Of a stretch of DNA of 44,313 nt, positions 1 through 44,313 are shown one piece after another. Below the pieces are notes generated by a model. That model was not told the origin of the DNA and did not search any database. It worked only from the letters and a program-made list of their open reading frames with translations. The position numbers and the translations under genes are program-made. The DNA comes from Zetaproteobacteria bacterium CG1_02_55_237 (GTDB taxonomy: Bacteria > Pseudomonadota > Zetaproteobacteria > Mariprofundales > Mariprofundaceae): contig MNXA01000051.1 in the NCBI GenBank assembly GCA_001871195.1, positions 1 through 44,313 on the forward strand, written 5' to 3'. Positions within the stretch are counted from its first letter, which is position 1, and every line of letters begins with the position of its first letter.

Positions 1-240
1 AAGCACGAACGCACAGTCAACAAAGACAACACCGTCAGCTTTGAGGGCAGAACCCTGCAAATCCCCAGCAATGAATACCGACACCATTATGTCAAAGCCA
101 GAGTGCGTGTTCACTGCTATACCGATGGCAGCATGGCCATCTTCCACGGGCCAAGAAAACTCGCCGAGTTTCAGCCTCTTCTGAAGCCCAAGGCCAGCAA
201 GCCGGAACTACCACTACCAAGGCTGAAGGCAGCAATATGA
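1..240 (+). CDS. ISNCY-type transposase, C-terminal fragment
   Basis: Frame 1 is open from the window edge to a TGA at 238-240 and encodes about 79 residues with no start codon visible, so this is only the C-terminal end of a larger protein. The fragment contains segments such as TVNKDNTVSFEGRTLQIP and HYVKARVRVHCYTDGS, which I recognise from the C-terminal region of ISNCY/ISDol1-group transposases (DDE integrase-like). The catalytic core lies outside the window. The same fragment occurs in opposite orientation at the far end, identical base for base, which supports a recently mobile element. The family name comes from memory of the family and is moderately sure; that it is an IS transposase is surer. 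Confidence 0.7.
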   Translation, partial: KHERTVNKDNTVSFEGRTLQIPSNEYRHHYVKARVRVHCYTDGSMAIFHGPRKLAEFQPLLKPKASKPELPLPRLKAAI

Positions 241-302
241 ACCAAAACCAAACCGGACAACCCTTGTGCTCTAAAACCGGACAACTCTATTTGTTGCCAA
301 CA
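2..302 (+). mobile_element. Insertion sequence, transposase-side terminus (left copy)
   Basis: Bases 2-302 are identical to the reverse complement of 44013-44313 without a gap or mismatch, and identity stops exactly at 302/44013. Position 302 is therefore the element's end, in the sequence TTGTTGCCAACA. Between the transposase stop (240) and the end there are 62 bases carrying two direct copies of AAACCGGACAAC, at 250-261 and 274-285, the kind of site a transposase binds. The end lies inside the 3' part of the HD-GYP gene. The rest of the element, its other end and any target duplication are outside the window. Confidence 0.85.
250..285 (+). repeat. Tandem 12-bp motif in the IS terminus
   Basis: AAACCGGACAAC occurs at 250-261 and again at 274-285, so the copies start 24 bases apart. 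The second copy is 17 bases from the element's end. The same pair is mirrored at 44030-44041 and 44054-44065 in the other copy. A likely role is transposase recognition of the end; this is inferred only from position and repetition. Confidence 0.5.
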
Positions 303-1887
303 TCTCGTCGAGTTGTTCGGGACGGAGATATTGTCGGGCGTAGTCTTCATAGACCTTTTCGCGCACAAACACATCGAAGAGGTCGGGATCGATATGATTG
401 TCCAGTTTCATATTGCCAAGTATCTGCAGGGCTCTGGAGATCGGCATCGCCTTTTTGTACGGCCGATCGGAAGCTGTCAGCGCTTCGAAAATATCGGCAA
501 TGGCCATGGTGCGCGCCTGCACCGACATCTGTTCGCGAACCAGACCATTGGGATAACCCTTACCATCCATGCGTTCATGATGGCCTCCTGCGAATTCAGG
601 CACATTGCGCAAATGCTTCGGGAAGGGCAAGGACTCGAGCATCTTGATGGTCATGACGATATGATCATTGATGATCTCGCGCTCTTCAGGAAGGAGGGTG
701 CCTTTGGCGATGGTGAGGTTTTTAACTTCCTCCTCGGTTAACAAGGGGACTTCTTCCCTTTCGGCATTGCGCCATGTTTGCGTGGCAATCCGGCGCACCC
801 GGTCCTGATCCTCTTCACGCATGAACTCACCACCGGTGTTACAGCGGCGAAGAAACTGACGATCATCTTCAATTTGCTTTATCTTATCCTGATAGCTTTG
901 TTCTATTTCCCTCAGGGACTCAGCATCATCAGACCTGCAGTTGCGTTTGGCATCCGCATATTCGTAATCGGCCATGAGGTGGAGAGAGGCAAACCGGGCG
1001 TTTATCAAATTAATGCGGTCACAAATCGTTTCCAGCTTGGTCGATTTCTCAACGACATATTCCGGTGTCGTGATCTTGCCGCAATCATGAAGCCAGGCGG
1101 CGATCTCCAGTTCATATCGTCCGCCATCGTCCAGCGTAAAATCCTGCAAAGGCCCGCTATCCTGCCTGCTTGCTGCTTCCGCCAGCATGAGGGTCAGTTC
1201 CGGTACGCGGGTGCAGTGTGCGCCCGTGTGAGTTGATTTTTTATCGATGGCCGTTGCGATCAACTGAATGAAGGATTCGAACAGGATGCGCATCTCTTCG
1301 ATAAGGCGTTTGTTGGTCAGTGCAACCGCAGCCTGTGAGGCCAGGGATTCCGCCAGCTGCTCATCTCGCTTGCCGAAGGCCGTGATCTCTTTGCCTTCCG
1401 CATCCAGGGCGTTAATCAGCTCCAGCACGCCGATGATATCGCCGTTGTGATCCTTCATCGGCACGCACAAGAAAGAGGTCGATCGGTAGCCCGTCTTGGC
1501 ATCGAAGGCGCGCGTGCCGGAAAAGTCGAAATCGGTGGCGGTGTAGGCATCCGGGATGTTGATGGTCTTATCGTGCAGCACCGAACAGGCGACCACCTGC
1601 TCGAGGTTTGCTCTCCCATGTTCGTCATGCAGCCTGACCGGAGGAAACGGGATGTCATTGCCCGTGGTGCCGCCCATGGCGAAGCCAAGGCTGTCGGTAC
1701 GGATGACCTCAAAACGCAGGTTGCCGTCGTCGTCCATCATGAACAGCGTGCCGGCGTCCGAATGAGTCAGTTTCTTGGCTATGATCAGGATCAGCTCAAG
1801 CAGATGTTCCTGACTTTTCTCCCGGGATAAGGCGACCCCAAGCTCATTCAAATCCTTGATGGCGTCCATCGGCTTGTAAATTCTCAT
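271..1887 (-). CDS. GAF / HD-GYP cyclic-di-GMP phosphodiesterase, 3' end altered by IS
   Basis: A likely cytoplasmic signalling enzyme that hydrolyses cyclic di-GMP. Residues about 20-195 form a GAF sensor domain. The HD-GYP domain follows: HTGAHCTRV near 220, LHDCGK with HD at 267-268, a His at 409 and HHERMDGKGYP at 436-446, all metal or signature residues present. Between HD and the next His lies a charged, partly helical insert of roughly 130 residues where the family usually has about 30. The start has a good AGGGGG site. The last host-encoded residue is about Met529; the final nine residues and the TAG stop come from the inserted IS. No transmembrane segment or receiver domain is seen. 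Family assignment is secure; activity with the new tail is unknown, though the catalytic core is complete. Confidence 0.9.
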   Translation of the reverse strand: MRIYKPMDAIKDLNELGVALSREKSQEHLLELILIIAKKLTHSDAGTLFMMDDDGNLRFEVIRTDSLGFAMGGTTGNDIPFPPVRLHDEHGRANLEQVVACSVLHDKTINIPDAYTATDFDFSGTRAFDAKTGYRSTSFLCVPMKDHNGDIIGVLELINALDAEGKEITAFGKRDEQLAESLASQAAVALTNKRLIEEMRILFESFIQLIATAIDKKSTHTGAHCTRVPELTLMLAEAASRQDSGPLQDFTLDDGGRYELEIAAWLHDCGKITTPEYVVEKSTKLETICDRINLINARFASLHLMADYEYADAKRNCRSDDAESLREIEQSYQDKIKQIEDDRQFLRRCNTGGEFMREEDQDRVRRIATQTWRNAEREEVPLLTEEEVKNLTIAKGTLLPEEREIINDHIVMTIKMLESLPFPKHLRNVPEFAGGHHERMDGKGYPNGLVREQMSVQARTMAIADIFEALTASDRPYKKAMPISRALQILGNMKLDNHIDPDLFDVFVREKVYEDYARQYLRPEQLDEMLATNRVVRF

Positions 1888-1935
1888 AATCCCCCTGTTA
1901 CAAACTGCGCAACAAACGATTTATCGTAAGAAAGC

Positions 1936-1976
1936 ATAAAACAGAAGGGCGTAAAATAGAAGTTTTATCGGCCCTT
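1936..1976 (-). terminator. Probable terminator after leuA
   Basis: Read on the minus strand, AAGGGC (1976-1971) pairs with GCCCTT (1950-1945), with a second inner TAAAA/TTTTA pairing, and is followed by CTGTTTTAT. It lies between leuA and the HD-GYP gene. A second hairpin closer to the leuA stop, 2014-2036 (nine Watson-Crick pairs plus one wobble, three-base loop), has no T-run behind it and may be an extra 3' stem. Confidence 0.5.
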
Positions 1977-2051
1977 GATGTGTCTGTCTGGCGCAAATGG
2001 CCGAGGCTTGAGCAGCGCAAGGTTAAACCCTGCGCTGTCTCAGCGGGACGA

Positions 2052-3593
2052 TCAAACCCCCGAATACTGGGCATGTACCTTGCGGGCATGCATGCCCGGG
2101 AGTTTATTCAGGGCATCAATCAGGGCCTTGGCGGAAGCAACGACGATGTCGGTGTCCTTGCCCTGGCCGTTGACGATGCGTTCACCGTTCTGCAAACGAA
2201 CGGTTACCTCGCCTTGTGCATCGGTGCCGGCAGTAATGGCGTTTACCGCATACAAAAGCAGTTTGCCGTTTGGTTCGACCAGCGACTTGATTGCCTTGAA
2301 TGCGGCATCCACCGGGCCATCACCTTCGGCGGTGGCCTTGTGCGACTGGCCTTCGATCTCCAGTTCGACGGCAGCCACTGGCGTATCGCCGGTTCCGGAA
2401 GCGGCATGCAGGCTGATTAATTTGACGCGTTCGGATTCGACGTCATCTCCATGCTCCAGAATAGCCATCAAATCCTCGTCGAAAATGTCCTTCTTCTTGT
2501 CGGCCAGCCGCTTGAAGTGTTCGAACACTGCGATCAGTTCATCACCATCCAGCTCAATGCCCAACTCGGCATAGCGCGATTTCAGAGCCGCGCGCCCGGA
2601 GTGTTTGCCCAGCACCATGCGGTTGGTTTTCCAGCCGACCGATTCCGGGGTCATGATTTCATACGTTTTCTGATGCTTGAGCATACCGTCCTGATGAATG
2701 CCTGATTCATGCGCAAAGGCGTTGGCGCCGACAATCGCCTTGTTCGCCTGCACCGGCATGCCGGTGATCTGGCTGACCAGTTTGGAGGTAGGCACGATTT
2801 TTGTCGTGTCGATGCCTGTTTCAATGCTGTAGCGATCTGAACGGGTGCGCAGAATCATTACCACCTCTTCCAGCGAAGCGTTACCCGCGCGTTCGCCCAG
2901 ACCGTTGATGGTGCACTCCACCTGGCGTGCCCCGTTTTCCACGGCGCTCAGCGAGTTGGCCACGGCCAGCCCCAGATCGTTGTGGCAGTGCACCGAAAAA
3001 ATCGCCTTATCCGAGTTCGGCACGCGTTCACGCAGCTCTTTGATGCGACCGCCAAACTCCTGTGGGGTCATGTAGCCGACGGTGTCCGGGATGTTGATGA
3101 CGCGCGCACCAGCGGCAATCGTCGCTTCGATAATGCGGCACAGGAAATCCATTTCCGAGCGACCGGCATCTTCAGCAGAAAACTCCACCTCGGGCGCCAG
3201 CGAACGTGCCTGTTTCACGGCAGCCACAGCCATTGCGAGCACCTCGTCCGGCTGCATGCGCAGCTTGGCCTGCATGTGGATGGGACTGGTGGCGATAAAT
3301 GTATGGATGCGGGCCTGCTCGGCCGGTTTTACAGCCTCGGCAGCGCGCTCAATATCCTTTGGATGGGCACGTGCCAGCCCGGCAATGATCGGACCTCTCA
3401 CATCGGTGGCGATGCGGTGTACTGCCTCGAAATCACCCGGAGAGGCAATGGGAAAGCCCGCTTCGATGATGTCCACGCCGAGCACGGCCAGCGCATGCGC
3501 AACGCGCAGCTTCTCATCCAGATTCATCGAGCAGCCGGGCGACTGCTCGCCATCACGCAGGGTGGTATCGAAGATGTACAAACGGTCGGACAT
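2052..3593 (-). CDS. leuA: 2-isopropylmalate synthase
   Basis: First committed step of leucine synthesis: condenses acetyl-CoA with 2-oxoisovalerate to give 2-isopropylmalate in the cytoplasm. At 513 residues it is the usual bacterial long form. The N-terminal TIM barrel shows [13 protein letters not shown] (Arg13, Asp14), HCHND at 202-206 and GLGERAGNA at 231-239. Asp14, His202, His204 and Asn238 match the metal and substrate residues of the family. The C-terminal part (about 390-513) is the leucine-binding regulatory domain, so feedback inhibition is expected. It lies downstream of pssA, an arrangement often seen at the end of ilv-pssA-leuA clusters. A leader peptide and terminator lie just upstream, so it is likely controlled by attenuation. 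Confidence 0.97.
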
Positions 3594-3660
3594 GGGGTTC
3601 TCCTATCTTTGCCGATTCTGCCGGTTTGCCGGGTGCGGCGTCTAGTTCTTTGCGACCCCT

Positions 3661-3698
3661 AAAAAACAACAAGGCCGCAGGATGTGGCTGCGGCCTTG
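3661..3698 (-). terminator. leu attenuator terminator
   Basis: On the minus strand CAAGGCCGCAG (3698-3688) pairs perfectly with CTGCGGCCTTG (3680-3670) around a seven-base loop, followed by TTGTTTTTT. It is a textbook intrinsic terminator placed about 70 bases before the leuA start and about 37 bases after the stop of a leucine-rich leader ORF. The leader sequence TGCGGT, inside the last codons of the leader, can pair with GCCGCA of the 5' arm, a candidate antiterminator. Position between leader and structural gene argues for an attenuator and not simply the pssA terminator. Confidence 0.85.
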
Positions 3699-3734
3699 AT
3701 TAATAAGTCATGGAATGATTTCCGGACTAATACC

Positions 3735-3806
3735 TCACATACCGCACTTTCGCCTGCCTAGAAGTAGCAGACGATGATGGGTCGGAAGCAGACGAAATTC
3801 ATTCAT
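3735..3806 (-). CDS. leuL: leu operon leader peptide
   Basis: A 23-codon ORF, ATG at 3806 and TGA at 3737-3735, with six leucines including a run of four (CTG CTA CTT CTA) at residues 13-16. CTA is normally a scarce codon. The ORF ends just before the intrinsic terminator upstream of leuA. Ribosomes stalling at the Leu run when charged tRNA-Leu is low would free the antiterminator and let leuA be read. The last Leu codon is 12 bases before the presumed antiterminator segment, a fitting distance. No good Shine-Dalgarno is visible and the predicted transcription start falls almost on the ATG, so translation may be leaderless. An in-frame ATG at 3830 would give 31 residues but lies within the predicted promoter. 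Confidence 0.8.
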   Translation of the reverse strand: MNEFRLLPTHHRLLLLGRRKCGM

Positions 3807-3813
3807 ACGGCGG

Positions 3814-3842
3814 AGTAAAGCATTGCCCATCGGGGCTGTCAA
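3814..3842 (-). promoter_or_regulatory. Candidate sigma70 promoter for leuL-leuA
   Basis: Minus strand TTGACA (3842-3837, full consensus), a 17-base spacer and TTTACT (3819-3814, four of six). It lies 27 bases after the pssA stop. The expected start site is at about 3807, next to the leader ATG. Confidence 0.55.
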
Positions 3843-3868
3843 TCCGGGTTGCTTACAGACCTCCCGGC

Positions 3869-4627
3869 TTACGGGGCCTCGTTGTCCGGGGTGTCCGGTT
3901 CATCGTGCTGGATTTCTTTCTTGTGCCGGCCGGTAATGCCGAGCAGGACGCCATGAATACAGTAGGCCAGTACCAGCACGAACAGGAAGGTATGCGGATT
4001 GACCATGACGAAGGCAATGACCACCAGCATGATGAGCAGCAATATCGCCGGTTTACGTTGTTTGAGATCCACATCCTTGCCGGCAAAAAAGGGAACATTG
4101 CTGACCATCAGCCAGGCCAGCGAGACGGAAATGGCGAACCACAACCAGGGGATGGGGTCGAACCCGGCATCCTCATGGAACAGTACGGCCGTGGCGATAA
4201 GCATGGCGGATCCAGGGGTGGGCAAGCCGTTAAAGAATTTCTTGCTCTGGGTATCCAGCTGCACATTGAAGCGGGCCAGGCGCAGTGCGGCACCGGCAGC
4301 AAGTAGAAAGGCTGCCATCCAGCCTGCCTTGTGTAGTGGTGCCAGCGCCCACATATACATCAATACGGCTGGTGCGATGCCGAAGGACAACATATCGCAC
4401 ATGGAGTCGTACTGAGCGCCGAAATCGGATTCGGCATGCAGCAGGCGGGCAACCCGACCATCGAGAATGTCGAAGATGGCCGCAGCAATCAGCGCCCAGG
4501 CGGCCAGTTCGAAGCGGCCCTGAACAGCCGCGATCAATGCATAGAAACCTGCAAAGAGGCCCGCCGTTGTGAACAGGCTGGGCAGGATATAGATGCCGCG
4601 TTCGCGGACAGAATTCACCTTACTCAT
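3869..4627 (-). CDS. pssA: CDP-diacylglycerol--serine O-phosphatidyltransferase
   Basis: Inner-membrane enzyme that makes phosphatidylserine from CDP-diacylglycerol and serine, the precursor of phosphatidylethanolamine. The CDP-alcohol phosphotransferase signature is complete: Asp53, Asp56-Gly57, Ala60-Arg61, Gly70, Asp74 and Asp78 in the D-x2-DG-x2-AR-x8-G-x3-D-x3-D pattern. The 252 residues hold about six to eight hydrophobic segments, which fits the PssA type II (Bacillus-like) family. The tail is charged and acidic. The Shine-Dalgarno is weak. The gene reads toward leuA with its own promoter and attenuator between them, so the two may be partly uncoupled. No psd gene is seen in the window. 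Confidence 0.93.
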   Translation of the reverse strand: MSKVNSVRERGIYILPSLFTTAGLFAGFYALIAAVQGRFELAAWALIAAAIFDILDGRVARLLHAESDFGAQYDSMCDMLSFGIAPAVLMYMWALAPLHKAGWMAAFLLAAGAALRLARFNVQLDTQSKKFFNGLPTPGSAMLIATAVLFHEDAGFDPIPWLWFAISVSLAWLMVSNVPFFAGKDVDLKQRKPAILLLIMLVVIAFVMVNPHTFLFVLVLAYCIHGVLLGITGRHKKEIQHDEPDTPDNEAP

Positions 4628-4675
4628 TGGATGGTTCGCCCTTGCCTAGTGAGGGTCTGTGCAGGAGAAGAAGGT

Positions 4676-4695
4676 TTATCGCTCATACGCGATAA
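4676..4695. promoter_or_regulatory. Inverted repeat upstream of pssA
   Basis: TTATCGC and GCGATAA face each other across six bases, about 50-70 bases upstream of the pssA ATG. The arms could be an operator half-site pair or an RNA stem in the 5' leader. A weak TTGGCA / TAGCTT pair with a 16-base spacer lies just upstream on the minus strand. Nothing identifies the regulator. Confidence 0.3.
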
Positions 4696-4873
4696 GCTAC
4701 ATGCATCCGGCGACTTGCCAATACATTGAGCCTTATGTGTTGCATTTATATCCCGGCGGTGGAAATTGGCATGCCCCTGGTTCAGCCTGCAGTGTAGGGA
4801 ATTAAACGAGTAACGATGTGTATGATGAGCTACAATGCAACATAAAAAGTCAGCAATGGAGAAAGCGATAACG

Positions 4874-6217
4874 ATGAAAGGAGGACGGACAGGCTTGCGA
4901 TTCTTGCTATTCCTTGGCTGTCTTCTGCTGCCGGCAGGGCTCAGGGCGGAACCGCTCAGCCTGCAACAGGCGGTGGATTTGGCGCTGGCGCACGCCCCGG
5001 CTGTGCAGGCTGCCGAGGCCGGGCGTGATGCTGCGGCCGAGGATGAGGCACTGGGCCGTTCCTGGTTGTTGCCCTATATCGAGGCCAGCGGTTCTATTCA
5101 GCGGCGCAGGCATAATACGGCCTACGATACGCCGCAAACCCTGTTTAAAAACGACCTGAACTACAACGAGAACACCATTGGCGTGCGTGTGGTGCAGTCG
5201 CTATTCGATCTGGAGCGCTGGGCCGGTTACCGGCAGGGGGAGCTCTCCGCCGAGTCGGGAGAACTGCGTCTGCGTCTGGAACGCCAGCGCTTGATGCTGG
5301 AAACGGTGCAGGCATTTCTTGATGCGATGACGGCGCAGGCGGCATTGAGTGCTGCCGGGGCACGCGAGACTGCAGCGCAGAAGCTGGCCGTACAGGCTGA
5401 AGCAGCGCAGCGCGTTGGCACCGCAGCCATGCCCGAACGGCTTGATGCCGAGGCGCGCCGCGATCTGGCGAAAGCCGACCGTTTGCGCGCCGAAAACGAT
5501 CTGGATCAGGCCCGATCCCGGCTGGCTTCGTTGATCGGAAGTTCCGTGGATGGGCTGAATCCACCTCAGTTTGCTGATGTCACTGCCGATCTGGCGAACA
5601 TGAAACCGGAGGCGTGGGAAGAGAAAGCGGCGGCTCAGGCGCTGCCCGTGCAGCTCGCCGGGGTGCAGTTCGGTGTAGCAGAACAGGGCAAGCGGAAAGC
5701 ACTGGGCGGTGCCCTGCCCAAGGTTGAAGCTTTCGGGCAAATCAGTCGTGACCGCTCATCCGATACGATATTGAACCGGGGCGTGACGGTGCGCGATCAG
5801 GCCATTGGCGTGCAGGTGAAGATGCCGCTTTATGCTGGCGGTGGCACCACGGCACAGATGCGCAAGAGCGAGAAAGAGGCTCTGCAGGCCGAATTTCTAA
5901 TGGCCGACGATGTCCGTCTTGCAAGGCTCACAGCACGACAGGCCTTTCTCGCCATGCGGGCCGCAGGTGCGCAGCTTGAGGCGACGCGGCAATCCGTCCT
6001 TTCTACCAGCAGGGCCGCTGATGCCGCGCATCTCGGGCATGATGTCGGTCTGCGCAGCATCAGCGAAGTGCTCGATGCAGATGAGCGGACCTTTACTGCG
6101 CAAAAGAATCTGGCCGCAGCCTCGGCGCAGTATGTGTTCGCCGCGTTGCAGCTGCGGGCGAGCGTCGGTGAGCTGACCGGCAGACCTTTGCCGGCCGTGT
6201 TCGGTGAGTTGCCATGA
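4874..6217 (+). CDS. TolC-family outer-membrane efflux protein
   Basis: Outer-membrane channel of a tripartite exporter. From the ATG at 4874 the protein has 447 residues with a clear signal peptide (hydrophobic FLLFLGCLLLP, cleavage after LRA), then the opening LSLQQAVDLAL typical of outer-membrane efflux proteins. Two repeats of long, alanine-rich amphipathic helices with short beta segments follow (for example IGVRVVQSLFD and IGVQVKMPLYAGG). In-frame ATGs at 4835 and 4856 are possible, but GGAG at 4858-4861 and the position of the signal peptide favour 4874. TACAAT at 4831-4836 is a possible -10. It heads an operon with an HlyD-type adaptor and an ABC transporter, its likely partners. Confidence 0.9.
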   Translation: MKGGRTGLRFLLFLGCLLLPAGLRAEPLSLQQAVDLALAHAPAVQAAEAGRDAAAEDEALGRSWLLPYIEASGSIQRRRHNTAYDTPQTLFKNDLNYNENTIGVRVVQSLFDLERWAGYRQGELSAESGELRLRLERQRLMLETVQAFLDAMTAQAALSAAGARETAAQKLAVQAEAAQRVGTAAMPERLDAEARRDLAKADRLRAENDLDQARSRLASLIGSSVDGLNPPQFADVTADLANMKPEAWEEKAAAQALPVQLAGVQFGVAEQGKRKALGGALPKVEAFGQISRDRSSDTILNRGVTVRDQAIGVQVKMPLYAGGGTTAQMRKSEKEALQAEFLMADDVRLARLTARQAFLAMRAAGAQLEATRQSVLSTSRAADAAHLGHDVGLRSISEVLDADERTFTAQKNLAAASAQYVFAALQLRASVGELTGRPLPAVFGELP

Positions 6218-6263
6218 AACATGCGTGTCCTGTCGATCAGGCTGATGCAGCGAGGAGTAAGAT

Positions 6264-7301
6264 ATGAAAAAAGTTCTGCGTCTGTTGATTCCCCTGCTTA
6301 TCCTTGCTGCCGCCGTCGGCTTCTGGAGAGCACAGAGTCATAACGGGGAATCGGATGGCGTGAATCTAAACCTCTACGGCAATGTCGATATGCGCGAAGT
6401 GGGCTTGGCCATCAACGGTGTCGGTCGCATTGCGGACATGCTTGCGCGTGAGGGTGAGCTGGTCAGCAAGGGGCAACTTTTGGCCAGACTGGACAGTGAT
6501 CGCTTGCAGGCCCTGGTAGCTAGAGCAGCCGCCCAGGTTGAGATGCAACAGGCGGTTGTTGCCCGGCTAGAGGCAGGTAATCGCCCCGAGGATATTCGCA
6601 GGGCAGGAGCCGATCTTGCAGCCGCCAGGGCACAGGCAAAGGATGCGGCGCGCACGGCGGCGCGTCTGCAAAGCCTGAGCAGCCGTGATTTGGCTTCCCG
6701 CGAACTGGCCGACAATGCAGCTACAGCAGCGGCGGCTGCGCATGAGCGGGTGAAGGCGGGCAGCGAGATACTGCAGCTGGCGGAGCTGGGGCCAAGGTCC
6801 GAGGATATCGATGCGGCTCGTGCGCAGTTGAAAGAAGCACAGGCGCAGCTGGCACTGGCTAATAAGGAATTGGCCGAGGCCGCCCTGTATGCCCCGTCCG
6901 ATGGCATGATTCGCAACCGCATCCTTGAACCCGGCGATATGGCCAGTCCGCAACGCCCGCTCTACACCCTGGCCATCACCAATCCCTTGTGGGTGCGCGC
7001 TTATGTATCGGAAACCGATCTCGGGCGGGTGCGTCCGGGTATGACCGCTGAAGTGAGCACCGACAGCTTCCCGGGCAAAGAGTATCGCGGCTGGATAGGT
7101 TATATCTCGCCGAGCGCCGAATTCACACCGCAGTCGGTGCAGACCGAGGAAATGCGCACGCAACTGGTGTATCAGGTGCGTATTTATGTATGCAATCCGC
7201 AAGGCGAGTTGCGCCTCGGTATGCCGGCAAGCGTGCATATCTCGCTTAAGCAGGCGCAGACGGCACCGGGCGGCAACGATCCCTGCCACGGGCAGGAATG
7301 A
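6264..7301 (+). CDS. HlyD-family membrane fusion protein (YbhG-like)
   Basis: Periplasmic adaptor joining the inner-membrane ABC transporter to the TolC channel. The 345 residues start with a Lys-Lys and hydrophobic stretch (signal anchor), followed by a split lipoyl/barrel region (GRIADMLAREGELVSKGQLL near 50-75), a long alanine-rich coiled-coil hairpin (about 85-205), then the second lipoyl half and beta barrel (DGMIRNRILEPGDM, WVRAYVSETDLGRVRPGM). A strong GAGGAG precedes the ATG. Its end overlaps the next gene by four bases. The arrangement adaptor, tandem ATPase and two permeases is that of E. coli ybhGFSR, reported to export cationic drugs; the substrate here is not known. Confidence 0.9.
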   Translation: MKKVLRLLIPLLILAAAVGFWRAQSHNGESDGVNLNLYGNVDMREVGLAINGVGRIADMLAREGELVSKGQLLARLDSDRLQALVARAAAQVEMQQAVVARLEAGNRPEDIRRAGADLAAARAQAKDAARTAARLQSLSSRDLASRELADNAATAAAAAHERVKAGSEILQLAELGPRSEDIDAARAQLKEAQAQLALANKELAEAALYAPSDGMIRNRILEPGDMASPQRPLYTLAITNPLWVRAYVSETDLGRVRPGMTAEVSTDSFPGKEYRGWIGYISPSAEFTPQSVQTEEMRTQLVYQVRIYVCNPQGELRLGMPASVHISLKQAQTAPGGNDPCHGQE

Positions 7302-9031
7302 CTGAAATCATAGTTGCCGAACCGGTTGCTGTTTTTACCGGGGTCGGCAAATCCTTTGTGGCGGGCAAGCGCCGTGTCGAAGCCTTGCGCGGGGTCAGCG
7401 CCCGGCTGCGTGCGGGTTGCGTGACCGGGCTGATTGGTCCGGACGGGGCTGGCAAAACCACCCTGATGCGCTTGCTGGCCGGACTGCTTAAACCTGATGC
7501 AGGCGAGATTCATGTGCTCGGGCAGGATGTGATTGGCGAGCCGTTGCGGGTGCAGCAGTCGCTTGGCTACATGCCGCAGCGTTTCGGTCTGTATGAGGAT
7601 CTGAGCGTGCAGGAAAATCTTGATTTGTATGCCGACCTGCAATGTGTTGCGCACGCCGCGCGACCTGAAAGATATGCAGAACTGATGCACATGACAGGAC
7701 TTGCTCCGTTCACCCATCGCCTTGCCGGCCAGCTCTCCGGCGGCATGAAACAGAAACTCGGGCTGGCATGTGCGCTGGTGCGTTCGCCCAAACTCCTGTT
7801 GCTTGATGAGCCGACCGCAGGTGTCGATCCGGTATCGCGCCGCGAGTTGTGGGAAATTGTCTATCGTCAGGTCGAACAGGCGGGGATGAGTGTGCTGTTC
7901 AGCACGGCCTACCTCGATGAGGCGGAACGCTGCGACGATCTTTTGCTGCTGCATCAGGGGCAACTGCTGGGGCAGGGAAAGCCTGCTGAATTCAGCAGCC
8001 GGATGCAGGGGCGAATATTCAATGTCAGCAATGGATCAGAATCCCGGCGCAGGCTGCAACAGCAATTGGTACAACAGGAATCGGTGCTGGATGCGCTGAT
8101 TCAGGGCGAGGCGGTGCGACTGGTGATGCACGAGGGCCGCAGTCCGCAAGGTGAGGTATGGGCGAAGGGCCTGAAAATTGAGCAGGCCGCGCCGCGCTTT
8201 GAGGATGCCTTTGTTGCCATGCTGGGCGGCGTTGGAGCGATAGCCCCGGAGGCGGTGCATGCAGCGGCCACTGTAACTGCGAAGAACGGGCCGGTGATCG
8301 AGGTGGCAGATTTATCGCGTAATTTCGGTGAATTCCAGGCCGTGAAGAGCATCGGTTTTCATGTTGAGCGCGGCGAGGTGTTCGGTCTGCTGGGTGCCAA
8401 CGGTGCGGGTAAATCAACCACCTTCCGCATGCTCTGCGGGCTGCTGCCGGCAAGCAGCGGCAGTCTCACCGTTGCAGGGATGAATCTGCGTGATGCTCCG
8501 GCCAGTGCGCGTAGCCGCATTGGCTATATGTCGCAGCGCTTTTCGCTGTATGGCACGCTCAGCGTGCTGGAAAACCTGCGCTTCTTCAGCAGCGTCTACG
8601 GCCTGTCGGGCAAGGGGCGGCGTGCACGCATCGACTGGGCTTTTGAGCGTTTCGACCTGCACGATATTGCCGACACGGCGAGCGATGATTTATCACTTGG
8701 CTACAAACAACGGCTGGCCATGGCCGCGGCACTGCTGCACGAGCCGGATATCCTGTTTCTCGACGAGCCGACCTCGGGTGTCGATCCGTTGGCCCGGCGC
8801 GAGTTCTGGCAGCGCATCAATCTGCTGGCCGAACAGGGGGTGACCGTGCTGGTCACCACGCATTTCATGGAAGAAGCGGAATACTGTGACCGCCTGGTGA
8901 TTATGGCCGAGGGAAGCATTCTGGCTTCTGGCACTCCTCAGGCCATCAAGCAGACGGCGGCGGCCACGGGTGAAAAGGTGGCGACAATGGAGGATGCCTT
9001 TATCGCGCTCATCCAGCGGGAGGCTGCGTGA
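7298..9031 (+). CDS. ABC transporter, tandem ATP-binding protein (YbhF-like)
   Basis: Cytoplasmic ATPase of the exporter with two nucleotide-binding domains in one chain. Domain 1 (about 10-235) has Walker A GPDGAGKT at 47-54, signature LSGGMKQ and Walker B LLLLDEPTAGVD. Domain 2 (about 335-560) has Walker A GANGAGKS at 366-373, a divergent signature LSLGYKQ and Walker B ILFLDEPTSGVD. Both sites keep their catalytic Glu, and both have the His-switch region (domain 2 reads VTTHFMEEAE, domain 1 FSTAYLDEAE, where Tyr stands for the usual His). So site 1 has a good signature but an altered H-loop, site 2 the reverse. ATGA overlap with the adaptor gene; the stop overlaps the next start. Confidence 0.93.
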   Translation: MTEIIVAEPVAVFTGVGKSFVAGKRRVEALRGVSARLRAGCVTGLIGPDGAGKTTLMRLLAGLLKPDAGEIHVLGQDVIGEPLRVQQSLGYMPQRFGLYEDLSVQENLDLYADLQCVAHAARPERYAELMHMTGLAPFTHRLAGQLSGGMKQKLGLACALVRSPKLLLLDEPTAGVDPVSRRELWEIVYRQVEQAGMSVLFSTAYLDEAERCDDLLLLHQGQLLGQGKPAEFSSRMQGRIFNVSNGSESRRRLQQQLVQQESVLDALIQGEAVRLVMHEGRSPQGEVWAKGLKIEQAAPRFEDAFVAMLGGVGAIAPEAVHAAATVTAKNGPVIEVADLSRNFGEFQAVKSIGFHVERGEVFGLLGANGAGKSTTFRMLCGLLPASSGSLTVAGMNLRDAPASARSRIGYMSQRFSLYGTLSVLENLRFFSSVYGLSGKGRRARIDWAFERFDLHDIADTASDDLSLGYKQRLAMAAALLHEPDILFLDEPTSGVDPLARREFWQRINLLAEQGVTVLVTTHFMEEAEYCDRLVIMAEGSILASGTPQAIKQTAAATGEKVATMEDAFIALIQREAA

Positions 9032-10149
9032 TGATCAGCGGCATGCGAATGCGCGGTCTGATGCGCAAGGAATTCCTGCAGATATGGCGTGATCCGAGCA
9101 GCATTGCGATTGCCTTTGTGCTGCCGGTGTTGTTGTTGTTTATTTTCGGCTACGGCGTGTCGCTCGATGCCAAGCATGTACCGATTGCGCTGGTCGTGGA
9201 GCAGCAGGATGCGGCGACGGCCTCGTTCACCGGCGCCTTTCGTAAGCTGGATTATTTCGCGCCGCTTCCATTTGCCAATATGCGGGATGCGGAAGAGGCC
9301 ATGCGGGAAGGCGAGGTGGAGGCGATTTTGCATCTGAAGAGCGATTTCGGTCGCACGATTTTTCAGCCGGGTGGCGCGCCAGCGCAGCTCATCGTTAATG
9401 GCGTGAACGCCAACACGGCAAGGCTGATCAGTGGTTATGCGACGGGTGTTTGGGCCACGTGGCTGCAACAGTATGCAGCGCTCAATGCGCGGTCGTTTAA
9501 CGTCCCGGTCATGGTGCAAAGTCGGGTGTGGTTCAACAGTGAGTTGAAGAGCCGCAACTATCTGGTCCCTGGCCTGATTGCTGTGATTATGACGTTGATC
9601 GGGGCACTGCTCACTGCGCTTGTGGTATCGCGTGAATGGGAACGGGGCACGATGGAGTCGTTGATGGCCACACCGGTCTCAATGAGCGAAATCCTGCTCG
9701 GCAAGATCATTCCCTATTTCCTGCTTGGTACCGGTGGCATGCTGCTTTCTGTGGCCATGGCTGTGTGGCTGTTCGGCGTGCCGCTGCACGGGTCTTTCTT
9801 CCTGCTCTTCGGGGTTGCCTCGCTGTTTCTGCTGGTGGCGCTCGGTATGGGCCTGCTGATTTCCACGGTAGCCAAAAATCAGTTTGTTGCCTCGCAGATC
9901 GCGCTGGTCGTTACCTTCCTGCCGGCCTTCCTGCTTTCCGGTTTCATCTTCGAAATTGCCAGTATGCCGCAGGTTGTGCAGTTCATTACGCATATCATCC
10001 CGGCGCGCTATTTTGTTGCCCTGCTGCACACCCTGTTCATGGCTGGAAATATCTGGTCCGTGATTGTTCCCAATACGCTGGCCCTGGCCATCATGGCACT
10101 GTTTTTCATGGGGCTGGTGTGGCGGATTTCCCGCAAGAGGCTTGATTGA
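9031..10149 (+). CDS. ABC-2 type permease (YbhS-like)
   Basis: Inner-membrane subunit of the exporter, 372 residues. One membrane helix near the N-terminus (FVLPVLLLFIFGYGVSL), a large periplasmic domain (about 45-170, with VWFNSELKSRNYLVPG at its end), then five more helices, as in ABC2_membrane_3 proteins. The segment SREWERGTMESLMATPVS is the conserved cytoplasmic loop of the family. GGGAGG at 9018-9023 is best spaced for the ATG at 9031; a GTG at 9028 in the same frame would add one residue. Pairs with the next permease to form the heterodimeric channel served by the tandem ATPase. Confidence 0.9.
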   Translation: MISGMRMRGLMRKEFLQIWRDPSSIAIAFVLPVLLLFIFGYGVSLDAKHVPIALVVEQQDAATASFTGAFRKLDYFAPLPFANMRDAEEAMREGEVEAILHLKSDFGRTIFQPGGAPAQLIVNGVNANTARLISGYATGVWATWLQQYAALNARSFNVPVMVQSRVWFNSELKSRNYLVPGLIAVIMTLIGALLTALVVSREWERGTMESLMATPVSMSEILLGKIIPYFLLGTGGMLLSVAMAVWLFGVPLHGSFFLLFGVASLFLLVALGMGLLISTVAKNQFVASQIALVVTFLPAFLLSGFIFEIASMPQVVQFITHIIPARYFVALLHTLFMAGNIWSVIVPNTLALAIMALFFMGLVWRISRKRLD

Positions 10150-11264
10150 TGGGTTCCCTGCGACGCATTTTAGCCCTGATGGGCAAAGAGTTTCTTGCCC
10201 TGTTAAAGGACAATAAGGGACGCTTTGTGCTCATCGGCCCGCCCATCATCCAGTTGATGGTGTTCGGGTATGCCGCGAGCTTCGACCTTAATCATGTGCC
10301 GTACGCCATCTACAACGAAGACGGTGGAGCCGCCTCGCGCGCACTGGTGGCTCGTTTCGAGGGCGCACCGGCCTTCGATGTTGCGACCATCCTCCACCAC
10401 GACAGTGAGATTAAATCGCTGATCGATGACAAGCAGGTGCTGCTGGTGGTGCATATCGGACAACAGTTCAGTCGTGATCTGGCACTTGGCCAGTCTGCGC
10501 AGCTGCAGTTGATTGTTGACGGGCGAAATTCCAACACGGCGCTGATTATCCTGGGTTATGCCCGTAGCATTGTGCTGGGATTCAATGAGTCACAACTGCT
10601 TGCGGCGGGAGCTACCGGTCTGCCGGTGCATATCCAGACGCGAGCCTGGTTCAATCCCAATCTGCAAAGCCGCTGGTTCCTGATTCCGGGGATTGCCGGG
10701 CTGATTACGCTGGTGGTTACCATGATGGTCATTTCCCTTTCCGTGGCGCGTGAACGTGAGCAGGGCACCTTCGATCAGTTAATGGTTACCCCGCTACGCC
10801 CCTTCGAAATCCTGCTCGGCAAGGCCCTTCCCGGCTTTATTATCGGTGGCCTTGAGGGGACGCTGGTGATTCTGGTGGCGGTATTCTGGTTCGAGATTCC
10901 GCTGCTTGGCTCGCTTGTGACGCTGTACACCGGTCTGGCGCTGTTCCTGCTGTCGGCTATCGGTATCGGACTGATGATTTCATCCATGGCCGTTACCCAG
11001 CAGCAGGGATTTCTGGGTGCCTTCCTGTTCATTGTTCCTGCCATTCTGCTCTCCGGCTTTGCCACGCCGATTGAGAACATGCCCGAGGTGCTGCAATACA
11101 TCACGCTGGTCGATCCGATGCGCTATCTGATGGTGATTCTGCGTGGCGTATTTCTGGAGGGAACAAGCTTTACCATGCTGATTCCGCAGTTCTGGCCGCT
11201 GGCGATCATTGGCGTGGTTACGCTGAGCTTTGCTGCGTGGCTGTTTCGCCACAGGATGTACTAG
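10149..11264 (+). CDS. ABC-2 type permease (YbhR-like)
   Basis: Second inner-membrane permease, 371 residues, paralogous to its neighbour: N-terminal helix, periplasmic domain closing with RAWFNPNLQSRWFLIPG, the cytoplasmic loop AREREQGTFDQLMVTPL, and a C-terminal set of five helices including FLFIVPAILLSGFATPIENM. The ATG overlaps the upstream TGA by one base (TGATG), so the two permeases are translationally coupled. It is the last gene of the five-gene export operon and ends 57 bases from the convergent uvrC. I see no convincing terminator between them. Confidence 0.9.
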   Translation: MGSLRRILALMGKEFLALLKDNKGRFVLIGPPIIQLMVFGYAASFDLNHVPYAIYNEDGGAASRALVARFEGAPAFDVATILHHDSEIKSLIDDKQVLLVVHIGQQFSRDLALGQSAQLQLIVDGRNSNTALIILGYARSIVLGFNESQLLAAGATGLPVHIQTRAWFNPNLQSRWFLIPGIAGLITLVVTMMVISLSVAREREQGTFDQLMVTPLRPFEILLGKALPGFIIGGLEGTLVILVAVFWFEIPLLGSLVTLYTGLALFLLSAIGIGLMISSMAVTQQQGFLGAFLFIVPAILLSGFATPIENMPEVLQYITLVDPMRYLMVILRGVFLEGTSFTMLIPQFWPLAIIGVVTLSFAAWLFRHRMY

Positions 11265-11321
11265 GCGTCGCGCCTTGGCTGGCTGCATTGCAGACAGCAG
11301 CGCTTTGTAACAGCTTCCAGC

Positions 11322-13145
11322 TTACTTGTGCAGAGCGGTGAAAATCAATTCCGCCAGTTTTTCCGAGATGCCGGGGGCGGCGGCGAGCTGATCACGCCCG
11401 GCTTTTTTGACGCCATCAATTCCGCCGAAATGTTTCAGCAGGGCCAATCGTCGGGCCGGTCCTATGCCGGAAATGGTATCCAGCGCTGAGGCAAACATAT
11501 TGGCCTGCTTGCGTTTGCGCATATACGAGCCTGCGAAGCGGTGCGCCTCGTCGCGCACCCGGGCGATAAGCAGCATGGCCGGTGAGTGTTTGCCCGGTTT
11601 GAGCGGTTTACCGATGTCGCTTTCGCCATTGCCGCCCCATGAAGGCCACAGGGTTTCCTCTCCCACCTTGCGGCTTACGCCCTTGGCTACGCCCAGCAGC
11701 CTCATTGTCGAGAAGCCGGCATCGGCTGCCGCCTGCATGGCGATGGCCAGTTGTCCCTTGCCGCCGTCGATCAGCATGAGATCGGGCTCGGGCAGAGCCT
11801 CCTCGCGGATGGCGCGGAAGAAACGGGTCAGTACGGCCTGCATGGCGGCGTAGTCGTCACCGGGGTTCACATCGTCGAGCTTGTAGCGGCGGTAGTGATC
11901 CTTGTCCGGTCCGTTCCAGCCGGCATAAACAATGGCGGCGACCATCTGCTTGCCACCCAGGTGCGCGTTGTCCACGGCGGCAAGGGTTTGCGGTATCGAA
12001 TCAAGTGAGAGCAGGCCTGCCAGTGCCTCGAAAACAGGTTCCTGACTGCTGGCCGCACGGCTGGCCAGCGACTGTTTCCCTGCGTGTGCCACCCGCTTGA
12101 GCCAGTCGTGGCGCGAGCCGCGTTGCGGTGCCCGCACCTCACATTTTCCTGCCGGGTGCAGCAGCTTGAGCAGGCGCTGCAATTCGGCGGTGTCAGTCGA
12201 CTTTGCCTCTACCAGCAATTCGGAAGGCGGCGCATCACTGCGGTAGCGTTCGATACACAGCGACTGCAATATTTCCAGCGCATCGGCATCAGAGGCCTGA
12301 TCCACGCGCAGGGTATGGGTGCCGAGATCGCGCCCGGCGCGGCGCACACCGATGCTCACGGCCACGCCGCCCGGATGGCGCGCTATGGCCAGCGCATCGG
12401 CATTGCCCGGTAAATCTCCTGATTCGCTGCCGGCCAGGATACTGCGCAGCGCGCGGATTTTATCCCGCAAATCCGCAGCAAGTTCGAAATCCAGAGCTTC
12501 CGATGCCTCTTGCATCTCCGCCTGCCAGTTTTTCAGCAGGCTGTCGTCGCTGCCCTTGAGGAAGCCGCGTGCCTCGTCCACCTGTTGACGGTAGGTATTC
12601 TCCGACACCACATCGCAGCAGGGTGCGGAACAGCGGCCGATCTGGTACTGCATGCAGGGCCGTGAGCGGTTGTTGAACACCGAGTCCTCGCAGTCCCGGA
12701 TGCGGAACAGGGTCTGCATCTGGTGCAGGCTGACATGCACGGCACCTGCATCGGGGAAGGGGCCGAAGTATTCGCCCATTTTTTTGCGGCTGCCGCGATG
12801 CAGCATCAGGCGCGGAAAGGCTTCATCGGTGAGCAGGATGTAGGGGTAGGTTTTGGAATCCTTGAGCAGCACGTTGTAGCGCGGCTTGAGCTGCTTGATG
12901 AGGTTGTGCTCCAGTACCAGCGCATCGGCCTCGCTTGGCGTAACCGTGAAATTGAGGTCGCGAATCTGCCTGACCATGGCCTGGGTTCGAGGGGACTCAG
13001 GCAGGCGCTGAAAGTAGCTGGATACCCGTTTCCTCAGATTGCGTGCCTTGCCGACATACAACACCTTGCGTCCGGCATCGAGCATGCGATACACCCCCGG
13101 CTCGCGCGGCAGGGTGGAGAGATCAATCGGTGCTTCCATCCACAT
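11322..13145 (-). CDS. uvrC: Excinuclease ABC subunit C
   Basis: Dual-incision nuclease of nucleotide excision repair, acting with UvrA and UvrB. 607 residues, normal for UvrC. GIY-YIG domain at the N-terminus (GVYRML at 17-22, YVGKARNLRKRV at 30-41) for the 3' cut; Cys-rich segment CMQYQIGRCSAPCCD near 165-180; UvrB-interacting UVR motif around 205-240; RNase H-like endonuclease core with VDNAHLGGK and LMLIDGGKGQL for the 5' cut; C-terminal double helix-hairpin-helix (ISGIGPARRLALLKHFGG). The family usually has FDISH where this protein reads VDNAH, still keeping the Asp. Start at 13145 or at the ATG six bases on; neither has a clear ribosome site. Followed on the same strand by nothing until the convergent exporter operon. 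Confidence 0.96.
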   Translation of the reverse strand: MWMEAPIDLSTLPREPGVYRMLDAGRKVLYVGKARNLRKRVSSYFQRLPESPRTQAMVRQIRDLNFTVTPSEADALVLEHNLIKQLKPRYNVLLKDSKTYPYILLTDEAFPRLMLHRGSRKKMGEYFGPFPDAGAVHVSLHQMQTLFRIRDCEDSVFNNRSRPCMQYQIGRCSAPCCDVVSENTYRQQVDEARGFLKGSDDSLLKNWQAEMQEASEALDFELAADLRDKIRALRSILAGSESGDLPGNADALAIARHPGGVAVSIGVRRAGRDLGTHTLRVDQASDADALEILQSLCIERYRSDAPPSELLVEAKSTDTAELQRLLKLLHPAGKCEVRAPQRGSRHDWLKRVAHAGKQSLASRAASSQEPVFEALAGLLSLDSIPQTLAAVDNAHLGGKQMVAAIVYAGWNGPDKDHYRRYKLDDVNPGDDYAAMQAVLTRFFRAIREEALPEPDLMLIDGGKGQLAIAMQAAADAGFSTMRLLGVAKGVSRKVGEETLWPSWGGNGESDIGKPLKPGKHSPAMLLIARVRDEAHRFAGSYMRKRKQANMFASALDTISGIGPARRLALLKHFGGIDGVKKAGRDQLAAAPGISEKLAELIFTALHK

Positions 13146-13223
13146 GGGGGCGATATTACCTGTATTACCTGTTCTTTATACCCTGTGGCACTGCATGTGC
13201 AGATGAATACAGGGGGCTAGAAG

Positions 13224-13823
13224 TCAGGCGATGGGCTTTTTCCATGTGCCGGCGAAGAAACAGGAGCCTATCGGTTGGCGTTTGCGTTCGGCGAGTTCAA
13301 TGCTCTGGAAGCCTTCGTCGAGCTTGGCGGCGGCGGCCTGATAGCCGAGGGCGATGACGGCCATCGGGGTGGCATCGTTGGGTATGGCGAATGTCTTGCG
13401 CGCGGCATCGCTATCGAAGCCGCCCATCTGGTGACTGGCCAGGCCGAGGGCCTCGGCTTGCAGGCAGAAGGAAATCGCCGCCTGACCGCTGTCGTATTCA
13501 CCCCAGCGATTGGGCTTGCCGCTGCGAAACTGGGTAGAGGCGCAGACCAGCAGCAGGACCGGGGTATTTTTGGCCCATTCCTGATTCTTCGGAGCAAGGA
13601 TAGCCAGCAGCTTTTCCCAGCTGGCTGCATCGCTTGCTTTGTCGCAGACGATGAAGCGCCACGGCTCATCGCCGAAACAGGACGGCGCCCAGCGCGCCGC
13701 TTCCATGCAGGCCAGCAGTGTTTCGCGGCCCACAGGTTTGTCGGCTGCAAAGGCGCGCGGACTCCAGCGGTTGGCCAGGATGGGGTGAATTTCTGCTTCG
13801 GAATTGCTGCGTATCTGGCTCAT
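13224..13823 (-). CDS. Nitroreductase-family flavoprotein
   Basis: Predicted FMN-dependent, NAD(P)H-using reductase of nitro or quinone-like compounds, cytoplasmic, 199 residues. Visible family features: NRWSPRAFAADKPV near the start (phosphate-binding Arg), ARWAPSCFGDEPWRFIV, a central AISFCLQAEALGLASHQMGGFD and the C-terminal IALGYQ. The start is taken at 13823, where GGAGGG lies seven bases before the ATG; an earlier in-frame ATG at 13871 would add 16 poorly conserved residues. It sits head to head with a lipoprotein gene, with a perfect 8-bp inverted repeat in the shared upstream region. The substrate cannot be told from sequence. Confidence 0.88.
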   Translation of the reverse strand: MSQIRSNSEAEIHPILANRWSPRAFAADKPVGRETLLACMEAARWAPSCFGDEPWRFIVCDKASDAASWEKLLAILAPKNQEWAKNTPVLLLVCASTQFRSGKPNRWGEYDSGQAAISFCLQAEALGLASHQMGGFDSDAARKTFAIPNDATPMAVIALGYQAAAAKLDEGFQSIELAERKRQPIGSCFFAGTWKKPIA

Positions 13824-13869
13824 GTGAGATCCCTCCATGCTCAGCTCAGGAACAAGCTTTCTTGGCAGC

Positions 13870-13897
13870 ACAGACTAGGCAATAAATGTTAGTCTGT
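13870..13897. promoter_or_regulatory. Operator-like palindrome between divergent genes
   Basis: ACAGACTA at 13870-13877 and TAGTCTGT at 13890-13897 are perfect inverted copies separated by 12 bases, so the half-sites are 20 bases, about two helix turns, apart. It lies 47-74 bases upstream of the nitroreductase start and 56-83 upstream of the lipoprotein start, where promoters are expected. It fits a dimeric repressor or activator site; no adjacent regulator gene exists. Confidence 0.5.
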
Positions 13898-13952
13898 CCT
13901 CCGTTGAACATATTCATGGCAAGGGAGAATGATTTTGGCAGAGGCAGGAAAA

Positions 13953-14411
13953 ATGAATGCGTATTCACGCCCAAACGTAAAGTACAGCGGGCTTCTTCTC
14001 ATGCTTGCCATGCTGCTGGTGTTCGCTGGCTGTAGCTCGAATGAAAAAACGGATGTGATGTTTGAATGCGCATCGCCTTCAGGCGCGAAGGTGGCGACGT
14101 TCTATCGTGTCTCTACAGGCAGCGGTCCGGGCGATCAGGAAATGAAGCTCAATATCCGCCCGGCAGACAAGTCCTTCGATGCCGGCATGCAGAGTTTTTC
14201 ATTCCGTCACGGCTACGATGCCATCATTCACTGGCAATCGGAAAGCGCCATGCGCGTTGAATACCCGCAGGGTTCGGAAGTAACGAACCAGGAGAATGCC
14301 ATCTTCGGCACCAGCCAGACTTTCAGCTCAACCGACACTATCCAGATCACCTATTCGGAGCTTCCCTCCACTCATGGCTACTTCATGGTGGAGCAGCGCT
14401 GTTTTAAATAG
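13953..14411 (+). CDS. Small predicted lipoprotein, function unknown
   Basis: 152 residues from the ATG at 13953 (preceded by AGGA; an upstream ATG at 13929 has its purine-rich site too close). The N-terminus is a lipoprotein signal: basic start, hydrophobic GLLLMLAMLLVFAGC with lipobox VFAGC, then CSSNEKT, with Asn at +4 and no Asp at +2, so outer-membrane sorting is likely. The mature part of about 125 residues is predicted to be beta-rich (for example SFSFRHGYDAIIHWQ) and has two Cys, one at the very C-terminus (QRCFK). I do not recognise the family. Divergent from the nitroreductase, convergent with the GST-like gene. Confidence 0.75.
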   Translation: MNAYSRPNVKYSGLLLMLAMLLVFAGCSSNEKTDVMFECASPSGAKVATFYRVSTGSGPGDQEMKLNIRPADKSFDAGMQSFSFRHGYDAIIHWQSESAMRVEYPQGSEVTNQENAIFGTSQTFSSTDTIQITYSELPSTHGYFMVEQRCFK

Positions 14412-14458
14412 CCAGCTTAAATTCGTTCGGTCGTGACATAGTAAACGCGATTTAGGTG

Positions 14459-15118
14459 TCAGCCGGGCAGCAGGAAGGCTGGAGGATTGTCGGGTTGCCA
14501 GATGGGATAACGGTGCATGGCGTCTGAGAACAAGTCGCTTTCAGTCCAGCCGGTGAGCCAGGCTTGCAGGCGGGGGTGTTCGAGGTGGGCGAACCAGTCG
14601 GGATCGGTAGCGGCAAACTGGCGGACGAAGGGAAAGATGGCGATGTCGGCCAGCGAGGCATGTGGACCGAACAGGAAATCGTTGTCATTCAGCAGGGTCT
14701 CAAGCTTACATAGGAAGGCGCATGCTTCAGTGCGATGGTATAGCGGGTCGGCTTTTTCAGTCGCGTAGCGATCCGGGTATTTATAGCGATCCAGATGCTG
14801 TTTGAATTCGCTATCGTTTTGTTCGATCAGATCCAGCATGTCGTCCAGGTGAGCGTCCACAGGTTTCAGCCATGCAGTCACATCGGACTGACTCAACGCC
14901 CACAGCATGATGTCGAGGCTTTCCTCCAGTACCGAGCCATCGGCAAAAAGAAGCACCGGCACAGTGCCCTTGGGGGATACTTCGAGCATCTGTGCAGGCT
15001 TGTCGCCTAAATCAACCTCGCGCAGTTCGCACTGCACTTCGCCGATGATGAGCGCCATGCGGGCGCGCATGGCGTAGGGGCAGCGCCGGAAGGAAAATAA
15101 AATCGGCAGGGCGGACAT
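14459..15118 (-). CDS. Glutathione S-transferase-like protein
   Basis: 219 residues. The N-terminal thioredoxin-fold domain (1-80) has SFRRCPYAMRARMAL with a single Cys-Pro-Tyr where glutaredoxin-like GSTs have their active site, then cis-Pro segment KGTVPVLLFADGS and the glutathione-contacting EES (LEESLDIM). The C-terminal helical domain includes SLADIAIFPFVRQFA. The pattern suggests a Cys-type (omega/beta-like) GST acting in thiol reduction more than in classic conjugation; substrate unknown. It starts two bases after the apaG stop on the same strand, so the two are probably cotranscribed. Confidence 0.88.
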   Translation of the reverse strand: MSALPILFSFRRCPYAMRARMALIIGEVQCELREVDLGDKPAQMLEVSPKGTVPVLLFADGSVLEESLDIMLWALSQSDVTAWLKPVDAHLDDMLDLIEQNDSEFKQHLDRYKYPDRYATEKADPLYHRTEACAFLCKLETLLNDNDFLFGPHASLADIAIFPFVRQFAATDPDWFAHLEHPRLQAWLTGWTESDLFSDAMHRYPIWQPDNPPAFLLPG

Positions 15119-15120
15119 GA

Positions 15121-15501
15121 TTAATTGAGGCTGCCCGGTACGGCCAGCGTGAAAGGGGCAATCTGTGTTTCGAATTCGGTGCCGTCGGCTGCGCGCATCT
15201 GATAGCTGCCCTGCATGCAGCCGATGGGCGTATCCAGTATGCAGAAGCTTTGATAGCTGTGTTCATCGCCTGGCTGGATATCGGGTTGTTCGCCGATCAC
15301 CCCCTCGCCCTCGACCTCCTGCACCCGGCCATCGGCATCAGTGATGACCCAGTGGCGGCGCAGCAGTTGCGCAGCAATGTTCCCCTCGTTATGGATGGTG
15401 ACATGGTAGATGAACACGAAGCGGCCCTCATCCGCATCGGAGTGTTCCTCAGCGAATTCCGGGCGTACCCGCACGTTGATCTGGTAAGTAGTTTGATTCA
15501 T
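15121..15501 (-). CDS. apaG: ApaG protein
   Basis: 126 residues, the normal size for ApaG (DUF525), a single fibronectin-III-like beta domain. Recognisable segments: HVTIHNEGNIAAQLLRRHWV, VEGEGVIGEQPDIQPG, and SYQSFCILDTPIGCMQGSYQM. Bacterial ApaG has been linked to pyrophosphate-containing compounds and to cobalt/magnesium tolerance; the exact biochemical role is not settled. No strong Shine-Dalgarno precedes the ATG. It is followed after two bases by the GST-like gene. Confidence 0.93.
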   Translation of the reverse strand: MNQTTYQINVRVRPEFAEEHSDADEGRFVFIYHVTIHNEGNIAAQLLRRHWVITDADGRVQEVEGEGVIGEQPDIQPGDEHSYQSFCILDTPIGCMQGSYQMRAADGTEFETQIAPFTLAVPGSLN

Positions 15502-15531
15502 GAGTCAAAGGGTAGCAGGTGAAGCGATAGA

Positions 15532-15559
15532 AAAAAGACTATAAGAAGGAGGTCTTTTT
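15532..15559 (-). terminator. A/T-rich hairpin terminator, possibly bidirectional
   Basis: AAAAAGAC (15532-15539) pairs with GTCTTTTT (15552-15559) over a 12-base loop; reading either strand the second arm ends in a T-run. It lies between the helicase gene and apaG, both on the minus strand, and would end the helicase transcript. The stem is short in G-C pairs, so strength is uncertain. Confidence 0.4.
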
Positions 15560-15563
15560 CTAA

Positions 15564-15593
15564 CCATCATGCCCGCGTAGGCGGGCATGATGG
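15564..15593. repeat. REP-like perfect palindrome
   Basis: CCATCATGCCCGC and GCGGGCATGATGG form a perfect 13-bp stem with loop GTAG. The core resembles the widely scattered proteobacterial palindrome with CCCGCGTAGGCGGG. A second smaller hairpin, TCAGGC/GCCTGA at 15609-15628, sits between it and the helicase stop codon. Likely roles are transcript-end stabilisation or a remnant of a small mobile palindrome. Confidence 0.6.
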
Positions 15594-15631
15594 GAATGCT
15601 GCTGGGATTCAGGCGAGCTGTTGCCTGATTT

Positions 15632-17518
15632 CTACTTGTCGCGGGGTTTGCGTTTGGGGCCGCCGTGCATCGGGCGCTTGGCACCGCGAGCATCCGGCTT
15701 TCCCCTTCCGCCTTTATGGGAGGATGGTTTGCGCTCAAAGGATTTTCGTGGGCCTGCTTTTTGCGAGCTGCCGCCGCCAAGCTTGGAGATATCCATCGGA
15801 TGTCCCAGGACGCGGGTTTTTTGCAGATCGCTGAAGATGTGCTTGGGCATGCCTTCAGGCAGGTCCACGGTGGAGTAATCCTCATGGATGTCTACCCGGC
15901 CGATATACTCACCTGACAGTCCGGCCTCATTGGCGATGGCGCCAACAATGTGCGATGCCTGCACGCCGTGGGCCGAGCCGACTTCGATGCGGAAACGCTC
16001 CTTGCCGGGTTCGACATCACGGGGGCGTTCGCTGCGTACCGGACGCTCACTACGTTCTGACCTTTCAACACGTGCGGGGCGTTCGCCACCGGCATCCACG
16101 CCTGACTCACGCTGCATGCGCTTGATGCTCGGACGCCTGTCTTCAGGGATTTCCTGACGGGCAGGGCGATCATGCCGGCTGCGTTCTTCGACACTGCGAT
16201 CGTTGGCAGAGAGCAGCAGGGGGGCATCTCCCTGCAGCATCTTGGCCAGAGCGGCGGCGATTTCCTGACCCGGTACGTTGTGGTCCTGTTCGTACTGCTC
16301 GATGATGTTGGCAAAGGTTTCTAGCCCGCCCGAGGACAGTGTGTCGGTGATGCGCTGCTTGAAGTCGGCGATGCGACGGTCATTGATCTGCTCGGTGGTC
16401 GGCATGACCAGTTGCTCAACCTTCTGACGTGTGGCCCGTTCGATGGAGGAGAGCATGCGCTGCTCGCGTGGTGCGACAAACAGAATTGCATCGCCCTTAC
16501 GACCGGCACGGCCGGTACGCCCGATGCGGTGCACATAAGATTCGGTATCGTGTGGGATATCGTAGTTGATGACATGCGAAATGCGCTCCACATCAAGTCC
16601 ACGCGCTGCGACATCGGTGGCAACCACAATATCCAGCTTTCCCTTTTTCAGCTGGCCGACAATCTTCTCGCGCTGGCTTTGCTGAATGTCGCCATTCAGG
16701 GCAGTGGCGCCATAGCCGCGCGCCTCCAGTCGTTCGGCAACCTCTACGGTGGCCGTCTTGGTGCGCACGAAAATCAGTACGCCATCAAAGGGCTCAAATT
16801 CCAGAATACGGGTTAGTGCATCCATCTTGTTCTTGCCGCTGACCATCCAGTAACGCTGGCGGATGGTAGACGCAGTCGTGGTTTTCTCGGCAATGGTTAC
16901 ATGTTCGGGATTGTTTAGATGTGCATCGGCGATGCGTCGAATAGCGCTCGGCATGGTGGCTGAAAACAGCGCGGTCTGACGGCCCTTCGGGGTGTGCTCA
17001 AGGATCCAGTCCACATCGTCGATAAAGCCCATGCGCAGCATTTCATCGGCCTCATCAAGCACCAGCGCCTGCAGGGATTCGAGCTTGAGCGTGCCGCGAC
17101 GGATGTGATCCATGACCCGGCCCGGTGTGCCGACGATTACCTGCGGATTGCGCTTGAGTTGCCTGAGCTGAATTTCGTAGCTCTGACCGCCGTATACCGG
17201 TAGCACATGGAAGCCGGGAATGTGATGGCCGTATTGCTGGAATGCCTCGGCGACCTGAATGGCCAGCTCGCGCGTCGGTGCCAGCACCAGTATCTGCGGC
17301 AACTTCGCGTCCATATCGAGGCGGGAGATTAGCGGCAGGGCGAATGCGGCGGTTTTGCCGGTGCCTGTCTGCGCCTGTCCAAGCACGTCGCGCCCTTTTA
17401 GTAGTAAGGGAATTGTCTGCGCCTGAATCGGGGTCGGCTGTTCATAGCCAAGTGCCTGCACGGCAAGCAGCATCTGCTCGTCTAGGCCGAGTTCGGAGAA
17501 TAAAGTGGGATTGTTCAT
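15632..17518 (-). CDS. deaD: DEAD-box ATP-dependent RNA helicase (DeaD/CsdA type)
   Basis: Unwinds structured RNA in ribosome assembly, mRNA decay and cold adaptation. 628 residues. RecA domain 1: AQTGTGKT at 49-56, PTRELA at 81-86, DEAD at 155-158, SAT in LFSATMP. RecA domain 2: VLIFVRTKT, ATDVAARGLDVE, HRIGRTGRAGR. Then a dimerisation-like region, an Arg/Glu-rich linker (around 450-510), a DbpA-type RNA-binding domain (RFRIEVGSAHGVQASHIVGAI to about 585) and a basic Gly/Lys/Arg tail. The RNA-binding domain and length point to DeaD/CsdA over RhlE. The leader upstream has a hairpin (CAGGG/CCCTG at about 17536-17550). Confidence 0.94.
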   Translation of the reverse strand: MNNPTLFSELGLDEQMLLAVQALGYEQPTPIQAQTIPLLLKGRDVLGQAQTGTGKTAAFALPLISRLDMDAKLPQILVLAPTRELAIQVAEAFQQYGHHIPGFHVLPVYGGQSYEIQLRQLKRNPQVIVGTPGRVMDHIRRGTLKLESLQALVLDEADEMLRMGFIDDVDWILEHTPKGRQTALFSATMPSAIRRIADAHLNNPEHVTIAEKTTTASTIRQRYWMVSGKNKMDALTRILEFEPFDGVLIFVRTKTATVEVAERLEARGYGATALNGDIQQSQREKIVGQLKKGKLDIVVATDVAARGLDVERISHVINYDIPHDTESYVHRIGRTGRAGRKGDAILFVAPREQRMLSSIERATRQKVEQLVMPTTEQINDRRIADFKQRITDTLSSGGLETFANIIEQYEQDHNVPGQEIAAALAKMLQGDAPLLLSANDRSVEERSRHDRPARQEIPEDRRPSIKRMQRESGVDAGGERPARVERSERSERPVRSERPRDVEPGKERFRIEVGSAHGVQASHIVGAIANEAGLSGEYIGRVDIHEDYSTVDLPEGMPKHIFSDLQKTRVLGHPMDISKLGGGSSQKAGPRKSFERKPSSHKGGRGKPDARGAKRPMHGGPKRKPRDK

Positions 17519-17613
17519 CGGGGTTCACCTGCGTTCAGGGTTCGGCCCTGATGTGAGAATATCGTAGAAAGTCAGGGTCGCTCATTTTTTAAGTCCGGCG
17601 CCTTGCGGGGCGC

Positions 17614-17642
17614 AGTATAGTCGAAACGGTAGAATAAAGCAC
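17614..17642 (-). promoter_or_regulatory. Candidate promoter for deaD
   Basis: Minus strand TATACT (17619-17614) is a good -10; the matching -35 at a 17-base spacing is only GTGCTT. It would give a leader of about 90 bases containing a small hairpin, a common feature of cold-induced helicase genes. Weakly supported. Confidence 0.3.
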
Positions 17643-17769
17643 GATACCGGTTTTTGCTCTATTGCAGGCAGGGTGGTAAATCCATGATTGTGCTCGACTC
17701 TGCGTCTCCTAGACTAAGTCGTGAGCTGCTTACCAAGGGCTTTTAGCCATCCAGCATTCGAGGTGCACC

Positions 17770-19179
17770 ATGTCCAATAATGATTTCGATCTTCTCATCG
17801 TCGGCTCCGGTCCGGCAGGCCAGCATGCTGCGCTGCATGCGGCGCGCATGGGTAAAAGGGTTGGCATCATTGAACGCAAGCCGAGGATTGGCGGGGCGGG
17901 CCTGCAAACGGGAACCATACCCAGTAAGGCGCTGCGCGAAGTCGCCTATCTGGCCTCTCGTGCCGGGCGCAGGGGAATGCGCGGCGCATTCGGCGGCGGG
18001 GTGTTGCGTCCGCATGGTCTTCTCGCCGAAGCCATTCGGCAGAAGGAAATGGTCATCGCCCAGCAGGAGTCGGTGATTCTCAATCGCCTGATGCGCAGCG
18101 GCGTGGCCCTGATTCCGGGCGAGGCGAGTTTCGCCGGTCCGAATGCGCTGGACGTGCTCACGCCCAACGGCGAGGTGCGCCAGCTGCATGCCCAGGTCAT
18201 TGTGCTGGCAACAGGCTCCCGTCCGCGGCGCCCTTCGGATGTTCCCTTCGACAAGGCTTCGGTGCTGGATTCAACCTCTATTCTAAGGCTCCGCCATTTG
18301 CCTGGTTCCATGACCGTAGTCGGTGGAGGTGTGATTGCCTGCGAATTCACCTGCATATTCGCCTCGCTCGGCGTGGAAGTGAGCGTGGTGGATAGCCACA
18401 GTCAGGTGCTTTCCTATCTGAGTGAGGACGTGGTGTCGGCGTTAACCGATGCGATGCTCTCGCTGGGTGTGAAATTTCATTTGAATAATCGTGTGGTGGC
18501 CATTCGCCGGGAGGATGAACGGGTGCATACGCGGCTCGAATGCGGTGAGGAAATTATCTCCGATGCCCTGCTCTATGCCCAGGGCAGGGAACCGAACAGC
18601 AGCTATCTGAAGCTGGATCAGGCCGGCGTGCAGGTGGATGGCGGCTGGATCGGGGTGAATGAGTTTTTTCAGAGTAGTGTGCCGCACATCTATGCTGTCG
18701 GCGATCTTATCGGCCGCCCGGCCCTGGCTGCGACAGGTATGGAGCAGGGACGCATTGCAGTCATGCATGCCTTTGGCGAGAAGGCGCCGAAAATGGCGGA
18801 TAATATGCCCATGGCCATCTATACCATTCCCGAGATTTCATACGTCGGCAAAACCGAGAAGGAATTGCGTGCGGAGGGTGTCGATTATGTGGTCGGGCGC
18901 GGGCGGTTCAGCGACAGTGCCCGCGGCCAGATTATTGGTGAGGAGACCGGTCTGCTGAAGCTCAATGTGGAGCGCGCTACACGCAAAATTCTCGGTGTGC
19001 ATATCGTCGGCGAATCGGCCAGTGAGTTGATTCATATCGGGCAGTTGGTGATGAATCTGGGTGGTACGGTGACTGATCTGGTGCGTAATGTGTTCAACTA
19101 TCCGACCCTGGCCGAATGTTACAAGCTGGCAGCACTCGATTGTCTGGCGGTGCTACACCGGGATTCCGAGGGGGCCTAG
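17770..19179 (+). CDS. sthA: Soluble pyridine nucleotide transhydrogenase
   Basis: Cytoplasmic FAD enzyme that moves hydride between NADPH and NAD+. 469 residues, usual size. FAD-binding GSGPAG at 12-17, NAD-binding VVGGGVIACEF in the middle, second FAD motif YAVGDLIG, and a dimerisation domain at the end. The place where lipoamide dehydrogenase and glutathione reductase have their redox disulfide reads GGAGLQTGTIPSKALRE, with both Cys replaced (Gly and Thr), so a disulfide reductase role is excluded and SthA is favoured. GAGGTG precedes the ATG. Its stop overlaps the stop of the convergent gene by four bases. It lies just ahead of the complex I operon, a sensible redox neighbour. Confidence 0.93.
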   Translation: MSNNDFDLLIVGSGPAGQHAALHAARMGKRVGIIERKPRIGGAGLQTGTIPSKALREVAYLASRAGRRGMRGAFGGGVLRPHGLLAEAIRQKEMVIAQQESVILNRLMRSGVALIPGEASFAGPNALDVLTPNGEVRQLHAQVIVLATGSRPRRPSDVPFDKASVLDSTSILRLRHLPGSMTVVGGGVIACEFTCIFASLGVEVSVVDSHSQVLSYLSEDVVSALTDAMLSLGVKFHLNNRVVAIRREDERVHTRLECGEEIISDALLYAQGREPNSSYLKLDQAGVQVDGGWIGVNEFFQSSVPHIYAVGDLIGRPALAATGMEQGRIAVMHAFGEKAPKMADNMPMAIYTIPEISYVGKTEKELRAEGVDYVVGRGRFSDSARGQIIGEETGLLKLNVERATRKILGVHIVGESASELIHIGQLVMNLGGTVTDLVRNVFNYPTLAECYKLAALDCLAVLHRDSEGA

Positions 19180-19568
19180 CTGGCTTGAAAGGCCTCGATG
19201 AGCGCTGCCTTTAGTGCAGGGTGTTCATCGAGGTTTTCGATGCCCAGATGCCTGTGTGCAATGGGTTGCAGGATGCGGTGAATTGCCTCCTCCTGCCAGG
19301 CCTTTTGCAGGCCGTCTATATCCAGGGCGCCATCTTCAAGAAACCCAGCGGCAAGGCCCCTTGGTTCGGAAAAGATAATGGGTTCCATGATCATGACATC
19401 CAATTCATAGCTGTAGAGGCCAATGCCGTTCTCGGACGCGAGGGTATGGTAGATGTGTTGTATGGGTTCTTCATGTCGCAGGCAGACATCAAGATCGATG
19501 ACGGCTGTTGGCTCATACCTGTTGCCTTTGAAATAAAATTCAAGGCTGGCCAGAACGGTGTTTTCCAT
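19176..19568 (-). CDS. Conserved-looking protein of unknown function
   Basis: 130 residues with a fair GGGATATT-ATG start context. I do not recognise the family. The sequence is soluble and acidic: it opens with TVLASLEFYFKGNRYEPTA, has a central YSYELDVMIMEPIIFSEP and a helical C-terminal half with several His (HRILQPIAHRHLGIENL). No signal peptide, membrane segment or obvious metal motif. It overlaps the sthA stop by four bases, tail to tail, and is divergent from nuoA. Absence of rare codons or odd composition suggests a resident gene. No function is proposed. Confidence 0.7.
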   Translation of the reverse strand: MENTVLASLEFYFKGNRYEPTAVIDLDVCLRHEEPIQHIYHTLASENGIGLYSYELDVMIMEPIIFSEPRGLAAGFLEDGALDIDGLQKAWQEEAIHRILQPIAHRHLGIENLDEHPALKAALIEAFQAS

Positions 19569-19737
19569 AATATCCCCTGCGCAATTTGAATTGGTTTACG
19601 ACAAGAACAGCACGATTCGGGAGCTGATGTTAGCTGCTCTAAAGGGCGTGTCCATGCCTGTGCTTGCCCTCATGGAAGTGGGGATGATGTTCATTTGAGG
19701 GGTGCTTCACCTGCCAATTTATGTGGGTTTCGCAGGC

Positions 19738-19765
19738 TTGACAGTAGACGTTCTGTGTTGATAGT
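19738..19765 (+). promoter_or_regulatory. Candidate promoter of the nuo operon
   Basis: TTGACA (19738-19743), 16-base spacer, GATAGT (19760-19765). The expected start gives a leader of about 65 bases before nuoA, which has a strong GGAGGGG. No other good sigma70 match is apparent in the 269-base gap upstream of nuoA, and I see no other element there. Confidence 0.5.
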
Positions 19766-19837
19766 TACGCAACGGCTGAAATGGGTGTCTTCCCACATCG
19801 CCGTTTCTGAGGGAAATGTCGTTTTACCGGAGGGGTC

Positions 19838-20209
19838 ATGGGCGCAGAATATCTGGCCACGCAATATGCACCGATATTTATATTTATCGTGATTGCCTTT
19901 GCTATGGGTGCCGCCCCGCTTGTGCTCACCGTGCTTGTTGCAGCCCAGAAACCCGATGCCGAGAAGCTTTCCGCCTATGAGTGCGGTTTTGAGGCTTTTG
20001 AAGACGCGCGCATGCAGTTCGATGTGCGCTTTTATCTAGTGGCCATTCTTTTTGTTATCTTCGATATTGAAACGGCGTTCATGTTCCCGTGGGCCGTTGT
20101 GTTGGACTCCATCGGTCTGTTCGGCCTGATTGAAATGCTGCTCTTCCTGTTCATTCTGGTTGTTGGTTACGTCTATGCCTGGAAGAAGGGGGCGCTGCAA
20201 TGGGAATAG
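19838..20209 (+). CDS. nuoA: NADH-quinone oxidoreductase subunit A
   Basis: First gene of the 14-gene complex I operon. Small inner-membrane subunit, 123 residues with three helices. The conserved loop [21 protein letters not shown] between helices 1 and 2 is the family hallmark; its Cys lies at the quinone channel. [13 protein letters not shown] marks the second helix. The start has GGAGGGG six bases upstream. The 3' end overlaps nuoB by ten bases. Confidence 0.97.
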
Positions 20210-20676
20210 AAGGTATTCTCAGCAAGGGTTACGTCACCACCACGGCTGATAAGGTCATCAACTGGGCGCGCACTGGCTCACTGTGGCCGATGACCTTCGG
20301 TCTGGCCTGCTGTGCTGTGGAGATGATGCATGCGGGCGCTTCGCGTTATGATCTGGATCGTTTCGGTGTGGTGTTTCGGCCGAGTCCGCGCCAGTCCGAT
20401 GTGATGGTTGTCGCCGGTACGCTGTGCAACAAGATGGCGCCGGCGCTACGCAAGGTGTACGACCAGATGTCCGAGCCGCGCTGGGTTATCTCGATGGGTT
20501 CCTGCGCCAACGGTGGCGGCTATTATCATTATTCCTATTCTGTCACGCGCGGCTGCGATCGCATTGTGCCGGTGGATATTTATGTGCCGGGATGCCCGCC
20601 GACTGCGGAGGCATTGCTGTATGGCATCATTCAGTTGCAGGAAAAAATCAAACGAACCAATACGATTGCGCGGTAG
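20200..20676 (+). CDS. nuoB: NADH-quinone oxidoreductase subunit B
   Basis: Peripheral-arm subunit that holds cluster N2, the last electron carrier before quinone. 158 residues. The four ligands are all present: adjacent Cys37-Cys38 in [13 protein letters not shown], Cys102 in [11 protein letters not shown] and Cys132 in [12 protein letters not shown]. Its start lies within the last codons of nuoA, so translation is coupled. Confidence 0.97.
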
Positions 20677-20682
20677 GGGTTG

Positions 20683-21276
20683 ATGGGTAAGAAAGCGGCA
20701 AAAGAACAGGTTGTATCTGCAGACGTCGAGGCGCTGAAAAAGCAGTTTGGCGGGCAGGTGTTGGCGGCCGTGCAGGGTATTGATATGCCCACGGTGACGT
20801 TGGCCTACAAGTCGATTGTCGAGGCTTGTCACTTTCTCAAGCAGCAGGGCTATGAGCAGTTGGTGGATCTATGCGGCGTGGATCTGAGTGAGTATCCGGG
20901 ACACGATCCGAAGGCTCCTCGTTTTCAGGTGGTCTATCATCTGCTGAGTGTTGAGCACAATCGGCGCATTCGCCTGAAGGTGCCGGTCAACGAGCGTGAT
21001 CTGGTGGGTTCTGTGACCGAGGTGTGGCCGACGGCCAACTGGTTCGAGCGCGAGTGCTTTGATATGTACGGCGTCCTGTTTGTGAACCATCCTGATTTAC
21101 GACGTCTGTTGACCGATTACGGTTTTGAAGGTCATCCGTTGCGCAAGGATTTCCCGGTGACCGGGCGGGTGGAGATGTTCTTCGACGATGCCCAGTGGCG
21201 CTGTGTGTATAAGCCGAACAAATTGGAAAATCGCGTGTTGATTCCCAAGACCTTCCCGGGGGTGGATCGTGGCTGA
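20683..21276 (+). CDS. nuoC: NADH-quinone oxidoreductase subunit C
   Basis: 30-kDa-type subunit of the connecting fragment, 197 residues, a separate gene and not fused to nuoD. The family signature is clear: [20 protein letters not shown] followed by [13 protein letters not shown]. The N-terminal extension is short and lysine-rich. ATG at 20683 follows AGGGG; an in-frame TTG one codon earlier is less likely. Overlaps nuoD by eight bases. Confidence 0.96.
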
Positions 21277-22447
21277 GATTAAGAACTACACCCTCAATTT
21301 CGGGCCCCAGCATCCGGCTGCACACGGCGTGTTGCGCCTGGTGCTTGAGTTGGATGGTGAGGTTGTCCAGCGCGCCGATCCGCATATCGGACTGTTGCAT
21401 CGCGGTACCGAAAAGCTTTTTGAGTATAAAACCTATCTGCAGAACGTTCCCTACTTCGACCGCTTTGATTATGTCTCCATGATGGCCAATGAGCATGCCT
21501 ATGCGCTGGCTGTGGAGAAGTTGCTGGGTATCACCCCGCCGGAACGTGCGCAGTATATTCGCGTTATGTTCGCCGAGCTGACGCGTATTCTTAATCACAC
21601 CATGTGGCTGGGTGCAGTGGCGCTGGATATCGGCGCAATGACCGTGTTCCTGTATTGCTTCCGCGAGCGCGAGGATATCTTCGATTTCTACGAAGAGGTG
21701 TCTGGTGCGCGCATGCATGCCGCTTACTTCCGTCCGGGCGGTGTGTCGCTGGATTTGCCGGATGGGTTGCTGGAAAAGATTACCAAATTCACCGAAAGCT
21801 TTCCGGGCTATGTCGATGAGTACGACACCCTGCTCAAGGAAAACCGCATCTGGAAACAGCGCAATGTGGACATCGGCATTGTCGACAAGGAGGCCGCTTT
21901 GGCCTGGGGCTTTACCGGCCCGATGATTCGCGGTTCCGGCGTTGCCTGGGATCTGCGCAAGACCCAGCCCTATGATGTCTATGACAAGATGGATTTCGAC
22001 ATCCCTGTCGGTGTGACCGGCGACTGCTATGATCGTTACCTTGTGCGCGTTGAGGAGATGCGTCAGTCGAATGAGATCATCAAGCAATGCATTATCTGGT
22101 TGGCGAACAATCCGGGGCCGATCAAGGTGGATGATTACAAGCTGACCAGTCCGCCGCGCGATGCCATGAAAGATGATATGGAAGCCCTGATCCATCACTT
22201 CAAGTATTTTTCCGAGGGTTATCATGTGCCGGCCGGTGAGGTGTATGCGGCGGTTGAACATCCCAAGGGTGAGTTCGCTGTTTATCTGGTTGCCGATGGT
22301 TCCAACAAGCCGTATCGCATGAAGGTGCGTGCCCCCGGTTTTGCGCATGTTCAGTCTCTGGATTACATGACGCGCGGCCATATGATTGCTGACATTGTCG
22401 CTATCCTTGGTACGCAGGATATTGTGTTTGGAGAGGTGGACCGATGA
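21269..22447 (+). CDS. nuoD: NADH-quinone oxidoreductase subunit D
   Basis: 49-kDa-type subunit lining the quinone-binding site, related to [NiFe] hydrogenase large subunits but without metal-site cysteines. 392 residues, opening with [16 protein letters not shown] (quinone-site His) and then [12 protein letters not shown] and [19 protein letters not shown] start inside the end of nuoC with GGGGGTGG before it. Overlaps nuoE by four bases. Confidence 0.97.
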
Positions 22448-22947
22448 GTTCGGCAGCGAATCCCGTGTTTTCCGAGGCCCGCATGGCGGAAATCAAGGCG
22501 CTGATCGAGCGCTATCCGGCTCCGCAGGCTGTGCTTCTTCCAGTGCTGCATATGGCACAGGAGGATTTCGGTTACCTGTCCATGGAAGTGCAGCAGATGG
22601 TGGCCGATACGCTCGCTCTTCGTCTGATGGCTGTGCGTGAAGTGGTGACCTTTTATACCATGTTCCGCGAGCAGCCCTGTGGTACCTACCTGGTGGAGGT
22701 GTGTACCAATGCCGGCTGCATGCTCAATGGTGCCAACGAACTGGTTGCGCACATGTGCGGCAAGTTGGGTATCAAGCCTGGCGAAACCACGCCTGATGGT
22801 CTGTTTACCGTAACCGAAGTGGAATGTGCAGGCGCTTGTGCCGGCGCGCCGGTGGTGCAGATCAACAATCTCTATCATGAAAAGGTTGATGTTGCGCATA
22901 TTGATGCGTTTATCGAAAAAGCCCGATCGGAAGGGGGTGCAGCATGA
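22444..22947 (+). CDS. nuoE: NADH-quinone oxidoreductase subunit E
   Basis: 24-kDa-type subunit, thioredoxin-like [2Fe-2S] protein with cluster N1a. 167 residues. Ligands Cys87 and Cys92 (CTNAGC) and Cys128 and Cys132 (CAGAC) match the Cx4C...Cx3C pattern. Coupled by ATGA to nuoD upstream and to nuoF downstream, with which it forms the NADH dehydrogenase module. Confidence 0.97.
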
Positions 22948-24224
22948 CGATTTCCGCCGATCCGAAAAAGGTAAAGGCTATTTGCTTTGACCGTGTTGAA
23001 ATCAAGGGCCAGAACAAGCTGGCTGTTGCAAAGGCCAATGGTGCCTACGAATTTCTGCCGACGGTGCTTAAGGAGTTCACCTCCGAGAAGATTATCGCGG
23101 AAGTGAAGACGTCCGGTCTTCGCGGGCGTGGTGGCGCAGGCTTTCCAACCGGGCTTAAGTGGTCGTTTGTGCCGCGCAATACCGGCAAGCCGATATATCT
23201 GCTGTGCAATGCTGATGAGGGTGAGCCGGGGACTTTCAAGGATAGAGACATCATGCGCTTCGATCCGCATCTGCTGATTGAGGGCATGATTATGGCCGGT
23301 TTCGCGCTCGGCGTGCACGATGCCTATATCTATATTCGTGGTGAGTTTCTGCATGAGGCGAATGTGCTGAACGCGGCGATTGACGAGGCCTATGCCGCCA
23401 ATCTGCTTGGTGAGCATATTCTGGGCAGTGATTTTTCCATGAATCTGACCGTGCATCGCGGCGCCGGCGCCTATATCTGCGGTGAGGAAACAGCGCTGAT
23501 TGAGTCGCTGGAGGGCAAGCCAGGGCGGCCGCGCTTCAAGCCGCCGTTCCCGGCAGTCGAGGGCTACTACGGTTGTCCGACTGTGGTAAACAACGTTGAG
23601 ACGCTGGCCACCATCCCCGCCATTCTCAAATTCGGCGGTGCCTGGCATGCAGCCATCGGCAAGCCGAACAGTACCGGCATGAAGATTTTTTCCGTGTCAG
23701 GGCATGTGAACAAACCGGGTAATTACGAGGTGCCCATGGGCACGTCTCTGAAAACCCTGATCGAGGAGTATTGCGGCGGCTTGCAGCATGGCACCGTTCC
23801 CAAGGTGATTATTCCCGGCGGTTCTTCAACTCCATGGCTGACTGCCGAGCACTATGACACGCCGCTGACCTATGATGATATGGTCAAGGCTGGTTCCTTT
23901 ATCGGTTCCGGCGCCATTATCGTGATGGATGAAACGGCTGATCTGTTGGCCCTTACCCGCCGCCTGTCGCATTTCTATGCACATGAATCCTGCGGTCAGT
24001 GCACGCCATGCCGTGAGGGCGCGGGTTGGCTGGAACGTGTGTTGACACGTATCGAGGCCGGTCAGGGTCAAGAAGGTGATATGGAGGTGTTGCAGGATGC
24101 AGCTCAGTATATGGCCGGGCGGACTATCTGCGCGCTGGCCGAGGGTGCGGCAGCTCCCGTGCTTTCGATCATCAGGCACTTCCCTGAAGCTGTGAAGGCC
24201 GGAATTGTGGGGAAAGCAGCATGA
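22944..24224 (+). CDS. nuoF: NADH-quinone oxidoreductase subunit F
   Basis: 51-kDa-type subunit where NADH is oxidised: binds FMN, NADH and cluster N3. 426 residues. FMN/NADH-binding Gly-rich GLRGRGGAGFPTGLKW at 58-73 and GAGAYICGEETAL at 173-185; cluster ligands Cys350, Cys353, Cys356 (ESCGQCTPCREG) and Cys396. Four-base overlaps at both ends. Confidence 0.98.
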   Translation: MTISADPKKVKAICFDRVEIKGQNKLAVAKANGAYEFLPTVLKEFTSEKIIAEVKTSGLRGRGGAGFPTGLKWSFVPRNTGKPIYLLCNADEGEPGTFKDRDIMRFDPHLLIEGMIMAGFALGVHDAYIYIRGEFLHEANVLNAAIDEAYAANLLGEHILGSDFSMNLTVHRGAGAYICGEETALIESLEGKPGRPRFKPPFPAVEGYYGCPTVVNNVETLATIPAILKFGGAWHAAIGKPNSTGMKIFSVSGHVNKPGNYEVPMGTSLKTLIEEYCGGLQHGTVPKVIIPGGSSTPWLTAEHYDTPLTYDDMVKAGSFIGSGAIIVMDETADLLALTRRLSHFYAHESCGQCTPCREGAGWLERVLTRIEAGQGQEGDMEVLQDAAQYMAGRTICALAEGAAAPVLSIIRHFPEAVKAGIVGKAA

Positions 24225-26581
24225 CGACCTTGTATATCAACGATGTGGAAGTAACCGTCTCGCCTGGAACCAGTATTCTGGAGGCCTGTCAGGCGCAAGA
24301 AGTGAATGTGCCTTACTTCTGTTATCACCCTGAGTTATCGGTGGCTGCGAACTGCCGCATGTGTCTGGTAGAGGTGGAGGGCTGGCCGAAGCCTGCTGCT
24401 TCCTGCTCCACGCCTGTGTCCGAAGGTATGAAAGTCCGCACCCAGAGCGAAAGCCTGGAGAAAGATCACAAGATGACCATGGAATACCTGCTCATCAACC
24501 ATCCGCTGGATTGTCCGGTGTGCGATCAGGGTGGTGAATGCAAGCTGCAGGATTATGCCGTCGAGTATGGTACCTCCAAGGGTCGTTATACCGACAAGAA
24601 ACGTGTTGTGAATGATTATGAGCTGGGGCCGTTTGTCACCACATCCATGACCCGCTGCATCCATTGCACGCGCTGTGTGCGTTTTGCCGATGAGATTGCC
24701 GGCACCGGCGATATCGGTGTGCTCAACCGTGGCGATCATATGAGCATTGCCGGCATTGTGGATGAATGCCTGAGTTCCGAATTGTCGGGCAATCTGCCGG
24801 ATGTCTGTCCGGTTGGCGCCCTGCTTGATGGCCCATCGCACGATGTGTCGCGCCCATGGGAACTGACGCGTCATAAGTCGACCTGCACGCAGTGCCCGAA
24901 TGGTTGCGATATTGAGATTGAATCGCGTGGTAATGAAGTGATTCGCATTCAGCCTGTTGCTGGCAGTCCCGAGCCATGGTTGTGTGACCGTGGCCGCTAT
25001 GTATACGACGCATTCCGTTCGGAGAATCGTATTCTGGCGCCGCGTGTGCGCGACAAGGATGAGATGCGCGAGTCCAGCTGGGATACCGCTGTGCAGCGTG
25101 CCGTGGAGCAGCTGAAAGGTAAGCGCATCGGAATGATTATTTCCCCGTTCTGGAGTGTGGAAGGCTTCACCGCCATTCGCCTGTTGCGCGACCTGGCCTT
25201 CCCGGACGCCAAGGTTGCCTTCGACCTGCATCGCCGCGATATGCGCCCGTTTGCCTTTGAAGAGGGTTTTGTCGAGACAACGCAGCAGATCGAGGATGCC
25301 GATGAAGTGGTGATCCTGGGTTGCGACCTGCGCCAGCGTTTGCCGCTGATGATGCAGCGCCTGCGCAAGCGGCTTAATAAAGACAAGCCTGTCACGCGTA
25401 TCGGCAGCATGAACTACCGCACCAATGCGGCCATCAGCAAGGAAGCATTGATCAGGCCGCGCGACTGGGCGGAAGTGATTGCCCGTGCTATGCAGCAGGT
25501 GACTGATTTGGGTAAGAGTGCAGCTGGCATGAAGGAATGGATGGCTGCTGTTGAAGGACGCCATGAAGCGGGCAAGCTGCTTGCTGATGCGCTGATGTCC
25601 GAGTCGTGCTCGCTGATTGTTGGCGAAGAGATTCGTTGCCATCCCGATGCGGCGGCGTTGATTCATGGTCTGGATCTGCTGATGCGCGGTTGTGGTCATG
25701 CCGAGGCTGAGGAAGATGGCCGCAATCTGGTTCCTGAAGGTATGAACGCGCAGGTTCTTTCCGCAGTGTTCGGCGATGTGCGTTGCAGCGCTGGCGATAT
25801 CTTTGAGGCTGCAGAGAAAGGCGAGCTGGATGCCATTCTGCTGGTTGGCAGCGATCCTGTTGGTGACGGGCTATTCCCGGCACAGGCGCGCAAGGCGTTG
25901 AACAGCGTTCCACTGGTTCAGGTGGGTGCGGTTTCCGGTGAAGTAAGTGGCGGGGCGCAGGTGAAGTTGCCGGCTGCCGCCTATTCCGAAATCGAGGGTG
26001 CCTTCCTTAATATGGAAGGCCGCGTGCGCGTAGCAAGTAACCCCATTTCCTCCATCGGGCAGGAACGCCCGTTGTGGAAGGTGATGATGCGTCTGGTGCA
26101 GGCCCTGGGCCATGAGGTTCCGGTGGTTAATCTGGATGAGTTGCGGCAGCAGGTTGTGCGTTTTCTGCCGGGGCTTGGCAAGGCCTGGAAAGCCAACAAA
26201 GTCGATTCCTTCCTGATGCCGACGGCGCGCAATGCCAAGGCTGTCTATTTGCCGGCCAAGGTTAAAGTGGCCGCTGGTGAGTTGGATGTGGTCGGCCGTT
26301 ATTCGATGTATCGCGAGGGTGTGTGGGCCCGGGCCAGTGCGCTGCTGTCGCATGCTGGTGTGCTGCATGCGCTGGATGATGTGATCGTGCATCCGGATAC
26401 GCTGAGGGAGTTGGGGCTTGAGCCGGGTGAGTTGACGGTGGTTTCCGATCTTGGCGAGCAGACATTTGCAGTTGCCACGCGCGACGATGTATCGCCGGGC
26501 GTGTTGTTTGTTGCCAAACGTGGCGTGGCTGGCGATCTGTCCAATTCGGTCAGAGTTTCCCTGCGCGGAGGTACGGCATGA
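24221..26581 (+). CDS. nuoG: NADH-quinone oxidoreductase subunit G
   Basis: Largest peripheral subunit (786 residues), carrying the electron wire. N-terminal ferredoxin-like domain with [2Fe-2S] ligands in [17 protein letters not shown] and ASCSTPV, then a His/Cys cluster motif ([17 protein letters not shown]), [10 protein letters not shown], and the later CTQCPNGC...C set of the molybdopterin-oxidoreductase-like half, which in bacteria can hold the extra cluster N7. The rest resembles a formate-dehydrogenase fold that has lost its cofactor. ATGA overlaps with nuoF and nuoH. Confidence 0.96.
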
Positions 26582-27645
26582 CTTGGCTTGATACAGGTAT
26601 TACCGCCGGCATCTGGGCGCTGGAAATTCTGGCTATTGCCGTGCCTGTGGCGCTCGGTGTGGCATATACCACCTACGCAGAGCGTCGCGTCATCGGCTGG
26701 ATTCAGGTGCGCAAGGGTTGCAACCGCGTAGGCTGGGCCGGCCTCCTGCAGCCGATTGCCGATGGTTTGAAGCTGGTCATGAAGGAAACGATTATTCCGA
26801 CCACGGCCAACAAGGCACTATTCGTGGCAGCTCCGCTACTGGCTTTGATTCCGGCGCTGATTGCCTATGCCGTCGTTCCGTTCGGTGAAACCACGCTGTT
26901 CGGCGTGTGGGAAACTGCGCATGTGATGGCTATTGCCGATCTGAATGTCGGCGTGCTCTACGTGATGGCGATTTCCAGCTTGAGCGTGTACGGCTTCCTG
27001 ATGGCCGGCTGGGCCTCGAACTCCAAGTACACATTCCTCGGCGCGATGCGTGCCACCAGTCAGATGGTGTCTTACGAAATAGCCATGGGCTTTGCCATCG
27101 TCTGCGTACTGATGATGTCCGGCAGCATGAATCTGAACGCCATCATCCATGCCCAGGCCGGTGGTTTCTGGCATTGGTACCTGATTCCGCTGTTCCCGAT
27201 GTTCATGGTGTATTTCATCTCCGGATGCGCGGAAGTGGGGCGTACACCATTCGATCTGATCGAGACGGAAGAGCTGGTTTCCGGCTACTTCACGGAGTAT
27301 TCCGGCATGTGGTTTGCCACCTTCTCGCTGGCCGAGTATGGCGCAATGATTCTCATCAGTCTGATGACCTCAATCCTGTTCCTCGGTGGCTGGTATGCGC
27401 CGCTGCCAGTGCTTGATTTTATCCCCGGCACTGTATGGCTACTGGGCAAAACAACGTTCCTTATTTTTGTCTTCATCTGGTTCCGCGCCACATTCCCGCG
27501 CTACCGCTATGATCAGTTGATGCGCTTGGGCTGGAAGGTCTTCCTGCCGCTTACCCTGATCTGGCTGGCCGTAATCGGTCTGGCCATCTTTACGCCGGGC
27601 GTATCCGACATCATTAACTACTGGCGTCCGGGGGTTGGATTATGA
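26578..27645 (+). CDS. nuoH: NADH-quinone oxidoreductase subunit H
   Basis: Membrane subunit joining the peripheral and membrane arms and forming the quinone chamber. 355 residues, about eight helices. Conserved cytoplasmic loops are visible: [19 protein letters not shown] after helix 1, [20 protein letters not shown]-like segment with its acidic quinone-channel residues, and [20 protein letters not shown] near the end. Confidence 0.97.
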
Positions 27646-28130
27646 GTCTGCTCAAGCGCGCCATTAAGACCTGGCTGCTCACTGAGCTGTTCGTGGGTCT
27701 GATGCTGACCGGTAAATATCTGTTCAAGAAGAAGATTACCGTTGAGTACCCGGAAGAGCGCACCCCGCTGTCTCCCCGCTTCCGCGGCCTGCATGCCCTG
27801 CGCCGTTACGAAAACGGTGAAGAGCGTTGTATTGCCTGCAAACTGTGTGAAGTGGTGTGCCCGGCGCTAGCCATTATTATCGAGTCCGAGGAGCGCGCCG
27901 ACAAGACGCGCCGTACGACGCGTTATGATATTGATTTGACCAAGTGCATCTTTTGCGGCCTGTGTCAGGAAGCTTGTCCGGTGGATGCGATAGTCGAGAC
28001 ACAGATATTTGAATATGCCTCGGAAACGCGTGCGGAGCTCTACTACACCAAGGAAATGCTGCTTGATGTGGGTGACCGTTATGAATCGCAGATTGCCGCC
28101 AATATCGCGGCCGATGCGCGTTATCGTTAG
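27642..28130 (+). CDS. nuoI: NADH-quinone oxidoreductase subunit I
   Basis: 23-kDa-type ferredoxin subunit with clusters N6a and N6b. 162 residues. Two CxxCxxCxxxCP motifs: Cys63, 66, 69, 73 ([12 protein letters not shown]) and Cys102, 105, 108, 112 ([12 protein letters not shown]). The N-terminal amphipathic stretch anchors it at the membrane surface. ATGA overlap with nuoH; 19 bases to nuoJ with GGAG before its start. Confidence 0.97.
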
Positions 28131-28149
28131 GGCTGGGAGCGGAGGATAA

Positions 28150-28734
28150 ATGCTGGAACTCGGGTTTTTCTACTTGTTTGCCGGACTGGCTGTCGTGTCG
28201 GCCCTTGGTGTGGTGCTGTCCCGCAACACGATTCATGCCGTGATGTTCCTGATTTTCTGCTTCTTCAATGCCGCAGGCCTGTTCTTTCTGCTCGATGCAG
28301 AGTTCATCGGCATTATCCTGATTCTTATCTATGTCGGTGCCGTGATGGTCCTGTTCATGTTTGTGGTGATGATGCTGGAGGTGAATTTCGCCAAGCTCAG
28401 GGAGGGCATGCTGCAGTACCTGCCGCTGGGTGGCATTATCGCCTTGGTTCTGTTTATCGAGATTATTGCTGCCGCCGGCAGCGGGGTCTTCTCTCCAGAG
28501 GGGATTCCGGATCCGGGACATGCCGCGCAACAGGTCAATAATACCGTCGAGATTGGCAAGATGTTATATACCAAGTACCTGCTGGGCTTTGAAATTGCGG
28601 CCCTTATTCTGCTTGTGGCACTGGTTGGAGCTATCGTGCTGACCCTGCGCACACGTAAGGACGCCAAGTATCAGAATATATCCCGTCAGGTGAACGTGCG
28701 TCCGGAAGACCGCATGTATAAGGTGAAAATGTAA
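28150..28734 (+). CDS. nuoJ: NADH-quinone oxidoreductase subunit J
   Basis: Inner-membrane subunit of the proton-pumping arm, 194 residues with five helices. The conserved helix-3 segment [21 protein letters not shown], which contains the pi-bulge region, is clear. The last base of its stop overlaps the first base of nuoK (TAATG). Confidence 0.96.
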
Positions 28735-29039
28735 TGGTTCCTTTATCTTACTATCTGGCCGTCGCTGCCTGCCTGTTTGCAGTGGGCGTTATCGGCTTGT
28801 TCCTGAATCGCAAGAATGTCATCGTCATTCTGATGTGTATTGAGCTGATCCTGCTCGCGGTTAATGTCAATCTGGCTGCCTTCTCCCATTTCCTGCAGGA
28901 CCTGGGCGGGCAAATATTCGTCTTCTTCGTTTTGACGGTGGCCGCCTCCGAGGTGGCTGTCGGACTGGCCATTCTCGTGGCTTATTATCGCAACCGTCGT
29001 TCGATCAATGTTGATGATATCAACACCTTGCAGGGATAG
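28734..29039 (+). CDS. nuoK: NADH-quinone oxidoreductase subunit K
   Basis: 101-residue, three-helix membrane subunit. The two conserved membrane glutamates are present, in [14 protein letters not shown] and [12 protein letters not shown], as needed for the antiporter-linked proton path. One-base overlap with nuoJ. Confidence 0.97.
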
Positions 29040-29060
29040 GGGGCGTTTGTGGAGCACACC

Positions 29061-31034
29061 ATGCTGAACACCACCGAGTTACTGGCTATTCCGGCCCTGC
29101 CGCTGATTGCATCGCTGATAGTCGGCCTGTTCGGCTGGGCGCTGAAAGAAAAACTGTCGCATACCATTACCACCGGCAGTGTGATTTTGTCTGCCGTGCT
29201 TTCCGTACACGTATTTACGCAGGTATTGGGCGGGGCCAGTTTCTACGGCAACTTCTGGACCTGGATGCTGTCCGATACCTTTGTTGTTCCCGTCGGGATG
29301 ATGATCGATCAGTTAACGGCGATCATGATGATTACGGTAACGGTCGTTTCGGCCTGCGTGCATATCTACACCATCGGTTATATGCATGGCGACCCGGGTT
29401 ATTCACGCTTCTTCTCCTATATCTCGGGCTTTACCTTCTCCATGCTGGTGCTGGTCATGGGAAACAACTTCTTCACGCTGTTCTTCGGCTGGGAAGCGGT
29501 GGGACTGGTGTCCTACCTGCTGATCGGTTTCTGGTTCAATCGTGAGAGCGCAAACTTTGCTGCACTGAAGGCGTTTATCGTCAACCGTGTTGGCGATTTC
29601 GGTTTTCTGGTTGGCATTCTTGCTATCTGGTATTACTTCGGCAGCTTTGATTATCGCGAAGTCTTTGCCGCTGTTCCCGCCTTTGTCGCCCAGGGAGATA
29701 CGCTGCACCTGTTCAGTTGGGAGATGAGTGCCATTACCTTTATCTGCCTGTCCCTGTTCATCGGTGCGATGGGTAAATCCGGTCAGGTGCCGCTGCATGT
29801 CTGGCTGCCGGATTCAATGGAAGGCCCGACCCCGATTTCCGCCCTCATCCATGCCGCAACCATGGTGACAGCCGGCGTGTTCATGGTGGCGCGCTGCTCG
29901 CCAATGTTCGAATACTCCGAAACTGCTCTGGCCGCTGTGATTCTGGTCGGCGCTGTCACAGCTTGGATGTGCGCGACCATCGGTCTGGTGCAGAACGATA
30001 TCAAGCGCGTCATTGCCTACTCCACCTGTTCGCAGCTCGGTTATATGTTTGTTGCCTGCGGTGTGTCCGCTTATTCGGTTGGCATCTTCCATCTGATGAC
30101 CCATGCCTACTTCAAGGCACTGCTTTTCCTTGCTGCCGGTTCGGTGATTCATGCTGTGATGGCCGAGCAGGACATCCGCAAGATGGGTCAGCTGCGCAAG
30201 TATATGCCGATTACCTATATCACCATGCTGATTGCCGCATTGGCTCTTTCCGGCGTGCCGCCGTTCGCAGGCTTCTGGTCGAAGGATCTGATAATCGAAT
30301 CGGTTGGTGTGCGCGAGTTGGGCTGGATTGGAGACTTTGCTTATTTTGCGGTACTGAGCGGTGTGTTTATGACTGCTTTCTACACATTCCGCATGTTCTT
30401 CCTGACCTTCCACAACTCGAATCGCGTGCCGGAAAAGACCCGTTCGCATCTGCATGAATCCCCCAAGGTGATTACCATACCGTTGATGATTCTTGCTGTC
30501 GGCGCATTTGCCTCCGGCGCGTGGGGTGTTCTCGGTTTGGATATAGCCAATCCGGAAATTGTTAACGGTTACTTCGGCACCTCACTGTTTGTCCTCGATG
30601 TGCATAACCCGCTGCTCGCCATTGCCGAGGAAGGGCATCACGCCTGGTATCACTTCGTGTTCAGCGCACCGTTCTGGCTGGCTATCGGCGGCATCGGCCT
30701 GGCATTTGCCATGTATTTCCGCGAAACGGATATGCCGGGCAAGCTGGCTACAGCTGCGAAGCCGGTTTATACCTTCTTGCTTAATAAGTGGTACTGGGAT
30801 GAGTTGTATGAGCGCATATTGATGCGTCCGGCCCAGTGCCTCGGCAACATACTGTGGCAGAAGGGTGATCTGGGTATGATCGACAAGGGCATCATTCACG
30901 GTGGCGTGGTGGGTGGTGTGCTCGCCGGCATGACCCGCATGCGCGATGCGCAGACCGGTTATGTCTATCACTACGCATTTGCCATGGTTATCGGCGTGTT
31001 TGGTGCGCTGACATATCTGGTCCTGAAGGGATAG
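29061..31034 (+). CDS. nuoL: NADH-quinone oxidoreductase subunit L
   Basis: Largest antiporter-like subunit, at the far end of the membrane arm, 657 residues from ATG 29061 (GGAG six bases before it; an in-frame GTG at 29049 with GGGGGC is also possible). Conserved parts: FFGWEAVGLVSYLLIGFW with the key Glu, GKSGQVPLHVWLPDSMEGPTP with the key Lys, and the C-terminal lateral helix region beyond about residue 530. Confidence 0.96.
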   Translation: MLNTTELLAIPALPLIASLIVGLFGWALKEKLSHTITTGSVILSAVLSVHVFTQVLGGASFYGNFWTWMLSDTFVVPVGMMIDQLTAIMMITVTVVSACVHIYTIGYMHGDPGYSRFFSYISGFTFSMLVLVMGNNFFTLFFGWEAVGLVSYLLIGFWFNRESANFAALKAFIVNRVGDFGFLVGILAIWYYFGSFDYREVFAAVPAFVAQGDTLHLFSWEMSAITFICLSLFIGAMGKSGQVPLHVWLPDSMEGPTPISALIHAATMVTAGVFMVARCSPMFEYSETALAAVILVGAVTAWMCATIGLVQNDIKRVIAYSTCSQLGYMFVACGVSAYSVGIFHLMTHAYFKALLFLAAGSVIHAVMAEQDIRKMGQLRKYMPITYITMLIAALALSGVPPFAGFWSKDLIIESVGVRELGWIGDFAYFAVLSGVFMTAFYTFRMFFLTFHNSNRVPEKTRSHLHESPKVITIPLMILAVGAFASGAWGVLGLDIANPEIVNGYFGTSLFVLDVHNPLLAIAEEGHHAWYHFVFSAPFWLAIGGIGLAFAMYFRETDMPGKLATAAKPVYTFLLNKWYWDELYERILMRPAQCLGNILWQKGDLGMIDKGIIHGGVVGGVLAGMTRMRDAQTGYVYHYAFAMVIGVFGALTYLVLKG

Positions 31035-31049
31035 GGAGAGGAACGCACA

Positions 31050-32621
31050 ATGGATCTGAATAACGTTCTGGGCTTCCCGATTCTGACGTGGAGCATTTTC
31101 CTGCCGACGCTGGGAGCCATTCTGATCTGGCTGTTTGTCAGTAATGAGAAGGCTGTGCGCTGGTCGGCACTGGCGGTCTCGGTGGCCACCTTCCTGCTCA
31201 CCATTCCCTTGTGGCTGTCTTTTGATAACAGCACGGCGCATATGCAGTTCGAGGAGTTTCATCCCTGGATTGAGGCGTTCAATGTGAACTACCGCCTCGG
31301 CGTGGATGGCATTTCCATGCCATTCATCCTGCTGACCAGTCTGCTGACGGTGATCTGTATCGTTTCGGCGTGGGACTGCATCAAGACGCGGGTGAAGGAA
31401 TACATGATCGCTTTCCTGATTCTGGAGACGACGCTGATCGGCGTGTTTGCCTCGCTCGATGCCATCCTGTTCTACTTCTTCTGGGAGGCGATGCTGATTC
31501 CGATGTATCTGATCATCGGTATCTGGGGCGGCAAGAACCGCGTTTACGCTACCATCAAGTTCTTCCTGTATACCCTGGCCGGTTCGGTGCTGATGCTGGT
31601 GGCGGTGCTGGCCATGTATTTCAAGGCCGGCCAGACCTTCGACATTCAGGCCCTGATGGCTTACCCGTTCGATTTCGACTGGCAGTTCTGGGTGTGGATC
31701 GGTTTCTTTGTTGCCTTTGCCGTGAAGGTGCCGATGTGGCCGGTGCATACATGGTTGCCGGATGCGCATACCGAGGCGCCGACAGCGGGCTCGGTGATTC
31801 TGGCCGGGATCCTGCTGAAGATGGGTGCATACGGTTTCCTGCGCTTCTCGCTGCCCATTTGCCCGGATGCCTCGCAGTATTTTGTGCCGTTTATTGTCGT
31901 GCTCAGCCTTATTGCCGTGGTCTACATCTCGCTGGTGGCGATGATGCAGACGGACATGAAACGCCTGATTGCGTATTCATCGATTGCGCACATGGGCTTT
32001 GTAACACTGGGAACATTCATGTTCACGCAGCAGGCCGTTGAGGGTGCCATATACGGTATGATCAGCCACGGTTTTGTGGCTGCCGCCCTCTTCCTTTGCG
32101 TTGGCGTGCTTTATGACCGCATGCATACCCGTGAGATAGGTGCGTATGGCGGCGTGGTTAACGTGATGCCGATATTCGCTGCGGTGATGATGTTGTTCTG
32201 CATGGCCAATGTTGCACTGCCTGGTGCTTCCGCCTTTGTGGCTGAAATCATGGTGCTGGCGGGCACGTTCTCGGCGGATCAGTTGTATGGCATGGTGATA
32301 TCCAGCAAGTGGGTGGCCGTGATGGCTGCAACCAGCGTGGTGCTGTCGGCCTGCTATACCCTGTGGATGTACAAGCGGGTTATTTTCGGCGACTTGGTTA
32401 AGGACGAGGTCAAGGCCATGCCGGACATGAATATGCGCGAGTTGGGTTTCTTCATGCCCCTGATTGTGCTGGTTATCTGGCTGGGTATTTATCCGGTGCC
32501 GGTGCTGGACGTGATGCATACATCCGTGGCCAACCTGATTGTGCAGGCGACAGCTTCAAAACTGCCGGCTGCAGACCTACTGGCGCAGGCTGAAATGCTG
32601 CAGCATGCAGTGACCCACTGA
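31050..32621 (+). CDS. nuoM: NADH-quinone oxidoreductase subunit M
   Basis: Antiporter-like proton-pumping subunit, 523 residues, about 14 helices. FYFFWEAMLIPMYLIIGIWG carries the conserved Glu, FAVKVPMWPVHTWLPDAHTE the Lys and the loop before helix 8, and DMKRLIAYSSIAHMGFV a further conserved segment. GGGAGAGG lies ahead of the ATG. Confidence 0.97.
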   Translation: MDLNNVLGFPILTWSIFLPTLGAILIWLFVSNEKAVRWSALAVSVATFLLTIPLWLSFDNSTAHMQFEEFHPWIEAFNVNYRLGVDGISMPFILLTSLLTVICIVSAWDCIKTRVKEYMIAFLILETTLIGVFASLDAILFYFFWEAMLIPMYLIIGIWGGKNRVYATIKFFLYTLAGSVLMLVAVLAMYFKAGQTFDIQALMAYPFDFDWQFWVWIGFFVAFAVKVPMWPVHTWLPDAHTEAPTAGSVILAGILLKMGAYGFLRFSLPICPDASQYFVPFIVVLSLIAVVYISLVAMMQTDMKRLIAYSSIAHMGFVTLGTFMFTQQAVEGAIYGMISHGFVAAALFLCVGVLYDRMHTREIGAYGGVVNVMPIFAAVMMLFCMANVALPGASAFVAEIMVLAGTFSADQLYGMVISSKWVAVMAATSVVLSACYTLWMYKRVIFGDLVKDEVKAMPDMNMRELGFFMPLIVLVIWLGIYPVPVLDVMHTSVANLIVQATASKLPAADLLAQAEMLQHAVTH

Positions 32622-32631
32622 GGATGATGCG

Positions 32632-34086
32632 ATGACCCCTGTGAATTTCCCGCTTCCCAACGTTGTTCCGCTGATTCCGGAAATGTTCGTTGCCACTATG
32701 GCAATGTTCATCCTGATGCTGGATCTGTTTCTGGCCAAGGAGAAAAAGGTCTGGGGCGGTTATCTCGCCATTCTGACCTGTGTTGCCGCTGGTGGCCTGA
32801 CCTTGATGGTCGGTTCGGCTGAGTCAGTTAGTGCCTTTTACGGTTTCTTTGTTCTCGATGCCTTCTCTTCCTATGCCAAGTTGCTGATTTATGCCGGTAC
32901 TGCGCTGGCAGTTATCCTGTCGCTGGATTACATCAAGGAAGAATTCGGTGTCGGGGAATACTATACCCTGATGCTGTTCGCCATGCTGGGTATGATGATC
33001 ATGGCTTCAGCCCCGAACTTCGTCACCATGTATCTCGGTCTCGAATTGATGGCTCTATGCACCTACGTACTGGTCGGTTTCCAGCGCGATGTGCTGCGCT
33101 CCTCCGAGGCGGGCTTGAAGTACTTCATTCTGGGTTCCCTGGCTTCCGGATTCCTGCTTTACGGCATCAGCTTCCTGTACGGCGTGACCGGCAGCTTTGA
33201 TTTCGCCACGGTTGGTTCAGGTATTGCACATAGTGGCAGCGGGGCACGTTTCGCAGTATTGCTGGGGCTGGTGTTTGTCATTGCCGGTCTGGCTTTCAAG
33301 ATTTCTCTGGCTCCGTTCCATATGTGGACCCCGGATGCCTACGAAGGTGCGCCAACGCCGATCACGGCCTTTATGTCGGTGGCTCCGAAGGTGGCAGGTC
33401 TTGTCATCCTTATTCGCGTGCTGGTGGATGCCCTGCCTTCACTGCAGGTTGAATACATCACCATATTCTCCTGGCTTGCGGTGCTGAGTATGGCTGTCGG
33501 TAATCTGGCGGCAATTGCACAGCGCAATATCAAGCGCATGCTGGCCTATTCGACCATTGGGCATGTCGGTTTCATCATGCTGGGTGTGATTGCCGGTAAT
33601 GCAGATGGCTATGCCGGTGTGCTGGTCTATATGACTATCTATCTGTTCATGAGCATGGGTGCCTTTGCTGTGATCGTATTGATGAATCGTGAGGGCATTC
33701 AGGGCGAATTGCTGGATGATTTCGCCGGCCTTTCAAAAGTCCGTCCCGGCTATGCGCTGGCCATGGGTCTGTATCTGTTCTCACTGGCGGGTATTCCATT
33801 CCTTGGCGGCTTCTGGGCCAAGTATGTGGTGTTCATTGCCGCTATCGAGTCGGGCCATCTGTATCTGGCTATTATTGCGCTGCTGTTCTCTGTGGTGGGT
33901 GCGTTCTATTACATCCGCGTCGTCAAATACATCTATTTCGATGATCAGCGGGTGGAGTTTAATTTCGTGGAGAATCGCCTGATGCAGGCTACCGTTGCGG
34001 TGACCGCCGTTGCTGTTGTTGCCATCGGTATCTTCCCACAGCCGGTGATCAATATCTGCAAGGCAGCTCTCGGCGGCATTATCTAG
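32632..34086 (+). CDS. nuoN: NADH-quinone oxidoreductase subunit N
   Basis: Third antiporter-like subunit and last gene of the operon, 484 residues. TMYLGLELMALCTYVLVGFQ holds the conserved Glu, AFKISLAPFHMWTPDAYEGAP the Lys and the usual TPDxYEG motif, followed by NIKRMLAYSTIGHVGF. Ends 11 bases before a tRNA gene without a visible terminator, so the tRNA may be cut out of the same transcript. Confidence 0.97.
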   Translation: MTPVNFPLPNVVPLIPEMFVATMAMFILMLDLFLAKEKKVWGGYLAILTCVAAGGLTLMVGSAESVSAFYGFFVLDAFSSYAKLLIYAGTALAVILSLDYIKEEFGVGEYYTLMLFAMLGMMIMASAPNFVTMYLGLELMALCTYVLVGFQRDVLRSSEAGLKYFILGSLASGFLLYGISFLYGVTGSFDFATVGSGIAHSGSGARFAVLLGLVFVIAGLAFKISLAPFHMWTPDAYEGAPTPITAFMSVAPKVAGLVILIRVLVDALPSLQVEYITIFSWLAVLSMAVGNLAAIAQRNIKRMLAYSTIGHVGFIMLGVIAGNADGYAGVLVYMTIYLFMSMGAFAVIVLMNREGIQGELLDDFAGLSKVRPGYALAMGLYLFSLAGIPFLGGFWAKYVVFIAAIESGHLYLAIIALLFSVVGAFYYIRVVKYIYFDDQRVEFNFVENRLMQATVAVTAVAVVAIGIFPQPVINICKAALGGII

Positions 34087-34097
34087 GGCACAAGTAC

Positions 34098-34174
34098 GCG
34101 CCCGTAGCTCAGCTGGATAGAGTATCAGGCTTCGAACCTGAGTGCCGGGGGTTCGAATCCCTCCGGGCGCGCCA
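34098..34174 (+). tRNA. tRNA-Arg (anticodon TCG)
   Basis: Seven-base acceptor stem GCGCCCG (34098-34104) with CGGGCGC (34164-34170), D-arm with AGCTCAGCTGGATAGAGT, anticodon arm TCAGG-CTTCGAA-CCTGA giving anticodon TCG (reads CGA and probably CGG), T-loop GGTTCGAATCC, discriminator G and encoded CCA at 34172-34174. 77 bases in all, standard cloverleaf. Confidence 0.97.
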
Positions 34175-34238
34175 CTCCAATTGGGCTATGTTGTAAACGT
34201 CTAAAGCAAGTTGATATGGGCCGTTCGCCAATGAACGC

Positions 34239-34267
34239 TTGCAATGAGGGTGGGTTCTGAGTATAAA
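34239..34267 (+). promoter_or_regulatory. Promoter of rpmE
   Basis: TTGCAA (34239-34244), exact 17-base spacer and TATAAA (34262-34267). The predicted transcript starts about 30 bases before the rpmE ATG, with GGGAG as ribosome site. A good sigma70-type match that lies between the tRNA and the ribosomal protein genes. Confidence 0.65.
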
Positions 34268-34303
34268 TCGCGCCCTTTCAGATTTAACGGGAGTATATAG
34301 CAA

Positions 34304-34513
34304 ATGAAAGCTGGCATTCATCCGGATTACAAAACCTCAAAAGTGGTTTGCTCATGTGGCAATACCTTTGAGACACGCTCGACCGCAGGCGACATCCATG
34401 TCGAAATTTGTTCGGCCTGTCACCCGTTCTACACGGGTAAGCAGAAGATCATGGATACCGAGGGTCGCGTTGAGCGCTTCTATCGCAAGTACGGCAACAA
34501 GCCTGCGAACTAA
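34304..34513 (+). CDS. rpmE: 50S ribosomal protein L31
   Basis: Large-subunit protein at the 30S-50S interface, 69 residues. It is the zinc-binding (C+) form: Cys16, Cys18, Cys36 and Cys39 are all present, followed by [20 protein letters not shown], the family core. Zinc-free paralogues that replace L31 under zinc limitation lack these cysteines. Followed by rplU after 35 bases. Confidence 0.97.
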
Positions 34514-34548
34514 AAGCCGCGAATCGACAAACAGAATTGGAGTAGATT

Positions 34549-34980
34549 ATGTATGCAGTAATACAAACCGGCGGCAAGCAGTACCGTGTGCAGGAAGGCG
34601 ATGTCCTGCGCGTGGCCAAGCTGGCTGAAGAAGCTGGCAAAAAGGTTACCTTCGACAAGGTTCTGCTGTTGGGCGAAGGCGAGGCCGTTAAGGCTGGTGC
34701 CGATGCCGCCAAGGCAAGCGTAAGCGCCGAGGTTTTGGAGCAGGGCCTGGGCAAGAAGGTTGAAATCTTCAAAAAGCGCCGCCGCAAACATTCACAGCGT
34801 ACCATGGGCCATCGTCAGGCTTATACAGCTGTACGCATTACCGCTATTGGTGCAGCCAAGGCTGCGCCTGCCAAAGCTGCAGCAGCCGAAAAGCCTGCCG
34901 CTGCTGAAGCAACTGCAGAGTCCAAGCCGGCAGCCAAGAAGCCGGCAGCTAAAAAAGCAGCCGCCAAGAGCGAAGCGTAA
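34549..34980 (+). CDS. rplU: 50S ribosomal protein L21 with Ala/Lys-rich tail
   Basis: Large-subunit protein that binds 23S rRNA. The first 103 or so residues are a normal L21 ([14 protein letters not shown] at the start, [23 protein letters not shown] near the end). A further 40 residues of almost pure Ala, Lys, Pro and Glu follow (runs such as [16 protein letters not shown]), a low-complexity, positively charged extension absent from the E. coli protein. GGAG lies before the ATG. Ten bases from rpmA, the usual partner. Confidence 0.96.
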
Positions 34981-34990
34981 GGAGTAAAGC

Positions 34991-35239
34991 ATGGCACATA
35001 AAAAAGCAGGCGGTTCATCCCGCAACGGACGCGATTCCAACGCCAAGCGCCTTGGCGTGAAGAAATACGGCGGCGAAGCTGTTATTGCCGGCAATATTCT
35101 GGTTCGCCAGCGCGGCACCAAGATTCGCCCGGGCGACAATGTTGGCTGTGGTAAGGATTTTACCCTGTTCGCATTGGTCGACGGTCAGGTGGAGTATTTC
35201 AAGAAGGCTGGTCGCACAACCGTGCGCATCGCTTCCTGA
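34991..35239 (+). CDS. rpmA: 50S ribosomal protein L27
   Basis: 82 residues. The N-terminus [20 protein letters not shown] reaches toward the peptidyl-transferase centre; there is no cleavable extension as found in Firmicutes. Core segment [21 protein letters not shown] is conserved. AAGGAG before the ATG. A strong terminator follows, so rpmE-rplU-rpmA is a transcription unit. Confidence 0.98.
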
Positions 35240-35263
35240 TACCATCTTCCTGCAATGTTCGAA

Positions 35264-35294
35264 GGGCGCGAGCAATCGCGCCCTTTTTGTTTTT
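35264..35294 (+). terminator. Rho-independent terminator after rpmA
   Basis: GGGCGCGA (35264-35271) and TCGCGCCC (35276-35283) form a perfect eight-pair stem with loop GCAA, followed by TTTTTGTTTTT. It separates the ribosomal protein genes from obgE; the latter must use read-through or a promoter within the 25 bases that remain, none of which is obvious. Confidence 0.92.
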
Positions 35295-35319
35295 CGGCAA
35301 AGAGGATTAGCGTTCAATT

Positions 35320-36339
35320 ATGCGATTTATTGATGAAGTGAATATTGAAGTGCGCGCCGGCAACGGCGGTGCCGGTTGCGTGGCCTTCCGGCGGGAAAAA
35401 TACATCCCCAAGGGTGGCCCCAACGGTGGTGACGGGGGGCGCGGCGGGCATGTAATTCTGCTGGCCAGTACACGCAAGAACACCTTGCAGGAGCTGTACC
35501 TGAGAAAGCGCCTGATTGCCAAAAATGGTCAGCCCGGCAAGGGCACGGACATGCATGGGCGCAATGGCGAGGATATCGAGGTCGAGGTTCCGGTGGGCAC
35601 CATGGTGCGCAATGAGAATGGCGATTTGCTGGCTGATCTTAAAGTCGCAGGAGAGCGATATGTTATGGCTCGCGGCGGCCAGGGTGGATTGGGAAATGCC
35701 AGATTCAAGACCAGCACCAATCAGGCGCCACGCTATGCCCAGCCCGGAGAGCCAGGTGAAGAGGGCAGACGCACGCTGGAGCTGAAGGTGATGGCGGATG
35801 TAGGTCTGGTCGGCCTGCCCAATGCCGGAAAATCGACGTTTCTGGCGCGTATTTCCAATGCCCGCCCGAAGGTTGCCGATTACCCCTTTACCACGCTCAA
35901 ACCGATTCTCGGCGAGGTGTTTACCGACGATTCGGACGCCTTTGTCGTGGCCGACATTCCCGGCCTGATTGGCGGAGCACATGAAGGCAAGGGTCTGGGC
36001 ATGCGCTTTCTGCGCCATGTCGAGCGCACCAAGATACTGCTGCATCTGGTTGATGCAGTTAGCCTGAGCGGCGCAGGCATCGCTGATCAGATTGCCGAGG
36101 TTGAGGAAGAATTGAAAGGTTATGGCGGTACGGTTTGGGATAAGGAACGCCTGCTGGTGGTGAACAAGATCGATGCGCTGGATGAGGAAGAGCGGGACAA
36201 GGTGCTCGCGGAAGCCGAGGCCAGCGGATTGCGTACCTTCATGATGTCGGCAGTGACCGGCGAAGGCGTGAAGGATTTATTGCATGCAGTGTATGGCGAG
36301 GTCAAGAAAATGCGCGAAGCAGAGGTGATAGAGGAATGA
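35320..36339 (+). CDS. obgE: GTPase Obg/CgtA
   Basis: Essential GTPase linked to late 50S assembly and the stringent response. 339 residues. Gly-rich Obg fold (1-158; GNGGAGC, GGPNGGDGGRGG, ARGGQGGLGN), then the G domain: GLPNAGKS at 165-172, switch II DIPG at 212-215, NKID at 282-285, and SAVTGEG. There is no extended acidic C-terminal domain; the chain ends soon after the G domain with EVIEE. Coupled to proB by an ATGA overlap. The ribosome site (AGAGGA) is rather far from the ATG. Confidence 0.97.
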   Translation: MRFIDEVNIEVRAGNGGAGCVAFRREKYIPKGGPNGGDGGRGGHVILLASTRKNTLQELYLRKRLIAKNGQPGKGTDMHGRNGEDIEVEVPVGTMVRNENGDLLADLKVAGERYVMARGGQGGLGNARFKTSTNQAPRYAQPGEPGEEGRRTLELKVMADVGLVGLPNAGKSTFLARISNARPKVADYPFTTLKPILGEVFTDDSDAFVVADIPGLIGGAHEGKGLGMRFLRHVERTKILLHLVDAVSLSGAGIADQIAEVEEELKGYGGTVWDKERLLVVNKIDALDEEERDKVLAEAEASGLRTFMMSAVTGEGVKDLLHAVYGEVKKMREAEVIEE

Positions 36340-37502
36340 TCCGGCAGCGCTCCGACATCAAAGGAGCACAGCGTATTGTGGTCAAAATCGGCAGCTCTCT
36401 GTTAGCCGATAGCGATTCTATGGACAGCGGAGCGGGTGGCGTGCAGATGGCGCGCGTGCAGCGCTTTGCCGATGAAATTGCGGCCCTGCATGCATTGGGC
36501 CGTGAAGTGGTAGTGGTTTCATCAGGTGCCGTTGCCCTGGGTCGTGTGCATCTGAACTGGGTAGGGAGAAAGCTCTCCGTGCACGAAAAGCAGGCGGCTG
36601 CTGCCATTGGTCAACCGGCCCTTATGCATGCTTACAAGCAAGCCTTTTCCGGGCACGGTATTGGTGTGGCGCAGATGTTGCTCACCGCTGATGACCTGCG
36701 CAATCGGCGCCGCTATCTCAATGCCAGCAACACTGGGGAAACACTGTTTGCTGCAGGCGTTGTACCCATCGTTAACGAAAACGACACGGTTGTAGTGCAG
36801 GAAATAAAGTTCGGCGACAACGACAATCTCGGAGCGCTGGTCAGTCTGCTGCTCGACGCCGACCTGCTGGTTATCATGACCGATGTGGATGCGTTATACG
36901 ATGCCAATCCGGCAGTTTGTTCCACGGCACAGAGAATCGGGCTGGTGGAGTCGATTACAACTGAAATTATGGCCATGGCGGGTGAATCCGGCAGCCACTT
37001 TGGCACCGGTGGTATGGCCAGCAAGCTGAAGGCTGCGCGCATCGCTACACGCGGCGGAGTTGCTACGGCTGTGGTCAGCGGCGATAAACCTGGCATGTTG
37101 GCAGCATTGCTTGACGGGGCTGATGTCGGCACCTTGTTTGCCTGTGGCGGTGATCGGCAGACCCGCCGCCAGCACTGGATAGTCGAGGTGCTGCATCCTG
37201 CCGGGCGGATCGGTGTGGATGCGGGTGCGGCAAGGGCTTTGCTTACGCATGGCGCCAGCCTGTTGCCGGTTGGTGTGTGTCATGTCGAGGGTACCTTCGA
37301 CAAGGGCGAGTGCGTTGAAATTGTTGCGGATGATAGGGTGATAGCGCGTGGCTTGTGCAATTACAGCGCTGAGGAAATGCGCCGTCTGGTCGGGGTGCCC
37401 AGTGAAGATATTGAGCGGGTTCTCGGCTACAAGGATTTTTCATCCGTGGTGCATCGGGATAATCTTGTTCTGCTGAACGAGAAGGAGGAACAGGCAGGAT
37501 GA
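36336..37502 (+). CDS. proB: Glutamate 5-kinase
   Basis: First step of proline synthesis: phosphorylates glutamate to gamma-glutamyl phosphate; target of proline feedback. 388 residues with an amino-acid-kinase domain ([11 protein letters not shown] near the start, [39 protein letters not shown]) and a C-terminal PUA domain (about 285-370). Starts within the last codons of obgE and overlaps proA by four bases, so the product is made alongside its partner. Confidence 0.97.
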
Positions 37503-38767
37503 CAGCAAAGCTTACGGTACAGGAAAGCATGCAACTGCTCGGCGAGCAGGCGAAACATGCTGCGGGAATCATGCGCATGGCAGACACGAATGCCAAGGAT
37601 GCAACCCTGCGCAGAGCTGCAGCGCTTTTGTGCCGCGACAAGAACGAAATCATTGCGGCCAATGCGCTGGATATGCAGGCCGGCAGAGAGGCCGGTCTTG
37701 ATGCTGCTATGCTCGATCGCCTGGAACTGACCTCGGCACGCATTGAGTCCATGGCGCTTGGTCTGGAACAGATCGCTCAGTTGTCCGATCCGGTTGGCGA
37801 GATCAGCGATCTGGTATTTCGTCCGTCCGGCATTCAGGTCGGTCACATGCGCGTGCCGCTGGGTGTGATCGGCATTATCTACGAGTCGCGTCCGAATGTG
37901 ACGGCCGATGCGGCTGCCCTGTGCCTGAAGTCCGGCAATGCAGTGATTCTGCGCGGCGGTTCCGAGGCGATCCATTCCAATCGTGCCATTGCTGCCTGTC
38001 TGCGTCGCGCCCTGCTCGACAGTCATCTGCCGCAGGATGCGGTGCAATTGGTTGATTCCACCGATCGCGCTCTGGTCGGAGAGCTGGTTCGTGCCGATAA
38101 ATATGTGGATGTGATTATTCCGCGCGGCGGCAAATCGCTCATTGAGCGTATTGCCAGCGAAGCGCGCGTGCCGGTGATCAAGCACCTCGACGGGATCTGT
38201 CATGTGTATGTGGATCGTGCTGCGGATCTGGAGATGGCCAAAACCATCGCTGTGAACGCCAAGATGCAGCGTACCGGGGTGTGCAATGCAATGGAGACAT
38301 TGCTGGTGCATGCCGCAGTGGCGGAGGAATTTGTTCCTGCTCTGGTTGCAGCGCTCAGTGCTGCCGGCGCAACGGTGCGTGGTTGCGCGCGCAGTTGTGT
38401 TTTGGTGCCCGGTATGCAGGCGGCGACCGATGCCGATTGGGATACCGAATACCTTGATGCTATTGTTTCGCTGCGCGTGGTGGACGATCTGGATGCTGCC
38501 ATTGAGCACATCGCCGACCACAGCTCGGCGCATACCGAAAGCATTGTCACCGCTGATTATGCGGCGGGTTTGCGCTTTTTGCGCGAGGTGGATTCCTCCT
38601 CGGTGATGTGGAATGCCAGTACGCGCTTTGCTGATGGCTTCGAATATGGACTGGGTGCTGAGATCGGCATTTCCACCGACCGGCTGCATGTTCGCGGTCC
38701 CGTTGGTCTGGAAGGGTTGACCACGCAGAAATGGATTGTGCTCGGGCATGGCGAGGTGCGGAGCTGA
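37499..38767 (+). CDS. proA: Glutamate-5-semialdehyde dehydrogenase (gamma-glutamyl phosphate reductase)
   Basis: Second step of proline synthesis: NADPH-dependent reduction of gamma-glutamyl phosphate, probably in a complex with ProB. 422 residues of the aldehyde dehydrogenase fold. Visible: [32 protein letters not shown], the catalytic Cys in [13 protein letters not shown], and the C-terminal [18 protein letters not shown] overlap with proB. Confidence 0.97.
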
Positions 38768-38789
38768 TGAGGTTGACCGCCTTTTGTCC

Positions 38790-38875
38790 CGTGGCGGCGT
38801 TGCTGCTGTGCTCAAATGCTCACGTACCTCCAGTACGCTGCGCTTTTGCGCGCATCGCGCCTTGCCACGAAACAA
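38790..38875. repeat. Possible dispersed intergenic repeat between proA and nadD
   Basis: This stretch breaks the otherwise overlapping gene order. It reads GTGCTCAAATGCTCACGTAC, then CTCCAGTACGCTGCGC, and ends in CGCGCCTTGCCACG. I recognise this pattern (CTCACGTAC...GTACGCTGCGC...CGCGCCTTG) from intergenic repeats found in many proteobacteria. It holds a short hairpin CGTAC/GTACG. A short fragment (CGCGCCTTG) also lies after the export operon near 11270. Repeat status needs the rest of the genome. Confidence 0.4.
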
Positions 38876-38914
38876 AAATCGATCAACCGGCATGAAGTAG
38901 AGACAGGCGGTCGT

Positions 38915-39580
38915 TTGAATCATCAGGCATCCGCAAAGAGAATCGGCCTGTTTGGCGGCAGCTTCGATCCGCCACATATCGGGCATGTGGCTCTGGTGGA
39001 AGCAGCGCTGGATGTCCTTCACCTGTCTGCCGTATGGGTTATCCCGGCAGGGCTTCCAGTACATCGAACCCTGTCCGGACGCACCACGCCGGCGCAGCGC
39101 CTGAGCTGGATGCAGCGCATCTTTGCCGGGAATCATCGGGTGAAGGTGGTGGATTGGGAGGTGACGGTTGCTGAGCCAACGCCAAGCATTGTTACCTTGC
39201 GACGTTTTACGACGGCGTTTCCTAAAAAGCGCCCGCTGCTGTTGCTGGGTGCCGATGCCTTTGCCGGCATGGACGGATGGGTGGATTATCCCGAGCATGC
39301 GAGCTTGTGCGACGTGGCAGTGTTTGGGCGCGTGGCGTGCAGTGCGGAAGGTGCCGGGGCAGCATTTCGCCCGCGTTTGTTGGCCGACTGGCTGATGGAG
39401 CCAGTGGTGCTTGGTAATCGTGTGGATGTCAGCGTGCCACTTCCCCATGTGTCGGCGACCGAAATCAGGCGGATGGCGGAGCAAGGAAAAAGTCTGGCGG
39501 GCAAGGTGCCTGAATGTGTGTGCCAGGAGATTGAACAGGCCTATGCCGGATCGGCGGCCTTAAAGCAGGAGAGAATGTGA
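38915..39580 (+). CDS. nadD: Nicotinate-nucleotide adenylyltransferase
   Basis: Adenylates nicotinic acid mononucleotide in NAD synthesis. From a TTG at 38915, with AGGCGG four bases upstream, it has 221 residues, the normal NadD size, and puts the nucleotide-binding GLFGGSFDPPHIGH near position 10. The other choice, ATG 38816, would add 33 residues translated from the intergenic repeat and is unlikely. Other family marks: LLLGADAFAGMDGWVDY and VSATEIRRM (the ISSTxIR motif). Four-base overlap with rsfS. Confidence 0.93.
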   Translation: MNHQASAKRIGLFGGSFDPPHIGHVALVEAALDVLHLSAVWVIPAGLPVHRTLSGRTTPAQRLSWMQRIFAGNHRVKVVDWEVTVAEPTPSIVTLRRFTTAFPKKRPLLLLGADAFAGMDGWVDYPEHASLCDVAVFGRVACSAEGAGAAFRPRLLADWLMEPVVLGNRVDVSVPLPHVSATEIRRMAEQGKSLAGKVPECVCQEIEQAYAGSAALKQERM

Positions 39581-39942
39581 ATACATCAATTGAAACAATG
39601 AGCCGGGAAGTGGTTGAGGCCATTGAAGACAAAAAAGGCACGGATGTGCTGGTTATCCGGGTTGATGGGCGCTGTGCGGTCACCGACCGCTTTGTGCTGG
39701 CTTCCGGGCGCAATTCACGGCAGCTGATGGCCATGGCGCAGGCCGTGTCCGAGGTGGCGCATAAGCACGGTTTTGCGGCGCATATCGAAGGCCGCGAGGC
39801 GGCCGAATGGCTGCTCATCGACATGGGCGATGTCGTGGTGCATCTCTTTCTGCCCGAGGTGCGTGAATCCTTCCAGTTGGAGCGCCTGTGGCAGCAGCCT
39901 GCGGCGACAGCAGCACCGGTGGAGCAAGTCGACGCGCAGTGA
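39577..39942 (+). CDS. rsfS: Ribosomal silencing factor RsfS
   Basis: Binds L14 and keeps the ribosomal subunits apart when nutrients are scarce. 121 residues with the family core: KGTDVLVIRV, DRFVLASGRNSRQLMAMA, IEGREAAEWLLIDMGDVVVHLF and FQLERLW. GTG start with AGGAG six bases before, overlapping the nadD stop; an in-frame ATG lies 21 bases on. Short, unconserved tail. GTGA overlap with rlmH. Confidence 0.95.
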   Translation: MNTSIETMSREVVEAIEDKKGTDVLVIRVDGRCAVTDRFVLASGRNSRQLMAMAQAVSEVAHKHGFAAHIEGREAAEWLLIDMGDVVVHLFLPEVRESFQLERLWQQPAATAAPVEQVDAQ

Positions 39943-40388
39943 AGCTGCGGCTGATTGTCGTCGGCCGGGGGGCGAGCGAGCTGGCTGATTTCGAGGCGCG
40001 ATTCGTACAGCGCCTGCAGCCTTTCACATCCTGTTCGGTCATCGAGTTACCCGACGGTAAGGGCAGGCAGCCGGCGCAGCGCAAACAGCAGGAAGCAGCA
40101 TCTATTCTTGGCAAGGCGGGCAAGGGCTTTGTCCTGTTTGATGAGCGCGGCAGGCAGATGTCGAGCATCCAGTGGGCCGATTGGTTTGGCTCGCAGCAGG
40201 GCGATGCGCAGCTTGATTTTGTCATTGGCGGGGCCGATGGGGTGGCGGATGAGGTACGAGCTGCGGCTGCTGCCACATGGGGATTGTCGCAACTGACCCT
40301 GCCGCACCAGCTTGTCCGGGTTGTGGCTCTGGAACAGTTTTATCGTGCCTTTACCATTCTGCGAGGACACCCCTACCATAGGCCATGA
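39939..40388 (+). CDS. rlmH: 23S rRNA pseudouridine-1915 N3-methyltransferase
   Basis: SPOUT-fold methyltransferase acting on the assembled 70S ribosome at helix 69. 149 residues from the GTG at 39939, which overlaps the rsfS stop. Core segments: LRLIVVGRGAS at the start, LFDERGRQMSSIQWADWF, LDFVIGGADGV (cofactor site) and the conserved end ALEQFYRAFTILRGHPYHR. Adjacent to rsfS and nadD as in many proteobacteria. Its stop overlaps the next ATG. Confidence 0.96.
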   Translation: MKLRLIVVGRGASELADFEARFVQRLQPFTSCSVIELPDGKGRQPAQRKQQEAASILGKAGKGFVLFDERGRQMSSIQWADWFGSQQGDAQLDFVIGGADGVADEVRAAAAATWGLSQLTLPHQLVRVVALEQFYRAFTILRGHPYHRP

Positions 40389-41536
40389 TGATTTTTTCCC
40401 GTCTGTTATTACTTACATTATTGCTGCCGGGTTTCCTGCCCTGCGAAAGCATGGCGGGTGATACCAAGCTGGAGCTTGAGCAGATACGGCAGCAGCGTGC
40501 TGAGCTCAAACAGGTTCGCGAGGAGCTTGAGGCGCGACTGGGGCTGCTGGGGCAGGAACTCAAGCAGGTAGACACTTTGCTGGTGGCTGCATCCGCCGAG
40601 GCGCGACAGGCACAGGCCGATGTGCGCGATGCTGATATTCGCATTGATGCCTTAAAAGAGCAGCAAAGCGTGCTGCTCGGTAAGATGGAGCGATTGAAAG
40701 CGCATATGCAGCATGAGGCCGCGCTGGCTTATCGACAGGCTGATGAATCCGCCATCTGGCTGGATATGCTGTTTGATGCGCAGGTTGCGGACATTCCGCA
40801 CCGGCAATATCTGCTGTCACGGCTGGTGCAAAGGCAACAGCAGGACAGGCTGGAATATACTCAGGTTCAGCAGGAGCTGGCCATCACACAGCGCGAGCTG
40901 GAGCAGCAGCGCATGGAGATGGATGCTTTGCGCACAGTGAAGGAGAAACGTCAGAAAGAGTTGCAGCAGGCGCAGGCCGGCAAGCGGAAATTATGGCAGA
41001 AGGTGCGGCGTGATTCCGGCCTGAAGGCTGAGCGCGATGCGCAGCTGGCGCGTCAGGAGGAGGCCCTGGTGAAGCTTCTCAAGGGCCTGGGTTCAACCCT
41101 GCTCAACGCGGATAATATAGACGACTGGAAACCGATGCGGCAGTTGAAGGGTAGTCTGCGCTGGCCTATTAAAGGGCGTATTGTGGCGGGCTTTCATTCG
41201 CCCACAGCTCCCGGGCGGCCCACTCTGGCCGGTGTCCAGCTTGCGCCGCGCCAAGGTGGCGGGCAGGTTAAGGCGATTGCCGCCGGGCAGGTACGATATG
41301 CCGACTGGTTCGGGGGCTATGGCCTGATGCTGATCGTGGATCATGGCGATGGCTTGATGACGGTTTATGCGCACAATGATGTGCTGTACAAGCGCCTCGG
41401 GGACTGGGTTGCCGAGGGAGATGTGATTGCCGATCCCGGCAGCACAGGCTGGGTACAGGATACGCGGCTGTATTTTGAGGTTCGTGATGCCGGCCAGCCT
41501 GTGAATCCGTTGCGCTGGTGTCGTAAAAGAGGTTAG
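40385..41536 (+). CDS. envC: EnvC-like murein hydrolase activator (degenerate M23 peptidase)
   Basis: Periplasmic coiled-coil protein that activates septal amidases during cell separation. 383 residues: signal peptide (LLLLTLLLPGFLPCESMAG), long Gln/Glu/Arg-rich coiled coil (about 27-240), then a LytM/M23 domain (about 260-375). The zinc ligands of active M23 enzymes are mostly lost: the HxGVD-type motif reads LAGVQLAP and HLHFEVR reads RLYFEVR, while VYAHND keeps one His. So it should not cut peptidoglycan itself. A second ATG three bases on is equivalent. Followed by ctpA and a deacetylase-like gene, the typical envC neighbourhood. Confidence 0.92.
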   Translation: MMIFSRLLLLTLLLPGFLPCESMAGDTKLELEQIRQQRAELKQVREELEARLGLLGQELKQVDTLLVAASAEARQAQADVRDADIRIDALKEQQSVLLGKMERLKAHMQHEAALAYRQADESAIWLDMLFDAQVADIPHRQYLLSRLVQRQQQDRLEYTQVQQELAITQRELEQQRMEMDALRTVKEKRQKELQQAQAGKRKLWQKVRRDSGLKAERDAQLARQEEALVKLLKGLGSTLLNADNIDDWKPMRQLKGSLRWPIKGRIVAGFHSPTAPGRPTLAGVQLAPRQGGGQVKAIAAGQVRYADWFGGYGLMLIVDHGDGLMTVYAHNDVLYKRLGDWVAEGDVIADPGSTGWVQDTRLYFEVRDAGQPVNPLRWCRKRG

Positions 41537-41696
41537 GAAATAGAGGAATGTTGGGCAGGTCGTGGACATCGGCGTATGTTGTCCCGGCTCACAGAGTCAG
41601 GCTGCTGCATGCGTGATTCTGGCGACCGCAATATGTTATCAAGGAATGCGTAGCGACGTTGCCGCGTATTCCCAATGTAAAAAACAGGATGTGAAT

Positions 41697-43037
41697 ATGA
41701 GCGTGAGCTTACGCAGGTTTGGTTTGATTTTCTTGGTCGTGCTGCTGGTCGGTGGTGGTCTGGTGTTGTGGCAGAGCGGGTTTGCTCAGGCTGTGGCTGC
41801 GACCAACTACGAGCAATTGCAGAAATTCTCCAAAATCATGGAGATGGTCCGCCGTTCCTACGTGGAGGAGGTGGATGACGAGAAGCTGATTGATGGCGCT
41901 CTCTCCGGCATGTTGAGCAGCCTTGATCCGCATTCGACCTATCTCGATAAAGAGATGTATAAACAAATGCAGGTCGACACCACCGGTAAATTTGGCGGCC
42001 TGGGTATCGAAATCACGGCGGCTGAAGGTGCGATTCGCATCGTCGCCCCGATTGAGGATACGCCTGCCGACCGGGCGGGTATTCTGGCTGGTGATATCAT
42101 CGTCAAGATCGATGATCAGCTGACCCGTGACATGTCGTTGCCGGAGGCTGTGAAGCTCATGCGCGGCAAGCCGGGGACCCCCATCGTATTGACCATCGTG
42201 CGTAGCGGAGAGCATCAGCCTTTGGAGGTTCGCATTGTGCGCGACATCATTAAGGTCAAGTCGGTCAAGAGTGATTTTGTGGCTCCCGGTTATGCTTATC
42301 TGCGCATTACCCAGTTCCAGGAACAGACCGCCGATCTACTTAAGGCCGATATTGATGAATTGAAGAAGAAGGCTGGCGGCACCCTTTATGGCGCCGTGCT
42401 GGATCTGCGCAACAACCCTGGCGGCCTGCTGGATCAGGCGGTGGCTGTTTCTGACCTTTTCCTCGATAAGGGAGGCATTGTCAGCACCAAATCACGCGCG
42501 GGTCGCAATATGTCTTTTGAGGCAAAAACAGGTGATGAGCTCGATGGCGTGCCGTTAACTGTGCTGATCAACAATGGTTCGGCCTCGGCCTCCGAGATTG
42601 TTGCCGGCGCCTTGCAGGACAATCACCGCGCCGTGTTGATCGGCATGCAAAGTTTCGGTAAGGGCTCGGTGCAGTCGGTTGTTGGACTGCCGGATGGCTC
42701 GGCCATTAAGTTGACCACTGCACTGTATTATACGCCGAGCGGACGTTCCATTCAGGCAACCGGCATCGTACCGGATGTAATGGTGGAGGACGTTCGTCTG
42801 AGTACAGCGGAGAAGAAGGATGACGAGAATAAAACCAAATCTACGCGGGTGTTCGAGCGTGATCTAAAGGGGCATCTGAACAACGGCGGCAAGGCTGGCG
42901 GGAAGGAAAAGACGGATGCCTTGCATGGCGAGCCGAGTGAGGCCATGCAGCAGCGATTGGAACAGGATACCATCTTGCAGCGTGCGCTGGATCTGCTGCG
43001 CGGTGTGCATGCCATTCACGCCATGGCGGCGCACTGA
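41697..43037 (+). CDS. ctpA: C-terminal processing peptidase, S41 family
   Basis: Periplasmic serine protease that trims or degrades proteins from their C-terminal ends. From ATG 41697 (AGGA upstream) it has 446 residues: signal anchor (GLIFLVVLLVGGGLVLW), PDZ domain (about 98-185, with GGLGIEI), then the S41 core. Catalytic dyad Ser297 (GSASASEIV) and Lys322 (SFGKGSVQ), 25 residues apart as in E. coli Prc. The last 75 residues are charged and Lys/Asp-rich. The frame stays open upstream to 41562, but that part lacks a signal peptide and is probably untranslated. No clear promoter found in the 160-base gap. Confidence 0.95.
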   Translation: MSVSLRRFGLIFLVVLLVGGGLVLWQSGFAQAVAATNYEQLQKFSKIMEMVRRSYVEEVDDEKLIDGALSGMLSSLDPHSTYLDKEMYKQMQVDTTGKFGGLGIEITAAEGAIRIVAPIEDTPADRAGILAGDIIVKIDDQLTRDMSLPEAVKLMRGKPGTPIVLTIVRSGEHQPLEVRIVRDIIKVKSVKSDFVAPGYAYLRITQFQEQTADLLKADIDELKKKAGGTLYGAVLDLRNNPGGLLDQAVAVSDLFLDKGGIVSTKSRAGRNMSFEAKTGDELDGVPLTVLINNGSASASEIVAGALQDNHRAVLIGMQSFGKGSVQSVVGLPDGSAIKLTTALYYTPSGRSIQATGIVPDVMVEDVRLSTAEKKDDENKTKSTRVFERDLKGHLNNGGKAGGKEKTDALHGEPSEAMQQRLEQDTILQRALDLLRGVHAIHAMAAH

Positions 43038-43065
43038 AAGGGCACGTTGATTCGCAGGCTGAGGT

Positions 43066-43986
43066 ATGAGTCGCCGATCGCGCCCGGCATGGGTGTATGT
43101 AGTGCTGACGGCATTGCTTGCTGTGCTGCTGCTGACGCTCTGGTTGGGCGAGGATAGCGGGAACAGGCACGCTGTCCCTCAGCAGGTGAGAGTCCCTGAT
43201 GTGGTGTTCGAAGAATCAGGACTTCATGATATTGGGCCGTCGCAGCTCCCTGTCAGTGTAGGCACAAAGGCAGCTCCTGAGCCCCTGAAGCATCGCGGCA
43301 TTGCCCTTATTCTTGACGATGTTGGTTACGATCTGCCGGCCTTGCGTCGGGCACTTGCCTTGCAGATACCCATGGCGATTGCCATCCTGCCCAATGCACC
43401 GCATGCGGTGGAGGCAGCGAAGCTGGCGCATGCAGCCGGATATCCGGTGATGTTGCATATGCCTATGGAGCCAGCCAATCCACACTACCGGGAGCATATG
43501 GATAACTCCTTCATACGGGTCGGTATGCAGCGTGAAGAGGTTCGCCGCTTGATGGAGGAGGCGCTTGCACGTGTGCCGTATGTTGAGGGTGTGAACAATC
43601 ACATGGGTTCAGGGCTGACCGCGCTGGAGGAGCCGATGCGCTGGGTGATGGAGATATGCCGCGAGCACAAGTTGTTCTTCATCGATTCTCGCACCAATAA
43701 GGATACTGTGGCGGCTCGTATGGCCCGTGATAGCGGTCTGCGTTGGGGTGAGCGACGCGTCTTTCTTGATGACAGCGTTGAACCAGAGCTGTTGAAAAAG
43801 TCGTGGCGGAGAACCAGAACAAGATTGGCAAAAGACGGGTCTGTTATCGTGATTGCACATCCGCACAGGGAAACGCTGGATTTTTTACAGAAGACGATGA
43901 GCGGCAAGGACAGAGATGCCATGGTGCCGCTTGCTGGTCTGCTGTTTCCTGCTGTCAGACATGATGAAGCAATTGCTACCAAGTGA
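43066..43986 (+). CDS. Divergent polysaccharide deacetylase family protein (YibQ-like)
   Basis: 306 residues. N-terminal signal anchor (YVVLTALLAVLLLTLWL), variable linker, then a NodB-like barrel of the divergent polysaccharide deacetylase family (PF04748): ALILDDVGYDLPALRRAL, IAILPNAPHAVEAAKLAHAAG, VMLHMPMEP, GVNNHMGSGLT, FFIDSRTNKDT and the late VIVIAHPHRETLDFL. The Asp and His residues used for metal binding are in place, but enzyme activity of this family has not been well defined. It usually follows envC and ctpA. Ends 26 bases before the IS end, so it is intact. GAGGT just before the ATG. Confidence 0.92.
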   Translation: MSRRSRPAWVYVVLTALLAVLLLTLWLGEDSGNRHAVPQQVRVPDVVFEESGLHDIGPSQLPVSVGTKAAPEPLKHRGIALILDDVGYDLPALRRALALQIPMAIAILPNAPHAVEAAKLAHAAGYPVMLHMPMEPANPHYREHMDNSFIRVGMQREEVRRLMEEALARVPYVEGVNNHMGSGLTALEEPMRWVMEICREHKLFFIDSRTNKDTVAARMARDSGLRWGERRVFLDDSVEPELLKKSWRRTRTRLAKDGSVIVIAHPHRETLDFLQKTMSGKDRDAMVPLAGLLFPAVRHDEAIATK

Positions 43987-44012
43987 TCCGGCAGCTCCGA
44001 GGCCGTTGATGT

Positions 44013-44313
44013 TGTTGGCAACAAATAGAGTTGTCCGGTTTTAGAGCACAAGGGTTGTCCGGTTTGGTTTTGGTTCATATTGCTGCCTTCAGCCTTGGTA
44101 GTGGTAGTTCCGGCTTGCTGGCCTTGGGCTTCAGAAGAGGCTGAAACTCGGCGAGTTTTCTTGGCCCGTGGAAGATGGCCATGCTGCCATCGGTATAGCA
44201 GTGAACACGCACTCTGGCTTTGACATAATGGTGTCGGTATTCATTGCTGGGGATTTGCAGGGTTCTGCCCTCAAAGCTGACGGTGTTGTCTTTGTTGACT
44301 GTGCGTTCGTGCT
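44013..44313 (-). mobile_element. Insertion sequence, transposase-side terminus (right copy)
   Basis: Identical to the first copy in reverse complement over 301 bases, including the twin AAACCGGACAAC motifs (44030-44041 and 44054-44065 on the minus strand). The element's end at 44013 (TGTTGGCAACA) lies 27 bases after the deacetylase-like gene, so no gene is cut on this side. The remainder of the element is beyond the window. Confidence 0.85.
44075..44313 (-). CDS. ISNCY-type transposase, C-terminal fragment (right copy)
   Basis: The minus-strand frame from the window edge to the TGA at 44077-44075 encodes the same roughly 79-residue C-terminal transposase end as the left copy, without a single difference. 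Only the final part of the protein is visible. Family assignment as for the left copy. Confidence 0.7.
   Translation of the reverse strand, partial: HERTVNKDNTVSFEGRTLQIPSNEYRHHYVKARVRVHCYTDGSMAIFHGPRKLAEFQPLLKPKASKPELPLPRLKAAI

Follow-up and report, generated by a model that had tools for sequence, protein, structure and literature searches.

The leuL attenuator of Salmonella and Escherichia coli, the kind of element represented in Rfam by Leu_leader, places a Leu-run leader ORF rich in the rare CTA codon before leuA, and one strand is common to its antiterminator and terminator. In enteric bacteria, leuA heads the leuABCD operon. The Salmonella leu attenuator uses CUA as control codon, and exchanging this codon for CUG is reported to lower the sensitivity of the response (PMC1183508). 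In Epsilonproteobacteria, including Campylobacter, a LeuL leader with rare Leu codons precedes leuABCD (PMC3847290). In the experimentally studied trpL attenuator of Sinorhizobium meliloti, the leader-ORF ATG forms the 5′ end of the RNA, giving a leaderless leader peptide (PMC7298713).

The window analysed here is the whole stretch of 44,313 nucleotides from Zetaproteobacteria bacterium CG1_02_55_237, whose genome assembly comprises 2.33 Mb on 54 contigs. Zetaproteobacteria are marine, iron-oxidising bacteria, and the named sequences nearest to the leuA of the window are zetaproteobacterial (Mariprofundus, Ghiorsea and other Mariprofundaceae). A first-pass annotation had read a leucine attenuator upstream of this leuA, a reading upheld by the conserved leader, Leu codons, hairpins and promoter described below. 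We regard it as very probable that this region controls leuA by ribosome-mediated transcription attenuation, and the sequence suggests that leuA would be controlled by charged tRNA-Leu.

The leader resembles enteric leuL in its CTA-rich run of Leu codons before leuA and in the strand shared by antiterminator and terminator, but differs in that it has no covariance-model match, no Shine-Dalgarno sequence and almost no 5′ UTR, and in that the leuA of the window follows pssA as a single gene and does not head leuABCD. No Rfam leader family, enteric Leu_leader included, reached its gathering score in the window; at E-values up to 10, the sole leader-family match was a weak one to the Thr_leader terminator (19.7 bits versus 55). 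With epsilonproteobacterial LeuL, the leader shares a peptide of the 20–35 aa kind, several rare Leu codons near the C-terminus and a (here predicted) short terminated RNA, yet it comes from another bacterial class, and the RBS used there to predict relatives is absent here (PMC3847290). The likeness to S. meliloti trpL lies in the leaderless leader peptide, which the promoter position suggests for the window, whereas trpL senses Trp and regulates trpE(G) (PMC7298713). Leucine attenuation in Zetaproteobacteria or Mariprofundus was not found reported in the literature searched; an earlier mention is possible, for example in the proteobacterial attenuator survey of Vitreschak et al. 2004. The locus represents a textbook mechanism in a new group and not a new kind of switch, and leaves the understanding of attenuation unchanged; its contribution is to widen the range of leucine attenuation to the iron-oxidising Zetaproteobacteria, on good comparative evidence.

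Leader ORF, promoter and gene order

Inspection of the sequence places the leader in the pssA-leuA gap on the minus strand (3842–3660). Upstream of it lies a pssA-like CDP-alcohol phosphatidyltransferase gene (3869–4627, minus strand; Pfam CDP-OH_P_transf), and downstream lies leuA, encoding a 2-isopropylmalate synthase of 513 aa (2052–3593, minus strand; Pfam HMGL-like and LeuA_dimer) with the Shine-Dalgarno sequence AGGAG at 3600–3604 on the same strand. The order along the minus strand is TTGACA, 17 nt, TTTACT, 7 nt, leader ATG, terminator and leuA, so that clustered Leu codons, an intrinsic terminator before leuA and a promoter immediately before the leader ORF, as expected of an attenuator, are all found. 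Immediately downstream of leuA, a GAF and HD-domain protein (271–1887, minus strand) is a possible cyclic-di-GMP phosphodiesterase. A divergent cluster on the plus strand (4835–11264) encodes an outer membrane efflux protein, a membrane-fusion-like protein, a double ABC ATPase and two more ORFs, and looks like an ABC efflux system.

The leader ORF announced in the first-pass annotation was recovered at 3806–3735 on the minus strand; it comprises 23 codons (MNEFRLLPTHHRLLLLGRRKCGM), with the four consecutive Leu codons CTG CTA CTT CTA at 3770–3759, a cluster that is kept in relatives with CTA enriched. Only a single short ORF of the window has four Leu codons in succession, and a strong terminator comes after it; in 40 randomised windows generated with a first-order Markov model, such ORFs numbered 0.68 on average and none had a terminator. 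Leu makes up 204 of the 784 codons of the leaders (26%) versus 7.3% in the matching leuA genes, and CTA accounts for 40 of these 204 Leu codons (∼20%) versus 14 of 1235 in leuA (∼1%); among the long ORFs of the window, some of which are not genes, CTA constitutes 1.9% of Leu codons. The CTA bias of the zetaproteobacterial leaders has its counterpart in the leu attenuator of Salmonella (PMC1183508).

The −35 box TTGACA (3837–3842, minus strand) is separated by a 17-nt spacer from an extended −10 box, TGC-TTTACT (3814–3822, minus strand; TTTACT at 3819–3814). The TTGACA/TTTACT promoter that had been claimed between pssA and leuA is thus present, and comparison of 37 leaders reveals that its distance to the leader ATG is fixed in relatives. 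TTGAC[ACT] occurs in 37/37 leaders, the spacer is 16–18 nt in 37/37, and a TG one base upstream of the −10 box is found in 16/37. The −10 box and the leader ATG are 7 nt apart in 33 leaders; two leaders have 6 nt here and another two have 9 nt. The 9-nt pair starts with ATGATG and its first ATG therefore lies at 6 nt, such that the first ATG is 6–7 nt past the −10 box in all 37 (7 nt in the window). An automatic promoter scan of the window did not report this promoter because its rule accepts a −10 box only with A as the second base. As transcription usually starts about 7 nt after the −10 box, the RNA would start at or beside the leader ATG. A Shine-Dalgarno-like stretch of even 4 nt is absent from 31 of the 37 leaders, and the leader ORF of the window also has no Shine-Dalgarno sequence, unlike leuA, which has such a stretch of 4–7 nt in every case counted. 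The placement of the ATG together with the prevailing absence of a Shine-Dalgarno sequence indicates that translation of the leader ORF probably proceeds on a leaderless RNA.

Terminator, antiterminator and conditional folding

The 11-pair hairpin with T-run that the first-pass annotation placed after the leader ORF was located at 3698–3670 (3660–3698 with the T-run, minus strand). The stem of this intrinsic terminator has 11 pairs, 8 of them GC, with the tail TTGTTTTTTA, leaves 76 nt between its end and the leuA start codon and carries two-sided compensatory changes across 30 leaders. The antiterminator is composed of TGCGGT (3741–3746, minus strand) as the 5′ strand and GCCGCA (3689–3694, minus strand), inside the 5′ arm of the terminator, as the 3′ strand, and it contains a small hairpin, AGTC-c-GGAA/TTCC-at-GACT (3706–3728, minus strand), similar to one in L047 and L050. 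In the predicted 1:2 (protector) hairpin (3728–3791, minus strand), 3791–3777 pairs with about 3747–3728 and encloses a hairpin of the Leu codons (3774–3766/3758–3750). The pairing of TGCGGT with the terminator 5′ arm proposed in the first-pass annotation is thus possible with GCCGCA, although it consists of only 6 pairs, one of them G-U, and in a best-complement scan 60 of 200 shuffles were as good, such that the pairing alone is within chance and the support comes from relatives and from conditional folding.

In the first large group of relatives, the segment following the Leu codons, GGCCTGTG, is complementary to the terminator 5′ arm CACAGGCC, and in the second, GGCTCGTG pairs with CACGAGCC (or TACGAGCC). 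A second helix within the antiterminator of relatives spans the stop codon (TGCTGA/TCAGCA; GACTGA/TTAGTC). In a subset alignment of 22 leaders, on which the antiterminator was assessed, 92% of cells are paired versus 28–43% in slid registers. Two-sided changes occur at 5 of 14 pairs; the covariation score was reached by 0 of 500 shuffles but is inflated by kinship of the sequences, the slid-register control being the more telling, and independent covariation events are few, as two groups supply most of the two-sided changes. In the clade of the window the register is shifted toward the stop codon, with TGCGGT/GCCGCA in the window, GCGGCCT/AGGCCGC in L050 and CTGCG/CGCAG in L048 and L049; pairing analysis gave no clear antiterminator in L047, of the same genus as the window. 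When all 30 leaders are folded to one consensus, the structure contains the terminator and no antiterminator, because the antiterminator register differs between the clade of the window and the others.

Conditional folding was computed at equilibrium with an assumed ribosome footprint on the window leader cut just before the 3′ arm of the terminator. Without a ribosome, the antiterminator probability is 0.002 because the long 1:2 hairpin sequesters TGCGGT. Placing the ribosome at any one of the four Leu codons raises it to about 0.8–1.0 per pair, and with a ribosome at the stop codon the antiterminator is blocked and cannot form. The antiterminator is thus, in computation, freed at the control codons and blocked at the stop codon, in line with the switch expected from folding with and without a ribosome at the Leu run. 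Of 300 dinucleotide-shuffled versions of the upstream part, not one matched this switching. In the full-length leader at equilibrium, the terminator wins in every state, and the switch must therefore be kinetic, with the antiterminator forming first. The 1:2 hairpin that favours termination without translation is a strong prediction in the window but not in most relatives, where the antiterminator forms also without a ribosome; the model thus suggests that their default without translation should be readthrough. Leaders of the Ghiorsea group (L078, L092 and others) have a second, earlier Leu cluster, CTG TAC CTG CTC, which in the full fold is base-paired to the antiterminator strand in a manner resembling a 1:2 hairpin with control codons in it.

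In the proposed mechanism, RNA polymerase would start at or beside the ATG of the leader ORF. With ample Leu-tRNA, the ribosome would reach the stop codon and cover TGCGGT, such that the terminator at 3698–3670 forms and leuA is off. When charged tRNA-Leu is scarce, above all the one reading CTA, the ribosome would stall at CTG-CTA-CTT-CTA and open the 1:2 hairpin; the freed TGCGGT would pair with GCCGCA in the terminator 5′ arm, the terminator would not form in time and leuA would be transcribed. Without translation, the 1:2 hairpin would keep TGCGGT covered and the terminator would form. For the wider proposal, of a leucine attenuator across Zetaproteobacteria with a leaderless leader ORF and a lineage-dependent untranslated default (off in the organism of the window, with its strong 1:2 hairpin, and on in most relatives), we judge the chances to be even.

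A strong terminator does stand between pssA and leuA and small ORFs are common, so that the hairpin could be a plain terminator of pssA and the short ORF a chance reading frame. This explanation is very improbable: promoter, ORF and antiterminator are conserved jointly with the Leu cluster and the codon bias, a promoter between pssA and the hairpin would be senseless for a pssA terminator, and the randomised windows speak against a chance ORF. Sensing of leucine by other means would be slightly less probable still, be it through a riboswitch, a T-box (leucine or uncharged tRNA) or a protein that binds the leader. Each could use the same terminator/antiterminator pair, but no Rfam family reached its gathering score here, the leader region giving matches at chance level only, and it is translation that accounts for in-frame Leu codons, a stop codon inside the antiterminator and the rare CTA. 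To an equally slight degree, the short ORF might be translationally coupled or yield a functional leader peptide, and act in this way instead of by termination control. Trans-acting leader peptides are known (peTrpL, PMC7298713); however, the terminator and >100 nt separate the ORF from leuA, and the C-terminal residues of the leaders track the RNA pairing (GLCVC versus GSCTD types) and not one fixed peptide. Ribosome-mediated attenuation thus remains the preferred reading.

Distribution among Zetaproteobacteria

Besides the window, a Leu-rich leader ORF with a terminator was found upstream of leuA at 33 of 49 zetaproteobacterial loci, a count from simple pattern rules that may miss some leaders and that includes L052 despite its sparser Leu codons (YLPLR). 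In agreement with the first-pass annotation, which expected the leader ORF, Leu codons and alternative hairpins to be conserved, these were found in close as well as distant Mariprofundaceae. In L065, the promoter is present and the ORF contains Leu, but the Leu codons are not clustered and the rule used found no terminator. At the other 15 of the 49 loci, the leader was not recognised (L051, L066, L067, L069, L071–L073, L076, L077, L080, L081, L084, L088, L094 and L095); where loci without the attenuator were read out, leuA lies close behind pssA, several times with hardly any gap, or behind unrelated sequence. A sequence model of the leader gave one strong match per leader-bearing genome, always upstream of leuA, and its search for a moved copy in the genomes without a leader before leuA yielded no convincing match. 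From these sequences, the 15 lineages without a recognised leader seem to have lost the attenuator or never had it.

The absence of the leader in about one-third of relatives, the probable lack of both 5′ UTR and RBS, and the strong 1:2 hairpin go beyond the first-pass annotation. An easily missed small ORF is thereby supplied for about two-thirds of the members examined, and the leaders form a natural series of apparently leaderless attenuators in which the antiterminator sequence is changed, with no leader at loci where pssA is directly followed by leuA. In several other Pseudomonadota (G041, G042, G045 and G051), ilvC and leuA are no more than about 3 kb apart; in the Zetaproteobacteria searched (G000–G025), ilvC is on a different contig or >10 kb from leuA, and the separate leuA leader may be linked to this split of ilvC and leuA.
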